From: Hyalangium ruber | GTDB lineage: Bacteria; Myxococcota; Myxococcia; Myxococcales; Myxococcaceae | Assembly: GCF_034259325.1 (NCBI RefSeq) | Contig: NZ_JAXIVS010000024.1 | Coordinates: forward strand, 1-64,000 | Reading direction: 5' to 3' | Length of the DNA stretch: 64,000 nucleotides | Part shown: positions 1 to 64,000 of the stretch, one piece after another | How positions within the stretch are numbered: the stretch's first letter is position 1 | How the letters are laid out: every line of letters begins with the position of its first letter | The notes under the pieces: generated by a model | Databases searched by the model: none | The model's input: the letters and a program-made list of their open reading frames with translations, nothing else | Told to the model about the DNA's origin: nothing | Translations under genes and position numbers: made by a program

Positions 1-1
1 G

Positions 2-410
2 TTTGCCGGAGCTCGGCTGCTGTTGTGCGTACGGCAGACTCACCTCAAGGACGACGGCTCCCAGAGCATCGAGTGGCGCTACTTCGTCACCTCCCTGTCC
101 ACCGTGGAGTGGGGCTTTGCCCACCTGCTGCGCCTGGTGCGCCTGCACTGGGCCATCGAGAACCGACACCATTGGACTCTGGACATGGTGCTCGAGGAAG
201 ACGACCGCCAGCCCTGCCTGCACTCGCGCTCCGCCCTGGAAGTGACTGCTTGGCTGCGGGTGCTGGCCTACAACCTGCTGTCGGCCTGGCGCGCGCGGCT
301 GCCTCTCAAGGACCGGCTGCCGGTCGGTGGCCTGGGCACGCGCCTGCGAGATACTGCGCGACGCGCTCGTCCACGGTCGGGCGGAGGTGCTCCTGCCCAC
401 ACTCGCCTGA
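2..410 (+). pseudogene. ISAs1-family transposase, 3' remnant with frameshift
   Basis: This is the C-terminal part of a DDE transposase of the ISAs1 (H-repeat) type. The frame is open from the first bases and carries ENRHHWTLDMVLEEDDRQ, the conserved block around the catalytic Glu of this family, preceded by a YFVTSL segment. Near 340-350 the frame breaks. The expected C-terminal end (LRDALVHGRAEVLLPTLA, then TGA at 408-410) is found only in the next frame. The gene is therefore cut off by the window edge and also frameshifted, unless programmed frameshifting occurs, which is not usual for ISAs1. I could not identify a terminal inverted repeat downstream. It fits the broken genes that follow it. 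Confidence 0.75.
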
Positions 411-567
411 AGGGCTCGCCGGCCCCTCCGCCTTCCCTCAACGCGCAGTCACTGCACGGTCGCCCGGCCGAACGGCACCTCATTGCCCGCGCGCGACCGC
501 TCTTATCAAGCTCTGCTCATCCCATCGCAAACAGCCGACTTTGGATCAGGCCTGGGCAGCCCGCCGG

Positions 568-822
568 GTGGCGCTCTTCACGCACGTAGAGATCGCGCTG
601 CTGCGCCGCGAGGCGGCGACCAAGGCCATCCACAAAGTCGAGGACATCGAGGTGTGGCGGTTCAACCCCGCGTTCCTCGATGCGCTCGAGGCGAAGGTAG
701 GCCGCGCCACCAAGCTGGAGCTGACGCGCACCGACGGTCAGCTCTACGTCACCCTCGACGGAGAGACGATCGAAGCGGCGCTTGCACGAGAGAGCCTCGT
801 GGAGGATGCGGTGGGGAGCTAA
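568..822 (+). pseudogene. truncated C-terminal coding fragment, unknown protein
   Basis: From about 568 the frame has strong GC3 bias and a protein-like composition, including EDIEVWRFNPAFLDALEAKV and a beta-like segment QLYVTLDGETIEAAL, and it ends at TGA 820-822. There is no ribosome-binding site before the GTG at 568, and the sequence just upstream is non-coding debris from the transposon end. I read it as the 3' end of a gene whose front was lost when the transposon inserted or decayed. I do not recognise the family. It could instead be a short functional gene, but nothing supports that. Confidence 0.4.
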
Positions 823-831
823 CCTCAGGCT

Positions 832-1350
832 CTACCGTTTCTTCGCCGGCGAGCCATTCTGAGCCACCGCGGACTTCACGAGCGCCTTGAACGCGCGCGC
901 GTCGACCTTCTCCCCTTCTCGGATGTCGATCGCCCTTCGCGTGTTGCCTTCCAAGCTGGAATTGAAGAGGCGCGATGGGACTGGGAGCCTGGCCCCCCGG
1001 GCGAACGTGAGCTTCACGACCTTCGCGTACGCCTCCCCGGTGCAGACAATCCCGTGGTGCGACCAGACCGGAGTGCTCCACTTCCACTCCTCGGTCATCT
1101 CGGGATCGGCTTCCAGGATCACTCCTAGCATCAAGACCTTTGCGTGCTTGCGAGAGATACCGTCGTCCTCCAGTTGGAACTGCGCCTCCGAGCTGCGTCC
1201 TAGCACTGTCTCCGAGCGATCCAACCTGAGCATTCGTCCGATACCCTCCACGGACCTTGCGCTGAGCACGATGAGGCAAGCGGTCTGCTGCAGAGCGTTG
1301 CTCAGCAGGTCTTGGATGTGAACTACGGGCTCATCATCAGGCGCATTCAT
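832..1350 (-). CDS. chimeric FHA / DUF1801 protein (probably non-functional fusion)
   Basis: This 172-residue frame joins two unrelated pieces. Residues about 20-72 are the first half of a forkhead-associated domain, with the phosphothreonine-binding GRS (VLGRSSEA) and SRKHA motifs, preceded by an N-terminus typical of myxobacterial FHA signalling proteins. The later FHA strands are absent. From about residue 74 the sequence becomes the C-terminal half of a DUF1801 (YdhG-like) protein, with WSHHGIVCTGE and FNSSLEGNTRRAID and a Lys/Arg-rich tail. The junction lies near 1130 in VLMLGVILEAD. Each half is incomplete, so this looks like an illegitimate recombination product that happened to stay in frame. 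It converges with the fragment ending at 822. Confidence 0.65.
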   Translation of the reverse strand: MNAPDDEPVVHIQDLLSNALQQTACLIVLSARSVEGIGRMLRLDRSETVLGRSSEAQFQLEDDGISRKHAKVLMLGVILEADPEMTEEWKWSTPVWSHHGIVCTGEAYAKVVKLTFARGARLPVPSRLFNSSLEGNTRRAIDIREGEKVDARAFKALVKSAVAQNGSPAKKR

Positions 1351-1399
1351 GTTGCCCCACCGTCATCCGGACACAAACCGATACGAGCAGAAGAGGGCT

Positions 1400-4300
1400 C
1401 TACCGTCTCAGCGCTTTCTGTAGTGACGCGGACACCCGTTCGATGCTGGGATGATTGTCGGCGAGACCCATCTGCTTATAGAGCTTAATCGCCAGACGGT
1501 AATTATTTTCGGCGTCGATGCTGCGGTTCATCTGCAGGTAACAATCTCCGCGGTTGCTAAGGTGGTTGGCTTGTCCTTCGTAGCGGCCGAGACGCTCGTC
1601 TAATTCCAGGGCCTGCTGATAGTGGGCAATGGCCTTCTCAAGATCACCCAACTCCTTGTAACAGAGGCCCATGTTCCCGAGCGAGGTCGCTTGGCCACCG
1701 AGCCGGCCGAGGCCCGTGTCGATAGCAAAGGAGCGCTGGTGGTGATCGAGGGCCTTCTCGATCTCGCCGAGCATCCCATAGCAAAGGCCGATGTTCGTCA
1801 ACGCGTTGGCTTGTCCTTCGAGCCGCCCCAGTTGCTCATCCAGTTTCCAGGCTCGCTGGTGGTACTCCAGCGCTTGGGCGGGCTTTTCGAGGGAGCGATA
1901 GTAGAGGCCCAGGTTTCCGAGCGCGTTCGCCTGTCGGTCGAGCCGCCCCAGACGTTCCTCAAGGGCCAGGGCGCGAAGGCTGTGATCAATGGCTTTGGGG
2001 AGATCTCCCAGTCTGCGGTAGCAGAGGCCCAGGTTTCCAAGCGCGTTGGCCTGGTACTCGATGTTGCCGAGCCGCTCACTGATGGTCAGTGAGTACTGAC
2101 TGAAATGAAGGGCCTTCGACAGGTCACCGAGCCGACGATAGCAGTAGCCGAGGTCTCCTTGCGCCTCCGCAAGGCTGGCGCTCTCCGGAGGAAGGAGCTT
2201 CAAAAGGCGTGTATAGTAGTCGATTATCTCGCCGTACTTGCCGCGCCTCATGAGATGCTCGCGCACGGCGGCGAGCACCTCTCGCGCACCTTCTCCATCC
2301 GTGACGAGCAGCCTGTCCAATGCCCAAAGCACCTCTGGCAGCTGACTCTCAAGGGCCTGCCAGTCCGACGGATCCTTGTGTGCTTCCAGATGAGTTCGGA
2401 CGAACGAGAGGTGAGTCGCAGAGACCTCAGGTGCTTCCGGTTTGTTGATCATGAAGAGGCGCACCAAGTCGTGCATGCCCCACCGGCGCGGTGCATCGAA
2501 AGAGAAGTCGATCAACGAGCGTTGAGCCAACTCCGCCAGGGCATTGGCGACGACCTGCTCGGGAAGCGCCGCTACGGCTGCGACGACAGGCTCGCACGTA
2601 GCCTTGGCGCATGCGGACATCGCGTGCAGGACGCGCCACTGATCCTGACTCAAGCCTTCGCATGAGGCCAGGAGCGTTGCGGCGATGCCTCGATCATCGC
2701 CCTTGGCCACTGAATCGAGCGTATACAAAGGCTTGGAGTGCAAGCTGGCGAGGACGCGATTCGGTGTAGCCCCAGGACGTAGGAGCAGCCGGGCGAGCAA
2801 CCGGAGCGCCAGCGGCAGGTTCCCCACAAACTGAGCGAGCGCATCAAGCTCAGCATCTGGGGTCGTGTTCAGCGCTGCGGCGACCTTGCGCAGGTAGGTG
2901 CGGCAGGTCTTGTTGTCCCAAAGCCCTAGGGTCAACGCCTGGGCGGGCTTGCCCAGGTCTTCATGGAGGATAGCCGCGCGTGTCGTGATGAGCGTACGGC
3001 AGCGTCCTCCAGGCACGGGGATCTCTCCGAGATTCATATTCACGTGCTGGGGATCGACGTTGTCGATGATCAGGAGCACTGGCTTCTCATGAAGCGTTTG
3101 GGCTAGGTAGCGGTTGGCCTCGCTGACGGTTCGAAGGTGTGCTTCGGCCTTCCATCCAAAGCGCATGGCGACCCGACTGAGTTCGCTCGTCAGGGCACTG
3201 GCGTCAAGCCACGCGGCCTCCGCGAATAGCGCGCGAGCCTCGGTAGCGACGAATTGATGGACGAGAGACGTCTTTCCGATGCCGCCAGGACCTGCCACAA
3301 CGATGCAGGGAGTAGCATCATCTGTGAGCGCTTCACGCAGGGCAGCGAACTCGTCGACTCTTCCTAGGAAGTGCCGGACCTCGAGCGCGGGGACTCCCCC
3401 TGGTCCCTCAAAGAGGGGGGAGGGAGATGCGCTGGAGGCTCTGTCCTGCTCCTGAGGGGGACTCTTGGGCTTGGTTTCCTTGCGGAGAGAGGGCACCGTG
3501 AAGCCCAGTGAGTGCTCAGCGTAGTTCCGTCCCTCGGGCACAAGATCGATGTCGGCATGGAACCGCTTCTTCGTGGCCGACCAAGCCCTCGGCCAGACGC
3601 GGAGGTGGAGATGCCCCTGGTGATCAGCGACGACAGAGGCAATATTGTAGCCATGGCCTTGAGGGACTCCTGTTGGCTGAGACTCGCCGTGGACCGCGCC
3701 TGCGGCGATGGTCACCAGCCCTGGACCCCAGCCCGCACGAGTATCCTCTGATTTCTGATCGTGAACGTGACCCGAAAGATGAATCTGCGCGTGGTTACGC
3801 ACCCAGTTGTGTGACTCGCGCTCGTCGGCGAGCCATCTCCCTTGGAAGGGGTGATGGCTGAGGACCAGGAGAAGCTCTCCAGCTTCCTTGGGGGGATGCG
3901 TGAGCGCCTGGGCCAGCATCTGCATGCCGAGTCGGAGCTGGCCCTGATCTTGATCATCCGCACAGAGCAGAGCGGTGTTGAGCCCGACGAGCCGAATCGG
4001 GAGCACCTCTCGTGCTCTGAACCGGTATTGCCAGAAGAGCCGCTTGCCAGAAGGTTCGAGCGGTGCCAGGCAGGCAGGGGCGAAGCCTGCCGAGAAGTCC
4101 AGGTAGTTGGCGAGGCGACGAGCGAGAAGCGCTCGATCATTGGGGTCGGCCAGCGCTTCATCAAGAGGCTCCAGGCCGACGCGCAAGGCCTTGACGAGCC
4201 GGCGGATAGACCGATCGCGGTCCGCTGTGCGCTGGACGTCATGGTTTCCTGGGACGAGGAAGACGCGCGTGGTATCGAGTCCGACAGCAGTGCTGGCAGA

Positions 4301-4549
4301 GCTCAGCCATTGTCCTGCGAGTGCGTACTCACGGCTTTCGGTTTCATGATCATGGACGAGGACATTTCCGCTGAACGCAATGTCGCCGGTCACCATGATC
4401 GCATCTGGTGGGGGGACGCCGAGCCCGCTCAGCCCGCGAAGGTCCTCCAGTAAGCCTTGAACCACGAGCTTTTGATCCCACCGGGTGCCTGCATCACCAT
4501 GGCCCACGTGCAAGTCCGAGAGATGAACCCAGGTGAAGAGGTGGTCCAC
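1400..4549 (-). CDS. NLR-like STAND protein: metallophosphoesterase - NB-ARC - TPR
   Basis: A 1049-residue protein in three parts. Residues 1-350 are a calcineurin-like phosphoesterase with all metal motifs: SDLHVGH (D12, H14), VTGD (D56), GNHD (102-104), SHHP (H232) and GHVH (261-263). Residues 385-720 are an NB-ARC-type NTPase: Walker A GPGGIGKTS (K426), Walker B LLIIDNVD (D496), an arginine at LITTR (524), GNLPLAL, and an MHD motif (692-694). Residues 790-1025 are six TPRs of exactly 40 residues, the likely sensor. The GTG at 4549 is preferred over an ATG at 4627 because GGAGGT lies seven bases before it and the phosphoesterase fold begins at once. STAND proteins with effector, NTPase and repeats often act in phage defence by cell suicide. 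The phosphoesterase is the presumed effector, and its substrate is unknown. It sits among transposon debris and broken genes. Confidence 0.85.
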   Translation of the reverse strand: MDHLFTWVHLSDLHVGHGDAGTRWDQKLVVQGLLEDLRGLSGLGVPPPDAIMVTGDIAFSGNVLVHDHETESREYALAGQWLSSASTAVGLDTTRVFLVPGNHDVQRTADRDRSIRRLVKALRVGLEPLDEALADPNDRALLARRLANYLDFSAGFAPACLAPLEPSGKRLFWQYRFRAREVLPIRLVGLNTALLCADDQDQGQLRLGMQMLAQALTHPPKEAGELLLVLSHHPFQGRWLADERESHNWVRNHAQIHLSGHVHDQKSEDTRAGWGPGLVTIAAGAVHGESQPTGVPQGHGYNIASVVADHQGHLHLRVWPRAWSATKKRFHADIDLVPEGRNYAEHSLGFTVPSLRKETKPKSPPQEQDRASSASPSPLFEGPGGVPALEVRHFLGRVDEFAALREALTDDATPCIVVAGPGGIGKTSLVHQFVATEARALFAEAAWLDASALTSELSRVAMRFGWKAEAHLRTVSEANRYLAQTLHEKPVLLIIDNVDPQHVNMNLGEIPVPGGRCRTLITTRAAILHEDLGKPAQALTLGLWDNKTCRTYLRKVAAALNTTPDAELDALAQFVGNLPLALRLLARLLLRPGATPNRVLASLHSKPLYTLDSVAKGDDRGIAATLLASCEGLSQDQWRVLHAMSACAKATCEPVVAAVAALPEQVVANALAELAQRSLIDFSFDAPRRWGMHDLVRLFMINKPEAPEVSATHLSFVRTHLEAHKDPSDWQALESQLPEVLWALDRLLVTDGEGAREVLAAVREHLMRRGKYGEIIDYYTRLLKLLPPESASLAEAQGDLGYCYRRLGDLSKALHFSQYSLTISERLGNIEYQANALGNLGLCYRRLGDLPKAIDHSLRALALEERLGRLDRQANALGNLGLYYRSLEKPAQALEYHQRAWKLDEQLGRLEGQANALTNIGLCYGMLGEIEKALDHHQRSFAIDTGLGRLGGQATSLGNMGLCYKELGDLEKAIAHYQQALELDERLGRYEGQANHLSNRGDCYLQMNRSIDAENNYRLAIKLYKQMGLADNHPSIERVSASLQKALRR

Positions 4550-4636
4550 GGCATGTACCTCCAGAAGCTCGGTCGGCGGGGAGTCGTTCCGCGCCTCTAC
4601 CCCATCGCCTAGCCCAGTCAGGAACATAGAACGACG

Positions 4637-4858
4637 TTACTCTGAAGATCTCAAGATGAGCGCGCCCGCGAGGATCCACATCTGGATGCGCTCAAGCTGG
4701 TCCGCTCGTAGCGTGCGCGTGCCGCCCAGCGGATCCAGCGACATGCGGGAACCGATGATGCGGCCGTCTCCGGCGAGCTTGAGCCACAGAGCGTAGGGAG
4801 GATAAGTGCCACGTAGCTGAGTTCGAAGAAGCCCTGCAGGTACTGGAGCGGGAGCATC
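4637..4858 (-). pseudogene. 3' fragment of a lipoprotein/cytochrome-like gene
   Basis: On the minus strand a 73-codon open stretch ends in TAA at 4637-4639. It reads YPPYALWLKLAGDGRIIGSR, then a run MSLDPLGGTRTLRADQLERI, then QMWILAGA. The ending resembles the C-terminus of myxobacterial surface or cytochrome-c-like proteins that close with 'SRMP-GG..L...QIE.IR.WI..GA'. In-frame stops lie just upstream, there is no start codon or ribosome-binding site, and the rest of the gene is missing. Family assignment is by pattern memory only. Confidence 0.4.
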
Positions 4859-4927
4859 TCAGTGCTACCGGCCGCCTCACCAGCACGAGCAGACACTAGG
4901 TGAAACCGCACGCGGCCATGGTGGCGG

Positions 4928-5233
4928 TCATCCACGCCATGAAGCGCAGGAAGCGGCTGTGGAGCGGTGGCGGGCTGGAGCCGGGCCCACGCGCCCGAGG
5001 ATCGACAGCAGCAACAGTCTAGACACCGAGGTGCCGGCTCCCGAAACGTTGCAGCAGCAGCAGCCGTCTTTGTCCGGAGCGGAGGTGTCGTCCACGCACA
5101 CTCCGGCCTCACACACCTGGCCGCTGCCGCACTCCGGAGTCGCGCTGCAGAACGTGTTGGGGTGGTTCGGCCGTCGCCGTCCGTGTCCTCGGCAGGACGC
5201 TGCTCTTTGCCGTCTACGCTTGGCGCCAAGCAA
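4928..5233 (-). pseudogene. C-terminal remnant of a cell-surface protein with MYXO-CTERM-like tail
   Basis: The minus-strand frame reads CSATPECGSGQVCEAGVCVD, a disulphide-rich segment common in myxobacterial exported proteins. A Cys cluster (GCCCC), a short hydrophobic stretch (LLLLSILG) and a basic end follow, in the order of the MYXO-CTERM sorting signal. The natural upstream continuation (EDTDGDG) lies in a different frame, so there is a frameshift at about 5170, and nothing recognisable continues upstream of 5240. It is a decayed gene end lying next to other gene ends. Confidence 0.45.
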
Positions 5234-5262
5234 GGGAGCTTGCCCTCGGTTAAGCTCTATGC

Positions 5263-5276
5263 TAAGCCTAGGCTTA
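5263..5276. promoter_or_regulatory. 14-bp perfect palindrome, likely operator of the two-gene cassette
   Basis: TAAGCCTAGGCTTA is a perfect palindrome placed directly before the ribosome-binding site (AAGGAG, 5282-5287) of the gene starting at 5294. A TATGCT -10-like hexamer lies at 5258-5263, so a bound repressor would overlap the promoter. The second gene encodes a Cro/C1-type HTH protein, which makes autoregulation the simplest reading. This is inference from position and symmetry. Confidence 0.45.
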
Positions 5277-5293
5277 TAACCAAGGAGCTAACG

Positions 5294-5659
5294 ATGAATC
5301 CCTATTGGCAGAGCTGGATCAGCGCGAACTGGAGTGCGCTGTCCGCCGGACAGAAGCTCCGAGTTCCTAGCTGGCTGCCGCACCCCAGCCGATCGGGGCT
5401 TGAGCGGCCACCACTCGCCGAGCCCGTCGGACAGGCCGAGGACTGGGTTGTCTCGTACATGGACGGGAGTCGCATCCACGTACACGAATACAGCAATGGC
5501 TCCATGATCGTGCATCGGGATGAGACTGATCCTAAGAGGGGGCCTATGGAAGCGATGTGGCACTGGTTGACAGAGTCCACCTCAGGCAAAACAACCCTCG
5601 CCGTCGCTGGTATCATCGTCGCTGCGAAGGCCGTCAGTGCCTTGAGCGACGAGGATTGA
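5294..5659 (+). CDS. small hypothetical protein with C-terminal membrane helix
   Basis: A 121-residue protein of unknown family. The start at ATG 5294 is supported by AAGGAG six bases upstream. The N-terminal two thirds is soluble, with several Trp residues and a beta-like segment (WVVSYMDGSRIHVHEYSNGS). The C-terminus has one hydrophobic helix (TTLAVAGIIVAAKAVSAL) ending in an acidic SDED tail, which suggests a tail-anchored membrane protein. Its TGA is immediately followed by the GTG of the next gene, so the two are co-translated. Base composition is lower in G+C than the core genes around it, consistent with acquisition. No function can be assigned. Confidence 0.65.
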   Translation: MNPYWQSWISANWSALSAGQKLRVPSWLPHPSRSGLERPPLAEPVGQAEDWVVSYMDGSRIHVHEYSNGSMIVHRDETDPKRGPMEAMWHWLTESTSGKTTLAVAGIIVAAKAVSALSDED

Positions 5660-5974
5660 GTGACCAAAGAAGAAATCAAGAAGGTCCGTGATGGCCTCGG
5701 TCTCACCCAAGAGCAGTTCGCTCAACTCTTGGGTGTTCATACGCTCACGGTTTCAAAGTGGGAACGGGGACTTCTATCGCCTTCTCCCTATCAGGGGTCG
5801 CTGATCAGCTCTTTCGCCAAGGCTAGGGAGCGCTCGGCAAGTACGGGTGGAGCTACGGTCGCGAAGGTACTGATGGGAGCCGGGGTCGCCGCAGCCTTGT
5901 TCTTTCTGCTGAAACACGCCTTTGACGAAGAAGAGGCGCAGCCATCTGCAAAAGGCAGGGGTCATCAGCGCTGA
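5660..5974 (+). CDS. XRE-family HTH protein with C-terminal membrane helix
   Basis: A 104-residue protein starting at GTG directly after the previous stop codon, with GAGGA just upstream. Residues 3-50 form a Cro/C1-type helix-turn-helix (LGLTQEQFAQLLGVHTLTVS, then KWERG). A hydrophobic helix (KVLMGAGVAAALFFLLKHAF) and an acidic/basic tail follow. An HTH domain plus a membrane helix in such a short protein is unusual and parallels the tail anchor of the upstream partner. The pair could be a toxin-antitoxin-like or membrane-tethered regulatory module. The palindrome at 5263-5276 is its obvious candidate target. Confidence 0.75.
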   Translation: MTKEEIKKVRDGLGLTQEQFAQLLGVHTLTVSKWERGLLSPSPYQGSLISSFAKARERSASTGGATVAKVLMGAGVAAALFFLLKHAFDEEEAQPSAKGRGHQR

Positions 5975-6245
5975 AGAGGATGTTCAGAATCTTTGCTGAT
6001 GCAGCCGCTTGGTGCCCACTCTCATCTGCTAGACCCTCGTGCGCTTGGCACGCTTACGGTACGACTTCCTTGAGCGCCCCCCTTGCGCTGACCCGGGAGA
6101 CGCGCTCGCCGTCCTGAGACGGCGTGGATCCTCTCTTCTGGCGCAGCTGGAAGACGTGAACAAGGCCACCTTGCGACTCAAGGGGGCTACCACCCAGCAG
6201 CTACCCGTCAGCGGCCCTCCTCTGAGCCGCTCCCGCGCTTCGGGC

Positions 6246-6973
6246 TCAGAAGAACCAGCGCCGCTTGTCGACCCTGTGGACGAACAAGGAGCGAGGGATC
6301 AGCATCAGGATGACGACGATCCCCACGAGCAACCCTGAGGCGCGGACCCAGCCCGAGCCCCACCGCATGAGCAGGAGGGGCAAGGCAAGGGCCCCCAACA
6401 GGACGGCCCAGCGCACCGCCAGGTGGGGAATGAGCCCCACCAACCCCAGGCCGCGAGACGCTCGGTCGAGGATGTAGCGCGGCCAGGAGGCTTCGACCTT
6501 CTTTCCATTCCTCCCATAGAGCTGGGAGATCACCTGGGCCCGTCGGTCCTCCTCCTCCTGTCGATGCGCCTCCCGCCTCTGCTGCTCTTGTTCGAGGGCG
6601 TGCTGCGCCTCTCTCTCCTGGGCCTCCTGCTGCTGCCAGTGCCTCTCGTTGAACGCACGCTGCTCGGGCGTCGTGAGATCGGCGCCACACACCGTGCAGC
6701 TCTGGGAATAGAGACCGTTCTCGCTCTCGCACGAAGCGCAGCGCGGGAAGCGCCGCCCCACGGAGGGCTTCTCCGCGAGCGCCAGCGGGGTCTCCCCATG
6801 CCGCTTGAAGCGCTCGACGTGCGCCTCGGGGACGAGCGTCGCATCGACCCCCTCTGCCCGGTCCGCCATGTCCTCGAAGCGGCCGCGGCTCTGCAGTTGG
6901 GGCTGCTCTCCCACCCCTTCGTTCTCACCGCGCGAGCGCTCCAGGTGCAGGAAGCGCGAGAACCGGGATGCCA

Positions 6974-6974
<1 letters not shown>
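6246..6974 (-). CDS. zinc-ribbon, coiled-coil membrane protein
   Basis: A 242-residue protein of no named family. After a basic N-terminus it has a zinc ribbon with paired Cys motifs (CASCE...CTVCGADL, about residues 77-98). A Gln/Glu/Arg-rich coiled coil of about 50 residues follows, then two hydrophobic helices near the C-terminus (WAVLLGALALPLLLM and ASGLLVGIVVILMLI). The ATG at 6974 overlaps the TGA of the upstream AAA ATPase gene by one base, so the two are translationally coupled. A longer reading from 7058 lies inside the ATPase gene and is not needed. The coupling suggests it anchors or adapts the ATPase at the membrane. Confidence 0.7.
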
Positions 6975-8563
<1,589 letters not shown>

Positions 8564-8754
8564 ACCCGCACTTATAGCAGGCCCCCGGACGCTCCGTCGC
8601 TCCACGGGGGACAGACCCGCAGTGCATGAGCCCCCACTCGAAGAAACCTTTACAGACGGCGGAGACCGCGCTCCTCCTGGGCGTGGACCTCAACGCCGAG
8701 CAGGAGGCGCGGTTCAGCCGGTGAGATTGCATCTACCGCCCGACGGCGGCCGGA

Positions 8755-10248
8755 CTACATCTGCAGGTTGAACACGGACCAGTGCCAGAACACGCCATCG
8801 CGGAAATCCGCGTAGCGAATGCGGTACTGGTTCTGAGCAAGCATCACGCCGCCCTGTTTCAAGAACGGATTCTGGTTGGTGCCGTAGGGGAAGGGATCGT
8901 TCACCACCAGCCAAAGGCGGCCAGCACGGCGCTGGTAGCCGACGATCAGCACCACGTGCTCGGCGTCGGCATTGGCGATTCGATGGTTGTAGGAGATGCC
9001 GGCAATCACGGGTTGGCCAGCATCGATATTGGCCAGCACCGCGGCCGGTGAAATCGCGCCGGCCTCGGAGTAGGTGACGGTGCGGCCAGCGGCGGCGCGT
9101 GCGTAGTTGGACAGCATCGACAGCGTGCCACGGTTGGAGCCGCTGGGCACCACACAGGCGAAGCATTCCGAACCACAGGGCGCGGACGGGTGCGAGATCC
9201 TGCCGATGATGCCGCACTGGAAGTTCCCAGCCGGATTGACGTTGGGCACGCCATAGTGCTGGAAGACCATCTCGCCCACGGCCAGCCAGCACCAGACGTG
9301 GGTCTGCTGCCGCACGGCGGCGATGTCGAGCACGCGCCCACCCGTCCCAGCAGGTACCACGTTCATCGCCTGCTCCGCGCGCACGTCCGGGGTGCGCACG
9401 GGGGCAACGCGCTTTCGCCAGGCGCCGGCGAAACGCACTTCGCCGTCCTCGACGTAGGGTGCGATCACGTAGGGCGCGAAGTCCTGAGCCGCCAGGGTGC
9501 GGACCCGCGCGGCGTGCGCGTCCAGGGTGGCGTCCGAACGCGCCTGCCAGTCGGCGCCGTCCATCCTCTCCCAGATGGCTGCGTAGCGCGTCTCGCCTCC
9601 TCGCGAGTACACACTGATGTCCACTGGCACGAATCCCAGGGGTGTCAGCCGGTCATATTGCGCTTGGTACTGGGCCGCGCTCAGGTCGCTGCGCGACTCG
9701 AACTCGACGCCGGGCCGGCGTGTCCAGAGCGCAGCGTAGCGCGGCTCACCGTCCACGGCGTAGCCCACCACCGAGGCGGGCACGTACCCCTCCTGGGTCA
9801 ACTTGTCGGCCAATGCCTGGAAATGTTCGGCATCCATGTCCACGCGCACTTCCCAGGCCACGCCGACCTTGCGCTGCCAGATGGCGCCATAACGCGCGGT
9901 AGTGCCCTCGGAGTGGATGGCGAGCGAAACCGGCACGAAACCGCGCTGCTTAAGGCGTTCCAGGCGCTTCGTGAACTGGTCGAGGTTCAGGCCGAAGGAG
10001 GCCTGCCAAGCAACTTCGGGCTGTTGCACGAAGGCCGCGTGGTAGCGCACATCGTTTTCGTTGGCGACGCCGCTGATCTCGATGGGAACGTAGCCCTGCG
10101 GCGACAGGGTATCCATCGCCTCCTGCAGCGCCGCGGGCGTCAGGTTGTAGCGGGCTTCCCAGGGCTGGGCCATCGCGGACTGGTCGATAGCCAACCAGGC
10201 GGCGAAGAACGATACCCACTTCAGCAGCGCTTTCGCATTCCCGGCCAT
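8755..10248 (-). CDS. secreted BTRD1-repeat protein with AvrRpt2/C39-like cysteine protease domain
   Basis: A 497-residue exported protein. A signal peptide (residues 1-28, ending SAMA-Q) precedes five tandem repeats of about 50 residues at about 30-278. Each has a W-x-A/E-R start and a GF/GYVPV core followed by RYAAIW-type strands, the pattern of bacterial tandem repeat domain 1. Residues 303-497 are a papain-like domain of the C70/C39 type: QQTHVWCW (Gln314/315, Cys320), EHVVLIVGY (His431) and VVNDPF (Asn450/Asp451). Start ATG 10248 has GAGGAGG upstream. It is probably an extracellular peptidase. The repeats may bind polymer or cell wall. The next gene upstream is divergent. Confidence 0.8.
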   Translation of the reverse strand: MAGNAKALLKWVSFFAAWLAIDQSAMAQPWEARYNLTPAALQEAMDTLSPQGYVPIEISGVANENDVRYHAAFVQQPEVAWQASFGLNLDQFTKRLERLKQRGFVPVSLAIHSEGTTARYGAIWQRKVGVAWEVRVDMDAEHFQALADKLTQEGYVPASVVGYAVDGEPRYAALWTRRPGVEFESRSDLSAAQYQAQYDRLTPLGFVPVDISVYSRGGETRYAAIWERMDGADWQARSDATLDAHAARVRTLAAQDFAPYVIAPYVEDGEVRFAGAWRKRVAPVRTPDVRAEQAMNVVPAGTGGRVLDIAAVRQQTHVWCWLAVGEMVFQHYGVPNVNPAGNFQCGIIGRISHPSAPCGSECFACVVPSGSNRGTLSMLSNYARAAAGRTVTYSEAGAISPAAVLANIDAGQPVIAGISYNHRIANADAEHVVLIVGYQRRAGRLWLVVNDPFPYGTNQNPFLKQGGVMLAQNQYRIRYADFRDGVFWHWSVFNLQM

Positions 10249-10348
10249 GCACCCCTCCTCTGTTGGACCCTGGCGACTTCCAACGGCTCCTCGTTTTCCC
10301 CGTAGCAGCCCTCTACTCTGCTCCCTTCTTCGCCAGAAGGGGTGACAC

Positions 10349-11713
10349 ATGATTCCGTGGCGGATTCTGTGGAAGGCCGAAGCACTGTTCATGGTGTTGC
10401 TCGTGGGGTGCAGCAGCCTCCCGAAGGTCCCCCGAGTGGAGGACACAGGCCAGGAAAGAGCCGTTGTCCACATTCCCCGTAACGCTGGCCTACAACCCGT
10501 CACGCTGGAGCAAGCAGAGTTCCAGCAGGCCATGAGGCGCCTCTCGCGCGAGGTGCGGCTGTCAGGCACTCCGCGCCAGACGGTGGAGAAGATGTTTCAG
10601 ATGGATCCTCAGTTCGGCAACTACCTCTGGCTGGAGAAGGACAAGAAATTGGTGCCGCTGGGGCCGGGCGAGCCCCTGGAAGGGGCGTTGACGAACGAGG
10701 ACCTGGAGACGGCGGAACGCTACCGGCTCTGGTGCCAGCGCGTTCACAACTTCTACGGCGACTGTCTCGGGGGCGCGCTGGTGGGTGGGCGATACCTGGA
10801 CATGCACGGTCGCTACATCTGGGCGCTGGCCCTGAGCAAGAGCCCAGTAATCGATGAGACGAAGAAGGCGCTGAGAGAGATGGTGGAAGTCCGCGCGCTC
10901 ATCAGCACAGTCCTATGGACGTTGGGTTCCATGCTGCTGATCATGGCGATCAACCCCGTGGCTCCAGCACTGGTGGCGGTAGTCGGCACGGGACTGATTC
11001 TGTATGTGGGCGTTGACACGCTCCTCAACCTCGTGACCGGCTGGAGCCAGTTGATGGAAGAGGTGAAGGTGGCGACCACCTTCGAGCGGATCCGCGAGGC
11101 AGGCGAGCGCTTCGGGAAGATCATCGGACGCGAGGCAGCCCGCGCATTCGCCATGCTGCTGATGGCGGCAATCGGCTCGACGGCGAAACTGTTCGCGGCG
11201 AAGGTGCCGACGCTGCCCGGATCGGCGCAACTGTTCGTGCAGGCAGAGGACACGGCAAAAATCTCGCTGCCCGTGTTGGGCGCGGTGGAGGAGATTGCGC
11301 TGACGGCAGAGGGCGTGAGCGTAACCGTGGCCTCCGCCGCGATGACGATGGGAGCGAGTGGAAGTGGCGGCACGAGCCCCTGCATCGAGAAGCACCACAT
11401 CGCCACCATCTGCAACGACAAGTCCACCGCGCGCGGTGGACCGTGGACTCCCAGGTTCCGGGAGATCTTCGACAAGGCGGGAATGTCGATGGATGACCCG
11501 GTGAACAAGATGCCTCTGCCGGGGCACTACGGGCCACACCCCGAGCGGTATCACCAGATCGTCCTTGAGGAACTGCGAGGTGCAACGTTGACCTGTCGTA
11601 GCATTGTGGAGTGCCGGAGGGCGTTGACCGGCGCACTCCAGAAACTGGCCAAGCAGATCGCCACCCCAGGAACAGAGCTGAACCAACTCGTCACCCAGCA
11701 GCAACCGCGCTAG
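10349..11713 (+). CDS. Sit-like lipoprotein toxin with C-terminal AHH/HNH-type nuclease domain
   Basis: A 454-residue lipoprotein. A basic-hydrophobic leader ends in a lipobox (LLVGC, Cys21). The middle (about 180-335) has several hydrophobic stretches. The C-terminal 345-415 segment carries EKHHIATICND, GGPWTPRF, DPVNKMPLPGH and GPHPERYH, the conserved blocks of AHH-type nucleases of the HNH fold (His349/350, His397). The gene is followed after 12 bases by an Imm11-type immunity gene. This architecture matches the SitA toxins of Myxococcus, lipoproteins passed between kin by TraAB-dependent outer-membrane exchange. Delivery by that route is inference, since traAB are not in the window. Confidence 0.8.
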   Translation: MIPWRILWKAEALFMVLLVGCSSLPKVPRVEDTGQERAVVHIPRNAGLQPVTLEQAEFQQAMRRLSREVRLSGTPRQTVEKMFQMDPQFGNYLWLEKDKKLVPLGPGEPLEGALTNEDLETAERYRLWCQRVHNFYGDCLGGALVGGRYLDMHGRYIWALALSKSPVIDETKKALREMVEVRALISTVLWTLGSMLLIMAINPVAPALVAVVGTGLILYVGVDTLLNLVTGWSQLMEEVKVATTFERIREAGERFGKIIGREAARAFAMLLMAAIGSTAKLFAAKVPTLPGSAQLFVQAEDTAKISLPVLGAVEEIALTAEGVSVTVASAAMTMGASGSGGTSPCIEKHHIATICNDKSTARGGPWTPRFREIFDKAGMSMDDPVNKMPLPGHYGPHPERYHQIVLEELRGATLTCRSIVECRRALTGALQKLAKQIATPGTELNQLVTQQQPR

Positions 11714-11725
11714 ATCATCGCGCCC

Positions 11726-12289
11726 ATGCCCAAGCGTTTCTTCAAGCTCGCCGACGATGTGAATGTCCCGCACCGCTGGCATCTAGCGATGCCCAGGGAC
11801 CGTCAGAGCCTCAAAGTGGATGACGGGCAATTCATGCGCGGGGAACCCGTCCACATCAGGGATCGTTTGAGAATCCCCATCGAGATCGCTGGCAACCCAC
11901 TAGACTTCACGGAGGCGGGGATCAGCATCCCTGTGGTTCATGTCCGGGTCGCGTCCATGTTCGCGGAATTGGCCCCTGACGACGTGCAACTCATGCCCGT
12001 GGATGTGGATGGCCATCCGGATCAATACCTCATCCTCGTAGCCACACGGCTCATCCGCTGTATCGACGAAAAGGCGTCCCGGATCGAACTCTGGACTCAT
12101 GAGGACGGAGTGCCCGAAAAGGTCGGTCAGTATTTCTCGGTGCGTGACATGCGCATCGAGAAGGCGAAGGTGCAAAGCGCCAAGGTGTTCCGTTGCGAGG
12201 GATGGATGGGCCCGCTGATCGTCTCCGGGGAGATCAAGGACGCCTTGGATCGCATAGGGGCCACAGGCACTAGGTTCGAGGAGGTCTAA
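11726..12289 (+). CDS. immunity protein, Imm11 (MXAN_0049-type)
   Basis: A 187-residue cytosolic protein with the recognisable course of the Imm11 family: an opening MPKRFFKLADDV-VPHRWHL, then PVVHVRVASMFAELAPDDVQ, then QYLILVATRLIRCIDEKAS, and an end in SGEIKDALDRIGATGTRFEE. In myxobacteria such proteins lie just downstream of nuclease toxins and neutralise them. The 12-base spacing from the toxin gene indicates a bicistronic message, and a strong hairpin follows the stop. The expected partner is the nuclease domain of the upstream product. Specificity is inferred from position. Confidence 0.85.
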   Translation: MPKRFFKLADDVNVPHRWHLAMPRDRQSLKVDDGQFMRGEPVHIRDRLRIPIEIAGNPLDFTEAGISIPVVHVRVASMFAELAPDDVQLMPVDVDGHPDQYLILVATRLIRCIDEKASRIELWTHEDGVPEKVGQYFSVRDMRIEKAKVQSAKVFRCEGWMGPLIVSGEIKDALDRIGATGTRFEEV

Positions 12290-12318
12290 CCACGCCCGCG
12301 GGGTGTCCGCGGACGTGG
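12290..12318. terminator. stem-loop terminator between convergent genes
   Basis: CCACGCCCGCGG and CCGCGGACGTGG form a 12-bp stem with one mismatch around a GGTGT loop. It starts one base after the immunity gene stop and sits between two converging genes, so it can serve both. No U-tract follows, as is common at high G+C. Confidence 0.55.
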
Positions 12319-12336
12319 CCTGACGCTACTGTCCGC

Positions 12337-13887
12337 TCAGCGGTAATCCCACTTCTGGTTCGCGCCGCCGTTGCACTCCCAGATGTGCAGCCGGGCGCCG
12401 CTCGCCGAGTTCCAGTCCTTGATGTCGACGCACTTGTTAGCAAGCACGCTGACCAGGTCCCCTGCCCCACTCAGCACGAACTGCTGGGCCGCGTTGCCAT
12501 TGCAGTTGGCGAGCTGGATGGCCGCTCCGTTGGCGGTCGACGCCCAGGCCACGTCCATGCACTTGCCTCCCGCCTGGAGCGTGCCGTTGATGAAGGTCCA
12601 CTTCTGCGCGCCGGTGCCGTTGCAGTCCCACATCTGGAGCTGCACGCCATCGGAGAAGTTCGAGTTGGGAACGTCGATGCACTTGCCATTCCAGCGCGAG
12701 ATGAACGACGCCCCTCCGCCTCCACCGCCGCTCGTCCTCAGCGTCAGGCCATAGGTGCTCAGGATGGGATTGATGGGCTGGTAGAACGTCTGCGGAGGAT
12801 TGCCGTTGGCGCACGTCCCCGCCACGCCGGAAGTCACGCCCTGGGCCTGATTGCCGGAGATGACCGCTCCACCGGAGTCGCCTCCGTCGGCACAGGCGTT
12901 GGTCTTGTGAAGACCGTAGACGGGGCCCACGGAGTAGTTGACCGTCACGTTCTTCGCCTCGAGCGTCCCACACCGCCAGCCGGTGGTGTAGCCGGAGCGA
13001 CAGATGGAGGCGCCCACCGGAGCCTCCTGCGAGCCGGCGACCGTCACGTTGCCGCCGTTGTAGTTGTAGACCCAGGGCTGGGGAGTCCAGGAGCCGTTGG
13101 TCGCCACCCAGCCGAAGTCATTGCCAGGGAAGACGGAGGCCCGGATGGTCCCCATCGCCACGCCGTTGAACCCGGTGGTGGTGGTGCCCGCCCCGCCACA
13201 GTGTCCCGCGGTGACGAACCCCCCGTTGACGGAGAAGCCCACCGAGCAGCGGTAGTTGGTGAAGTAGTACGGGTCACCGCCACGCACGTCATAGGCGGGC
13301 TGGGGCGCCTGCGTGGAGTGTACAACGCGGATGCTGCCGTCGCGCGCGCCGCTGCTGCGGGCGATGAAGGCGTCGGTGCGGAGCTTCGACTGACTGGCGG
13401 TGTCCGCATGGACGACGACGGTGTTGGTGGCGGGGTCAACGTGCCACGAGTGGATGGCGGGAGAGAGCTCCTGGACATTGCGGTCCAGCTCCGCCTTCAC
13501 CCGCTCCAGCTGCTCCTGACTCCGCTTCACGAGTTGGGGCCGCGCACCGGCGAGGCGGACACGCGCGGCGCTGGCCTCGTCGGTGACCGCGACGATGAGC
13601 TGGCTGCCGGACGCATCGAGCCAGGCGCCGCCAAACTTCGCGCCGAGTTGCTCACGCAGCGTCTTCTCGAGCTGAGGAGCCTTCGCCTCGAACGCGAGCC
13701 GGCGGTGGACCTGCTCCTCGGTGAGGCCCAGGTCGCGCCGCATCGCGGAGACGAGCTCCGACGACACGTCCCGCACGGACACGGTTTCCTGGGGAGCGGC
13801 CTCGGCGGAGGTGGGAGTGCCGACCAGCGTGGCGATTCCGGCGAACATCGCCGTGGTGGCGGAGAGCCAATCAAACTTTCGGTTCAT
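12337..13887 (-). CDS. alpha-lytic-type serine protease with ricin-B lectin domain
   Basis: A 516-residue secreted zymogen. A signal peptide (1-30, ending SAEA) is followed by a long propeptide of the alpha-lytic protease type (about 31-198), which acts as folding chaperone. The protease domain is about 200-384, with the triad in TAGHC (His229), GNDFGW (Asp257) and GGDSGGA (Ser338) and paired Cys residues. After a Gly-rich linker (388-393) a ricin-B/CBM13 trefoil (about 395-516) shows three Q-x-W-type repeats (AQKW, AQQF, NQKW). The ATG at 13887 begins the signal peptide; an in-frame GTG at 13911 is an alternative. It is likely a predatory extracellular peptidase targeted to sugar polymers. 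Confidence 0.9.
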   Translation of the reverse strand: MNRKFDWLSATTAMFAGIATLVGTPTSAEAAPQETVSVRDVSSELVSAMRRDLGLTEEQVHRRLAFEAKAPQLEKTLREQLGAKFGGAWLDASGSQLIVAVTDEASAARVRLAGARPQLVKRSQEQLERVKAELDRNVQELSPAIHSWHVDPATNTVVVHADTASQSKLRTDAFIARSSGARDGSIRVVHSTQAPQPAYDVRGGDPYYFTNYRCSVGFSVNGGFVTAGHCGGAGTTTTGFNGVAMGTIRASVFPGNDFGWVATNGSWTPQPWVYNYNGGNVTVAGSQEAPVGASICRSGYTTGWRCGTLEAKNVTVNYSVGPVYGLHKTNACADGGDSGGAVISGNQAQGVTSGVAGTCANGNPPQTFYQPINPILSTYGLTLRTSGGGGGGASFISRWNGKCIDVPNSNFSDGVQLQMWDCNGTGAQKWTFINGTLQAGGKCMDVAWASTANGAAIQLANCNGNAAQQFVLSGAGDLVSVLANKCVDIKDWNSASGARLHIWECNGGANQKWDYR

Positions 13888-14087
13888 GGGAATGGAAGGA
13901 GTTGGGTCCACGGCAGAGGCGGATGCGAACGCCAGGGCGGAGGTGTCCCTGCGCGTGGAGGTTGGGATGTCCCCGACGTTTCGCGGGTGTCCCAGAGCAC
14001 AGGCTATGCCAGCGCTTTCAAGAGCCTTCCAGGTAAGCTCTCAGAGCAAGCATTCCCACGTACGAGGGATTTCCCTCTTCCCTGCCT

Positions 14088-14123
14088 GGTAACAGGAGTG
14101 ATCAGGTGATCACTCTTGTTACC
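14088..14123. other. 17-bp inverted repeat (terminator or operator)
   Basis: GGTAACAGGAGTGATCA and TGATCACTCTTGTTACC are complementary except for one position (G-T) and are separated by GG. The element lies 13 bases beyond the stop of the minus-strand hydratase gene and about 200 bases before the start of the protease gene, so it may end hydratase transcription. The near-perfect symmetry and absent T-tract also allow a protein-binding site for the protease promoter. Confidence 0.45.
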
Positions 14124-14136
14124 ACCGTGCGCTCGC

Positions 14137-14913
14137 TCAGCGGCCCTTGTAGGCGGGCTTGCGCTTCTCGGCGAAGGCGCGCAGGCCCTCCAGCCGATCC
14201 TCCGTCTTGAGGACCTCTTCGTACTTGCGCAGCTCCAGCGCCAGCGCGTCGTCCAGCTCCAGCCCCGTGCCCTCGTCGATGGCGTGCTTGGCGGTGGCCA
14301 CGGCGATGGGCGCGTTCTCCACGATGGCCTCCGCCAGCGAGAAGGCCATCTCCAGCAGGTGTCCCTCCGGAGCCAGCCGGTTCACCAGGCCGATGCTGAA
14401 CGCCTCCGCCGCGTTGGTGCGCCGGCCGGTGAGGATCAGGTCCTTGGCGCGTCCCGGGCCGATCAGCCGGGCGAGCCGCTGCGTTCCACCACCGCCGGGG
14501 ATGATGCCGAGCTTCACCTCGGTAAGGCCCAGCTCCGCGGCGGGCGCCGCCACCCGCAAGTCACACGAGAGCGCCAGCTCGGTGCCTCCGCCGAAGGCCG
14601 CCCCGTTGATGGCGGCGATGAAGATGCAGTCGCTCTTTTCGATGGCGCGGAAGGTCTGCCGCAGCCCATCCAGGAAGGCGCGTACCTCCGGCTCGCTCAT
14701 GGTGGCGCGCTCCTTGAGGTCCGCGCCGGCGCAGAAAGCCTTGTCCCCGGCGCCGGTGATGATGACCGCCCGGACCTGTCGGCCCGAGGAGACGCGCGTC
14801 ACCATCTCCCCGAGCTCCCGGAGCATGGCCCGGCTGATCGCGTTGCGACGGTCCTCCCCGTCGATGGTCCAGATCTCGATGGCTCCCCGTGCGTCGACCT
14901 TGAATTCCGGCAT
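14137..14913 (-). CDS. enoyl-CoA hydratase family protein, LiuC/methylglutaconyl-CoA hydratase-like
   Basis: A 258-residue crotonase-fold enzyme of standard length. The oxyanion-hole segments are FCAGADLKE and [12 protein letters not shown]. The two catalytic Glu positions are in [14 protein letters not shown] and [20 protein letters not shown]. The [17 protein letters not shown] block resembles AUH/LiuC enzymes, which hydrate 3-methylglutaconyl-CoA to HMG-CoA in leucine breakdown. An HMG-CoA lyase gene, the next step, lies 7 kb away. Substrate assignment is tentative because the crotonase family is broad. The gene stands alone and is followed by the 17-bp inverted repeat. Confidence 0.8.
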
Positions 14914-15015
14914 GTTGGCTCCCCTTCCAGGCCCTGGGTCGGGCCGCCGCTGTCCGAGGCAGCCTGCGGCGTTCGCGCCAACCTGGCAAGGTCGAAGCGG
15001 TTAGAGTGAGAGGGT

Positions 15016-16938
15016 ATGCGCACCGCGTCGAGACACCTGCCCCGCCTGGCTCCCTGGCTGCTGATCCTGGGAGCCCTGCTCCCCCTCGTGGCCCTGGCCC
15101 GCAGCGGCGGTGGAGAGCACTACACCAGCGGCGACAGGGACTCGGGAGGCGGGGGAGATGGCGTCGATCTCTACCTCCTCTTCCGGCTCCTGGAGCTGGT
15201 CATCCGCTACCCCAAGGTGGGGATCCCGCTGCTGCTCATCGGCGGCCTCGTCTACTACTTCTACAACCGGAACGTTCACCCCACGGGGGCGACCCGGCGC
15301 GCCCTCCAGCGGCGCGAGGCCGACCAGCGCACCCAGGTCTCCGAGCAGGACGTCCAGGGCTGGGTCCGGGCGCTGAAGAGCAAGGACCCCCAGTTCGAGC
15401 CCCAGGTCATGCTCGACAAGGTGCGCCAGCTCTTCCCTGCCCTGCAGGAGGCCTGGTTCAAGAGGGAGCTCACCCCGGTGCGCCCGTTCCTCTCGGACGC
15501 CACGTATCAGCGCTTCAACGTGCAGTTGCGGCTCATGAACGACCAGGGTGTGCGGGACGCCATCGCCGACATCCGGCTGCTGGGCGTGCAGATCATCGGG
15601 CTTCAGCAGAGCGAGTGGTTCGACAGCCTCCACGTCCGCGTGCGCGCCGAGATGCGCGACACGGATGTCCCCGCGAGCCACTCGGATGAACAGGCCCGCG
15701 CCGCCGCGCAGAAGGCGCCCCCCGAGGCCTTCACGGAGGTGTGGACCTTCGTGCGCAAGCCCGGCGTGCAGACGCGGATCGGCCAGGACCTGTACCAGGG
15801 CAAGTGCCCCAACTGCGGGGCGCCCTATAAAGGAGGGGCCGCGAACGTCTGCGAGTACTGCGGCGCCATCGTCAACTCGGGCAACTACGACTGGACGCTC
15901 TCGGAGATCACCCAGGGCAGCGAGTTCAACCGCTACGAGCCCGCGGTGCAGGGGCTGCGCGAGGCGCGTCAGGCGGATCCGGCGCTCAACCTGGAGGTCC
16001 TCGAGGACCGTGCCTCGCTGCTGTTCTGGAAGTGGATCGACGCGCAGAGCCGGGGCGATGCGAAGTGGATGGCCCAGGTGGCGCGCGACGAGCTGAGCGC
16101 CCAGCTGGGTGAGGAACTGGAAGCGCTGCGTCAGCAGGGCAAGCGCCGCCTCATCCTGGAGTGCGCCGTAGGCGCCGTGAACACCCGGGCCTTCGAGGTT
16201 CACCCCGAGGGCTACGATCAGGCCTACGTGGAGATCCGCTGGAGCGCGCGCATGGGCCTGGCCCCCGCGGGCGGGCGTCCTCCGCAGCTTCCCACGGTGC
16301 CTCAGCGCTGGGTCTTCACGCTGACGCGCAAGCACGGCGCGAAGACGAACACGGGCAACGGCATGGCCACCGATCGCTGCCCCCAGTGCAACGCGCCCCT
16401 GACCAGTACGGGCGCCAATACCTGCACCTACTGCGGCGCGCAGCTCAGCAGCGGCGAGCAGGACTGGGTGCTCGCCTCCGCCTCGCTCTATGAGACGTGG
16501 AGCGCGCGCGGGCGTGTGCCCTCCCCGGCCATGAGCCGTCCGGTGGACGCCAGCCCGGTGCCCACCGGCCCGGTCCAGGCCACCGGGACGGACACGGTGA
16601 TGGACCTCCAGGAGCGCGAGCGGATGCTCTACATGATGGCCGCCATCGCCGCCGCGGACGGGACGGTGGACGCCGGCGAGCGCAAGCTGCTCAAGCTGTG
16701 CGCCACGCGCTGGAACGTGTCCTGGCAGAACGTGGAGATGGCGCTGGGCGCGGGGCCTCAGCTCTTCAACCGGCTGATCCCCCGGGGCAGCCCTGAGGCC
16801 TCCGTCTTCCTCCGCCACCTGGTGGAGATGGCGATGGTGGACGGACGCGTGGACCGCAAGGAGCGACGCCTGCTGGAGGCTGCCGCCGCGCACCTCAACG
16901 TCCTGCCCCAGCTCGAGTCGATGCTCGGGCGACAATGA
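15016..16938 (+). CDS. Tim44-like membrane protein with zinc ribbons and TerB-like domain
   Basis: A 640-residue protein. A signal or membrane segment (about 10-28) and a second hydrophobic helix (about 68-84, VGIPLLLIGGLVYYFY) are followed by two Tim44-like domains. Each ends in a four-Cys zinc ribbon: CPNCGAPYKGGAANVCEYCG and CPQCNAPLTSTGANTCTYCG. The last 95 residues contain two acidic TerB-like helical pairs (AAADGTVDAGERKLL and VEMAMVDGRVDRKERRLLEA). The duplicated Tim44/ribbon unit is clear. The function is unknown. The family is often found as membrane-linked proteins near tellurite-type genes. The gene stands alone, divergent from the hydratase gene. Confidence 0.75.
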   Translation: MRTASRHLPRLAPWLLILGALLPLVALARSGGGEHYTSGDRDSGGGGDGVDLYLLFRLLELVIRYPKVGIPLLLIGGLVYYFYNRNVHPTGATRRALQRREADQRTQVSEQDVQGWVRALKSKDPQFEPQVMLDKVRQLFPALQEAWFKRELTPVRPFLSDATYQRFNVQLRLMNDQGVRDAIADIRLLGVQIIGLQQSEWFDSLHVRVRAEMRDTDVPASHSDEQARAAAQKAPPEAFTEVWTFVRKPGVQTRIGQDLYQGKCPNCGAPYKGGAANVCEYCGAIVNSGNYDWTLSEITQGSEFNRYEPAVQGLREARQADPALNLEVLEDRASLLFWKWIDAQSRGDAKWMAQVARDELSAQLGEELEALRQQGKRRLILECAVGAVNTRAFEVHPEGYDQAYVEIRWSARMGLAPAGGRPPQLPTVPQRWVFTLTRKHGAKTNTGNGMATDRCPQCNAPLTSTGANTCTYCGAQLSSGEQDWVLASASLYETWSARGRVPSPAMSRPVDASPVPTGPVQATGTDTVMDLQERERMLYMMAAIAAADGTVDAGERKLLKLCATRWNVSWQNVEMALGAGPQLFNRLIPRGSPEASVFLRHLVEMAMVDGRVDRKERRLLEAAAAHLNVLPQLESMLGRQ

Positions 16939-17150
16939 GCTCGTACCTTCACCCAGGGCGCCCTCCCTCCCCCTACTGACTACCTATACCCCCCTCGGAT
17001 GGGGCTACGGGGCTCTAGACTTGTAAGATTTTACTTATTGGATAGACCTGTAAAACGAGACAACCCCTTCCCGCCCCCCTGATCCGTTCCTAGGTTGGAA
17101 TTGCGCGAGGCTGACACCTGGCCCGTCCGCGCTGAAAGGGAGGGCGTACC

Positions 17151-18062
17151 ATGCGGAAGCGTTTGGGTGCGGTGCTGCTCCTGGCCTTGAGTGCGTGTGG
17201 GCCTGGTGAAGAGTGGGCTGGGCAGCCGGGAGACCCGATGAACGGGCTCGAGCAGCCCATCGTCGTGGACAACGGACTCTCGGCCAACGGGCTCTCGGCC
17301 AACGGCTTGTCGGCCAACGGCTTGTCGGCCAACGGCTTGTCGCTTCGCGTCCTGTCGTCGCACACCTTCCGGAACTGGTTCGACGCAGATCCGGTGCTGC
17401 GCGAGGAGTTCATGCGCTACGTCATCCGGTGCGCGGCGCCGCAGGGCTTCACGCGGAGCTTCACCAGCCACGTCGCGAACGTCACGTACACGTGGGTGGG
17501 ACAGCTGGGCCTGGCGCCCGGCTGGGCCGCGGGGGCGCCTCCCACGATCGCGGAGCAGCAGGTGGTGTCCGCGTGCCTGGCGGCCCACGTGAACACGCAC
17601 GGCGTGAATGTGCCGATCTCGGTGCTGGGGCTGAAGGGCAACGGTACCCCGCTGCCCATCGAGCCGAACGAGCTGAGCACCTTCAGCGAGACGGAGGCCT
17701 GCTTCTTCGGCAACCTCTTCAATGGGGACGGCCTCTTCGCCGGCAACGATCGCAACAGCCTGAGCGCGGTGGAGAGCACCTCGCGGGCTTGCGCGTTGTC
17801 GCCCACGCTGAGTGGGACCGATCCAGCGTGTCCGCCGGTGACGCGCGTGGGCTCGTGCCAGGCGCTCAACTGCGAGATGGATCCGGAGTCGAGGTACTAC
17901 AAGCGCTGCACCTACAACGGCAAGGTGTACCGGCCGATCACCACTCGCATCCGCCCGCAGGACATCTACAGCTGCGGAGACGGCGTCTGCCAGATCACCG
18001 AGCAGTGCGGTACGGGCACCACGGCGACCAGCTGCCAGGCCGACTGCGGCCTCTGCCCATAG
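17151..18062 (+). CDS. lipoprotein with NGLSA pentapeptide repeats
   Basis: A 303-residue lipoprotein. The leader ends in a lipobox (LSAC, Cys16). After a short acidic linker come about five tandem NGLSA units (residues 41-64), encoded by 15-bp DNA repeats. The mature part is Cys-rich toward the C-terminus (CGDGVCQITEQC...CQADCGLCP), suggesting disulphides outside the cytoplasm. NGL-type repeats recur in myxobacterial exported proteins, but no function is established that I know of. An AT-rich stretch (about 17020-17060) upstream probably holds its promoter. Confidence 0.75.
   Translation: MRKRLGAVLLLALSACGPGEEWAGQPGDPMNGLEQPIVVDNGLSANGLSANGLSANGLSANGLSLRVLSSHTFRNWFDADPVLREEFMRYVIRCAAPQGFTRSFTSHVANVTYTWVGQLGLAPGWAAGAPPTIAEQQVVSACLAAHVNTHGVNVPISVLGLKGNGTPLPIEPNELSTFSETEACFFGNLFNGDGLFAGNDRNSLSAVESTSRACALSPTLSGTDPACPPVTRVGSCQALNCEMDPESRYYKRCTYNGKVYRPITTRIRPQDIYSCGDGVCQITEQCGTGTTATSCQADCGLCP
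17271..17342 (+). repeat. 15-bp coding tandem repeat (NGLSA), 4.8 copies
   Basis: Units of AACGGNCTNTCGGCC follow each other without spacers. The last three units are identical over their shared length, and the first two differ at the third codon positions of Gly and Leu, the pattern expected of recent slippage in an older array. The copy number is likely to vary between strains. Confidence 0.85.
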
Positions 18063-18071
18063 ACGCGATGC

Positions 18072-19121
18072 CTACCTCTTGCGTGGGCTGGGGGTGGGAA
18101 CATCCAGGGCCGCCAGCTCGACGATGAGCTCATCCCGAGGGACCGTGCCGCGCCGCTCGTGCCGGTCCTCGGCGTAGTGGTACGTGACGCGAACGCGCCG
18201 GGTGCCCGCGGGCAGCACCACGCGCGTGGGCTCGAAGGGCATCAAGGACGTGTTCCCGGTCCGTCGCACCTGGAAGGTCCCCTCCTCCGTGGCGGTGATC
18301 TCGAAGGTCTGTCCGAAGCGCGCGGCGGGTTTGTCATCGGCCCACAGCGTCATGTGGCGGAACACATCCCCCGTGGGGAAGGCGTGCCCGACTCCCTTGG
18401 ATTCGAGGACCGCGATGAGCTGCCCACGCACCTGCTCCAGCCGCACGGAGAGCGCGCCCCGGAGGAAGGCCAGGTCATACGCTCCTCGGAACGCATGCGA
18501 CTTCCCAGGCATGTGGCAGCTCTGGCACGTGCCCTGTCCACCGCGCGCCTGCCAGTCGCGCCACTCGGTCCAGGTCGTCTGCATCTTCTCGTCGGTGAGC
18601 GAGGACTTCCCGTCCACCACCTCGTGGCCGAGGAACTCGTGGCAGTTCGCACAGAAGAATGGGTCGGCGAGCTTCGGCTCGGAGCGCAGGGGGTGGTCCG
18701 CCTCCGGAGGCTTGGGGTTGGCCGTCATCACCACGCCGTCACGCACGTGGCACGTCACACAGGTGATGCCCTCGTGGGCCAGCGAGGCCCGGGGCACCGA
18801 GGCCAGGTTGCGATCACGAACCAGCGCCGAGCGCCGTCGCAGCGCCGCTTTCGCCTGCTCCTCCAGCGGGGCATGGCAGTACACGCAGCGCGGGTGGGGC
18901 TCGGCCGCGAAGCCATCGAGGAACACGGCGTTGTCGAGGCTCTGCCGGTGGCGCGACTGGCTCCAGGCCTCGAAGACCTCGGTGTGGCACGGCTCGCACG
19001 TCTCCGCCGAGGCGCCGGCCACGCGGACCGGCTCCAGGAAGCTCCCGAAGTCCCACGGCGAGGGGGACTCGGCGCCCGCCGCCGTGGCGAGCACGAGCGC
19101 CAGGAGTACCCCCCACCTCAT
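18072..19121 (-). CDS. secreted pentahaem c-type cytochrome
   Basis: A 349-residue exported protein with a signal peptide (1-17, ending AAGA) and five CxxCH haem-c attachment sites (CEPCH, CVYCH, CVTCH, CANCH, CQSCH) in the first 220 residues. The remaining 130 residues, without haem motifs, are beta-rich. The arrangement resembles cytochrome c554/multihaem proteins of the periplasm. Its ATG overlaps the stop of the upstream glycan-binding-type gene by four bases, so the two are an operon. It converges with the NGLSA lipoprotein gene. Redox partner and substrate cannot be read from sequence. Confidence 0.85.
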   Translation of the reverse strand: MRWGVLLALVLATAAGAESPSPWDFGSFLEPVRVAGASAETCEPCHTEVFEAWSQSRHRQSLDNAVFLDGFAAEPHPRCVYCHAPLEEQAKAALRRRSALVRDRNLASVPRASLAHEGITCVTCHVRDGVVMTANPKPPEADHPLRSEPKLADPFFCANCHEFLGHEVVDGKSSLTDEKMQTTWTEWRDWQARGGQGTCQSCHMPGKSHAFRGAYDLAFLRGALSVRLEQVRGQLIAVLESKGVGHAFPTGDVFRHMTLWADDKPAARFGQTFEITATEEGTFQVRRTGNTSLMPFEPTRVVLPAGTRRVRVTYHYAEDRHERRGTVPRDELIVELAALDVPTPSPRKR

Positions 19122-20512
19122 GAGCGCGACACGGCCTCGAGCGTCATCTTCTGCACCGAGATCCCCGACGTGGAGCCCTCGTCGTCGTACTCGTTCAGGC
19201 GGTCCACCACTTCGGTGCTCTCGAGGCGGGACACCTTGCCGTTGGTGTACGCGGGCACCGTCACGCCCACGGACACGGTCGTCCCGCCCATCTCGTCCTC
19301 GATGCTCTCCAGCGTCACCATGCGCTGGAGCTTGCCGCCCTCCAGCAGCGCGATGGCATGGGTGGTGATGGTGGCGGTGGTGCGCTCGGCGATGATGTGC
19401 GTCTGGGTGAAGTACACCTTCTTCACATCGGCGGATGAGCCCTCGAGCAGCAGCAGGTTCGAGAGCACCTTGCCCTGATAGTAGCCCTCGTCATCGTTCA
19501 TCTTCGGCTTGAGCGAGCCGCGCCCCTTGGCCTCGAAGAGCGTGGCCTCGTTCAGGTTGAACAGCGGGGTCATCAGGTTGGAGAACTGGAAGTTCTCGGG
19601 CATGACGGCGCGGCCCTTCTGGGTGAGCGAGTACCACTTGCCGTCCTTGGGCGGAGCGGCGGCAAGCGTGTCGAGCTCCTTGATCAGGGCCTTGTCCGCA
19701 TCGCTCAGGGGCCCGGCGATGCTCCCCTTCTTGATCTGCTCCTTGAGCGGGACGAAGTCCTTCGCGGGGATGCCCTTCTCGGCGTAGCCGTCCTTGTCCT
19801 CATCGACCATCTGCGAGTAGCGCTTGGAGATCAGCTTCGAGTCGTCCCACTTGGACTCGAAGGTGGTGGAGGCGAAGGGGTAGGTCTTCGGCAGGCTGGC
19901 GAAGTACTTGGCGGCATCGAGGCGCTCCTTCTTCCACTGGAGCATCGCCGCGCGCTTCCCCTTCTCGACGGCGGCGTTGTACGGCACCTCGCTGTCGACG
20001 AAGACCTGGACGTCGGAGACGCAGGTGTCCTTGTACTTCGAGCCCGCGTGGACGCTGTCGATGGTGAGCGTCACCTCGGACACGGCGCCCGTGACGGGGA
20101 TCTCGAAGGACTGGGGCCCCAGCTTGCGCTCCAGGGTGAGCTGCTTCTTGGCGGACTCGGCGCCGCCGGGGCCGCGCACGGTGACGGTGAGCTGCTTGGG
20201 CGCGGCGTTGGCGGTCAGCAGCCCTTGGGACTTCTGGTAGCCGTTGAAGAGCACGAGGCGGATGGCGCGCGCCGACTTGAGATCCGAGACGGGGATGGTC
20301 AGCGACTCACCGATGCCGTCCCCCTCGGCGCCCTCGACCCAGGCGGTCTTCGGATCGTCATCGAGCACGTAGCTGGGGTGGTAGTTCTCCTCGTACTTGT
20401 TCCAGTTGCTCTTGAGGAAGCTGGAGGCCGTGGCCTGGTCGGAGTGCAGGCGCTGAAAGTCGCCGGCGGCGGCGAGGGACGGGAGCAGGACAGCGAGCAG
20501 GACGGGCCGCAT
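19118..20512 (-). CDS. secreted protein with discoidin-like/NADase-type glycan-binding domain
   Basis: A 464-residue exported protein. Signal peptide 1-16 (ending LAAA) precedes a discoidin-like domain at about 20-165, with ASSFL...NYHPSYVLDDDPKTAW and a GDGIGESL turn, as in the NADase-type glycan-binding domain. The remaining 300 residues are mixed alpha/beta and not recognised; they contain a Lys- and Asp-rich central part. ATG 20512 starts the signal peptide. It overlaps the cytochrome gene by four bases. The pairing of a sugar-binding protein with a multihaem cytochrome points to a shared surface or envelope role, which is inference. Confidence 0.7.
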   Translation of the reverse strand: MRPVLLAVLLPSLAAAGDFQRLHSDQATASSFLKSNWNKYEENYHPSYVLDDDPKTAWVEGAEGDGIGESLTIPVSDLKSARAIRLVLFNGYQKSQGLLTANAAPKQLTVTVRGPGGAESAKKQLTLERKLGPQSFEIPVTGAVSEVTLTIDSVHAGSKYKDTCVSDVQVFVDSEVPYNAAVEKGKRAAMLQWKKERLDAAKYFASLPKTYPFASTTFESKWDDSKLISKRYSQMVDEDKDGYAEKGIPAKDFVPLKEQIKKGSIAGPLSDADKALIKELDTLAAAPPKDGKWYSLTQKGRAVMPENFQFSNLMTPLFNLNEATLFEAKGRGSLKPKMNDDEGYYQGKVLSNLLLLEGSSADVKKVYFTQTHIIAERTTATITTHAIALLEGGKLQRMVTLESIEDEMGGTTVSVGVTVPAYTNGKVSRLESTEVVDRLNEYDDEGSTSGISVQKMTLEAVSRS

Positions 20513-20638
20513 GGGGTGCCTTGCGTGTCGGGTGGAGGACGGAAGGCTAGCACGCCCCGAGTGTGGAGGGATTCGCTTGACCTCCGGGCGCGCACCGAAC
20601 ACTCATCCCGCCGCATTCCAAACAAGGAGCATGACGCA

Positions 20639-21415
20639 ATGCGAGTCCTGAGCGTGCTGGTGGGGCTGATGGCGATGACGGCGGTGGCCAAGCCCGTGCA
20701 GAAGCCGGTGAAGTACGAGCTGGAGGGGACGAAGCTCGAGGGCGTGTTGATCTACGACGACGCGGTGAAGACGTCCCGTCCCGGCCTGGTGCTGGTGCCC
20801 AACTGGCTGGGCATCAACGCGCCCAACCTGAAGCAGGCCGAGGAGATCGCTGGCAAGAGCTACATCCTCTTCGTCGCCGACATGTACGGCCAGACGGTGC
20901 GGCCCAAGAACACGGATGAGGCGGGCAAGGTCTCCGGCGCGGTGAAGGGCGATCGCAAGCTCATGCGGGCGCGGGTGAACAAGGCGCTGGAGGTGCTGCG
21001 CGGCGAGGGCAAGGCCGCGGGCCTCGACGCCAAGAAGCTGGGGGCCATCGGGTTCTGCTTCGGCGGCACCAGCGTGCTGGAGCTGGCGCGCAGCGGCTCG
21101 GACGTGGCCGGGGTGGTGTCCTTCCACGGCGGCCTGGACGCGCCCATGGCGGCGGACGCCAAGGGCATCACCGCCAAGGTGCTCGCGCTGCACGGCGCCG
21201 AGGATCCATACGTCCCCGCCGCCGAGGTGACGGGCTTCCAGGAGGAGATGCGCAAGGCGAAGGCGGACTGGCAGCTCGTGTCCTACGGCAACGCGGTCCA
21301 CAGCTTCACCGACGTGGACGCCAATGTGCCCGGCCAGTTCCAGTACAACCCCAAGGTGGCCAAGCGCTCCTACAAGGCGATGAACGACTTCTTCGCCGAG
21401 GCCTTCGGGGGCTGA
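20639..21415 (+). CDS. dienelactone hydrolase family protein, exported
   Basis: A 258-residue alpha/beta hydrolase with a signal peptide (1-17, MRVLSVLVGLMAMTAVA). The dienelactone hydrolase triad is visible: nucleophile Cys in GFCFGG, Asp in HGAEDPYVP and His in NAVHSFT. The Cys nucleophile and the phrase PGLVLVPNWLG support the family. The start at 20639 has AAGGAG nine bases upstream. Export is unusual for classical chlorocatechol-pathway enzymes, and the natural substrate here is unknown. It is divergent from the glycan-binding/cytochrome operon. Confidence 0.85.
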   Translation: MRVLSVLVGLMAMTAVAKPVQKPVKYELEGTKLEGVLIYDDAVKTSRPGLVLVPNWLGINAPNLKQAEEIAGKSYILFVADMYGQTVRPKNTDEAGKVSGAVKGDRKLMRARVNKALEVLRGEGKAAGLDAKKLGAIGFCFGGTSVLELARSGSDVAGVVSFHGGLDAPMAADAKGITAKVLALHGAEDPYVPAAEVTGFQEEMRKAKADWQLVSYGNAVHSFTDVDANVPGQFQYNPKVAKRSYKAMNDFFAEAFGG

Positions 21416-21523
21416 GCGGGCTCAGGGACAAGATTCGTCGCCAGTGCCCGCAAATGTCGTCACTCGGAGTCTCATTGGAGCGCACAGGCTCCTGATTTCG
21501 CGGACTTGCACGGGTGACAGGGG

Positions 21524-21540
21524 TTGGCACGTGGAGTGCC
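21524..21540 (+). promoter_or_regulatory. sigma-54-type promoter upstream of pilin gene
   Basis: TTGGCACGTGGAGTGCC matches the -24/-12 consensus: TTGGCACG, then GTGC, with GG (21526-21527) and GC (21538-21539) exactly ten bases apart. Transcription would start near 21551, about 33 bases before the pilin ATG. In Myxococcus pilA is sigma-54 dependent, so the location is biologically sensible. Confidence 0.7.
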
Positions 21541-21583
21541 TTGGGGGAACGCGCTACGCGAACCCCTACCCCACGGAGCGCAG

Positions 21584-22222
21584 ATGACGAAGCATGTCCG
21601 ATGCCGCGGCTTCACCCTCGCCGAAGTGCTGATCGTGGTGGCCATGAGCAGTGTCCTGGCCGCCATCAGCCTGCCGAACTTCTTCCGAGCCGAGAAGCGT
21701 GCCCGTGCGTTCGAGGCGATCAAGAACCTCAAGGGCCTGCACGCGAGCATGAGCATGCAGCAGCTCAAGCCCACCTCCATCCACGTGCCGGGCTTCGATC
21801 CGAAGCGGCGCAACCGCTACAGCTACCACCTCTCCAGTACGTGCGCGGCCTACGAGGATCGCAGCGCGCAGTATGCGGTCGTGAACGCGATGGACGAGTG
21901 CATCGGGGTGGACACGTTCCACCATACCGGCTTCCCCAACACCTTCGCGCCCATGCCCATTGCCGCCGTCACCTGGGAGCATGACGCCATCGTGAACGGT
22001 ATGGGCACCGAGCCGGGCGTCTTCGGATCGGACACGAACTGGGACTACCTCGCAGCGGCCGCCGGAGATCTGGACGACAACCCGATCGACTGGGCCGACA
22101 CCTGGATCATCTCCTCCGCGGACGGCGAGATGTATGGGCTCTGCACGGACGGCAACTCGCCCCCCGATCTGGTCCCCGCGGGAGAGCCGTACCAGACCAA
22201 CGCCGACAACGGGTGCCACTGA
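21584..22222 (+). CDS. type IV pilin-like protein
   Basis: A 212-residue prepilin. The short basic leader ends in G|FTLAEVLIVVAM, with the prepilin peptidase site, Phe+1 and Glu+5, followed by the hydrophobic assembly helix. The C-terminal globular part contains four Cys residues and a charged, Asn/Asp-rich end. GGAG lies six bases before ATG 21584. No pil cluster surrounds it, so it is a solitary pilin or pseudopilin paralogue rather than the main PilA locus. It has its own sigma-54-type promoter and converges with the HMG-CoA lyase gene. Confidence 0.85.
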   Translation: MTKHVRCRGFTLAEVLIVVAMSSVLAAISLPNFFRAEKRARAFEAIKNLKGLHASMSMQQLKPTSIHVPGFDPKRRNRYSYHLSSTCAAYEDRSAQYAVVNAMDECIGVDTFHHTGFPNTFAPMPIAAVTWEHDAIVNGMGTEPGVFGSDTNWDYLAAAAGDLDDNPIDWADTWIISSADGEMYGLCTDGNSPPDLVPAGEPYQTNADNGCH

Positions 22223-22228
22223 GCCCGC

Positions 22229-23218
22229 TCAGCGCGGGGCGCTCTGGGCGTGAGCCCGGCGCGCCCGCTTCTCGCGCTCGCCCAGCGCCGCCTGCAGGAA
22301 CTTGCCGGCGAGCTTGCGGCCGATGAGCTCCTGGGCCAGCTCGCCCGCCTCGACGAGCTTGTCCATGTTGATGCCCGTCTCCACGCCCATGCCGTGGAAC
22401 ATGAAGACGGCATCCTCCGTGGCGAGGTTGCCCGCCGCGCCCGGAGCGTAGGGGCAGCCGCCCAGCCCGCCGATGCTGGCGTCGAACGTGGTGACGCCCG
22501 CCGACAGGCCCACCAGCGCGTTGGCCAGCGCCGTGCCGCGCGTGTCGTGCATGTGCAGCGCCAGCTTCTCCACGGGGATGTACTTGAGCAGCCCGGAGAG
22601 GATCTCCTCGGTCTGCCGGGGCGTGCCCACGCCGATCGTGTCCCCCAGGCTGAGCTGGTAGATGCCCATGTCCACCAGCTTGCGGCAGACGTCGACCACC
22701 CGCTCCACCGGCACGTGGCCCTCGTACGGGCAGCCCCACACCGTGGACAGGTAGCCGCGCACGCGCATCCCCGCCTGGGTGGCCGCCGTCACCACCTCGC
22801 GCGAGGACTCGATCGCCTCGGCGATCGTCTTGTTGATGTTCTTCTTGGAGTGGGCCTCGGAGGCGGAGATGAAGATCGCCGCCTCTTGAAGGCCGGCCTC
22901 TCGTGCCCGCTGCAGGCCCTTGAGGTTGGGCACCAGCGCGGAGAACACGACGCCCTCCTTGCGGCCGACCAGGCGCAAGAGCTCCTCGGCGTCCGCGAGC
23001 TGGGGGATCCACTTGGGTGACACGAACGACGTCACCTCGATGCGCTTCTCGCCCGAGGCGACCAGCGCTTCGATCAGGCGCGCCTTGTCCCGGGTGGGCA
23101 GCGTGCGCAGCTCGTTCTGCAAGCCATCCCGAGGGCCGACCTCGTAGACGTCGACCTTCCGGGGGAGGCTGCCGAGCCAGGCGCTTATGCGCGATTGGGA
23201 ATGTTCGTTCGAATCCAC
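22229..23218 (-). CDS. mvaB: hydroxymethylglutaryl-CoA lyase
   Basis: A 329-residue enzyme that cleaves HMG-CoA to acetoacetate and acetyl-CoA, the last step of leucine catabolism. Signature motifs are [10 protein letters not shown] near the N-terminus, [20 protein letters not shown] (metal-binding His pair) and [15 protein letters not shown], which contains the catalytic Cys. The only plausible start is GTG 23218, inside the upstream gene with a 34-base overlap, so translation is probably coupled. The last 25 residues are basic and Ala-rich. It is the third gene of a methyltransferase / B12-subunit / lyase operon. Confidence 0.92.
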
Positions 23219-23589
23219 TTGACGATGTCCTGCGTCGAGCTCCCCGGGGTGAAGATCTCCGTCACCCCCAGGCCCTTGAGTTTGGGAATGTCGTCGTCCG
23301 GGATGATGCCTCCGCCGAACACCCGGATGTCCTCGGCCTTGCTGCCCTTGAGCAGGTCGATGACGGCGGGAAAGAGCGTCATGTGCGCGCCGGACATGAT
23401 GGACATGCCGATCGCGTCGACGTCCTCCTGGATGGCGGCGTTGACGATCATCTCGGGCGTCTGGTGCAGCCCTGTGTAGATGACCTCCATACCCGCGTCG
23501 CGCAAGGCCCGCGCGATGATCTTCGCACCGCGGTCGTGCCCATCCAGGCCCGGCTTGGCCACCAGAATTCGAAGCTTCCTCTCAACCAT
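23185..23589 (-). CDS. cobalamin-binding subunit of methylmalonyl-CoA mutase-type enzyme
   Basis: A 134-residue stand-alone B12-binding domain, the usual length for the small subunit of two-part acyl-CoA mutases. It has [12 protein letters not shown], the DxHxxG motif whose His replaces the lower cobalamin ligand, SGAHM, and [10 protein letters not shown] near the end. Its likely partner is the large subunit encoded at 28107-30014, which lacks this domain. It overlaps the methyltransferase upstream by eight bases and the lyase downstream by 34. Whether the substrate is methylmalonyl-CoA or another acyl-CoA cannot be settled from this subunit. Confidence 0.9.
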
Positions 23590-24310
23590 GTCGCAGCTCA
23601 GCTCCCACGATGAGGTCCGTCGAGGCGGACGATAGCGGCTCGCCTGCCAGGCCGCCGTGTACCCACTTCGGCGCGAGGCCCGTCGATTCCAACAGTTGGA
23701 CCAATTCCGCAAGAGGATAGTAACGGATGGCGTAAGCCCCTGATAGCACTCGCCCATCTGGCAGTGTGAGCTGGCGGCGGCCGTGGTCCCGGCCGGTAGC
23801 GGAATCGAAGCGGCTCTCCTCCTCCAACTGGCTGCCATCGGGCAGGGAACGCTGGAAGGCGGCGCTTGGCTGCTCGCTCAGTCGCTCGTAGGGGACGGTC
23901 TGGAGGACCAGGAGTCCTCCGGGCTTCAGACACCGAGCGATCTCCTGGAGGATGACGCGGTGCTCCATGTCCGAGAAGGCGAAGAGCGTTGAGTACCAGG
24001 CATAAGCGCCGGCCAACGAGCGAGGCTGGAACGGGAGGGCGCGGAGGTCCCCCCGGACGGCGGGAAAACCGGGGGCTCGGTGGGACAGGGAGTACGCGTC
24101 GAGCTCGAGGCCGATGACGCGCCCGGCCAAGGGCCCGGAGGTATTCAGGGGAGCGGCGTGGCGACCGTGTCCGCAGCCGAGATCGACGATGGGACCGGAG
24201 GGGGCGAGGCCCGAGAAACAACGCTGCAGGTAGGCTACCTCGCGCGTCGTCACCTCGGGGGCGAGGAAGGGCAGCGTGCTGCGCAGGTACAGCTCACCGA
24301 AGAAGCTCAC
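23582..24310 (-). CDS. class I SAM-dependent methyltransferase
   Basis: A 242-residue methyltransferase. Motif I is [12 protein letters not shown] (about 42-53). An acidic end of strand 2 (GLELDAYSL) and a post-I region GDLRALPF are followed by [11 protein letters not shown] and the post-II/III phrase [11 protein letters not shown]. The methyl acceptor is not evident. It is the first gene of the operon with the B12 subunit and HMG-CoA lyase, which it overlaps in series. It is divergent from the triple-fusion gene, with only about 60 bases between the starts, so the two promoters must lie close together or overlap. Confidence 0.85.
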
Positions 24311-24372
24311 GGGGCCTGGGAGGGGTTCGAGGGGAGTCCAGGAGTCATCATAAGTCGTTAGAGTCTAGAGGT

Positions 24373-26634
24373 ATGGCTGGCTCGCCCCTGCTGCGCACGA
24401 GTGAGAAGTGTCCGGTCGAGTTCGATCCCGGGCTCACGGATCGCACCTGCTCGCTCCAGCCGGTGGAGGGAGTGCCGGGAGCGTACCTGTTGGCGCCGGT
24501 GCTCTCGCGAGAGGAGTGCGAGCAGCTGATCGCGGCCACGGAGGCGCTGGGGTACGCGCCGAAGAAGAGCCGGCGTTCGGGGCCCCCCATCCGGACGAAC
24601 ATGCGGTTGCTGTACGAGGCGCACCCGGAGCTGGTCTCCACGCTGGCGTCGCGGATGCGGCCTCACCTGGAGTCGATCGACGTGAGCGCGGCGGGCAGGT
24701 GGCGGTTGTTGGAGGGCAGCCGCTTTCCGAACGAGCGCTGGAGGATGAACCGCTACTCGGAGGGCGAAGAGTTCTTCCCGCACTTCGACACGGGGTACGA
24801 GTTGGGGCGGGACAGCCGCTCGCTGCTGAGCGTCATCCTCTATCTGAACGAGGACTTCGAGGAGGGAGACACGGTCTTCTTCCCGGGGGGACAGACGCGG
24901 GACAACATGCTGCCGGGGGACGAGGATGCACGGGAGGTGCGCGTCCGGCCGGCGGCGGGAACGGCGCTGGTGTTCCACCATTACGGACCGCTGAGCCCGA
25001 GGCACTCGGGGCTCTCTCCGGTGCGGTGCCAGCGGCCGAAGTACATCATCCGCACGGACATCTTCTACGAGCGGGAGCCGGTGCCCGCGAGCGCCACGCT
25101 CTTCGGGCGCAGTCCGGAGATGCACCGGTGCGTGGTGCTGCTGGGGCCTCCGGGCGCGGGGAAGAGCACCCAGCTTCGCCAGGTCTCGGAGGCGCTGGGG
25201 TTCACGGGGCTGGACTTCGGGCACTGCGTCCGGCGCGAGTTGGCACAGGGCACGGAGCTGGGCGCGCGCATCCAGGAGTTCCGGAGGAAGCGAACGGCGC
25301 TGCAGGATGCGGCCTTCGGAGCGACAGGGGCCCAGCGGAGACCGGGCGGGTGGCTGCCGGATGCCCTGGGCCTGGAGATGGTCGAGAAGCAGATCGAGGG
25401 CCTCGGTCTCTCACGCGGGGTGCTGATCGACGGCTTCCCGCGCATGCGCTCCCAGTCCAACTTCCTGGAGGGCAGCCGCTGGCTGTTGCTCGCGGCGGTG
25501 TACCTGCGCGTAGACGAGCGCGTGCGGGAGGAGCGCCTGCAGGGGCGAACCATCGATCCGGCCACGGGACAACCCTTCCATGCGAAGCACGCGCCATCGA
25601 GCCAGCCGGCACAGGCCGTCAAGCGGCCCGAGGACGCGCCGGAGTCAGTGAACGCGCGAATGGTGGACTGGGAGCGGGACACGGTGCCGCTCCTGGAGCA
25701 CTACGCCAAGCGCGGGGTGGCGGTGGAGGTGGACGCCAACGGGCCGCCCGAAGAGGTAACGCGCGCCATCCTCCATGCTTTGTCTCGGAGGCTCCTGGAA
25801 GAAGCCACTCCCCTCTTCCCCCCTGCCCTGTCCGAGCTGTTGGCCAACGCGACAAGCGACGGAGTGAACCGCGCATCCCGCCCGGACTCCCTGGTGTTCC
25901 GGTACGAGCCCCCATCCGGGCCCGCGCTCTACCTCAAGCTGGCACCCCCCTGGGGAGCACCGCTGAGCACCGAAGCCCGCTTCCTCCAGTCCGCGAGCGC
26001 CCGTCGACTCGGGCTGAGCGTGCCCACCTGCCGAGGCCTCTTCACGATCGGAGGGGACGTGACGGCCTTCGTCACCGAGGAACTCCCCGGGACCTCCGCC
26101 AAGCGCGCCGCTCAGGCGTTCACCCAGGACACAGAGCGCGACGCGCTCGTGCGCAATCTGGCTTGGGCACTGGGACAGTTCCACGCGCTACCGGTGACCG
26201 AGGGGCTTACCGACCATTCCATAGCGGCCCTGCTGCGACGCGCGCGGGAGCGCCTCACCCGAGGCGAGGTGCCGCTGCGCAATTTCACCGCCAAGTATGG
26301 CCTCACCCTGAACAACACCGCCGAACTCACCCAGGAACTCGAGCGCATCGAGAGCGCTGCGCGGGCACTGCCAGAGGGGCCACGAGTATTCCTCCACGGA
26401 GATCCCTGCCTGCCCAACTTCCGGGTGGATGACCGCGGCGCGTTCATCGGAGCCCTGGATCTCTCAGGGGTCAGCTTAGGGGACCGTTATTGGGACATCG
26501 CCCTGGCCCACTGGTCCGTGCAGCACAACCTGGGTGCGCCGTGGGCGGAACGCTTCCTCGAAGTCGCCAGTCAGGGCGCCATCGACCGGGAGCGTCTGAA
26601 GTTCTTCACCGATCTCCGCAGGTTCCTGGTGTGA
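24373..26634 (+). CDS. triple fusion: prolyl-4-hydroxylase-type dioxygenase / adenylate kinase-like / APH phosphotransferase
   Basis: A 753-residue protein joining three complete enzyme modules. Residues 30-235 are a P4H-type Fe(II)/2-oxoglutarate dioxygenase with HFD (His137, Asp139), RHSGLSP (His211) and Lys223 for 2-oxoglutarate. Residues 252-470 are adenylate kinase-like: P-loop GPPGAGKST (K264), an AMP-site region with an insertion at about 305-326, DGFPR (353-357), a LID (RLQGRTIDPATGQPFHAKH) and an Arg-rich KRPED...NAR. Residues 480-753 resemble APH(3')-type kinases: Lys522, HGDPCLPN (675-682) and ALDLSGVSLGDRYWDIA. All visible catalytic residues are kept. The stop overlaps the next gene's GTG by four bases. 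I know of no named family with this order. Together the modules could hydroxylate and phosphorylate one substrate, which is inference. Confidence 0.85.
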   Translation: MAGSPLLRTSEKCPVEFDPGLTDRTCSLQPVEGVPGAYLLAPVLSREECEQLIAATEALGYAPKKSRRSGPPIRTNMRLLYEAHPELVSTLASRMRPHLESIDVSAAGRWRLLEGSRFPNERWRMNRYSEGEEFFPHFDTGYELGRDSRSLLSVILYLNEDFEEGDTVFFPGGQTRDNMLPGDEDAREVRVRPAAGTALVFHHYGPLSPRHSGLSPVRCQRPKYIIRTDIFYEREPVPASATLFGRSPEMHRCVVLLGPPGAGKSTQLRQVSEALGFTGLDFGHCVRRELAQGTELGARIQEFRRKRTALQDAAFGATGAQRRPGGWLPDALGLEMVEKQIEGLGLSRGVLIDGFPRMRSQSNFLEGSRWLLLAAVYLRVDERVREERLQGRTIDPATGQPFHAKHAPSSQPAQAVKRPEDAPESVNARMVDWERDTVPLLEHYAKRGVAVEVDANGPPEEVTRAILHALSRRLLEEATPLFPPALSELLANATSDGVNRASRPDSLVFRYEPPSGPALYLKLAPPWGAPLSTEARFLQSASARRLGLSVPTCRGLFTIGGDVTAFVTEELPGTSAKRAAQAFTQDTERDALVRNLAWALGQFHALPVTEGLTDHSIAALLRRARERLTRGEVPLRNFTAKYGLTLNNTAELTQELERIESAARALPEGPRVFLHGDPCLPNFRVDDRGAFIGALDLSGVSLGDRYWDIALAHWSVQHNLGAPWAERFLEVASQGAIDRERLKFFTDLRRFLV

Positions 26635-28034
26635 GCCCTTCCCACGAGCCCATCCGCCATATCGCGATCATCGGCCTGGGCTGGCACGCCCGCCGCGTCT
26701 ACTACCCATGGCTGGAGGAAGCCGCGCTCCAGGGACGCCTGCGCATCAGCGCGGTGGTGGACTTGCACGACAACAGCACTGCGGTGCAAGGCTTCCTCGA
26801 CCAGCGCCGGGTGACGCCGGACCAACTCCTCCTGACAGAGCCCAGCACCGAGCCCGGGCGCCTGCCCGAAACGGTCACCGCGCAGCTCGCCACGCTAAGG
26901 TCCGCCGGGAAGCTGGACGGAGTGGTGATCTCCACCGAGCCCCGAGCGCATAAGGGCTACGTGCTGTGGGCGCTGAGCAACGACGTCCATGTGCTGTTGG
27001 ACAAGCCCATCACGGCTCCGGCCACCGCCACGAACACAGCGGAGGTCGCCCAGGAACTGTGGAGTGACTTCGAGGACATCTCCCGAGCGCTGGCGGCCTC
27101 GAAGGCGCGACTCGTGGTGCAGGCCCAGCGCCGGGTGCATCCGGGCTACACCTTCATCAAGCGCTACCTGGACGGCTTCCTCCAGGAGTTCGGAGTGCCG
27201 ATCTCCTTCCTGGACAGCTACCACGCCGACGGCATGTGGGTGATGCCGGACGAGTGGGACCGCGAGCACCACGCCTACAAGTACCGAACCGGCAAGCTGT
27301 TGCATTCGGGCTACCACTTCGTGGACCTGGCCTCCTGGCTGTTGGAGAGCAACGACCGCCTGAGCTCCGCGCCAAGCTCCCTGGAGTTCCAGGTCCAGAC
27401 GTTCCAGCCGAGTGACTTCCTGGCGCTGCTGGACGGTCGCTACGAGCGACTGTTCGGAGCAGGGAGCGCGCCCAAGCCGGTCCCATCCGTCGAGAACCAC
27501 GGGGAGATGGACCTGATGCTTATGGGACGCATCCTCTCGGAGGGGCACGTCCGCACCCTGCTCTCCCTCCAGTTGTTGCAGAACTCCTTCTCCCGCCGCG
27601 CATCACCGGCTCCACCCGTCGACCTCTACAAGGGAGCCGGGAGAGTGCGGCACGAGCGACTGAACCTGCAAGTGGGGCCGTTGCTCAACCTCCAGGTCCA
27701 TTCCTACCAGGCCTACGAGGTACGGGACCGACGGGAGCAATTTCCCTACGGCCCGGGGCACCTCGACCACTTCGACGTCCACGTGTTCCGAAACTCGGAC
27801 GTGGTGGGAGGCACCAGCTTCGAGAAGCTCGAGTTCGGCAAAGCGGCCCAGCGCCAGGGCCATAATGAGCAGGCGCGCATGGACCTGCTGGAGACGTTCG
27901 TGGAAGGGCGTCCGAGCGGCTCCGAGCTGGAAGACCACCGCCGGACCAACCTCTGGCTCTCCCGCATCTACCAGGCCATCCACGGGCGGCAGACCGAGGC
28001 GCTCTCGGTCTGCACCCTGCCCTGGAAGGACTGA
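26631..28034 (+). CDS. Gfo/Idh/MocA-family oxidoreductase
   Basis: A 467-residue NAD(P)-dependent dehydrogenase. The Rossmann motif IIGLGWHARR is at about 13-22, and the family's catalytic Lys is in LLDKPIT (124-128). A long C-terminal beta-sheet substrate domain contains HSGYHFVDLASWLL. It is about 100 residues longer than typical sugar oxidoreductases of the family. It starts at GTG 26631, overlapping the triple-fusion stop as GTGA, so both are made from one message. The substrate is probably a sugar or cyclitol, which would suit an APH-type kinase partner; this is inference. A bidirectional terminator follows. Confidence 0.85.
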   Translation: MSPSHEPIRHIAIIGLGWHARRVYYPWLEEAALQGRLRISAVVDLHDNSTAVQGFLDQRRVTPDQLLLTEPSTEPGRLPETVTAQLATLRSAGKLDGVVISTEPRAHKGYVLWALSNDVHVLLDKPITAPATATNTAEVAQELWSDFEDISRALAASKARLVVQAQRRVHPGYTFIKRYLDGFLQEFGVPISFLDSYHADGMWVMPDEWDREHHAYKYRTGKLLHSGYHFVDLASWLLESNDRLSSAPSSLEFQVQTFQPSDFLALLDGRYERLFGAGSAPKPVPSVENHGEMDLMLMGRILSEGHVRTLLSLQLLQNSFSRRASPAPPVDLYKGAGRVRHERLNLQVGPLLNLQVHSYQAYEVRDRREQFPYGPGHLDHFDVHVFRNSDVVGGTSFEKLEFGKAAQRQGHNEQARMDLLETFVEGRPSGSELEDHRRTNLWLSRIYQAIHGRQTEALSVCTLPWKD

Positions 28035-28056
28035 GCCCCTCGGTGGGGCACTGAGC

Positions 28057-28083
28057 AAACCTGTCTGACAACCAGACAGGTTT
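28057..28083. terminator. bidirectional stem-loop terminator
   Basis: AAACCTGTCTG and CAGACAGGTTT form a perfect 11-bp stem with a five-base loop. It lies between the converging Gfo/Idh/MocA and acyl-CoA mutase genes, 23 bases from each stop, and reads as a terminator with a short T-run in both directions. Confidence 0.75.
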
Positions 28084-28106
28084 AGCTGAAGTGCGCCCGA
28101 AGGAGC

Positions 28107-30014
<1,908 letters not shown>

Positions 30015-30070
30015 GGCGCGGGGATGTAGCACCCGCACCCAGGGGTCGCAAGCCGAGCGGACTCCGGCTG

Positions 30071-31264
30071 TTAGCGGTGCTTCGTGAGCCCTTCACGCAG
30101 GCGGCGGACGCCCTCGTCCAGCACCCCGTCCGTCTTGCAGAAGGCGAAGCGCGCGAAGCCTTGGCCCAGGTGCCGGTGCTCCGGGGAATAGAAGACGCTG
30201 GGGGGAATGGCCGCCACGCCCACCTGCGTCACCAGGTGCCGACAGAAAGCCATGTCGTCTGGAAAGCCCAGGTGGGAGATGTTCGTCAGGATGAAGTAGC
30301 TCCCCTCGGGAGCGTGCGCCGGAAGCCCCGCCTCCTTGAGCCCGCGCAGCAGCTTCTCACGCCGGGCCAGGTACTGCGTCGCCAGCTCCTGGAAGTAGCT
30401 GTCCGGTAGACGCAGTGCGGCGGCGGTGGCCACCTGCAACGGCGAGGCGGTGGCGAATGTCACGAACTGGTGTGCGCGCTGCACCGCGTCACGGAGCGAA
30501 GGCGGCGCGATGACCCAGCCGATCTTCCACCCGGTGAGGCTGAACGTCTTGCCCATGCTGCTCACGGTGACGGTCCGGTCCGCTAGCACGGGCACGGTGG
30601 AGGGGCGCACGTGTCGGGCTGGCGCGAAGACGATGTGCTCGTACACCTCGTCCGAGAGCACCTTCACGTCATGCTCCGCGCACAGGCCTCCGAGGAACTC
30701 CAATTCCTCGCGGGTGAAGACCTTGCCAGTGGGGTTGTGCGGCGTGTTGAGGATGAGCAGCCGCGTGCGAGGACCGAACGCCGCGCGGACCTCCTCGCGG
30801 TCGAACCACCACGTGGCGTGCTGGGCGTCCGGCGGCCGCAGCGGCACGTAGCGCGCCTTGGCCCCGACGAAGGTGATGTTCGCGTCGTAGGAGTCGTAGA
30901 AGGGCTCGAACGCCACCACCTCGTCGCCGGGATCCACCAGCCCGAGGATGACGTCGAGGATGGCCTCGGTGGCACCGCTGGTGACGGTGACCATGGTGTC
31001 CGGGTTCACCTGCTGGCCGTAGAAGCGCGCGGCGTGCTCGGCGATGGCCTGGCGCAGGTCCTTGGCCCCCATGCCCATGGCGTACTGGTTGACGCCGTCG
31101 CGGATGGCGCGCTGGGCGGCCTCCTTCACCGCCTCCGGGCCGTCGAAGTCGGGGAAGCCCTGCCCCAGGTTCACCGCCCCGTGTTTCAGGGCGAGCGCGC
31201 TGAACTCGGAGAAGACCGTGGTGCCGAAGCGGGAGACGCGTTCCGCGGCGGGAGACCGGCTCAT
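30071..31264 (-). CDS. class I/II PLP-dependent aminotransferase
   Basis: A 397-residue fold-type I aminotransferase of standard length. It has [11 protein letters not shown] near the N-terminus, GATEAILDV for phosphate binding, [18 protein letters not shown] (Asp/Tyr contacting PLP) and [16 protein letters not shown] with the PLP Lys, plus a C-terminal Arg in FARFAF. The pattern is closest to the kynurenine/methionine aminotransferase group (YbdL- and KAT-like), which uses 2-oxo acids as acceptors. It is probably cytoplasmic amino-acid metabolism. It follows the mutase gene in the same direction across 56 bases, but shared function is not obvious. Confidence 0.88.
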
Positions 31265-31304
31265 GGGGAGACTCCTGGAGCCGGCGGTGGAGGAGCGGCC
31301 GGCG

Positions 31305-32261
31305 CTAGGGGCGCACGATAGCGTTCATGGCGACGGAACGCTCGGTTGCGAAGCTCCGGCGGCGGCTCCCCACCCGCGACAGGGCCACCGAGAGCCCCGC
31401 CACCAGCACCACCACGGGCAGCACGACCACGAGGTCCGTGGCGTAGTGGAAGCGCCCCGAGAGCGTCGCGACGATGAGGCCCAGGCCGGGCAGCAGCATC
31501 ACCCAGAAGAAGCGCCGCGCGAACCGCCACGCATAGAAGAACAGCAGCAGCGTCGTCCCGGTGTGGCCCGAGGGGAAGCAATCCCGGGTGAAGGCGGGCA
31601 GGCGCATCAGCGAATCCAGCAGCGGGGTGAGCAGCGGCCCGGTGAGGGGCCCCGGGAAGGCATCCAGGAGGAAGAACCGGGGGCCGATCGCGGGCACCAG
31701 CGCATAGCCGGCGTAGTTCAGGGTGAAGAAGAGGCTGAGGCCCAGGATGAGCTCATCGAAAGCCGTGGTGCGCCTTTGGAGGTACAGCACCACGCCCAGC
31801 GCCACGGCCCACACGAAGTGGCCGTAGTAGCAGAGCATCAGCACGTCATGGAGCCACGGCGGCACCGCGTTCGAGACGTGGACGGACACCTGAACGCCGA
31901 ACAGCCGCGCCTCCAACTGGGCAAGCTGCGCGTCCCGGAGCACGGGGTTGAGGGCATCCACCAGCGGGTTGAGCAGATCGTGGCCCAAGCCCGCCACGGG
32001 CAGCAGCCAGAAGTCCGCCACCCACTTCACGGGCCGGAAACGCGGCCACGTGGCCTGCACCGTGCGAAGCCCCAGCAGCCCGAGGGCGAAGAGGCCAAAG
32101 GCCAGCGCGGACTTCAGCGCTCCAGGCGCCCAGCGCGCCGGTCCCAGGAGCAACAGGGCAGCGAGCGAGCAGGCGGCGATGAGGACGAGGTCCGCGCCTC
32201 GCAGGCGCACCTTTCGCCCGCGTTCGAGCCATCTCAAGCTGTCGAGCGACCAGGGACTCAT
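31305..32261 (-). CDS. PAP2-family phosphatase/transferase, inositolphosphotransferase-like
   Basis: A 318-residue multi-pass membrane protein (about six helices). The PAP2 active site is seen in CFPSGHTG (His of motif 2) and LSGRFHYATD (motif 3, Arg-His-Asp), as in the PAP2_3 subgroup that contains AUR1/IPT1-like enzymes moving phospho-head-groups onto ceramide. The ATG at 32261 overlaps the stop of the RND gene by four bases. Divergent from these two genes is a ceramide biosynthesis operon, so a role in sphingolipid head-group transfer or lipid dephosphorylation is attractive, though unproven. Confidence 0.82.
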   Translation of the reverse strand: MSPWSLDSLRWLERGRKVRLRGADLVLIAACSLAALLLLGPARWAPGALKSALAFGLFALGLLGLRTVQATWPRFRPVKWVADFWLLPVAGLGHDLLNPLVDALNPVLRDAQLAQLEARLFGVQVSVHVSNAVPPWLHDVLMLCYYGHFVWAVALGVVLYLQRRTTAFDELILGLSLFFTLNYAGYALVPAIGPRFFLLDAFPGPLTGPLLTPLLDSLMRLPAFTRDCFPSGHTGTTLLLFFYAWRFARRFFWVMLLPGLGLIVATLSGRFHYATDLVVVLPVVVLVAGLSVALSRVGSRRRSFATERSVAMNAIVRP

Positions 32262-34750
32262 GCCGACTTCCGCTCCTCGGCGGCCTCCCCATGCGCACGT
32301 GTCGCGTCGATCTCCAGGCTTCGAACCACCGCTCCCTCCCCTGCCCCCTCTACCCCTCGTGCCTTCCACCGCTCAATCAGCGCCAGCAGCGCCGGGAAGA
32401 AGATTGTTGTTCCCAGAAAGGTGCACACGACCCCTAGGAGCGCAATCTGTCCAATGGAGCGCAGGCCCTGGTGGCTGGCCACCAGCAAGGCGCCGTAGCC
32501 CGCGGCGTTGGACAGCGTGGCCACCACGGCGGCCAGGCCTGTGTGTCGCACCACCTTGCCCAGTGAGCCCGGCCCCTCCTCTTCATAGCGGTGGAAGAGG
32601 TGTACGGAGTTGTCCACCGCGATGGCCAGCAGGTTGGGCAACACCACCGCGTTGATGAAGTTGAGCTGCACGTCGAACAGGTACATGCCCCCAGCGAGGC
32701 ACACCATGCCGAGGAACAGCGGCCCCGCCACCAGCAGCGCGCGCTTCAGGCTGCGCAGGCTGGCGAAGATGGCCAGGAACACCACCACCGCCGCCGCGCC
32801 GAGGATGAAGGGCCCATCTCCCCGCACCAGCGCGAAGATGCGCGAGGCGATGCGGTTGCTGTCGAGCACCGACAGATCGATGTTCCGCCCCCGCGCCCCC
32901 TCCACCACCTCATCGAGCTGCGCGGCCCAGCGGTGCAGATCCCGCGTGTCGTAGTTGGACACCGAGGGGAACAGCAGCAGGAACATCCCCTGCCCATCCA
33001 GCGCCTCGAAGCGCCGGCGCGCCTCCACCGGTAGCTCGTTCAAGCCATACGGCTGGGCCTTCAGCAGGTACTTGAAGACCGTCAGGCGCGGATCGTCGTC
33101 GAACGACTCGGGGACGTTGGCCACCAGTTCGCGCAGGCGCTGGAGCTCCTTCTGCCGGTTCTCCAGATCGCTGGGGAGCAGATCCACGAGCGAGGTGGAG
33201 CGCAGGAACACGGAGTCGGCGCCGTGCCGAGCCTGGACCTCGGAGATGAGGTCGCGCACCACCCGCGCCTCCTCCAGATCCTTCACCAGGAGGATGGCCG
33301 GGTTGAGGGGCGCACCGAGCTGCGTGGTGATGTGATCGTCCAGGCGCGAGGAGGGCGAGTCCCCCTTGAGCTTGCGCATGTCCGTCTCGAAACCGAGCTG
33401 GGGCGAGACGATGGCGGAGAAGCTCGCGAAGGCCAGCACCGCCAGGGCGACGCCGCTGATGATGGGCGTGGGCCAGCGCCTGCCAGAGCGCTCCGGCGTG
33501 CTGGGACGCGCCCCCTCGGACACGGTGGCGGCCCGCGCGCGGTTCGGGCGCAGACGCTCGGCGATGGCCAGCAGCGACGGCCCCAGCCCGTACGTGACGA
33601 GCACCGCCAGCAGCACGCCCATGCCGGCCAGCAGGCCGAACTGATTGAAGGCGTGGAACTGCGCGAACATCAGCACGAAGAAGGCGGCCGCGTTGGTGAC
33701 AGCCGAGGTGATGGCGCCTGCGAAGGTGCCGCGCACCGCCGCCGCGAGCGCCTCGGGCACGTCCTGGCGCTGGCGCTCCTCCCAGTAGCGCATGGACAGA
33801 TGCACGCCGTACTCGATGCCCAGGCCGATGAGGATGGCCACCAGGAAGCCCGTCACCACGTTCAGGTGCCCGATGGCCAGCTGCGCGAAGGCGAACGTGA
33901 GGATGACGCCCACCATCACCGGCAGCCCCACCACCGCCAGCGCCGACAGCCTCCGCGTGGCCAACAGAATGAGCCCCGCCGCCAGCAGCGCCGACAACAG
34001 GCCAGAGCGAGCCAGGTCCTGCCGCATCACCGCGTCCTCCTCGATGCGGCTCTGGAAGTTGCCCGTCGCGTCCACCTCCACACCCGGGTAGCCCTTGGCC
34101 ACCGTCGCGGCGACTGCCTTGGCCTCCTCCACGAACTGGCGCGCGAAGCCCAGGTCTCCGGCCGTCCCGGCCGGCTTGATCATCAGGTACACCTCGGAGC
34201 CGTCCGCCGAGGCCAGGTACTCCTTCACCGGCGGGGCCGCCGTGTACTTAGCCTTGATCTCATCGAAGCTCGGCGGAGGCTGCGTCTTCACCAGCTCCAC
34301 GTAGAAGGGGTTGACCTGTTGCCGCTCGTAGCGAAGCCGCGCCGAGAGTTCGGCGTACAGCGCGCGCAGCTGCTCGGTCGGCATCAGCAACAGACCGTGG
34401 CGCTTGAAGAAGCCCACGTCATAGCGGTGCTCGACGTAGCGGACGTTGGGCAGCGCCTCCAGCCGGCCCTGAAGCTCCACCGCGAAGGCCCGTAGCGCGT
34501 CGGGAGCGGCCCCCCGGGCGCGCAGCACCAGGTACCCGTCACCCCCCGCCTTCTGCGACACGCGTGTCAGATCCTGAACTTCGCGCGCCCCCTCGGGCAG
34601 CAGTTCCACGAAGGAGCCACGGAACTCCAGCCGCGACGCCAACAGCCCGCCGCCGACCCCCAAAACCAGGAACGCGGCCAGCACCCGCCAGGGGCGGGTC
34701 AGCGCTAACCGCATGAATCGACTGAACCCCTGCTGACGCCACATCTGCAC
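32258..34750 (-). CDS. RND/MMPL-family lipid exporter, HpnN-like
   Basis: An 830-residue inner-membrane transporter with the duplicated RND layout: helix 1 (about 24-44), a large periplasmic loop, five helices (about 260-430), then a second copy with a second loop (480-650) and the last five helices. SSD-type segments include GIEYGVHLSMRY and IAVDNSVHLFHRY. The GTG at 34750 has GGGGGAG five bases upstream; ATG 34744 is equivalent. HpnN/MMPL relatives move hopanoids and other lipids to the outer membrane. It is cotranscribed with the PAP2 gene and divergent from the ceramide operon. Confidence 0.85.
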   Translation of the reverse strand: MQMWRQQGFSRFMRLALTRPWRVLAAFLVLGVGGGLLASRLEFRGSFVELLPEGAREVQDLTRVSQKAGGDGYLVLRARGAAPDALRAFAVELQGRLEALPNVRYVEHRYDVGFFKRHGLLLMPTEQLRALYAELSARLRYERQQVNPFYVELVKTQPPPSFDEIKAKYTAAPPVKEYLASADGSEVYLMIKPAGTAGDLGFARQFVEEAKAVAATVAKGYPGVEVDATGNFQSRIEEDAVMRQDLARSGLLSALLAAGLILLATRRLSALAVVGLPVMVGVILTFAFAQLAIGHLNVVTGFLVAILIGLGIEYGVHLSMRYWEERQRQDVPEALAAAVRGTFAGAITSAVTNAAAFFVLMFAQFHAFNQFGLLAGMGVLLAVLVTYGLGPSLLAIAERLRPNRARAATVSEGARPSTPERSGRRWPTPIISGVALAVLAFASFSAIVSPQLGFETDMRKLKGDSPSSRLDDHITTQLGAPLNPAILLVKDLEEARVVRDLISEVQARHGADSVFLRSTSLVDLLPSDLENRQKELQRLRELVANVPESFDDDPRLTVFKYLLKAQPYGLNELPVEARRRFEALDGQGMFLLLFPSVSNYDTRDLHRWAAQLDEVVEGARGRNIDLSVLDSNRIASRIFALVRGDGPFILGAAAVVVFLAIFASLRSLKRALLVAGPLFLGMVCLAGGMYLFDVQLNFINAVVLPNLLAIAVDNSVHLFHRYEEEGPGSLGKVVRHTGLAAVVATLSNAAGYGALLVASHQGLRSIGQIALLGVVCTFLGTTIFFPALLALIERWKARGVEGAGEGAVVRSLEIDATRAHGEAAEERKSA

Positions 34751-34919
34751 CGGGCTCCCCCGCTATAGGCCGCATGAAGCAAACTTTCGGCCACATTCCT
34801 GTCAGGCTCTCGCGCCTAAATCCAGTGGGGGGCAAGACTTCCAGGGGGTTGGCGCGCAAGACGCCGATTTTCCGAGTCACCCCCCTGACACGATTGCCAT
34901 GGTATCGAAAGTTGGCGCC

Positions 34920-34948
34920 TTGACAGTCCTGGAAACCCTCTTTATTCA
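34920..34948 (+). promoter_or_regulatory. sigma-70-type promoter of the ceramide operon
   Basis: TTGACA (34920-34925) and TATTCA (34943-34948) are separated by exactly 17 bases in the 323-bp gap between divergent operons. Transcription would begin near 34955, leaving a leader of about 120 bases before the ATG at 35074. The rest of this gap shows only C/G-rich sequence with no further feature I can support. Confidence 0.6.
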
Positions 34949-35073
34949 CGCCCCCGCGTCGCCCCGAGAAGGTCGCACGCAGCACACATGGGTGCGGCAG
35001 GCCGGAACGCGCCCTGCAATGTGCGCGCCCCGGGTCTGTTCCCGGATCCCCCGACGCAGACAGAAGGACCACC

Positions 35074-36624
35074 ATGAGCGACGTCTTCGACAAGTGCAGC
35101 AACTGGAAGGACTTCCGCATCGCGAAGGCCACTGGCCTCTACCCCTACTTCCGCTCCATCGAGGCCTCGCACGGGGCCACCGAGGTGGAGATCGAAGGTC
35201 GTCGGGTCATCATGGTGGGCTCGAACAACTACCTGGGCCTGTCGGCCGACCCGCGCGTACGCGAGGCGGCCATCAAGGCGGTGGAGAAGTTCGGCACCAC
35301 GTGCTCCGGCTCGCGCCTGCTCAACGGCACCCTGGCGCTGCACGAGGAGCTCGAGACGAAGCTGGCCAAGTTCCTCAACCGCGAGTCCGCGCTCGTCATC
35401 TCCACCGGTTTCCAGACGAACCTGGCGCTCTCGTCCATTCTGGGCCGGCACGACATCGTCTTCACGGATCGGCAGAACCACGCCTCGCTGGTGGACGGCA
35501 TCCGGCTGGGCTTCGCCACCGAGCGCAAGTTCCGCCACAACGACGTTGACCACCTGGAGCAGCTGCTGGCGGCGGCCGAGCCCGACGCGGGCAAGATCAT
35601 CGTCACCGACGGCGTCTTCTCGATGGAGGGCGACCTGTGCAACCTGCCCCGCATCGTCGAGCTGGCCAAGAAGTACAACGCGCGGGTAATGACGGATGAC
35701 GCCCACTCCATGGGCGTGCTGGGCGAGAAGGGCCGCGGCGTGCCCGAGTACTTCGGGCTGGAGGCGGAGACGGACCTGGTGATGGGCACGTTCTCCAAGA
35801 GCTTCGCGTCGCTGGGCGGTGTGCTGGCCGGGCCCTTCGAGGTCATCAACTACATCCGCCACAAGGCGCGCTCGGTCATCTTCTCGGCGTCCATGACGCC
35901 GGCGTCGATCGCCTCGGCGCTCAAGGCGCTGGAGATCATCGAGGCGGAGCCGGAGCGGCGCGCGCGCCTGCTGGACATCGCGGAGAAGATGCACAACGGC
36001 TTCCGCGCCATGGGCTTCGACACGGGCGTGTCGGTGACGCCGGTGGTGCCGGTGCATATCGGCGAGCAGGTGAAGTGCTTCCGCTTCTGGAAGGCGCTGC
36101 ACGAGGCGGGCGTGTTCGCCAACCCGGTGATTCCGCCGGCGGTGGAGGCGGGCCACGCGCTCATCCGCACCAGCTTCATGGCCACGCACACCGACGCGCA
36201 GCTGGACCGGGTGCTGGACACCTTCGAGAAGATCGGCCGGCGCATGGAGGTCATCCCCGAGACGCGGCCCACCTCGTACGAGAAGGTGCAGATCGCCCGG
36301 CCGGGCTCGGGCGTGCGCTCCAACAAGGCCTCGGACAAGTGGGCGGCGGCCAGCGCGGGCGAGCTCGCGGCCAAGGGCTTCACGCTGGATCAGCTCTCGC
36401 GCATGTCCTCTCGCGAGATGGCCGGCAAGCTCTTCGACGCGGTGGAGCACCTGACGTGGCGCGCCGCCAACCTGCAGCCGGCGGACCTGCGCAAGCTGGG
36501 CGGTGCCTCGCTGAAGCTGTGGGAGAAGCGCGGCGAGCTGGGTGGGAAGATCCTGGAGAAGGGCGCCCACTTCTTCATGCGCAACGGCCAGGACAGCAAC
36601 GGCTCCCAGGCCGAAAGGAACTAG
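35074..36624 (+). CDS. spt: serine palmitoyltransferase-like alpha-oxoamine synthase
   Basis: A 516-residue PLP enzyme that would condense serine with an acyl thioester to 3-ketosphinganine. The alpha-oxoamine synthase core (about 15-400) has NNYLGLS, CSGSRLLNGT, QNHASLVDG (His136), DDAHSMGVLGEKGRG (Asp209, His211) and GTFSKSFASLGG with the PLP-Lys at 242. A C-terminal extension of about 110 residues, predicted helical and charged, is not part of the usual 400-residue enzyme. GAAGGA precedes ATG 35074. It heads a three-gene operon with an acyltransferase and an NAD-dependent reductase, the set known for bacterial ceramide. KBL, BioF and HemA are less likely because of this context. Confidence 0.85.
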   Translation: MSDVFDKCSNWKDFRIAKATGLYPYFRSIEASHGATEVEIEGRRVIMVGSNNYLGLSADPRVREAAIKAVEKFGTTCSGSRLLNGTLALHEELETKLAKFLNRESALVISTGFQTNLALSSILGRHDIVFTDRQNHASLVDGIRLGFATERKFRHNDVDHLEQLLAAAEPDAGKIIVTDGVFSMEGDLCNLPRIVELAKKYNARVMTDDAHSMGVLGEKGRGVPEYFGLEAETDLVMGTFSKSFASLGGVLAGPFEVINYIRHKARSVIFSASMTPASIASALKALEIIEAEPERRARLLDIAEKMHNGFRAMGFDTGVSVTPVVPVHIGEQVKCFRFWKALHEAGVFANPVIPPAVEAGHALIRTSFMATHTDAQLDRVLDTFEKIGRRMEVIPETRPTSYEKVQIARPGSGVRSNKASDKWAAASAGELAAKGFTLDQLSRMSSREMAGKLFDAVEHLTWRAANLQPADLRKLGGASLKLWEKRGELGGKILEKGAHFFMRNGQDSNGSQAERN

Positions 36625-36630
36625 CCGCAC

Positions 36631-37809
36631 ATGGCCCTCCCCGCCGAGCCGTCTTCCACCCCTTCCCTGCCCCCACTCCCCTCGGATGTGGCGGTGGCGC
36701 CCGTTCGGAGCAGCGCGGACAAGACCGCGTTCGTCCGCATGGCCTACCCGATCTACCAGGGCGACCCGAACTGGGTGCCGCCGCTGGAGATGGCGCAAAA
36801 GGACTTCATCGATCCGCGCAAGAACCCCTTCTTCGAGTTCGGAGAGGTGGAGCTGTTCCTCGCGCGGAGGGGCGGTGAGGTGGTGGGGCGGATCGCGGCG
36901 GTGAAGGATCCGCACTTCAACCAGTTCCACGAGACGAACCACGGCTTCTTCGGCCTGTTCGAGTGCGTCAATGACGCGGGGGTGGCCCGTGCCCTGTTCG
37001 ATGCCGCGTCGCAGTGGTTGCGCGCCCGCGGCTTCGACTCGGTGATCGGGCCGATGAACTTCTCCACCAACCAGGAGTGCGGCCTGCTGGTGGACGGGTT
37101 CAACACGCCCCCGGCGATCATGACGACGTACAACCCGCCCTACTACGCCTCGCTCATCGAGGCGAACGGCTTCACCAAGGCCAAGGATCTGTGGGCCTTC
37201 GAGCTGTCCTCGTCGGCCCAGCCGCCGGAGAAGGTGGTCCGCATCGCCGAGAAGATCCGCCAGCGCGAGGGCATCACCGTGCGCTCGGTGGATCTGAAGA
37301 AGTTCGAGGAGGAAGTCGCCCTCATCAAGACGATCTACAACGCGGCCTGGGAGAAGAACTGGGGCTTCGTCCCCATGACGGACCGCGAGTTCGATCACCT
37401 GGCGCGGGAGATGAAGCAGATCGTCCGGCCGGAGCTGCTGCTCATCGCGGAGGTCAAGGGCGAGCCCGTGGCCTTCTCGATGACCATTCCGGACGCGAAC
37501 TCGGCCATCAAGGCCGCCAACGGGCGCCTGACGACCTTCGGGCTGCCCATCGGCCTGGTGAAGCTGGTGCTGGCTTCGAAGAAGATCCGCCGGCTGCGCC
37601 TCATCACCCTGGGCATCAAGGAGGGCTACCGCCGCCGCGGCCTGGACGCCATCCTGTACCTGGACACCCTGCGCACCGCGAAGCAGCTCGGCTACGAGGG
37701 CGGAGAGATCTCCTGGACGCTCGAGGACAACCACCTCGTGAACCGGGCCATCGAGTCCATGGGTGGCCAGCGCTCCAAGACCCACCGCATCTACCAGCGT
37801 CCGCTCTAA
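36631..37809 (+). CDS. GNAT-like N-acyltransferase, probable bacterial ceramide synthase
   Basis: A 392-residue protein with a proline-rich N-terminus and an acyltransferase fold. Markers are YPIYQGDPNWVPPL, GPMNFSTNQECGLLVDGF, MTTYNPPYY and a GNAT-type acetyl-CoA segment (LGIKEGYRRRGLDAIL). The family (YghO-like) includes the bacterial ceramide synthase described in Caulobacter, which acylates the long-chain base. It lies six bases after spt with an AAGGA site and is followed by the reductase gene. Operon context makes the ceramide role likely; the acyl donor and chain length are unknown. Confidence 0.8.
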   Translation: MALPAEPSSTPSLPPLPSDVAVAPVRSSADKTAFVRMAYPIYQGDPNWVPPLEMAQKDFIDPRKNPFFEFGEVELFLARRGGEVVGRIAAVKDPHFNQFHETNHGFFGLFECVNDAGVARALFDAASQWLRARGFDSVIGPMNFSTNQECGLLVDGFNTPPAIMTTYNPPYYASLIEANGFTKAKDLWAFELSSSAQPPEKVVRIAEKIRQREGITVRSVDLKKFEEEVALIKTIYNAAWEKNWGFVPMTDREFDHLAREMKQIVRPELLLIAEVKGEPVAFSMTIPDANSAIKAANGRLTTFGLPIGLVKLVLASKKIRRLRLITLGIKEGYRRRGLDAILYLDTLRTAKQLGYEGGEISWTLEDNHLVNRAIESMGGQRSKTHRIYQRPL

Positions 37810-37824
37810 TCAAGGAGAGTCACC

Positions 37825-38823
37825 GTGCATTTCCTCCTCACGGGCGGCACCGGCTTCATCGGTCAGCGCCTTGCCAGCCGCATCATCGAGCGCGGAGACA
37901 CGCTCACCGTGCTCGTGCGCAAGACGTCCAAGCGCGGGGCGCTGGAGAAGCTTGGCGCCCGTTTCGCCCCGGGCGATCTGCTCACCGGTGAGGGGCTCGC
38001 CGAGGCCGCGCGCGGCGTGGACTGCGTGCTGCACCTGGCCGGTGTCACCAAGTCCAAGGACTCGGAGGGCTACTTCCAGGGCAACGCCGAGGGCACCCGT
38101 CGGCTGGCGAAGGCCCTGGCGGAGCTGCCCACCCCGCCCCGGCTCGTCTACTGCTCCTCCCTGGCGGCCGCGGGCCCCTCCGTTCCGGGACGTCCCCGGC
38201 GCGAGGAGGAGATCCCCGCCCCCGTCTCGCTCTACGGCCGCAGCAAGCTGGGCGGAGAGCAGGCGCTGCGGGAGTTCGCCGACCGCGTGCCCAGCCTCAT
38301 CCTGCGCCCGCCCATCGTCTACGGGCCGGGGGATCAGGAGTTCCTCCCCTCCCTGCTGCCCATGGCGCGGCTGGGGCTGGTGCTCAAGAGCGGCTTCGGC
38401 CCCAAGCACTACTCGCTCATCCATGTGGACGATCTGTGTACCGCGCTGCTCGCGGCGGCCGAGCGGGGCCAGACGCTGAGCAAGCAGGACCCCTCCGCCG
38501 GTGTGTACACGGTGTCCGACGGCACCGAGTACGCCTGGGAGGACTTCTGCGTGACGCTGTCGCAGGCCCTGGGACGCTCTCCGCCCGCGGTGGTGCCGGT
38601 GCCCGAGACTGTCAGCTATGTCGTGGGTTTGGGCTCGGAGCTGGCCGCGCGCGTGCGTGGCACGGTTCCGATGCTCAGCCGGGACAAGGTCCGCGAGATG
38701 CGGTGCCCGGCGTGGACCTGCTCGACGGATAGGGCAGCGCGGGAGCTGGGCTTCACGCCCGCGATCCCGCTCGCCCAGGGACTGGTCAGCGCCCTCTCGG
38801 ACTACCCCGAGCTGCGACGCTGA
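37825..38823 (+). CDS. NAD(P)-dependent epimerase/dehydratase, probable ceramide reductase (CerR-like)
   Basis: A 332-residue extended short-chain dehydrogenase. The nucleotide motif TGGTGFIGQRLA is at the N-terminus. The catalytic pair is in SLYGRSKLGGE (YxxxK), with the Ser in YCSSLAAAG. RPPIVYGPGD and HVDDL follow. The start is GTG 37825 with AAGGAGAG upstream. Its place after spt and the acyltransferase matches the third enzyme of the bacterial sphingolipid pathway, which reduces the 3-keto group. A sugar epimerase role is possible on sequence alone but less likely here. It is the last gene of the operon and converges on mlaC. Confidence 0.82.
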   Translation: MHFLLTGGTGFIGQRLASRIIERGDTLTVLVRKTSKRGALEKLGARFAPGDLLTGEGLAEAARGVDCVLHLAGVTKSKDSEGYFQGNAEGTRRLAKALAELPTPPRLVYCSSLAAAGPSVPGRPRREEEIPAPVSLYGRSKLGGEQALREFADRVPSLILRPPIVYGPGDQEFLPSLLPMARLGLVLKSGFGPKHYSLIHVDDLCTALLAAAERGQTLSKQDPSAGVYTVSDGTEYAWEDFCVTLSQALGRSPPAVVPVPETVSYVVGLGSELAARVRGTVPMLSRDKVREMRCPAWTCSTDRAARELGFTPAIPLAQGLVSALSDYPELRR

Positions 38824-38836
38824 CCCCGGCCCGCTG

Positions 38837-39409
38837 CTACTTGGTGGTGGCGGACGACTTCTCCAGCTGCGCCCGCTTGCTCTTCAAGGTGGAGAGCAAG
38901 CCATCGAAGCCCTTGTCGGCTAGCAGCTTGCGGAACTGGCCCCGGTACGTCTCCACCAGGGACACCTCGTCGGTGACGACGTCGTAGATGCGCCAGTTGC
39001 CCTTCCCCGTTTTGTAGAGCTTGTAGTCAACGGGGATCTGGTCCTTCTTCACCGCGAGGGTGGTGTTGACGGTGGCTTCGGCGCCCTCGACGGTCTCCTT
39101 GCCGTACTTCACATCGGCATTGGCCTGGCCGATGGCCTTCTGCGCGTAGGAGGCCCGGAGCAGGCCCTTCATGGTGTCGGCGAAGTCCTTCTGCTCCGCG
39201 GGAGTGCGCTTGTCCCACTCCTTCCCGAGGGCGCGCTTGGCGAGCTCCTCGAAGTCGACGAACTTCTCAACAACAGTAGCGAGTTGTTCAACGGTGGCGC
39301 CCGGCGCCGAGGCCGCCTTCTGAACATCCGTGTTGCCGGACTTGACGACGTCCAACGGTCCCGGCGTGGCAGCGGCGAGCAGCGTGGCGGTAAGCAGGGT
39401 TGCGAGCAT
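38837..39409 (-). CDS. mlaC: MlaC-type phospholipid-binding protein
   Basis: A 190-residue periplasmic protein with a short signal peptide (1-15, ending LAAA). The MlaC/Ttg2D core runs from TVEQLATVVEKFVDFEELAK through WDKRTPAEQKDFADTMKGLL to the beta-sheet DYKLYKTGKGNWRIYDV and VSLVETYRGQF. MlaC shuttles lipids between outer-membrane and MlaFEDB-type inner-membrane complexes. The mlaE-F-D genes are 19 kb away at 57.6-60.8 kb, so the system is split. Here mlaC follows a TolC-family gene in the same direction after 63 bases. The C-terminus is basic. Confidence 0.9.
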   Translation of the reverse strand: MLATLLTATLLAAATPGPLDVVKSGNTDVQKAASAPGATVEQLATVVEKFVDFEELAKRALGKEWDKRTPAEQKDFADTMKGLLRASYAQKAIGQANADVKYGKETVEGAEATVNTTLAVKKDQIPVDYKLYKTGKGNWRIYDVVTDEVSLVETYRGQFRKLLADKGFDGLLSTLKSKRAQLEKSSATTK

Positions 39410-39472
39410 CGTGTGCGAGTCTCCGGATGAGTGTCGTGTCGCTTGAGTCGACAGGCCAAGGTGGCCCGTTAT

Positions 39473-41071
39473 TCAACGGCTTGCAGGAGGCGTGCCGGTG
39501 ACGCGGTCCAGGGCCGCTATTCCCACACGCACGTCATGCCAGCTCTTCGCCTTGTCGCCCGAGGCCTGGGCGAACGCGGTGAAGGAGTCCACCAGTTCGC
39601 GAGTGTCGCCAGTGCCCAGATCGAAGGCGGCATAGGCGGCGGTGGACCAGCGCTTGGCGTTCTTCTCCGCCTCGGTGAGGGCCCGGGCGCGCTCGATGGC
39701 GGTCATGAGGTCGCCGTGCGTCTTCGTCACCTCCAGGCGGATGGCGGCCTGGAGCAGCCGCTGCTGGGCCTTGAGCTTGTCGAGCTCGGCGCGGGCCTGA
39801 TCGGCCTGCGCGTTCTTGATCGGGATGTCGAACGTCCCGCGCGCGGCGAAGCCGACGCCCGCGCTGGCCTCGTTATAAGGATCGAAGGCAAACGGGGAGC
39901 GCTGAGGCGTGGCGTTGGTGGTGTGGATGAACCTCGCGAAGCCCACGAGCCCCAGGTCCGGGTAGTAGGCGCGCTCGCGGATGATGACCTCCTGTTCGCG
40001 TGCGGCAATGCCGGCCTGGATGGCGCCCAGTTCGGGCCGGTACTGCTCGGCCAGCGCCAGCGCCTTCTCCAGCGAAGGAGGAGTGAACTCCCCCTCCTCC
40101 AGCGGCAGGTCCACCTCGGCGATCTCCAGCGGCTCCTCGGGCTTGGCGCCCGACAGCATCCGGATGGCCGCCAGCGCCAACGCTTGCCCCTGCCGGGCCT
40201 CGCTGCGGCGTGCCGCCACCACCTGCCGGAAGAAGTTCACCTTGTATGTGTCCACCTTGGACACCTGCTCGGACTCCTCCTCGAGCAGATCGTTGATGCG
40301 CTTGCCCGCGTTCTCCAACTGCTTCTCCACATCGCCCAGTTGGACGAGGCCGGCGTGCGCCAGTTGATACCCGTAGAAGGCCTGCGCGGCCTGGAAGCCC
40401 GCTTCGTCCTTGGCGCGCTCCCTCAGCGCCGCGCCGATGAGAGGCCCTTGGTCTCCCGCCTTCTCCAGCGCCGTGAGCTTGCCGAAGGTGTAGAGCGGCA
40501 GCAGCGCATTGGCCTCCGCGCGGAACGTCACCCCCAGCTCACCGAAGTTCCAGTCTCCCTCCAGCGAGGCCTCCGTGGTGGGAGGCCCTCCGAGCCCGTC
40601 ATTGCGCGCCTCGGGGATGGGGCCTCCGAAGCCCACCACCGTCTCGAACTTGGGGAACCACGCCCAGTGGGCCTGGCGCTGGAGCGCCTGGAGTCGGCGC
40701 AGCTCGGCCTCCGACTCTTCCACCCGGGCGTCCGTGCGGCGCGCCCGCTCCACCAGTTGCTCGAGCGTGAGGGGCTCCTCTTTCGAGGCGGCTGGGCCCT
40801 TCGTGCTCGGGACGCCCGTAGGCTGCTGGGTAGCCTGCTGGCCCGCTTCTCCCTGGGCATCCGGCGTCACGCCCCTCGTTGGCGCGTCTGTCCCCGGAGT
40901 CGCTGGAGCGGGTGTCGGCTGTGCCGCCCCAGGGCTCGAAGCTCCGGGCACGGGAGCCGGCGCGGCGGGCGCCACTCCTGGCGCGCTCTGCCCCATCGCC
41001 CTTCCTGCAGCCAGCGCCAGCCCCACTCCCACGACTTGTCCCAGCAGTGTCCGTTTCACCGATGGCCTCAT
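39473..41071 (-). CDS. TolC-family outer-membrane efflux protein
   Basis: A 532-residue exported protein. The ATG at 41071 gives a clean signal peptide (MRPSVKRTLLGQVVGVG, ending AMG); ATG 41137 is an upstream alternative. A Pro/Ala-rich linker of about 80 residues precedes the two-fold TolC repeat of long helices and short strands (from TLEQLVERARRTDARVEESE onward, the second half near residue 330). TolC proteins form trimeric channels across the outer membrane. No MFP or pump gene is adjacent; the downstream neighbour is mlaC, which suggests a lipid-related rather than drug-efflux role. Confidence 0.85.
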   Translation of the reverse strand: MRPSVKRTLLGQVVGVGLALAAGRAMGQSAPGVAPAAPAPVPGASSPGAAQPTPAPATPGTDAPTRGVTPDAQGEAGQQATQQPTGVPSTKGPAASKEEPLTLEQLVERARRTDARVEESEAELRRLQALQRQAHWAWFPKFETVVGFGGPIPEARNDGLGGPPTTEASLEGDWNFGELGVTFRAEANALLPLYTFGKLTALEKAGDQGPLIGAALRERAKDEAGFQAAQAFYGYQLAHAGLVQLGDVEKQLENAGKRINDLLEEESEQVSKVDTYKVNFFRQVVAARRSEARQGQALALAAIRMLSGAKPEEPLEIAEVDLPLEEGEFTPPSLEKALALAEQYRPELGAIQAGIAAREQEVIIRERAYYPDLGLVGFARFIHTTNATPQRSPFAFDPYNEASAGVGFAARGTFDIPIKNAQADQARAELDKLKAQQRLLQAAIRLEVTKTHGDLMTAIERARALTEAEKNAKRWSTAAYAAFDLGTGDTRELVDSFTAFAQASGDKAKSWHDVRVGIAALDRVTGTPPASR

Positions 41072-41296
41072 TCGCGGCCCCCTCAGCTCGAACGGACCGC
41101 GGCGGCGCAGCATCCATCTTCGCGGGGGCTCCGTCATCGCTTCTTTGCGCTTCTGACTTCCGCCCCCCGCTCCCGTACGGGTGCTGACACTTTTTCGCGG
41201 GAACTCCTTGGCGCGCTGCTACGCCAGAAGCACAATCCGCGCCGTTTTCGACTGGCCCGGCCGGGGAGGCCGGGTCCCTGAAACCCGAGGAGCCTC

Positions 41297-42220
41297 ATGG
41301 CGTATACCGATCGCGTAAAGCAGATCCTCTCGTGGTACCCCTCCGACAGCCCGGGCACGCTCACCAACCTGGCCCGCCTGCTCAACACCGGCACCCTGGC
41401 CGGCACCGGCAAGCTGGTCATCCTCCCGGTGGACCAGGGCTTCGAGCACGGCCCGGCCCGCTCCTTCGGGCCCAACCCGGCCGGGTACGATCCCGACTAC
41501 CACGCCCAGCTCGCCATCGACTCGGGCTGCAACGCCTACGCGGCGCCGCTCGGCTTCCTGGAGGCCGTCGCCGGCAAGCTCGCGGGTGAGATTCCCCTCA
41601 TCCTCAAGGTGAACAACTCGGACACGCTGGCCAAGGTGCCCAACCCCATGTCCGCGGTGACGTCCTCCGTGAAGGACGCGGTGCGGCTGGGCTGCGTGGC
41701 CGTGGGTTACACCATCTACCCGGGCTCGGGCGCTCGCAACGAGCAGTACCAGGATCTGCGCGACATCATTGCCGAGGCCAAGTCCTACGGCCTGCCCACC
41801 GTCCTCTGGGCCTACCCCCGCGGCGCCCTGTCCAAGGAGGGTGAGACGGGCATCGACGTGATTGCCTACGCGGCGCAGATCAGCGCCCAGCTCGGCGCCC
41901 ACATCATCAAGGTGAAGCCGCCGCAGGACTTCCTCGAGCAGCCCGAGGCCAAGAAGGCCTTCGAGAAGGCCGGCATCGCCACCAAGACGATGGCCGACCG
42001 CGTGCGCGAGGTGGTGCGCTCGGCGTTCAACGGCAAGCGCATCGTCATCTTCTCGGGCGGCGAGTCCAAGACCACCGAGGACCTGCTGGCGGAGATCAAG
42101 CAGATCCACCAGGGTGGCGGCTTCGGCTCCATCATGGGCCGCAACGCCTTCCAGCGTCCGCGCGACGAGTCCATCAAGCTGCTCAAGGACGTGATGAACG
42201 TCTTCGCCGGTAAGGCGTAG
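41297..42220 (+). CDS. fbaB: class I fructose-bisphosphate aldolase, DhnA/FbaB type
   Basis: A 307-residue TIM-barrel aldolase. Markers are ILPVDQGFEHGPARSF, AAPLGFLEAVAG, LKVNNSDTL, the Schiff-base region AHIIKVKPPQ and IVIFSGGESK for phosphate binding. The DhnA-type class I enzyme is metal-independent and acts in glycolysis or gluconeogenesis. The gene stands alone with its own upstream gap and converges with an MFS gene. Both stop codons lie inside one stem-loop. Confidence 0.92.
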   Translation: MAYTDRVKQILSWYPSDSPGTLTNLARLLNTGTLAGTGKLVILPVDQGFEHGPARSFGPNPAGYDPDYHAQLAIDSGCNAYAAPLGFLEAVAGKLAGEIPLILKVNNSDTLAKVPNPMSAVTSSVKDAVRLGCVAVGYTIYPGSGARNEQYQDLRDIIAEAKSYGLPTVLWAYPRGALSKEGETGIDVIAYAAQISAQLGAHIIKVKPPQDFLEQPEAKKAFEKAGIATKTMADRVREVVRSAFNGKRIVIFSGGESKTTEDLLAEIKQIHQGGGFGSIMGRNAFQRPRDESIKLLKDVMNVFAGKA

Positions 42221-42234
42221 GCCCTAGGCCTTAC
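42210..42234. terminator. stem-loop spanning two convergent stop codons
   Basis: GTAAGGC and GCCTTAC pair, and inside them TAG pairs with CTA around GCC, giving a nearly continuous stem with one G-G mismatch. The aldolase TAG and the MFS stop (TTA on this strand) are both within it. It can act on both transcripts. Confidence 0.5.
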
Positions 42235-43499
42235 ATCGTTGGAGCGGGAGGCGGAATGACCTCGGCCTCCTGCTCCACCGGGCGAGTCACCCGCCAGGCT
42301 TGGAGCGCCGCGCAAGCGAGCAGCACGGCCGCGAGCAGGAAGGGCGCGCCGGGCAGGTGCCAGCCCGTGTCCGGGTTGATGGACCAGGCGAACGTCTGCG
42401 TGAAGAGGATCGGCCCGATCAGCGAGGAGATCCCCATGAGGCTGCTGTTCGCGCCCTGCAGCTGGCCCTGCTCCGAGGCTCCCACCCGACGCGTCATCAA
42501 CCCCTGCGCCGCGGGTCCAGCCAGGCCCCAAAGCGCCATCACGGGGATCGCCATCCAGAAGCCCACGCCGGTCGTGGCCAGCCCGTAGAGGGCGAATCCC
42601 ACCACGCCGAACCCCAGCCCCAGCAGGAGCGTGCGACGCTCCCCGAGTCGCGCGACGATGGGCCGCACCAGGCCCGCCTGCACCACGGTGGAGGCGATGC
42701 CCGAGCCCGCCAAGGTGAGGCCCACGGTGCGCTCGTCCCAGCCGTAGCGGTAGCCGACGTAGAGCACGTACACGCTGATCAGCACCCCGTGCGACAGGTG
42801 GCTCAGGAAGGTGACCGTCGCCAGCCCGAACAGATCGCGGTTGGAGCGCAGCAGCTTCAGCGAGCCCAGCGGGTTGGCCCTCCGCCACGAGAAGGCCGCG
42901 CGGCGCTCGCGCGGCAGCGACTCTGGCAGTACGAACAGGCCATACATTCCGTTGAGGAGGCTCAGCCCCGCCGCGATCCAGAACGGCAGGCGCGGATCCG
43001 TGGCGCCGAGCATGCCTCCCAGCGCGGGCCCCAGCACGAAGCCGAGCCCGAAGGCCGCGCCCAGCATGCCGAAGGAGGCCGCGCGCTTCTCTGGCGGCGT
43101 CACGTCGGCGATGTAGGCGCCCGCCGTGCTGATGCTCGCCGCGGTGATGCCCGAGAGGATGCGCCCCACGAACAGCCAGGCCAGCGACGGCGCCAGCGCC
43201 ATCAGCACGTAGTCGAGCCCCAACCCGAAGTTCGACACGAGGATGACCGGCCGCCGGCCGAAGCGATCCGAGAGCGCGCCCAGCACCGGCGAAGCCCCGA
43301 ACTGCATCAGCGCCCACACCGTGCCGAACAGGCCGTAGATCTCCGCCGACCGTACGGTGTCCCCGTTCAGGAAGGAGACGACCAGCTTCGGAAGGATGGG
43401 GACGATCATCCCCACCGCCAGCATGTCGAGCGCGACGGTGATGAAGATGAACGCCAGCGCTGCCTGGCGCACGGGGGCGGGCGACGTCGAGTCAGTCAT
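42231..43499 (-). CDS. MFS transporter, TetA-like (TCR/Tet group)
   Basis: A 422-residue, 12-helix drug:H+ antiporter-type protein. Motif [15 protein letters not shown] is between helices 2 and 3, and motif C-like GPALGGMLG is in helix 5. Asp in helix 1 ([11 protein letters not shown]) is as in Tet exporters. ATG 43499 begins just after the tRNA-Ala terminator; no strong ribosome-binding site is visible. It may export tetracycline-like or other small hydrophobic compounds; the substrate is unknown. No TetR-type gene lies next to it. Confidence 0.85.
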
Positions 43500-43507
43500 G
43501 GGGCGGG

Positions 43508-43543
43508 AAAACAAAAAGCCCGCCAGGCGAACCTGGCGGGCTT
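43508..43543 (-). terminator. Rho-independent terminator of tRNA-Ala
   Basis: On the minus strand AAGCCCGCCAGG and CCTGGCGGGCTT form a perfect 12-bp stem with a TTCG tetraloop, followed by TTTTTGTTTT. It begins five bases after the tRNA end and stops nine bases before the MFS start codon. Confidence 0.92.
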
Positions 43544-43548
43544 GATTG

Positions 43549-43621
<73 letters not shown>

Positions 43622-43677
43622 GAAACTCTGTGGCGCCTCCGCTCTGGGGAGCGGGTGCCGTTGAAGCGGGCGGACTT

Positions 43678-44082
43678 CTACTTCTTTTTCGGCTTGGGCG
43701 CTAGAGAAGTTTGCGCCTTCCCGTCGTTTTTTCCCTTCAACCGCGCCGCCACCTCCACTCCTTCCTGGAGGATGTCGGAGATCTCGTGCGCGTGCGCCGC
43801 CGCCCGCTGCTCGGCTGCTTCCACCGCCTTCACCGCCTGTGCGAGCGAGGAGGGAAGCTCCAGCTTGCCCTTCTGCACCTGCCGCCAGACCGCCTCGCCC
43901 AGCTCCCGAAGCGCCTTCTCCTTCTCCATCTGCAGGTAGTTGCCCTGCGAGTTCAACCGGGCCAGCTCCGCCGTGTGCGTCACGGCCTCGCGCAGCTGCG
44001 CCAGCTGCGCCTGCGCCGCCTGGAACGCCTGCTGGATCTGCTTCATCACGTCGGTCTGGGACTGCTGCTTTCCATCTGCCAA
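43678..44082 (-). CDS. phasin-like coiled-coil protein
   Basis: A 134-residue, almost wholly helical protein with Gln/Ala/Glu-rich heptads (MKQIQQAFQAAQAQLAQLRE and later AVKAVEAAEQRAAAHAHE) and a Lys/Pro-rich end (PKPKKK). The composition resembles polyhydroxyalkanoate granule-associated phasins, but no phasin motif is certain and no PHA genes are near. It lies between the rRNA methyltransferase gene and tRNA-Ala, all in one direction. It is best treated as hypothetical. Confidence 0.65.
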   Translation of the reverse strand: MADGKQQSQTDVMKQIQQAFQAAQAQLAQLREAVTHTAELARLNSQGNYLQMEKEKALRELGEAVWRQVQKGKLELPSSLAQAVKAVEAAEQRAAAHAHEISDILQEGVEVAARLKGKNDGKAQTSLAPKPKKK

Positions 44083-44138
44083 GACGGGCTACCCCCGGAA
44101 GAGCGGACAAGTTCCGTAGCGTGGCGCGTTGGGCACTG

Positions 44139-45509
44139 TCAACCCTGAGCCTTGCGCAGGCGCGCCGCGAAGAAGCCCCCGCCCGGTACCCGGGGGGGAA
44201 TGGGACGCAGGAAGGGGCCGTCGCAGAGCACCGCTGCCCGCTCCGCGCCCAGCACCGGCGCCACCGGCTCCAGCGTGAAGCCCGGCGACTTTTCCAGGAA
44301 GCCCCGAACCACCTCGTCGTTCTCCTCGGGCAGCAGCGAGCAGGTGGCGTAGACGATCAACGCCCCGGGCCGGGCCTCCCGCGCCACCTCCTCTAATAAG
44401 GAGAGCTGAGTGGCCTGGAAGTCGGTGATGGCCTTGGGCGTGAGCTTCCACTTCTGATCCGGCTCACGCCCCAGCGAGCCCGTTCCACTGCAGGGCGCGT
44501 CCACCAGCAGCACCTGCGCCTCTCCGATGGGCAGCGGGTGCGGAAAGGAGACGTTGCGCACCGAGAGGTCTCGCACCCGCTCGCGCGCCTGGGACAACCG
44601 ACGCCGAGAGCGGTCGCCCGCCAGCACCCGGCCCGTGGTCCCCACCATGTCCGCCAGCGCCAGCGTCTTGCCCCCTGCCCCGGCGCAGACGTCCGCCACG
44701 ATGCTCCCCTCCAGGGAGCCGCTCAGGGGACGGCACACCTCGGCGATGAGCTGGCTGCCCACGTCCTGCACCTGGAGGCGGCCCGACTTCATCACCTTCG
44801 TTTCGAAGACCCGGTGGCTCGCATCCGCGATGCGCACGGCATCCGGCGCCAGTTCCACGGCCTCGGCCGCCACCCCCTCCTCCACCAGCTGGGCGAGCAC
44901 TTCCGCTCGCGTTCCCGAAGGACGAACCCGGAAGTGCAGCGACGGCTCCTCGTCGAGCGCGGCGAGCAGGGCCTCCAACACGGGCTCGGAGTGCAGCGCG
45001 GCCAGCCGCTCCACCAGCCAGTTGGGGAACGAGTAGCGGATCGCCAGCCGCTCGGCGGCGCTCTCCGGCAGCGGAGGCTCCGACAGCGGAGACTCCACGA
45101 TCTTGGAGAGCAGATCGTCCTTGATGGTGCGGGGCCGCACCGGCCCGGGCAGCCGCACCTCGGGGCCGATCCGGGCCCAGCTCTCTCCACAGAAGAGCCG
45201 CCGCCAGAGGGCATAGCGCAGCAGGGCCTGATCCTCGGTGAGCCCCACCTTGCCCGGAGGATGGCCGAGCGTGCGCGCCGCGAGATCCAACAGGCGCTGG
45301 TGCCGGGAGAGCTCCCGGACCGCCAGAGCCGCGAAGCGACGCTCCTGGCCGCCCAGCCCTTCGGCCTCCCGCAGCGCCGTGGCCAGGGAGGCCTTCAGCG
45401 GCTCACCCCGCAGCACCGCCACATGCGCCTCGATGGCAGCCGTGGCGGCCCGCCGCGAGGGGCGTCCCAGATGGGACGGATCCAAAGGTGTGGGCCAGAG
45501 CGAGTTCAC
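44139..45509 (-). CDS. RsmB/NOL1/NOP2/sun-family RNA m5C methyltransferase
   Basis: A 456-residue protein. An N-terminal NusB-like helical domain (about 20-140) is followed by a linker and the methyltransferase domain: motif I DVCAGAGGKTLAL, motif IV VDAPCSGTGSLGREPDQKW and motif VI ATCSLLPEENDEV with the nucleophilic Cys. The layout equals RsmB, which methylates C967 of 16S rRNA. The symbol is withheld because other sun-family members share it. It follows the response-regulator gene by 22 bases, in the same direction. Confidence 0.88.
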   Translation of the reverse strand: MNSLWPTPLDPSHLGRPSRRAATAAIEAHVAVLRGEPLKASLATALREAEGLGGQERRFAALAVRELSRHQRLLDLAARTLGHPPGKVGLTEDQALLRYALWRRLFCGESWARIGPEVRLPGPVRPRTIKDDLLSKIVESPLSEPPLPESAAERLAIRYSFPNWLVERLAALHSEPVLEALLAALDEEPSLHFRVRPSGTRAEVLAQLVEEGVAAEAVELAPDAVRIADASHRVFETKVMKSGRLQVQDVGSQLIAEVCRPLSGSLEGSIVADVCAGAGGKTLALADMVGTTGRVLAGDRSRRRLSQARERVRDLSVRNVSFPHPLPIGEAQVLLVDAPCSGTGSLGREPDQKWKLTPKAITDFQATQLSLLEEVAREARPGALIVYATCSLLPEENDEVVRGFLEKSPGFTLEPVAPVLGAERAAVLCDGPFLRPIPPRVPGGGFFAARLRKAQG

Positions 45510-45531
45510 AGAGCGACGCGTCCCGTGGGGC

Positions 45532-46182
45532 TCAACCGCGCAGCGGCAGTGAGAGCACCAGGCACCCCTTCTCGCTGCGCGCCGTGGGGGGATGACCGGT
45601 CGAGAGGAAGAAGTACCGGGGGGCCGTCTGCGGCTCGCCCCCTACCTCGAGATCCCCTTCGAGGAGCAGGCTCGCCGTCCCCTCGAGAGGAAACGGCCAG
45701 GCGCTCTGGGTCCCTGGCTGGAACCGGACCCATGTCTCGGACGATTGCCGCGCCAGGTACACTCCCGGAGCAGCCTCCGTCCACGCCGACTCGGGTGGCT
45801 GCTCCTTCGAGAGCCGGTCCGCGTCCTTCCTCAAGGCCAGGAAGCGCTCCACGAGCGCCGTCATCTCCTCGAGCTGGAAGGGCTTGCCCAGGAGGGCGTC
45901 CGCCGTGAAGGGGTGCAGCGCCTTGCGGATCTCCTCCTCGGCCGCCGCGCTGACGATGGCCACTGGCTGCAGCCGCCGCCGGGCCGCCTCGAGGATCGTC
46001 TTCCCTCCCGTGGCCGCGCCGCCAATGCGCAGATCCGCCAGGACCAGCTCGAAGCGCTCTTCTCGAAGCGCCGCCAGGGCCGCGTCCACCGAGGCGACCG
46101 TGCGGACATCCACGAAGTCGGCGATCACCTCGCCCATCCCCTCGCGCAGGCTCGGGTCGTCTTCGACCAGCAGCACCTTCAT
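45532..46182 (-). CDS. response regulator with unassigned C-terminal domain
   Basis: A 216-residue protein. Residues 1-118 are a receiver domain: acidic pair EDD (8-10), phospho-acceptor Asp in LVLADLRIGG, Ser/Thr in IVSAAA and Lys in LLGKPF. Residues 135-216 are a beta-rich output segment with ARQSSETWVRF, LLLEGDLEVGG and CLVLSLPL, perhaps cupin- or PilZ-like, but I cannot assign it. ATG 46182 begins the receiver strand (MKVLLVEDD). No histidine kinase is adjacent. The gene runs on toward the rRNA methyltransferase gene. Confidence 0.8.
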   Translation of the reverse strand: MKVLLVEDDPSLREGMGEVIADFVDVRTVASVDAALAALREERFELVLADLRIGGAATGGKTILEAARRRLQPVAIVSAAAEEEIRKALHPFTADALLGKPFQLEEMTALVERFLALRKDADRLSKEQPPESAWTEAAPGVYLARQSSETWVRFQPGTQSAWPFPLEGTASLLLEGDLEVGGEPQTAPRYFFLSTGHPPTARSEKGCLVLSLPLRG

Positions 46183-46221
46183 GGGGAACCTCCCGCCCGG
46201 TCGCGCGACGCGCACTTCGTA

Positions 46222-46307
46222 TGGCCCTCCCCGGACTCGAACCGGGACGCGGGGTCAGCCGCAGCGGATTTTGAGTCCGCCTCGTCTACCAATTTCGACA
46301 GAGGGCC
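46222..46307 (-). tRNA. tRNA-Leu (CAA)
   Basis: An 86-nt class II cloverleaf on the minus strand. Acceptor GGCCCTC pairs with GAGGGCC plus discriminator A. The D loop is AAATTGGTAGA. Anticodon stem GCGGA/TCCGC has loop CTCAAAA, hence anticodon CAA. A long variable arm (GCGGCTGACCCCGC) and T loop GGTTCGAGTCC follow. CCA is not encoded. Confidence 0.95.
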
Positions 46308-46408
46308 CTCTTGGACATTCGAACGGCGGGCAGACGTATACCGCGCCCGACGTTTCCTTGCATCGGAAGATTGCGGCCCCGCGCTCGAATGGCTAGAGGG
46401 ACCGCACA

Positions 46409-47161
46409 ATGTACAACCTCCTTATATCCCTGGGTGTCGGCATCCTGGTGGCCCTGGGCGTCAGGGCCGCCGGGTTCTCCATCTGGGCCGGCCTCATCCC
46501 GGGGACCCTGGCCTTCATCATCACCTTCATCCTGCTGGCCCGTTGGGTCGCCAAGCGCATCCAGCTCCTCATGGACTCCGTCCAGAAGGAGTTCCAGGGG
46601 CAGCCGGCCAACCAGAAGGAGGCCCTCCAGCGCGTGGAGCGCGCCGTGAAGACGCTGGAGCAGGGGCTGATCTACGACAAGTGGCAGATCATGGTCGGCC
46701 CGGAGATCCACGCCCAGATCGGCATGCTCAAGTACATGGCCAAGGACCTGGACGGCGCCAAGGTCCACTTCGCCAAGGCCAGCACGCGCAACTACATGGC
46801 CAAGGCCATGGAGGGCGCCCTGCACTACCAGCGCAAGGACATGGCCGCCATGCAGGCCTCCTTCGAGGCCGCGGTGAAGACCGGCAAGAAGGAGTCCATC
46901 GTCTGGGCCGTGTACGCCTGGTGCCTCCTGCAGCTCAAGGAGAAGGACAAGGCCCTGCAGGTGCTCGCCCGCGCCACGCAGACCAACCCCTCCGATGAGA
47001 AGCTCAAGGCCAGCCTCACCCAGCTGCAGAACGACAAGCGGCTGAAGATGAAGCCCTACGAGCCCACCTGGTGGCAGTTCGGCCTCGAGGCCCCGCCCGC
47101 GCCCACCATGGGGGGCGGCGGAGGCGGCGGCCGCCGCGTGCAGTTCATTAATCGACGTTAG
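46409..47161 (+). CDS. membrane-anchored TPR-like protein
   Basis: A 250-residue protein with two hydrophobic helices at the N-terminus (about 4-22 and 26-46) and a helical repeat region. KYMAKDLDGAKVHFAKA, YQRKDMAAMQASFEAA and LLQLKEKDKALQVLARA are TPR-like hairpins. A conserved-looking YEPTWWQFG and a Gly-rich stretch precede the basic C-terminus. It probably serves as a membrane scaffold. It is divergent from the tRNA-Leu gene, whose 5' end lies about 100 bases away. No operon partner. Confidence 0.7.
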   Translation: MYNLLISLGVGILVALGVRAAGFSIWAGLIPGTLAFIITFILLARWVAKRIQLLMDSVQKEFQGQPANQKEALQRVERAVKTLEQGLIYDKWQIMVGPEIHAQIGMLKYMAKDLDGAKVHFAKASTRNYMAKAMEGALHYQRKDMAAMQASFEAAVKTGKKESIVWAVYAWCLLQLKEKDKALQVLARATQTNPSDEKLKASLTQLQNDKRLKMKPYEPTWWQFGLEAPPAPTMGGGGGGGRRVQFINRR

Positions 47162-47315
47162 CGGCGTACTCCCGTCCGGCATCCGTTCTCCGGCGCACGG
47201 GAAATCCTACTGGGACGAGAGTTCTTACGCTGAAAGCTCTTCCATCCGAGTAAGACCTGATTCCGCAGAGGTCAGTGCAACCACCCGAAAACACTCCGAC
47301 CGCCCAGGTTGTCCC

Positions 47316-47370
47316 GGGGGCACGCAGCTTGCTCCCCTGTCTTGCATGGCTCCGGTAACTCGTACCGGAG
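47316..47370 (+). other. two hairpins in the long leader of the REC-GGDEF gene
   Basis: The 396-bp stretch 47162-47557 has no gene I can support. It contains GGGGGCA/TGCTCCCC around CGCAGCT (47316-47337) and CTCCGGTA/TACCGGAG around ACTCG (47350-47370), the second a perfect 8-bp stem followed by AAAAGAG. This could be a structured 5' leader of the diguanylate cyclase gene or a terminator for the upstream gene. I could not fit it to the GEMM c-di-GMP riboswitch consensus. Confidence 0.3.
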
Positions 47371-47557
47371 AAAAGAGACGGACGGACTTGGCAGCCGGGG
47401 GTCTCGGGTGAAGGTTGCAACGGTTGGAGAGTGCTCGCAGTCGCGGGTGACGCAGGAAGCGCGTGGGGCGCGTGGGCGTGGGGGGCACTCGGCGGGGCGT
47501 AGCGCTCGAGATCTTCGGCCTGCCATTTCGGGGCAGGCGTGCGCAGCGGAGCGTTGC

Positions 47558-48523
47558 ATGGAACGGCGCGGCCGTGGCAGTGAGCGGGCCCTCGTCCTCA
47601 TCATCGAGGACGATGCAGGTGTTCGAGAAAGTCTCCTGGATCTCCTCGATTCGCGATTCGAGGTGCTCACCGCGAGTGATGCCGAGGCTGGCATCGAGCT
47701 TGCCCGCGAGCAGGGGCCAGATCTCATCCTTCTGGACCGTTTCCTGCCCAGCGGGGATGGGCTGTCGGTCTTGGAGGCCCTGCAGGGCGATGTGCGCACC
47801 GAGGCGCTGCCGGTCATCTTCCTCACGGGAGACACCGACGAGGCCACCTTGGAGCGCTGCCTGGACATGGGAGCCGTGGACTTCATCCAGAAGCCGGCAA
47901 GCGCGCGCGAGTTGCTGGCGCGCATCGACCGGGCCCTGCGTCAGAGCGAGCAGCAGCACCGCCTGCGGGTGCTCGCCCAGACGGACGCCCTCACGGGCCT
48001 GGCCAACTTCCGGGCGCTCACCCTGCGCATGGAGGAGGAGTTCCGACGCGCCAGCCGCTACCAGTATCCGCTCTCGGTGGTGGTCATCGATCTGGATCAC
48101 CTCAAGGCCATCAATGACGGGATGGGCCATGACGTGGGCAACCGGGCCATCCTGGCGCTCGCCTCCCACCTGAAGAGCAACCTGCGCGACTCGGACTTCG
48201 CGGCGCGCTTTGGCGGGGATGAGTTCGTCGCGCTGCTGCCCCACCAGACGGCCATGGAGGCGGCGGCCTTCGCCGAGCGCATCCGCGCCGGGCTTCGCAA
48301 CGTGATCGTCCAGCGCAGCGACGGCCGGCCCGCTCCGTTCGGGCTGAGCGTGAGCGTGGGCATCGCGGACCACTCGCAGGAGACGCCCCGGGAGAACACG
48401 GACGCGCTGCTGAAGGCGGCGGACGCGGCCCTCTACGTGGCCAAGCGCGAGGGACGGGATCGGGTGGTGGTGTACGGCGCCTCGATGGCGGTCCACCTCT
48501 CGGCGGTAGCGCAGCGACACTGA
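47558..48523 (+). CDS. diguanylate cyclase response regulator (REC-GGDEF)
   Basis: A 321-residue cytoplasmic signalling enzyme making c-di-GMP. The receiver domain (11-125) has IIEDD, phospho-Asp60, Thr90 and Lys112. The GGDEF domain (about 135-310) carries the intact active site GGDEF (219-223) and the inhibitory I-site RDSD (210-213), five residues upstream as expected. GGAG lies six bases before ATG 47558. A PilZ protein that could read the signal lies 8 kb downstream, and the next gene carries another receiver domain. There is no adjacent kinase. Confidence 0.92.
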   Translation: MERRGRGSERALVLIIEDDAGVRESLLDLLDSRFEVLTASDAEAGIELAREQGPDLILLDRFLPSGDGLSVLEALQGDVRTEALPVIFLTGDTDEATLERCLDMGAVDFIQKPASARELLARIDRALRQSEQQHRLRVLAQTDALTGLANFRALTLRMEEEFRRASRYQYPLSVVVIDLDHLKAINDGMGHDVGNRAILALASHLKSNLRDSDFAARFGGDEFVALLPHQTAMEAAAFAERIRAGLRNVIVQRSDGRPAPFGLSVSVGIADHSQETPRENTDALLKAADAALYVAKREGRDRVVVYGASMAVHLSAVAQRH

Positions 48524-48571
48524 GGCGGCTGTTCCTGGCGAAGAGCGAACCGAGGGCGAGCGGGGTCGAGG

Positions 48572-50296
48572 ATGAGCGGAAGCAGGCTGGTGAGCGGTTC
48601 GAGGGTGGCGGTCATCGGTGGGGGCATCGCTGGCGCGGGCTTGGCTGCCTCCCTGCTCTTCAATGGACGGGCGCGCGGGGTTCCATTGGACGTGCGTGTG
48701 TACTCGCATGGGGATCCGGAGAGCGTGCCGCCGCCGGTGGTGCTCACGCCGGAGTGTCGCTCCCGGCTCGCCGCGCTGGGCTGCCGCGTGTCCATGGACT
48801 GGCGCGCGCATGAGCTGCGCGGCGTGGAGGTGCTTGCCCAGGGACGGCGGGAGCTGCTGCCCGCGCCTCCCGGTGGCCTGTGGGTCGTGGATGGCTGGCC
48901 CAATGGCGCTGGCGGGCTGGCGGTGGTTCGCGAGGCCCTCGTCACGGCCGCCACGGCCCAGGGCGCTCGCTTCCTGGATCGCCATGTCGAGCGCGTCGAG
49001 CGCCAGCTTCCGGCTCCGGATGCGCCCGCCGCGGTGAAGAACAGCGGTCCGCTCGTGGTGCGCGCCCAGGGCAGCGGTGAGCGCTACCACGCGGTGGCGC
49101 TCGCCACGGGCGCCGGGGCTTCGCTCGGCGATGCCTTCTTCCCTGGCTTCCAGCCCGCGCCCACGGTGGCCGCGGTGCAGGCCCGGGTGCGCCATGGCTC
49201 CTCGCGGCTGTCGATCGCTCCGCTGGCGCGGCTGTGGATCGCTCCCCTTCCCACGGTGGATGGCCTGTTCCTGCTGCCGGGCGCCCACTCCGTCTACGCG
49301 CTGGCCTTCGGCCCGGCGGTGACTCCGGCCGACCTGTGCCAGGTGCTGATGATGGCGGCGCGGGATGGGCTCCTGGAGGAAGGCTTCGAGCTCTCCGCGA
49401 TGGAGACCACCCGGCTGCCCTTCGGTCCGGGGCGCTGTGTGGTGGCGCCGGGACAGGTCGCCGTGGGGCCGGCCGCGCTCGGGCATCCGCTGCAGATCGG
49501 TCTGTCGGAGACGCTGGCCACGTGCAGCCGCGCGGCGGTGGGCCTGCTGGATGGAGGCTTGGAGGCCGCTGCCCTGGAGCGCCGCTATGTGCGCGAGGGA
49601 CTCTCGGAGTTGATGGAGGACGCGGCGGCGGGAGCTCGCTCCATTGCCTGGCTGCGGCGGGCCGGTCCTCGGGCGCCCGAGGCGTTTCTCGCGGCGCGGC
49701 GCCGGGGCTCGGTGGGGGGTGTCTACAGCGGCGGCGTGCTGGGACTGGCCGCCCCTACCCCACTGGCACTGCTGGCCTCGGCGCGCTGGGCGGGCCTGCG
49801 CGAGGTGCTGGGCTCGTGGCTGCGCACCACGGTGGAGCCGGTGCCCACGGCCATCCCCTCGCTGGAGCCGGACCTCTATTACGTGGTGGATGACGATCCG
49901 GACGCGCGCGAGGCGATCACCCAGCTCCTGGAGTCCACGGGCGCCACGGTGGTGTCCTTCGCGGATGAGCTGGCGCTGTTCTGCGCGGTGGCGCGGCGGC
50001 CCCCCACGGCGATCCTCCTGGACGTGGTGCTGCACTGGGTGGACGGGCTGCGGCTGTGCGAGGGCCTCAAGCAGCACCCGCTGACGCGCAACACGCGCGT
50101 GGTGGTGATGAGCGGCCTGAACCGGCCCCACGTGCGGCAGCGGGCCCTGGACGCGGGCGCCGAGGCGTTCTTCCCCAAGCCCGTGGAACCCGAGCGCCTC
50201 CTGCGACTGCTGATGGGCCATGCTCCGGAGGCTCCGGCGCCGGTTCGGGTGGCCGAGGGCACCACGGGTCTGGAGTCCGACCGCTACGCCTCCTGA
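48572..50296 (+). CDS. FAD-dependent oxidoreductase fused to a response-regulator receiver domain
   Basis: A 574-residue fusion. Residues 10-425 form an FAD/NAD-binding Rossmann protein starting with AVIGGGIAGAGLAASLL, with a later GDAFFPGF-like segment and a geranylgeranyl-reductase/halogenase-like course. The exact family is uncertain. Residues 432-552 are a complete receiver domain: DDD (440-442), phospho-acceptor Asp484, Ser514 and Lys536 (FFPKP). A redox enzyme with a phosphorylatable domain is rare. It lies 48 bases after the diguanylate cyclase gene and is probably cotranscribed. Its stop is three bases from the converging miaA stop. Confidence 0.8.
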   Translation: MSGSRLVSGSRVAVIGGGIAGAGLAASLLFNGRARGVPLDVRVYSHGDPESVPPPVVLTPECRSRLAALGCRVSMDWRAHELRGVEVLAQGRRELLPAPPGGLWVVDGWPNGAGGLAVVREALVTAATAQGARFLDRHVERVERQLPAPDAPAAVKNSGPLVVRAQGSGERYHAVALATGAGASLGDAFFPGFQPAPTVAAVQARVRHGSSRLSIAPLARLWIAPLPTVDGLFLLPGAHSVYALAFGPAVTPADLCQVLMMAARDGLLEEGFELSAMETTRLPFGPGRCVVAPGQVAVGPAALGHPLQIGLSETLATCSRAAVGLLDGGLEAAALERRYVREGLSELMEDAAAGARSIAWLRRAGPRAPEAFLAARRRGSVGGVYSGGVLGLAAPTPLALLASARWAGLREVLGSWLRTTVEPVPTAIPSLEPDLYYVVDDDPDAREAITQLLESTGATVVSFADELALFCAVARRPPTAILLDVVLHWVDGLRLCEGLKQHPLTRNTRVVVMSGLNRPHVRQRALDAGAEAFFPKPVEPERLLRLLMGHAPEAPAPVRVAEGTTGLESDRYAS

Positions 50297-50299
50297 CGC

Positions 50300-51196
50300 T
50301 CAGCTCTCCAGCGTCCTCAGCACCTCATACGGCGGTGCCACATGCACCGCCCCAGCCTCCTTGCGGAACCAGGTGAGCTGCCGCTTGGCGTACCGGCGTG
50401 TCTCTTGCGCCGTGTCCTGAATGGCCTCCTCTCGCGTCATCCGACCCTCGACGACGGCGCGGGCCTGGACGTAGCCCACGCTGCGCATGGGGGCCGCTGC
50501 CGCGTAGCCGCGCGCCAGGAGCTCCCGCGTCTCTTCCACGAGTCCCCGCGCGAACATGCCCTCCGTGCGCGCGTTGATGGCGCGGTAGAGCGACTCCCGC
50601 TCCGGTTCCAACACGAACAGTCGGAACGGGTAGCGGTCCGGCGCGAAGCCGTGCTCCCGCCGCCACTGCGAGGCCGGCACACCCGTCTGCGCGTGGATCT
50701 CCAGCGCCCGGATGGTGCGGACCAGATCCTGCGTCGGCAGCTTCGCCGCCGTCTCCGGATCCACCTCGGCGAGCTTGCGGTGTACGGCCTCCCGGCCCTC
50801 GGCGGCCGCCAGCGCCTCCAAGGAAGCGCGGAGCGTGGGATCTGCTCCCGGTGCCTCCACCACCCCGTGGAGCAGGATGCGCAGGTACAGGCCCGTGCCT
50901 CCCACCACGAACACCGGACGCCCTCGCGAGGCGATGTCCTCGATGGCCGCGTCCGCCCGGCGCTGATACTCCGCCGCGGAGAACGACTCGAGTGGATCCA
51001 CCACGGAGATCAGGTGGTGCGGCACCGCGGCCAGCTCCTCGGCGGACGGCTTGGCCGTACCCAGGTCGAAGGAGCGGTACACCTGCTGCGAGTCCGCGTT
51101 GACGATCTCCCCGCCAGCGCGCCGGGCCAGCTCCACGGCGATCGCCGTCTTGCCCGAGGCCGTCGGGCCCGCAATGACGGTGAGCCGTGGCTTCAC
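50300..51196 (-). CDS. miaA: tRNA dimethylallyltransferase
   Basis: A 298-residue enzyme that prenylates A37 of tRNAs reading UNN codons. It has P-loop AGPTASGKTA, NADSQQVYRSFDLGTAKPS, FVVGGTGLYLRILLHG and RRYAKRQLTWFR, all diagnostic of MiaA. Length is normal if the GTG at 51196 is used, where homology begins; upstream in-frame sequence looks non-coding. It is divergent from cobT across about 150 bases. Confidence 0.95.
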   Translation of the reverse strand: MKPRLTVIAGPTASGKTAIAVELARRAGGEIVNADSQQVYRSFDLGTAKPSAEELAAVPHHLISVVDPLESFSAAEYQRRADAAIEDIASRGRPVFVVGGTGLYLRILLHGVVEAPGADPTLRASLEALAAAEGREAVHRKLAEVDPETAAKLPTQDLVRTIRALEIHAQTGVPASQWRREHGFAPDRYPFRLFVLEPERESLYRAINARTEGMFARGLVEETRELLARGYAAAAPMRSVGYVQARAVVEGRMTREEAIQDTAQETRRYAKRQLTWFRKEAGAVHVAPPYEVLRTLES

Positions 51197-51342
51197 GCCT
51201 TGAGTGTGCCAGAGCCCCTCGATAGACGTCGCTGAAAAGAGGGCCTCGCCTCCTACATGTGAGGAGCGTGCTCCGCCCTGGTATCTCCCACCCTCCTTGG
51301 AGAGAATGTCCAAGTCGTGACTGTCGCCAGGGGGGACGTTTC

Positions 51343-52401
51343 GTGCGTGCCTATCGCTCCGCTTGTGAAGCCATTCCGGCTCCGGACTCCCGTGCTGCCT
51401 CGCAGTGCCAGGCCCTGCTGGACGCCAAGACCAAGCCACGTGGCAGTCTTGGCCGTCTGGAAGAGCTGGCCTGTCGCATGGCCGCCCTGCGCGGTGAGGC
51501 CCGGCCCGCCATGCCCTCCAAAGCCGTGCTCGTCATGGCCGCCGACCATGGCGTGGTGCAGGAGGGCGTCAGCGCCTATCCCCCCGAGGTGACGGGGCAG
51601 ATGGTGGCCAACTTCGCCCGGGGCGGCGCCGCTATCAACGTGCTGGCTCGCCAGGTGGGAGCCTGGGTGACGGTGGTGGACATGGGAGTGCGCTTCCCGG
51701 TGAAGAGCCTCACCGGCGTGAAGGTCCACCGCATGGGCCCGGGCACGGACAACTTCACCAAGGGCCCGGCCATGAGCCGCGAGACGGCCGAGGAAGCCCT
51801 GGACGTGGGCACGCGGCTGGCCGTCGACATGGCCATGACCGGCGTGACGCTGCTGGGCCTGGGCGAGATGGGCATTGGCAACACCACCGCGTCGAGCGCG
51901 CTCACCTGCGCGCTCACCGGGCTCTCTCCCGAGGAGGCCACGGGGCGCGGCACCGGCGTGGATGAGGAGGGGTGGCGTCGCAAGGTCCAGGCCGTGAAGC
52001 GCGCGCTGGAGGTGAACCGCCCCAACCCGGAGGATCCCCTGGGAGTGCTGGCCCAACTGGGAGGCTTCGAGATCGCCGGGCTGGCGGGTGCGGCGCTGGG
52101 CGCGGCCTCCCGGCGCGTGCCCGTCGTGCTCGATGGCTTCATCTCCTCGGTGGCCGGAATGGTGGCGGCCCGGCTGTGCCCCCAGGTGAAGCCCTACCTG
52201 CTGGCCAGCCACCTCTCCGTCGAGGCGGGGCACACGCGGGTGCTCCAGGAGCTGGAGCAGCGGCCGCTGCTGGATCTAGGCCTGCGGCTGGGCGAAGGCA
52301 GCGGCGCCGCCGTCGCCTTCGGGCTGGTGGACACCGCGCTGTGCATCCTGCACGAGATGGCCACCTTCACCTCGGCAGGCGTCATCGATACGGGCCGCTG
52401 A
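51343..52401 (+). CDS. cobT: nicotinate-nucleotide-dimethylbenzimidazole phosphoribosyltransferase
   Basis: A 352-residue enzyme of standard length that activates dimethylbenzimidazole for the lower loop of cobalamin. Signatures are TKPRGSLGRLEELA, MAADHGVVQEGVSAYP, LGLGEMGIGNTT, VLDGFISS and GLRLGEGSGAA, near the catalytic Glu. GTG 51343 has GGGGGGA upstream. It stands alone with no other cob genes nearby and no B12-riboswitch pattern in the 146-bp divergent gap. It fits the B12-dependent mutase genes elsewhere in the window. Confidence 0.94.
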   Translation: MRAYRSACEAIPAPDSRAASQCQALLDAKTKPRGSLGRLEELACRMAALRGEARPAMPSKAVLVMAADHGVVQEGVSAYPPEVTGQMVANFARGGAAINVLARQVGAWVTVVDMGVRFPVKSLTGVKVHRMGPGTDNFTKGPAMSRETAEEALDVGTRLAVDMAMTGVTLLGLGEMGIGNTTASSALTCALTGLSPEEATGRGTGVDEEGWRRKVQAVKRALEVNRPNPEDPLGVLAQLGGFEIAGLAGAALGAASRRVPVVLDGFISSVAGMVAARLCPQVKPYLLASHLSVEAGHTRVLQELEQRPLLDLGLRLGEGSGAAVAFGLVDTALCILHEMATFTSAGVIDTGR

Positions 52402-52404
52402 GGC

Positions 52405-53700
52405 TCAGCGAGGGGCCGCGGCGGCTCGCACCGCTTGGGCCACCTCGCCCAGCGCCACGGGGATGGGCTCGCCCCCCGCCATGGGCTTGAGCTGCGCCTT
52501 GCCGCTCTCGCGCTCCGCCTGGCCGAGCACCAGCGTGAAGCGCGCCCGCGTCTTGTCCGCGCGCTTCATCTGGCTGCGGAGGCTGCCGCCACGCGTGTCG
52601 AACTCCACCTTCAGGCCCTCGCGGCGCAGCCGGCTGGCCAGCGCGAAGGCCTCGTCCGCCGAGCCCTCGTCCGCCACCGCGATGAACACGTCCGGCGGCG
52701 CGCCGTACTGCTGACCGCCCTCCTTCAAGAGCAGCGTCAGCCGATCCAGCCCCAGCCCGAAGCCCACCGCCGGCACGTCCGGCCCGCCCAGGCTCTTCAC
52801 CAGCTTGTCGTACCGTCCGCCGCCGCCCACCGTGCTCGCCGTGCCCAGCGCCGGGTGCGCCGCGATGAACTCGAACGTCGTGCGCGTGTAGTAGTCCAGC
52901 CCGCGCACCATCTGAGGGTTGATGACGTAGCGCACGCCCAGCGCGTCCAGCTTGCGCTTCACCTCATCGAAGTGCGCCTTGCAGGGCTCGCACAGGAACT
53001 GGAGGATGTCCGGCGCCGCCCGAGCGATCGCCTGGCACTTCTCGTTCTTGCAGTCGAGCACCCGCAGCGGGTTGCGCTCCAGCCGGCGCTGGCAGTCCTC
53101 GCACAGCTCGGCCCGGTGCGCCGTCAGGTGCTCCACCAGCTTCTGCTGGTACGCCGGCCGGCACGCCTCGTCGCCCAGCGAGTTGATGTTGAGCGAGATG
53201 TCCTGGAGCCCCAGCGCCTCGAGGAGCTGGACGACCATGTCCATCACCTCGACGTCCTGCGCCGGCTCCTTCGAGCCGTACGCCTCCGCGCCGATCTGGA
53301 AGAACTGCCGGTAGCGGCCCGTCTTCATCCGCTCGTACCGGAACATCGGGCCGATGTAGTACCAGCGCGTCAGCGGCTCCTGGTTGGACACCGCGTGCTC
53401 GATGTACGCGCGCGCCGCGGGCGCCGTGCCCTCCGGACGCAGCGACAGGCTGCGGCCCGCCTTGTCGTCGAAGGTGTACATCTCCTTGCCGACGATGTCC
53501 GTCTCCTCGCCCACGCTGCGCACGAACAGCGCCGTGTCCTCCAGCGTCGGCGTGCGGATCTCTCCGTAGCCGAAGCGCGAGAACAGCTCGCGCGTGGTGC
53601 GCTCCACGTGCTGCCACGTCTCCACCGGCGCCATCTCCCCGCCCAGCTCTCCGGGCAGGAGATCGTTCATCCCCTTCACGCCGCTGATCTTCTGACTCAC
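52405..53700 (-). CDS. hisS: histidyl-tRNA synthetase
   Basis: A 431-residue class II synthetase. It has motif 2 (FRYERMKTGRYRQFFQIGAE), the histidine-specific RGLDYYTRTTFEF and motif 3 (GFGLGLDRL), with a C-terminal anticodon-binding domain (about 330-431). A four-Cys cluster (CEDCQ...CKNEKC...CEPCK) in the insertion domain could bind zinc, as in some HisRS. It starts at GTG 53700, overlapping the psd stop by four bases, and converges with cobT across a three-base gap within a small palindrome. Confidence 0.95.
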   Translation of the reverse strand: MSQKISGVKGMNDLLPGELGGEMAPVETWQHVERTTRELFSRFGYGEIRTPTLEDTALFVRSVGEETDIVGKEMYTFDDKAGRSLSLRPEGTAPAARAYIEHAVSNQEPLTRWYYIGPMFRYERMKTGRYRQFFQIGAEAYGSKEPAQDVEVMDMVVQLLEALGLQDISLNINSLGDEACRPAYQQKLVEHLTAHRAELCEDCQRRLERNPLRVLDCKNEKCQAIARAAPDILQFLCEPCKAHFDEVKRKLDALGVRYVINPQMVRGLDYYTRTTFEFIAAHPALGTASTVGGGGRYDKLVKSLGGPDVPAVGFGLGLDRLTLLLKEGGQQYGAPPDVFIAVADEGSADEAFALASRLRREGLKVEFDTRGGSLRSQMKRADKTRARFTLVLGQAERESGKAQLKPMAGGEPIPVALGEVAQAVRAAAAPR

Positions 53701-54539
53701 GGAATCTCCCCGATGCGCTGCCCCAACCGCAGCACCGCCTCCGGCTGCAGGCTCTCGTCCCACTTCACCCGCTTGGGCTCGAACAGGAGGATGATCGTGG
53801 ACCCCATCTCGAAGCGGCCCAGCTCCCCACCCTTCTCCACGGGCTTGTGCGCGTCGTACTTGTGGACCTTGCCCGGCTGGCCCGTGTGGGTGACGACCTC
53901 GTCATACGCCGCCTTGATGCGCGACACGCACGTGGCGCCGACCTTCACCACCGCGCACTTGCCGGCCACGGTGTCCAGGTACGTCACCAGCCGCTCGTTC
54001 ACGCAGAACAGCGACTTCTTGTTCTTTACCGACGCGGGGTTCACCGGCCAGAACTCACCGGGGATGTACGCGTAGCCGGTAATCATGCCGCCCAGCGGCG
54101 CGTGGATGCGGTGGTAGTCGCGGGGCGACAGGTACACCGTCGTCCAGGCGCCCCCATGGAAGGGCTTGGCCGCCTCGGAGTCCCCGAGCAGCTCGTCCAC
54201 CGTGTACTCGATGCCCTTGGCCTGCAGGCACCGGCCGTGCTCGGAGTAGCCCACCTGGGACACCCGGCCGTCCACCGGGGACACCACCACCTTCTCCCCC
54301 GCGTCCACCGGGCGCATGCCCGGCTTCAGGCCACGGGTGAAGAACTCGGCGAAGGTGGAGTAGCGATCGAACGAGTGCTCCGCCTCCTGCATGTCCACGT
54401 TGTACGCCTTGGCGAAGGCCTTCATCGCCATGCGGTGGACGGGCGCCGGCGCGGGCAGGCGCGTGGCCAGCCCCACCGCGGAGGACAGGGCGGACTTGGG
54501 CAACAGCTGCATCAACTTCATGAAGGTCTGATCGTTCAT
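53697..54539 (-). CDS. psd: phosphatidylserine decarboxylase proenzyme
   Basis: A 280-residue proenzyme converting phosphatidylserine to phosphatidylethanolamine. The Asp and His of the self-cleavage triad are in SPVDGRV and DYHRIHAPLGG. The cleavage site is FEMGST, a variant of the common LGST motif, where Ser becomes the pyruvoyl group. FTRGLKPGMRP is also typical. ATG 54539 begins the family-length protein. It is coupled to hisS by a four-base overlap, an unrelated but tight pairing. Confidence 0.93.
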   Translation of the reverse strand: MNDQTFMKLMQLLPKSALSSAVGLATRLPAPAPVHRMAMKAFAKAYNVDMQEAEHSFDRYSTFAEFFTRGLKPGMRPVDAGEKVVVSPVDGRVSQVGYSEHGRCLQAKGIEYTVDELLGDSEAAKPFHGGAWTTVYLSPRDYHRIHAPLGGMITGYAYIPGEFWPVNPASVKNKKSLFCVNERLVTYLDTVAGKCAVVKVGATCVSRIKAAYDEVVTHTGQPGKVHKYDAHKPVEKGGELGRFEMGSTIILLFEPKRVKWDESLQPEAVLRLGQRIGEIP

Positions 54540-54591
54540 TGCGACCGGAGCTCGACTTCCAGGATGGAGGAGAGGAAACGCGTGGACAGGC

Positions 54592-55326
54592 TTAACGGGC
54601 AGGAGCCGCGCCGCCATCCTTCCCCGAGTAGGTGATCTGGATGGCGCTCTTGGGCAACACCGTGAGGACCTTGCCCTCTTCGACGAGGACGACCTGATCG
54701 ACGAAGCGAGGGAACGACTGGCGGCACGCCAGCCGATCAATCATCTCCCACGTTTCCCGGCTGCCGCGGCCCTCCACGTTGATGGGCTGGCCCCGCTGGA
54801 AGCAGCGCGAGTAGCCAGACGAGAGCTCGGACGCCGGGCTGCCAATCGTGGGGCCGACCGAGGCCGCGCCCGCGTCCGGCGTGCCCGCATCCCGCGCCGC
54901 AGGGGCCGGGACGGGCTCTGCGGGAGCCGCCGGCTCCGTGCCCGTGCTGCCCGAGCCCGTCCCCGTGCTGGGGAACGTGTCGAACTCGCGCGCGGAGGCG
55001 ATGGCATCCTCCTTCTCCTGCTGCGCGGCCTCCATGCGCGCGCGGCCCTGCTGGATGCGCTGGCTCAGCTCCCGGGCCGACTGCGCGTCCATGCTGTCGG
55101 GAGGCACCAGCTGGAGCTGCGCTTCGATCTCGGCCATCTCCGGCTCGAGGAAGGCCTCGTCCAGCTTCTGGCCGTAGAGCTTGCTGAAGCGCGTGTGGGC
55201 CTGCTCGTAGTCCTGGGACGGAGGCCCGGACTCCTTGCGGCACGCGACAGGCGCCAGCACGAGCAGCAGGGTGGACACAAGGCCCGCGAGGGGCCGACGC
55301 AGGGAAATCAGGCTATGGGTCCGCAC
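54592..55326 (-). CDS. lipoprotein of unknown function
   Basis: A 244-residue lipoprotein. The signal sequence ends in LAPVAC (Cys29). An N-terminal helical part (YEQAHTRFSKLYGQKLDEAF onward) is followed by a Thr/Pro/Ala-rich linker (about 115-160) and a small C-terminal beta domain (QVVLVEEGKVLTVLPKSAIQ). The composition suits an envelope protein on the inner or outer membrane. It lies upstream of psd in the same direction, separated by 52 bases. No family recognised. Confidence 0.7.
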   Translation of the reverse strand: MRTHSLISLRRPLAGLVSTLLLVLAPVACRKESGPPSQDYEQAHTRFSKLYGQKLDEAFLEPEMAEIEAQLQLVPPDSMDAQSARELSQRIQQGRARMEAAQQEKEDAIASAREFDTFPSTGTGSGSTGTEPAAPAEPVPAPAARDAGTPDAGAASVGPTIGSPASELSSGYSRCFQRGQPINVEGRGSRETWEMIDRLACRQSFPRFVDQVVLVEEGKVLTVLPKSAIQITYSGKDGGAAPAR

Positions 55327-55352
55327 GGGGGGCGTTTATACGCCACCCGGGC

Positions 55353-56084
55353 TCAGACACCCAGGAACAGTCGCTTGCCGAAATTGAGCGCCAGGTCCGC
55401 GTCGAAGATCTTCTGCGCGGACGTCTCGATGTCGTACTCCACACGGGTGTACTCCACCGTGCGCGCGTCCGTGTCGCAGATGACGAAGCAGGCCCGGTTG
55501 TCGTAGTCCCGCGGCTGCCCCACGCTGCCCACCGAGATGATGTACTTGTAGCCCCGGCGGATGCCGAACTTCTGGGCCACCACGTCGTTCACCTCGCCGT
55601 TGCCGATGGCGAACGCCTTGCACAGGTGGCTGTGGCCGATGAACGTCACTTCCGGCAGCTCCGCCACGAAGGGCGTCAGCTCCCGGGCCTGCTCCAGCGC
55701 GAAGATGTACTCGTACGCCTTGGGCTCCACCGGCGAGCCGTGGCAGAAGCCCACCTCGCCCATGCGGTAGGTGTACGGCAGGCTGCGCAGCCACGAGATG
55801 TTCTCGTCCGACAACACGCTGGCGGACCAGTCCAGCGCGTGCCTCGCCGCGTCGTAGTAGTACGAGTAGTCCATGCGGCCGGCCACCGCCGCGTCGTGGT
55901 TGCCCAGCAGCGTGACTTCCGTCACCGAGCGCACCAGCTCACAGCACTCGTTGGGCGAAGCGCCGTAACCGACGATGTCTCCCAGCGAGACGATGCGGTC
56001 TACCTTGTGCCGATCCGCCGCGCGGAGCACCTCGGTGAGCGCCTCGATGTTGCTGTGGATGTCGGAGATGACGGCGATCCGCAT
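55353..56084 (-). CDS. calcineurin-like metallophosphoesterase, YfcE-like
   Basis: A 243-residue cytosolic phosphoesterase with all metal-binding motifs: ISDIHSN at the N-terminus, LGDIVGYG, LGNHD, CHGSP and GHSH. The short form fits YfcE/ApaH-like enzymes that act on phosphodiesters, dinucleotides or phosphoproteins; the substrate is not deducible. It is followed after 26 bases by the lipoprotein gene in the same direction. It is unrelated to the phosphoesterase domain of the large NLR-like protein except by fold. Confidence 0.9.
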   Translation of the reverse strand: MRIAVISDIHSNIEALTEVLRAADRHKVDRIVSLGDIVGYGASPNECCELVRSVTEVTLLGNHDAAVAGRMDYSYYYDAARHALDWSASVLSDENISWLRSLPYTYRMGEVGFCHGSPVEPKAYEYIFALEQARELTPFVAELPEVTFIGHSHLCKAFAIGNGEVNDVVAQKFGIRRGYKYIISVGSVGQPRDYDNRACFVICDTDARTVEYTRVEYDIETSAQKIFDADLALNFGKRLFLGV

Positions 56085-56113
56085 TCAAACCTCTTCCAGG
56101 GTTGCCGAGCCCA

Positions 56114-56485
56114 TCAGGCCCCGGGCCAGCGGGTCTGCTCGTGGGAGATGATCTGCCTCAATCTCTCGAGGTTCGCAGCATCCAGTTCCTCGAACGCCAA
56201 GCCCATGCCCGGCGGCCAGGTGTGCCCGTTCTTCCGCGACCACACCACCTTCACCGCCGTGTGCAGCTCCGGTCCGTTCTCCTCCCCCACCCCCAGTCGC
56301 ACCGTGGCGCGCGTGCCCTCCTGCAGCGGCGTGCTCGTGCGCAGGAACATGCCCCCCTCGCTCAGATTGCCCACGCGCGAGTACAGGGTGACGTTGCCCC
56401 CTTCGCACCAGCAGCGCATACGGGACGGAACCCGCGCGTTCCTACGGTTCTCCATCGACCCGAGTTCCTCCACCGCGTAGCCCAT
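56114..56485 (-). CDS. PilZ-domain c-di-GMP receptor
   Basis: A 123-residue single-domain PilZ protein. The RxxxR element is in RRNARVPSR, the second ligand motif is NLSEGGMF, and the barrel ends with GMGLAFEELD. Such short PilZ proteins bind c-di-GMP and act as adaptors, often for motility or exopolysaccharide in myxobacteria. Start ATG 56485 gives an 11-residue lead; ATG 56452 (MENRRNAR) would also give a complete domain. The likely signal source in the window is the REC-GGDEF protein. Confidence 0.9.
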   Translation of the reverse strand: MGYAVEELGSMENRRNARVPSRMRCWCEGGNVTLYSRVGNLSEGGMFLRTSTPLQEGTRATVRLGVGEENGPELHTAVKVVWSRKNGHTWPPGMGLAFEELDAANLERLRQIISHEQTRWPGA

Positions 56486-56595
56486 AAAGCCCGCTCCAGC
56501 CCTTCCAGCACCCTGGAAAAAGACAGTGTGGGCGCACAGTACGGGGTGGGCTTACATCCGTCAAGTCAGAGAAACCGGCTTTCTCAGCCTTCTTG

Positions 56596-57519
56596 TCACC
56601 CCTCCAAGGGGCCGAGGTCCTCGAAGTGCGTCAACCGCTTGAATTCACTGAAGCGGGCGTGGATTTCACGCTGCGTCAACTCGCGCAGACGGTCCAGGCT
56701 GAAGCGCTCCACGGTGAAGGAAGCCATGACGCTGCCCATGACCATGGCGCGACGCAGCGTGTCACGATCGAGCTTCTCGGAGGTGGCCAAGGTGCCCATG
56801 AAGCCGCCAGCGAAGGTGTCTCCGGCGCCGGTCGGGTCGAACACCTCCTCCAGCGGCATGGCGGGGCAGACGAAGATGTGCTCGCGCTCGAGCAGCAGCG
56901 CGCCGTACTCGCCGCGCTTGATGACGACACGGCTGGGGCCCATGCCGAGGATGGCGCGGGCGGCCTTGAGGATGTTGTGCTCGCCGGCGAGCTGGCGCGC
57001 CTCGGCGTCGTTGACGAAGAGCAGGTCCACGCGCTTGAGCGTCTGGAGCAGGGCCTGACGGCTGCCCTGGATCCAGAAGTTCATGGTGTCGGCGGCCACG
57101 AGGCGGGGGCTCTTCACCTGGTCCAGCACCTGGGACTGGAGCTCCGGGTGGATGTTGCCCAGGAAGACGTGGGTGGGGTTGCGGTAGGACTCGGGCAGCT
57201 TGGGCGAGAAGCTCTGGAAGACGTTGAGCTGGGTGTCCAGCGTCTGCGCCTCGTTGAGCTGGTAGCCGTACTTGCCCTTCCAGCGGAAGGTGCGGCCCTT
57301 CTCACGGATGAGGCCCTCGAGGTCCACACCACGCGAGCGCAGGAACTGCACGTGCGCTTCGGGGAAGTCCTCGCCCACCACCGCCACGAGCTTCACGGGG
57401 TTGAAGAAGGAGGCCGAGGTGGAGAAGAAGGTGGCCGAGCCCCCGAGGACTTCGTCCTTCACCCCGAAGGGGGTTTCCACCGAATCCAGCGCGACCGAGC
57501 CAACGACGAGGAGAGACAT
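56596..57519 (-). CDS. PfkB-family carbohydrate/nucleoside kinase
   Basis: A 307-residue ribokinase-like enzyme. Signature 1 region GSVALDSVETPFGV and LGGSATFFS appear near the N-terminus. Signature 2 DPTGAGDTFAGGF contains the catalytic Asp and anion hole. The substrate could be a sugar or nucleoside; the lid segment is not diagnostic to me. Its own gene unit, with about 110 bases to the PilZ gene and to the mlaD operon on either side, all on the minus strand. Confidence 0.88.
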   Translation of the reverse strand: MSLLVVGSVALDSVETPFGVKDEVLGGSATFFSTSASFFNPVKLVAVVGEDFPEAHVQFLRSRGVDLEGLIREKGRTFRWKGKYGYQLNEAQTLDTQLNVFQSFSPKLPESYRNPTHVFLGNIHPELQSQVLDQVKSPRLVAADTMNFWIQGSRQALLQTLKRVDLLFVNDAEARQLAGEHNILKAARAILGMGPSRVVIKRGEYGALLLEREHIFVCPAMPLEEVFDPTGAGDTFAGGFMGTLATSEKLDRDTLRRAMVMGSVMASFTVERFSLDRLRELTQREIHARFSEFKRLTHFEDLGPLEG

Positions 57520-57626
57520 GGGGCTTCCTGAGAAAGACCAGAGGTGAGCAGTCCGGGCACGGGAGAACGCAGGAGCCGTGCCGCGGCGAGTTACGACGAT
57601 TGGCGCGCCGGGTCAAGGCGCCGCCG

Positions 57627-59150
57627 CTAGGGCGTAGGTACGCTCGGAAGCAGGGCCTTCAGGTCATCGTCCGTGAAGAAGATGCCGCCGCCGAAGAAGA
57701 AGTCCCGGCCGGCGATCAGCCGGTTCGTGGACTGGTCGCGCTGCTGAGCGTTGAGGATGTCGTCCATGCCGGCGACGACGAAAAGGTGGTCGAACGCCTG
57801 GGCGCGCAGCTGGGCGCGGATGCGCGGGTAGCGCAGCTCCTCGGCGGAGAAGTTGAAGGCGTCCAGCTTCAGCGCCAGCGCGTCCTGCAGGAAGTGCAGG
57901 TCGGCGCCCACGCCACCGGTGGACTCGATCAGGCCGAAGCGCAGCGTGGTGAAGTAGTAGCGCTTGGCGAACTGGGCGCTGATCTTGAAGGTCTCCTTGG
58001 TGATCTTCTGCACCTGCGTCACCGGCTGGCCGGAGCCCGGAGGGTTGGTCTGCACCTCCTGGACCTCCACCATGCCGCGCGGATCGTCGATGATCTCCAG
58101 CAGGTAGTACTTGTCCGGCTTGGGGATGAGCCGCAGCGAGAAGCTGTTCTTGGAGCGCCCCTGGGCCGCCAGGTACGTGCTCTGCAGGCCCACCTCCGTC
58201 TGTAGGCCGGTGAGGCGCGAGGCGTAGTCGGACACGTCCTCCACCGTCTCGGCGAGCTTCTGGCCCAGGCGCTCGTCGGCCAGCAGCGTGCCCACCGTGC
58301 CCTCGCCGTTCTTCACCTTGGCGGTGATCTCCTCCATGTTGCCCAGCGTCCGGTCAAGCTTCTGGAGCGTGTCCTTCAGGCTGGCCACGCCCTCCTTCAG
58401 GTCGCCCTCGTTGTTGCCGACGATCTTCTTCACGTCGCCGAGCACCTCGCGCACATCGCGGGTGATCGTCTCGATGTTGTTGACGATGCGGGTGACCTCC
58501 GCCTCGTTCTCCTGGGTCAGCCCGCGCACGTCCTCGGACACGCCCTCGAAGTTGGCCAGGATGGCGTTGAGCCGCTCGCCGCTGCTGCGCACCGTGTTGT
58601 CCACCGACTCGGACAGGCGGATGAGGTTCTCGACGATGCGCTGCAGGGAGCCAGCGCCCCGCTCTCCGCCCAGCACGTCTCTGAGCGCCGCCGTCACCTG
58701 CTGGATGTCGGCGGTGATCTGGCTCAGCGACTGGAAGACGGCCTCCATGCCCTGGGTGTCGATGACCCGGCGGATCTGCCCGTTGTCCGGCATGGGCTGG
58801 CCCTGCTCGGTGCCGGGGTTCAGGTCCAACAGGAAGTCACCCAGCAGCGACTCCGAGCGCTTGGTGAGCACCGCGTCCTCGCGCAGGTCCACGTCCCGGC
58901 GGATCTTCAGGAAGACCTTGGCGCGCGTGCCCTCGAGGGTGATGGAGCTGATCTCGCCCACGGCGATGCCGGCGATCTGCACGCGGCTCTTGGCGGACAG
59001 GCCCGAGGCATCCCGGAAGTAGGCCCACACGGTGGTGGCCTCCTTGTCACTGAGGCCTCCCTTGCGGGTGAACATGAAGAACGCGAAGAAGAAGGCTCCC
59101 GCGGTGAGCACCAGCAGTCCTACACGGAACGGCGTGACGAGCTTCTTCAC
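57627..59150 (-). CDS. mlaD: MlaD-family MCE protein with long helix and C-terminal beta-rich domain
   Basis: A 507-residue protein. One membrane helix (about 9-27) anchors an MCE domain (about 38-125; SRVQIAGIAVGEISSI). Then comes a long helical stretch (about 135-315) rich in heptads, and a C-terminal beta-rich domain (about 335-495) of alternating strands (FSLRLIPKPDKYYLLEII, YYFTTLRFGLIESTGG, IRAQLRAQAFDHLFVVAG, RDFFFGGGIFF) that reads like outer-membrane barrel strands. E. coli MlaD is only about 183 residues. It is the last gene of mlaE-mlaF-mlaD and is predicted to bridge the periplasm for lipid transfer; the barrel reading is inference. Confidence 0.88.
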   Translation of the reverse strand: MKKLVTPFRVGLLVLTAGAFFFAFFMFTRKGGLSDKEATTVWAYFRDASGLSAKSRVQIAGIAVGEISSITLEGTRAKVFLKIRRDVDLREDAVLTKRSESLLGDFLLDLNPGTEQGQPMPDNGQIRRVIDTQGMEAVFQSLSQITADIQQVTAALRDVLGGERGAGSLQRIVENLIRLSESVDNTVRSSGERLNAILANFEGVSEDVRGLTQENEAEVTRIVNNIETITRDVREVLGDVKKIVGNNEGDLKEGVASLKDTLQKLDRTLGNMEEITAKVKNGEGTVGTLLADERLGQKLAETVEDVSDYASRLTGLQTEVGLQSTYLAAQGRSKNSFSLRLIPKPDKYYLLEIIDDPRGMVEVQEVQTNPPGSGQPVTQVQKITKETFKISAQFAKRYYFTTLRFGLIESTGGVGADLHFLQDALALKLDAFNFSAEELRYPRIRAQLRAQAFDHLFVVAGMDDILNAQQRDQSTNRLIAGRDFFFGGGIFFTDDDLKALLPSVPTP

Positions 59151-59234
59151 CAGGGCTTACTCCGAGGGGGTCCGGCCGGGGGGACTCTAGCCGTTTGCAG
59201 GGTGCGTTCCAGCATTTCCCACCGACCTGCCGGG

Positions 59235-60014
59235 CTAGATGTTCCCGAACCAGGTCTGCAGGAACAGCTTGACGGCCGGATGCTCGGAGGCGCGCAGCTG
59301 CTCGGGTGGGCCGAACTCGACGATCAGCCCCTTGGACAGGAAGGCGATGTAGTCGGCCACGTTGAAGGCCGAGGAGATGTCGTGGCTGATGACGACGCTG
59401 GTCACCTTCAGCTTCGCCTGCGCCGCCAGGATCATCTCGTCCACGTAGTCGGTGGTGATGGGGTCCAGGCCGGTGGTGGGCTCGTCATAGAGGACGATCT
59501 TCGGCTCCAGCACCACGGCGCGCGCCAGGCCCACGCGCTTGCGCATGCCGCCCGACAGGTCCGAGGGGAACTTGCCCTCCACCGAGGTGGGCATGCCCAT
59601 GAGGTCCAGCTTCGAGCGGACCCGCTCGCGCACCTGCTCCTCGGACAGCTCCTTGCGGTGCTCGCGCAGCGGGAAGGCCACGTTCTCGAACACCGTCATC
59701 GAGTCGAAGAGCGCGGCGGCCTGGAACACCATGCCGAACTTGCGCCGCGCCTGCTCCAGCTCCCGGTCTCCCAGCGGGACGAGATCCTCCCCGTCCACGA
59801 GCACCTGGCCGCTGTCGGGCTTGAGCAGGCCGATCATGTGCTTCATCAGCACCGTCTTGCCCGAGCCCGAGCCGCCGAGAATCACGCAGGTGGCGCCCTC
59901 GGGGATGGTGAGGTTGATGCCGGTGAGCACCTTGTGCGCGCCGAACGTCTTGTGCAGGTCGACGATCTGGATCATCGGCCGCTCGGCGGGAGAGGTAGCG
60001 GGGGCGGCGCTCAT
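59235..60014 (-). CDS. mlaF: phospholipid ABC transporter ATP-binding protein
   Basis: A 259-residue ABC ATPase. Walker A GGSGSGKT, the Q-loop VFQAAALF, signature LSGGMRKRVGLARA, Walker B IVLYDEPTTGLDP and H-loop ISHD are intact. LSGGM followed by RKR is typical of MlaF/Ttg2A. It forms the cytoplasmic motor of the MCE lipid transporter with the adjacent MlaE permease. The start is three bases after mlaE. Confidence 0.93.
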   Translation of the reverse strand: MSAAPATSPAERPMIQIVDLHKTFGAHKVLTGINLTIPEGATCVILGGSGSGKTVLMKHMIGLLKPDSGQVLVDGEDLVPLGDRELEQARRKFGMVFQAAALFDSMTVFENVAFPLREHRKELSEEQVRERVRSKLDLMGMPTSVEGKFPSDLSGGMRKRVGLARAVVLEPKIVLYDEPTTGLDPITTDYVDEMILAAQAKLKVTSVVISHDISSAFNVADYIAFLSKGLIVEFGPPEQLRASEHPAVKLFLQTWFGNI

Positions 60015-60017
60015 GAA

Positions 60018-60833
60018 TCAGTGCAGCATCACGCCGACGACGAAGTCGAGGATGAAGATGGACAGGGCGCTGGCCACCATGGCCTGGGTGGTGGCCTGAC
60101 CCACGCCCTTGGCGCCGCCCGAGGCGTTGAAGCCCTTGTAGCAGCACACCAGCGACACCGAGAGGCCGAAGACGGCCGCCTTGATGAGGCCCTCATAGAG
60201 ATCGATGGGGTCGAGCCACTGCTGGGTGCGGTTGAGGAAGGTGCCGGCGGAGATGCCCTTGAGGATGACGGACACCATGTACGAGCCGCCCATGCCCGCG
60301 GTGTTGAAGAGCATGGTGAGCGCCGGCACCATGATGAGGCTCGAGAGCACCCGAGGCACCAGCAGGTACTGGATGGGGTTGACGGCCATGGTCTCCAGGG
60401 CGTCCACCTGCTCGGTGACGCGCATGGTGCCCAGCTCCGTACACATGGAGGAGCCTGCTCGCATGGTCACCATGAGGGCGGAGAACACCGGGGCCAGCTC
60501 GCGCGTGAGGGTGAGCGCCACCGTGGGGCCCACCATGCTCTCGGCGTCGAACAGCTCGAAGGCGCGCGCCGACTGGTGGGCCATCACCATGCCGGTGAAC
60601 ATGCCCGTCAGCCCCACGATGAAGATGGAGCCCACCCCCACGAAGTCCAGCTGCGCGAAGAAGTTCTGCAGCCGGAAAGGCCGCCGGAACGTCCAACGGA
60701 AAACCTGGAAGCCCAGGTAGGCCACGCCCCCCACATCGCTGATGGCGGCTACGGCGCCCTTTCCGAAGTTCTCCACCGACTGCTGGAGGAGGCTTGGCTC
60801 CTTGGGGGGTTGGTCTGCGTTCTCAGTGGCCAT
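60018..60833 (-). CDS. mlaE: phospholipid ABC transporter permease
   Basis: A 271-residue permease of the MlaE/Ttg2B (YrbE) family. It has an amphipathic N-terminal helix, five membrane helices, and the conserved coupling-helix region ELGTMRVTEQVDALETMAVNP. GGVAYLGFQ and the C-terminal GVGQATTQAMV are also characteristic. It is the first gene of the operon with mlaF and mlaD and is divergent from the zinc-ribbon gene at 60964. mlaC is located 19 kb away. Confidence 0.93.
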   Translation of the reverse strand: MATENADQPPKEPSLLQQSVENFGKGAVAAISDVGGVAYLGFQVFRWTFRRPFRLQNFFAQLDFVGVGSIFIVGLTGMFTGMVMAHQSARAFELFDAESMVGPTVALTLTRELAPVFSALMVTMRAGSSMCTELGTMRVTEQVDALETMAVNPIQYLLVPRVLSSLIMVPALTMLFNTAGMGGSYMVSVILKGISAGTFLNRTQQWLDPIDLYEGLIKAAVFGLSVSLVCCYKGFNASGGAKGVGQATTQAMVASALSIFILDFVVGVMLH

Positions 60834-60963
60834 GGCGGGTAGGACCTACTCTACGTGCCCGAGGCCCGGGCACAAGTGCCGGCCTTCATTGGGTTGTACG
60901 TCTCGGGGTGGATCGCTATCTTGCGCGCCCCGTTTTTCTTTTCACGACAGCAGGACTTTCACG

Positions 60964-61551
60964 ATGGCTACTCAGAAGGTTGGCGGCGAGGTCGACGCGC
61001 TCTGCACCCGCTGCAAGCTCTCCCTGGCGCATACCATCCTCGCGATGGTGGGCACCAAAATCGCTCGGGTGCGCTGCAACACCTGCGGAGGTGACCACGC
61101 CTACCGCAGCGCCCCGGGAACGACCGATCGTCCCTCCGCCTCCACCACGTCGCGCGCCAGCAGCAGCTCGCGCTCCAGCACTCCCCGGGCCGAGAAGCCC
61201 GAGAAGGTCGTCATCTCCTTCGAGGAGCAGCTGGCCGGCAAGGACATCGCCAACGCCCCCAAGTACAGCCCCAAGGACACCTATAAGGTGGACCAGGTCA
61301 TTCAGCATCCCACCTTCGGGTTGGGGCTGGTGACCGTGGTTCGAGGCGACAAGGTGGACATCGCCTTCAAGTCGGAGACGAAGACGCTGGTCCACGGCCG
61401 CGGAGGCGCTCCCGCCGAGCGCCCCGCCTTCCAGCCGCCCAGCGCGCGGCAGTCGGGGCCTGCGGACAAGCCGGTCGCACCTTCGCCCACAGAGGGCGCG
61501 GAGGCCGCGCCGCCGGAGGCTTCGGCTCCTTCCGTGCCAGCCGAGGATTGA
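60964..61551 (+). CDS. zinc-ribbon protein with C-terminal small beta domain
   Basis: A 195-residue protein. An N-terminal four-Cys ribbon (CTRCKLSL...RVRCNTCGG, residues 13-42) is followed by a Ser/Arg-rich linker and a compact beta domain (YKVDQVIQHPTFGLGLVTVV, then VDIAFKSETKTLVHG) similar in course to CarD/KOW-like folds. The tail is Pro/Ala/Glu-rich and disordered. A nucleic-acid or RNA-polymerase-linked role is possible from the fold resemblance but unproven. ATG 60964 begins the conserved ribbon. Confidence 0.75.
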   Translation: MATQKVGGEVDALCTRCKLSLAHTILAMVGTKIARVRCNTCGGDHAYRSAPGTTDRPSASTTSRASSSSRSSTPRAEKPEKVVISFEEQLAGKDIANAPKYSPKDTYKVDQVIQHPTFGLGLVTVVRGDKVDIAFKSETKTLVHGRGGAPAERPAFQPPSARQSGPADKPVAPSPTEGAEAAPPEASAPSVPAED

Positions 61552-61593
61552 CCTGAAGCCCAGGGAGCGGTGAACTGCGCCGGGGATTTCTCC

Positions 61594-62940
61594 ATGCGCG
61601 CGGTGCTCCTGCTTTCCCTGGCTGTCCTCACCCTGCCCCGCGTCGCGGTGGCGGTGGCGCCGGAGGTTCGAGCAGAGCCGGCGCGGGTGGTGCTCGGCCG
61701 GGATGTGGGGGTGCGGCTGGAGGTCCGGGTGCCGGCGGGAGCCGGGCCGGTGCGGGCCGCCGCTTCCTCGGGGAGCTTCGCGCAGCCGGTGGTGGAGTCG
61801 GGCCCGGTGCGGGTGTTCCAGTGGACGCCGCCGGAGGTCCGCTACCCGCTGGCCGCCATCCTGGTCTTCTGGGAGGAGGGGCGCAGCGGGACTCCCGAGG
61901 TGGCCGTCGTCCGTGTCCCGCTGCTGGGGCGCACCACGCTGCCCATCACCACGGATCCCGGCGCGGAGGTGGTGATCGAGATCGCCGAGGCGCAGTTCGG
62001 GCCCGTGAAGGCCGATCGCCGCGGCAAGGCGAAGGTGCCCGTGGAGGTGCCCCCCGGAGTGAAGGACGCGCGCGTGCTGGCCACGCGGGGAGCACTGAAG
62101 ACGGATCGCCGCGTGCCGCTGGAAGTGCCACCCCACAAGCCGCTGGTGGCCGTGTTCCCGCAGGAGCCCCTGCCCCGTTCGGGTGGATGGCTGGTGGTGG
62201 CGGGCGAAGGCAGCGTGGAGGCTTCGGCGCTGCAGCTCACCGTCGAGGGGGCGCGCGTGGCTCCCGAGCCGGGTGCTCCCGGCAGGTACCGGGTGAGCCC
62301 GCTCCAGGATGCGGAAAGCGTCTCCGTGGAGGTGAAGCGCCGGGACGCCGCGGACAGCGCTCGAGCGCAGGCCTCCGTCATTCCGGGCGAACCGGTGGAA
62401 GTGCCAGCGCCTACCGTGGCGCAAGCCGCTCCCGTTCGCCGGGGACTCGCCGTCCACCTGCTGGCCGGGGGCTTCTTCGCGGGAGGCGCCAATCGAGGGC
62501 CCTCGGCGGCCCTGGGCGTGTCCTATGCCCTGCCCGTCTGGAACGGCCGGCTCGCGGCGGAGCTGGAGGTCGGCCTGCGCCGTGCCGCGCTCGAGGCGCG
62601 GATCGAAGGCTACGGGACGTTGCACTCACGCGTGCTCGCGGGGCCGGTGCTGGCCTCGGCGCGGATGGCCGTCCTGGAGCGCTCGGCCTTCACGCTGTAT
62701 GGCCGTACGGGCCTGGGCGTGATGCCCTTCCAGCACGTGGTCTCCAGTGACTTTCAGCCCGGCTTCGATGAGAGCAGGCTGGGCCTCATGGCCTTCCTCT
62801 CCGCGCAAGGGGCGTACCGCTTCGGGCGCGTGAGCGGCCTGGTGGAACTGCGTGCGGAGTATGGCCCCGCCCACACTTCGCGCCTCGATGCACAGCTGGG
62901 CGGCGTGGGCGCAACCCTCGGTGTGAGGTACGAACCATGA
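61594..62940 (+). CDS. exported beta-rich protein, possibly outer-membrane
   Basis: A 448-residue exported protein with a signal peptide (MRAVLLLSLAVLTLPRVAVA). The first half is Ig-like and beta-rich (VRAEPARVVLGRDVGVRLEV, PITTDPGAEVVIEIAEAQ). The second half, from about 300, has alternating strands with Gly/aromatic ends (GLAVHLLAGGFFAGG, LAAELEVGLRR, FTLYGRTGLGVMPF) and ends in VGATLGVRYEP, like a small outer-membrane barrel. ATG 61594 is chosen because it begins the signal peptide; GTG 61570 is an alternative. Its stop overlaps the next lipoprotein start by four bases. Confidence 0.7.
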   Translation: MRAVLLLSLAVLTLPRVAVAVAPEVRAEPARVVLGRDVGVRLEVRVPAGAGPVRAAASSGSFAQPVVESGPVRVFQWTPPEVRYPLAAILVFWEEGRSGTPEVAVVRVPLLGRTTLPITTDPGAEVVIEIAEAQFGPVKADRRGKAKVPVEVPPGVKDARVLATRGALKTDRRVPLEVPPHKPLVAVFPQEPLPRSGGWLVVAGEGSVEASALQLTVEGARVAPEPGAPGRYRVSPLQDAESVSVEVKRRDAADSARAQASVIPGEPVEVPAPTVAQAAPVRRGLAVHLLAGGFFAGGANRGPSAALGVSYALPVWNGRLAAELEVGLRRAALEARIEGYGTLHSRVLAGPVLASARMAVLERSAFTLYGRTGLGVMPFQHVVSSDFQPGFDESRLGLMAFLSAQGAYRFGRVSGLVELRAEYGPAHTSRLDAQLGGVGATLGVRYEP

Positions 62941-63677
62941 ACCGCGTCACCGGCGTACTGCTCACCCTGCTCCTGCTGGGAGGCTGCGAGCCCGCTCCGC
63001 TGCCAGTGCCGTCGATCCTCTCCGTGGAGCCCGAGCAGATCGTCGAGGGCGGCCCCGCGGTGCTCGTGGTCCGGGTGGACGCGGTGCTGCCCGTCTCGGT
63101 GGACTATGGGAACGAGAGCGTGGATCCGGCTCAGCTCGAGCTGAAGCTGCGCGTCGCCGGGGTGCCGACCGAGATCGCCTTCGCCGATCCCGATGGCACA
63201 CTGGTGGCGCCATTGCCCGAGGGGCTCCCCCTGGGCGCCTATGACATCGGCGTGGCGATGACGGATGGCCGCGAGGCCGTGCGCGGAGCCGCCTTCTCCG
63301 TCGTGCCCGCGTCCACGCTCTCGGACCCGCCCGGTGGCGGTGGCAAGGATCCACGTCACCCGCCCCATCCTGGCGGAGGCATCGTCCGGGGAGGCCTGAC
63401 CGGCTTCCAGATCGACCCCATCCGGGATCAGGTCCGGGGAGTTCCGTTCCGGGTCACCGTGCGGGCCCTGGGGCCGGGCGCGAATACCTACCAGGGCGAG
63501 CTGTCCTTGCGCGCCAACCGGGGAAGAGTGGAATCCGGCAGGCCGGGGCGCTTCGACACCGGCGTCCTCGTGGAGGAGATCTCCCTGCACCACCCAGGTC
63601 CCAACATCTACCTCATGATCGAGGACTCGCTGGGCAATCGGGGACTGTCGAACTCCTTCCGGGTGCGACCGCACTGA
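62937..63677 (+). CDS. lipoprotein, Ig-like domain
   Basis: A 246-residue lipoprotein with lipobox LLGGC (Cys17), an Ig-like N-terminal domain (ILSVEPEQIVEGGPAVLVVR) and a Gly/Pro/His-rich linker (about 135-150) before a second beta domain ending in SNSFRVRPH. It overlaps the upstream exported-protein gene (ATGA). The partial gene that follows encodes a similar N-terminus, so this looks like a tandem duplication. Function unknown; possibly a set of envelope proteins. Confidence 0.75.
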   Translation: MNRVTGVLLTLLLLGGCEPAPLPVPSILSVEPEQIVEGGPAVLVVRVDAVLPVSVDYGNESVDPAQLELKLRVAGVPTEIAFADPDGTLVAPLPEGLPLGAYDIGVAMTDGREAVRGAAFSVVPASTLSDPPGGGGKDPRHPPHPGGGIVRGGLTGFQIDPIRDQVRGVPFRVTVRALGPGANTYQGELSLRANRGRVESGRPGRFDTGVLVEEISLHHPGPNIYLMIEDSLGNRGLSNSFRVRPH

Positions 63678-63707
63678 GCGGGCACTGCTCCGGTTATGCT
63701 GTCCCTC

Positions 63708-64000
63708 GTGAATCGATGGACCTCCCTGCTTGGCCTGGTGCTGTGTGCCTGTGGCTCCTCCGAGCCACCGATGCCTTCCATCGCGTCCGTGACGCCTCAG
63801 CGCATCTCGACCAGTGAGTGCGTCGCGCTGGCGGTCGAGCTGAACGGCGCGCTGCCGCTGAAGCTGGACTACGCCAAGGACTCGGTGGAGCTGCTCTCGC
63901 TGGGAGCGCTGGGCATCGCGGACCGGAGCTTCTCCATCCTCCGGATGGAGGACCAGGGACGGCGGCTCCTCACCGAGGTGCCCGCGGGGCTGCCCGTGGG
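63708..64000 (+). CDS. lipoprotein, partial, paralogue of the upstream lipoprotein
   Basis: A gene that runs off the right edge. From GTG 63708 it encodes a signal sequence with lipobox VLCAC, then PSIASVTPQRI and ALAVELNGALPLKLDYAKDS, which aligns with the start of the preceding lipoprotein (PSILSVEPEQI, VDAVLPVSVDYGNES). GTG is preferred to ATG 63696 because VNRW aligns with the paralogue's MNRV start, although neither has a clear ribosome-binding site. The C-terminus is outside the window. Confidence 0.7.
   Translation, partial: MNRWTSLLGLVLCACGSSEPPMPSIASVTPQRISTSECVALAVELNGALPLKLDYAKDSVELLSLGALGIADRSFSILRMEDQGRRLLTEVPAGLPV

Follow-up and report, generated by a model that had tools for sequence, protein, structure and literature searches.

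A predicted dioxygenase-kinase-kinase fusion coupled to a Gfo/Idh/MocA dehydrogenase in Hyalangium ruber: a probably mobile two-gene unit

Among the closest described systems are those in which a dehydrogenase acts on a phosphorylated or nucleoside-type substrate. NtdC acts on glucose 6-phosphate. The Pur10 dehydrogenase acts on ATP (PMC11641026), and precedents for such an enzyme on phosphorylated or nucleotide substrates are also provided by AdgB of the ADG operon (PMC9239236) and by RifL, with the kinase RifN (PMC8788734). In the published cordycepin pathway, a nucleoside kinase, Cns3, is the partner of the oxidoreductase Cns1 (PMC8869658). We analyzed a 64,000-nucleotide stretch of Hyalangium ruber DNA (the window), in which a dehydrogenase gene follows directly on a gene that joins a 2-oxoglutarate (2OG)/Fe(II) dioxygenase, an adenylate kinase (ADK)-fold module, and an aminoglycoside phosphotransferase (APH)-fold module in one chain (Table 1). 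All four enzyme families are already known; the literature searched contained no account of the three modules in one chain or of such a fusion coupled to this dehydrogenase. We estimate at about 55% the probability that the pair is a self-contained, probably mobile unit of two genes whose products catalyze four steps in the conversion of one sugar- or nucleoside-like small metabolite.

Table 1. Positions of the features in the window, with the basis of each assignment
Feature	Position	Strand	Basis
Gene for the 753-aa fusion (2OG dioxygenase, then ADK-fold and APH-fold kinases)	24373..26634	+	ORF and Pfam
Module 1 (residues 1-248), prolyl 4-hydroxylase (P4H)-like 2OG/Fe(II) dioxygenase	24373..25116	+	Pfam, residue mapping
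Module 2 (residues 254-472), adenylate-kinase fold	25132..25788	+	Pfam, residue mapping
Module 3 (residues 477-753), APH(3')-like kinase	25801..26631	+	Pfam, residue mapping
Gfo/Idh/MocA dehydrogenase, 467 aa, GTG start	26631..28034	+	Pfam, predicted model
Perfect 11-bp inverted repeat AAACCTGTCTG-ACAAC-CAGACAGGTTT	28057..28083		Lies where the dehydrogenase and mutase genes converge
Presumed insertion	24313..28108		Absent at the same site in genomes G007 and G008

The fusion gene and its coupled dehydrogenase

The fusion gene starts with ATG and is uninterrupted along all 753 residues. Pfam matches above the curated cut-offs were obtained for PF13640 (2OG-FeII_Oxy_3, residues 125-226, E 3.5e-8), PF00406 (ADK, residues 256-448, E 5.8e-20), and PF01636 (APH, residues 519-745, E 8.9e-22), which bears out the three complete modules described in an earlier note on this DNA. 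The earlier note had also allowed for separate genes in close relatives together with an error here; instead, the same full-length fusion and gene order were present in four further genomes, all from a second genus, at 73-75% identity, so that a sequencing error is excluded and the expected conservation among relatives is confirmed. Five genomes in two genera thus retain the order of fusion and dehydrogenase genes, and dN/dS values of 0.10-0.38 (NG86) indicate purifying selection on every module. The three-module fusion is genuine, with chance, frameshift, and assembly error excluded. Pattern searches for the fusion returned no match among viral contigs and, among plasmids, ordinary adenylate kinases only.

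The GTG start of the dehydrogenase gene overlaps the TGA of the fusion gene by 4 nt (GTGA), and the overlap was present in all four genomes inspected, as expected from the translational coupling proposed earlier; a longer entry in the ORF list, from 26490, was rejected as the dehydrogenase gene in favor of this start. The N-terminal Rossmann domain matches PF01408 (GFO_IDH_MocA, E 1.7e-8, 35.6 bits against a Pfam cut-off of 24). The catalytic lysine, K125, of the (E/D)KP motif, here D-K-P, is invariant in 6/6 sequences, other phyla included, and motif alignment suggests that the usual aspartate of the Gfo/Idh/MocA triad is His225 here. The predicted model (pTM 0.79) has the Gfo/Idh/MocA fold, with structural matches up to Z 30.6, and resembles sugar and nucleotide-sugar dehydrogenases such as WlbA (Z 29.9), GFOR (28.5), GenD2 (28.0), and KanD2 (27.8).

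Active and acceptor sites of the three modules

The active sites of the fusion were assessed by residue mapping only, a single-sequence structure prediction having a pLDDT of 35. Module 1 is a predicted member of the 2OG/Fe(II) dioxygenase superfamily: it scores 34.7 bits with PF13640 (cut-off 27), and its HxD...H triad (H137, D139, and H211) and the basic residues of the 2OG-binding region, K223 and R227, are invariant in comparison with WD40-fused and standalone paralogues. These are the features that it has in common with prolyl 4-hydroxylase-like enzymes of PF13640; unlike the solved prolyl 4-hydroxylases, to which it is only weakly similar, it is fused to two kinases. A defense role for the pair is not claimed: the fusion matched well only a generic CRISPR-associated 2OG model (E 8.4e-12), a second defense-model match was weak, and the dehydrogenase matched none of the defense-system models.

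In all five proteins, both kinase modules retain their catalytic residues but have rebuilt acceptor sites, as judged at contact residues taken from PMC3691515 and PMC3369945. The earlier statement that every active-site residue is visible thus held for the catalytic and ATP-side residues and failed for the acceptor sites. The ADK module has in common with Adk the P-loop and the equivalents of K13, R36, R88, R119, R123, R156, and R167 (5/5 proteins), LID arginines included, as well as G85 and Q92, the adenine contacts of AMP. In contrast, the AMP-site residues S30, T31, L58, and V59, which are S, T, L, and V in 18/18 canonical adenylate kinases, are replaced by D, F, W, and L in 5/5 proteins; D33H/Q and M53R are further changes, and 18-19 residues are inserted in the NMP-binding domain. 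Identity to E. coli Adk is 28%, compared with 46% for the canonical enzymes, and the TIGR01351 score of 117.5 bits lies under the curated cut-off of 168. The module is probably not an AMP kinase, because residues of the AMP-base site are replaced and the insertion is present, and a nucleotide-recharging role, as once suggested for it, is unlikely. With G85 and Q92 kept, its acceptor may contain adenine.

The APH module shares with APH(3')-IIa (PDB 1nd4) the sequence similarity of the C-terminal lobe, the Brenner motif (HGDxCLPN), and the metal-binding aspartate. Its catalytic residues are D677, N682, and D696, and the equivalents of D190, N195, and D208 are present in 5/5 APH modules. In APH(3')-IIIa, loop residues 157 and 160 as well as E262 and F264 touch the drug, and E262 and F264 were called critical (PMC3691515). 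D157, E160, R226, D227, D261, E262, and F264 of APH(3')-IIa are replaced by N, A/S, W, S, R, R, and L, that is, at 7/7 aminoglycoside-site positions in 5/5 proteins. Judged by these replacements, the APH module, which unlike APH(3')-IIa lies inside a fusion, is not a typical aminoglycoside kinase. The sole other match to the module in the phylum at E 1e-15, in genome G105, was discarded as an NPTII cloning-vector contaminant.

Genomic setting and relatives of the dehydrogenase

Two related genomes, G007 and G008, lack exactly the presumed insertion, and the mutase and methyltransferase genes adjoin there. The divergent methyltransferase gene (23582-24310) and the mutase gene were rejected as partners of the pair, being adjacent to each other in relatives without it. 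In the second genus, the pair sits elsewhere. The surroundings of the pair are not the same in the two genera, so nothing but the fusion and dehydrogenase genes travels as a block; they are probably a self-contained unit that moves horizontally. No direct repeats near either end of the insertion and no nearby tRNA were found. The inverted repeat, in a stretch with a folding energy of -21.4 kcal/mol (z -4.9), is a probable two-way terminator. The insertion holds two genes only, with no transporter, aminotransferase, Nudix hydrolase, phosphatase, or assembly gene; a complete pathway would therefore depend on further genes at other sites in the genome.

In Streptomyces and in one Anaerolineales genome, relatives of the dehydrogenase adjoin separate genes for NMP-kinase-like, APH-fold, or dioxygenase proteins, a combination reminiscent of the one here. 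The kinases and dioxygenases in Streptomyces, however, belong to subfamilies other than those of the modules here, and homology links the neighbor clusters inside each set, so that they do not represent many independent events. Two thymidylate-kinase-like genes lie within about 5 kb of the relative in G197 and in G353, where they make up 2/4 and 2/5, respectively, of the PF02223 matches of the genome, and one such gene (a weak Pfam match) directly follows the relative in the Anaerolineales genome L035. APH-fold kinases flank the relative on either side in G223, G359, and G411; a PhyH dioxygenase and an APH-like gene are near it in G298, and a TauD dioxygenase in L034. The Anaerolineae relatives in L032 and L033 have no kinase or dioxygenase neighbors. 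This recurrence with kinases and 2OG dioxygenases makes the dehydrogenase subfamily a handle for larger pathways.

Proposed pathway, alternatives, and comparison with known systems

For the four-step processing of one small metabolite, the APH module would phosphorylate a hydroxyl of the metabolite, and the ADK-like module, in which the arginines that hold the AMP phosphate are kept, would add a second phosphate to this product or a related phosphomonoester. The dehydrogenase would use NAD(P) to oxidize a hydroxyl on the ring of the phosphorylated compound, as NtdC and Pur10 do, and the dioxygenase would hydroxylate or oxidize the same scaffold at some stage. Fusion and translational coupling would hold the four activities close together and in equal amounts. 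The earlier proposal that one sugar-like metabolite is processed is plausibly right. Only tentatively do we suggest that one polypeptide introduces first a hydroxyl, next a phosphate, and finally a pyrophosphate group into a nucleoside- or sugar-like metabolite and hands it to the coupled dehydrogenase. Two mobile genes would then encode the central steps toward small natural products, phosphorylated or of nucleoside type, that form a class not yet described.

We regard as somewhat unlikely one particular form of the preferred explanation, in which a nucleoside acceptor is phosphorylated twice to the diphosphate and its ribose oxidized by the dehydrogenase, as in the puromycin, ADG, or cordycepin pathways. 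One module derives from the ADK fold and keeps G85, Q92, R36, and R88, which is consistent with such an acceptor, as are the partnership of Cns1 and Cns3 and the repeated pairing of the dehydrogenase family with thymidylate-kinase-like genes. However, the AMP site retains none of T31, S30, L58, and V59, and no aminotransferase, Nudix hydrolase, or phosphatase partner, such as those of the puromycin and ADG operons, is present within 24313-28108.

Modification or regulation of a macromolecule, in which the P4H-like module would hydroxylate a protein or peptide and the kinase modules would either phosphorylate it or serve as nucleotide sensors, appears quite unlikely. APH-fold enzymes are related to protein kinases, and peptides are frequent substrates of P4H-type dioxygenases. 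In the family of the dioxygenase module, paralogues carry fused WD40 propellers, a possible sign of a protein substrate for this module. The nearest solved relatives of the module by sequence are prolyl 4-hydroxylases (2jig, 3gze, and 3itq), but these PDB matches are weak (E 0.007); furthermore, the fusion is coupled in every genome to an enzyme of sugar-dehydrogenase fold, whose relatives adjoin small-molecule kinases. Very improbable is resistance to aminoglycosides or other drugs, with the APH module inactivating the antibiotic and the other modules assisting or modifying it further: APH(3') NF033068 is the top-scoring NCBIfam APH family and the Brenner motif is kept, yet 107.8 bits is far below the cut-off of 205, and the replaced drug-contact residues contradict aminoglycoside inactivation. 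The APH module may act on another, non-cationic drug.

The rebuilt acceptor sites show how APH(3')-like and Adk-like kinases turned to a new substrate, and the pair is small and self-contained, so that its expression in a laboratory strain could reveal the product directly. Compared with the Gfo/Idh/MocA sugar dehydrogenases (WlbA, GFOR, GenD2, and KanD2, as well as NtdC and RifL), the dehydrogenase has the overall fold (Z 28-30), the Rossmann motif, and D-K-P (K125) in common; it differs in its length (467 aa versus about 340-380), in its identity of 11-18% to the solved ones among them, and in conserved blocks of its own (YHADGMW, HSGYHF, SFSRR, and YKGxGRVRHER). Neither the puromycin and ADG operons nor the cordycepin cluster has anything corresponding to the fused dioxygenase and APH modules. 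What the locus would share with these systems (Pur10/AdgB and Cns1-Cns3) is a dehydrogenase that acts on phosphorylated compounds or nucleosides and is encoded next to enzymes that handle nucleotides.

The fused enzyme and its partner gene

The earlier note had described three catalytic modules, a 2OG dioxygenase, an ADK-fold kinase and an APH-fold kinase, in a single chain, and this is confirmed by one open frame with three Pfam domains over their cut-offs (see the table). The downstream dehydrogenase has its true start at a GTG within a GTGA that also contains the TGA stop of the fusion gene.

Coordinates of the gene pair, its surroundings and loci in other genomes
Feature	Position	Remarks
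Fusion gene	24373-26634	Single open frame of 753 codons
2OG/Fe(II) dioxygenase domain, PF13640	fusion residues 125-226	Pfam, over cut-off
Adenylate-kinase domain, PF00406	fusion residues 256-448	Pfam, over cut-off
APH domain, PF01636	fusion residues 519-745	Pfam, over cut-off
Gfo/Idh/MocA oxidoreductase gene	26631-28034	467 residues; next after fusion gene; GTG start at 26631
Hairpin	28057-28083	Perfect, 11 bp
Stretch missing in G007 and G008	24313-28108	
Methylmalonyl-CoA mutase, B12-binding part as separate gene	23185-24310 and 28107-30038	
WD40-fused dioxygenase paralogues	L047 9785-11329; L049 8659-10107	Related genomes
Two adenylate-kinase matches	G198:C2:598-2001	Anaerolineales; head to tail
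Dehydrogenase gene in two pieces	L035 7816-8376 and 10058-10885	Anaerolineales
NPTII gene	G105:C199 (L080 1495-2289)	

A search that began with 60 related genomes and went on to 195 for the phylum found the two genes together in four further genomes (G014, G029, G128 and G129), all of one other genus, whose fusions align with that of the window over their full length at 73-75% identity. The GTGA overlap was common to all loci inspected (the window, L036, L037 and L045). For the dehydrogenase, pairwise dN/dS (NG86) was 0.20-0.24; the ranges for the modules of the fusion were 0.10-0.16 (dioxygenase), 0.15-0.28 (ADK) and 0.26-0.38 (APH). A sequencing error or a decaying fusion is ruled out, and the possibility raised earlier, of separate genes in close relatives with an error here, was answered in the negative by the four genomes carrying the fusion. 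A sixth genome, G105, has a 36% identical dehydrogenase only; an NPTII gene in the same assembly was rejected as a natural homologue, being a common cloning-vector marker sequence with adjoining vector-type ORFs, and represents contamination of a public assembly.

The site of the gene pair

The pair looks like a self-contained unit. Two relatives of the window genome, G007 and G008, have genes for a methyltransferase, the B12-binding subunit and HMG-CoA lyase directly after the methylmalonyl-CoA mutase gene. BLASTN homology of these genomes to the window ends at 28109 and restarts at 24312, and the missing stretch consists of the two genes and a hairpin, which probably ends transcription from both sides, and nothing else. 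Neither direct repeats, a tRNA nor an unusual base composition marked its ends. In the second genus, the pair sits among other genes, and only the two genes are shared with the window. Given its rarity in the phylum and its different location in the second genus, insertion of the pair here would be a simpler reading than its loss in G007 and G008. As a separate observation, the B12-binding part of the mutase is encoded by its own gene in the window, and in G007 and G008 the methyltransferase lies between the two.

Catalytic and acceptor sites

Residues H137, D139, H211, K223 and R227 of the dioxygenase module are invariant in comparison with WD40-fused and standalone paralogues. The joining of such paralogues to WD40 beta-propellers in related genomes is an unusual pairing, and points to a function of these copies in protein binding.

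The earlier view that every expected active-site residue is visible held for the catalytic and ATP-side residues, but the acceptor sites of both kinases are non-standard. In the ADK module, the P-loop, six ATP/phosphate arginines, G85 and Q92 are kept in all five proteins (the window fusion and those of the second genus). S30, T31, L58 and V59, invariant among 18 canonical Adk sequences (17 from the same phylum and one from Streptomyces), are replaced by D, F, W and L, and the NMP-binding domain carries an insertion of 18-19 residues. In E. coli adenylate kinase, T31 binds adenine N7 (PMC3369945). Elsewhere in the window genome lies another, separate adenylate-kinase match. The two head-to-tail matches in G198, about 0.1 kb apart, are possibly a double adenylate kinase.

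The APH module keeps D677, N682 and D696, i.e., the Brenner-motif catalytic Asp and Asn and the metal-binding Asp. Seven positions at the aminoglycoside site of APH(3')-IIa (1nd4 structure), which in part agree with a review (PMC3691515), are all altered in five of five proteins (D157N, E160A/S, R226W, D227S, D261R, E262R and F264L). In APH(3')-IIIa, loop residues 157 and 160 together with E262 and F264 contact aminoglycosides, E262 and F264 being critical (PMC3691515). Two basic residues replace acids that a cationic drug needs, which argues for a neutral or anionic acceptor, and the changed site contradicts the proposed resistance function in the form of aminoglycoside resistance.

Dehydrogenase relatives and a possible route

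An AlphaFold model of the dehydrogenase, with three distant relatives as input (pTM 0.79), matches WlbA, GFOR, GenD2, KanD2 and other sugar dehydrogenases (Z 28-30, identity 11-18%). Three Anaerolineae/Anaerolineales genomes and Streptomyces antioxidans have relatives with 39-49% identity, and others with 26-45% occur in further Streptomyces-family genomes (10 of 297 besides S. antioxidans); no fusion lies beside them in the neighbourhoods inspected. Their neighbours nevertheless recall the fusion's parts, in a handful of events rather than a survey. Two thymidylate-kinase-like genes lie within about 5 kb of the dehydrogenase in S. antioxidans (G197) and G353, amounting to two of four and two of five PF02223 matches in the respective genomes; by a rough estimate, two such matches would share a 12-kb stretch by chance at about 1e-5 per genome, but the two clusters are homologous. 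At L035, such a gene, with a weak Pfam match, is directly downstream. In G223, G359 and G411, the dehydrogenase is flanked by APH-fold kinases on each side; G298 has a PhyH dioxygenase nearby, together with an APH-like gene that contains HxDxxxxN, and L034 has a TauD dioxygenase. At two Anaerolineae loci, L032 and L033, there are no kinase or dioxygenase neighbours of this sort. The L035 dehydrogenase gene is itself interrupted by about 1.7 kb with helix-turn-helix and transposase-like ORFs. In a recurring Streptomyces cluster (L067-L069), the dehydrogenase is accompanied by two APH-fold kinases, a PIG-L deacetylase, an Ldh_2 dehydrogenase and a 431-residue protein without a Pfam match.

The activities of the pair most likely fit a short route on one metabolite, in which the APH module would phosphorylate an alcohol, the ADK-like module may lengthen that phosphate to a diphosphate, the dehydrogenase would oxidise the phosphorylated form at a ring hydroxyl, and the dioxygenase would hydroxylate the scaffold. 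NtdC, RifL, Pur10 and AdgB, presumably members of the Gfo/Idh/MocA family, serve as precedents for the action of such a dehydrogenase on phosphorylated or nucleotide substrates: NtdC acts on glucose 6-phosphate and RifL, with the kinase RifN, on UDP-glucose (PMC8788734), Pur10 on ATP (PMC11641026) and AdgB, as its authors propose, on GTP (PMC9239236). These pathways include an aminotransferase and a phosphatase, and the pair has neither; hence, it may either modify a common metabolite or work with genes elsewhere. The pair joins known families in a new way and is interesting and testable, but does not amount to a new kind of system.
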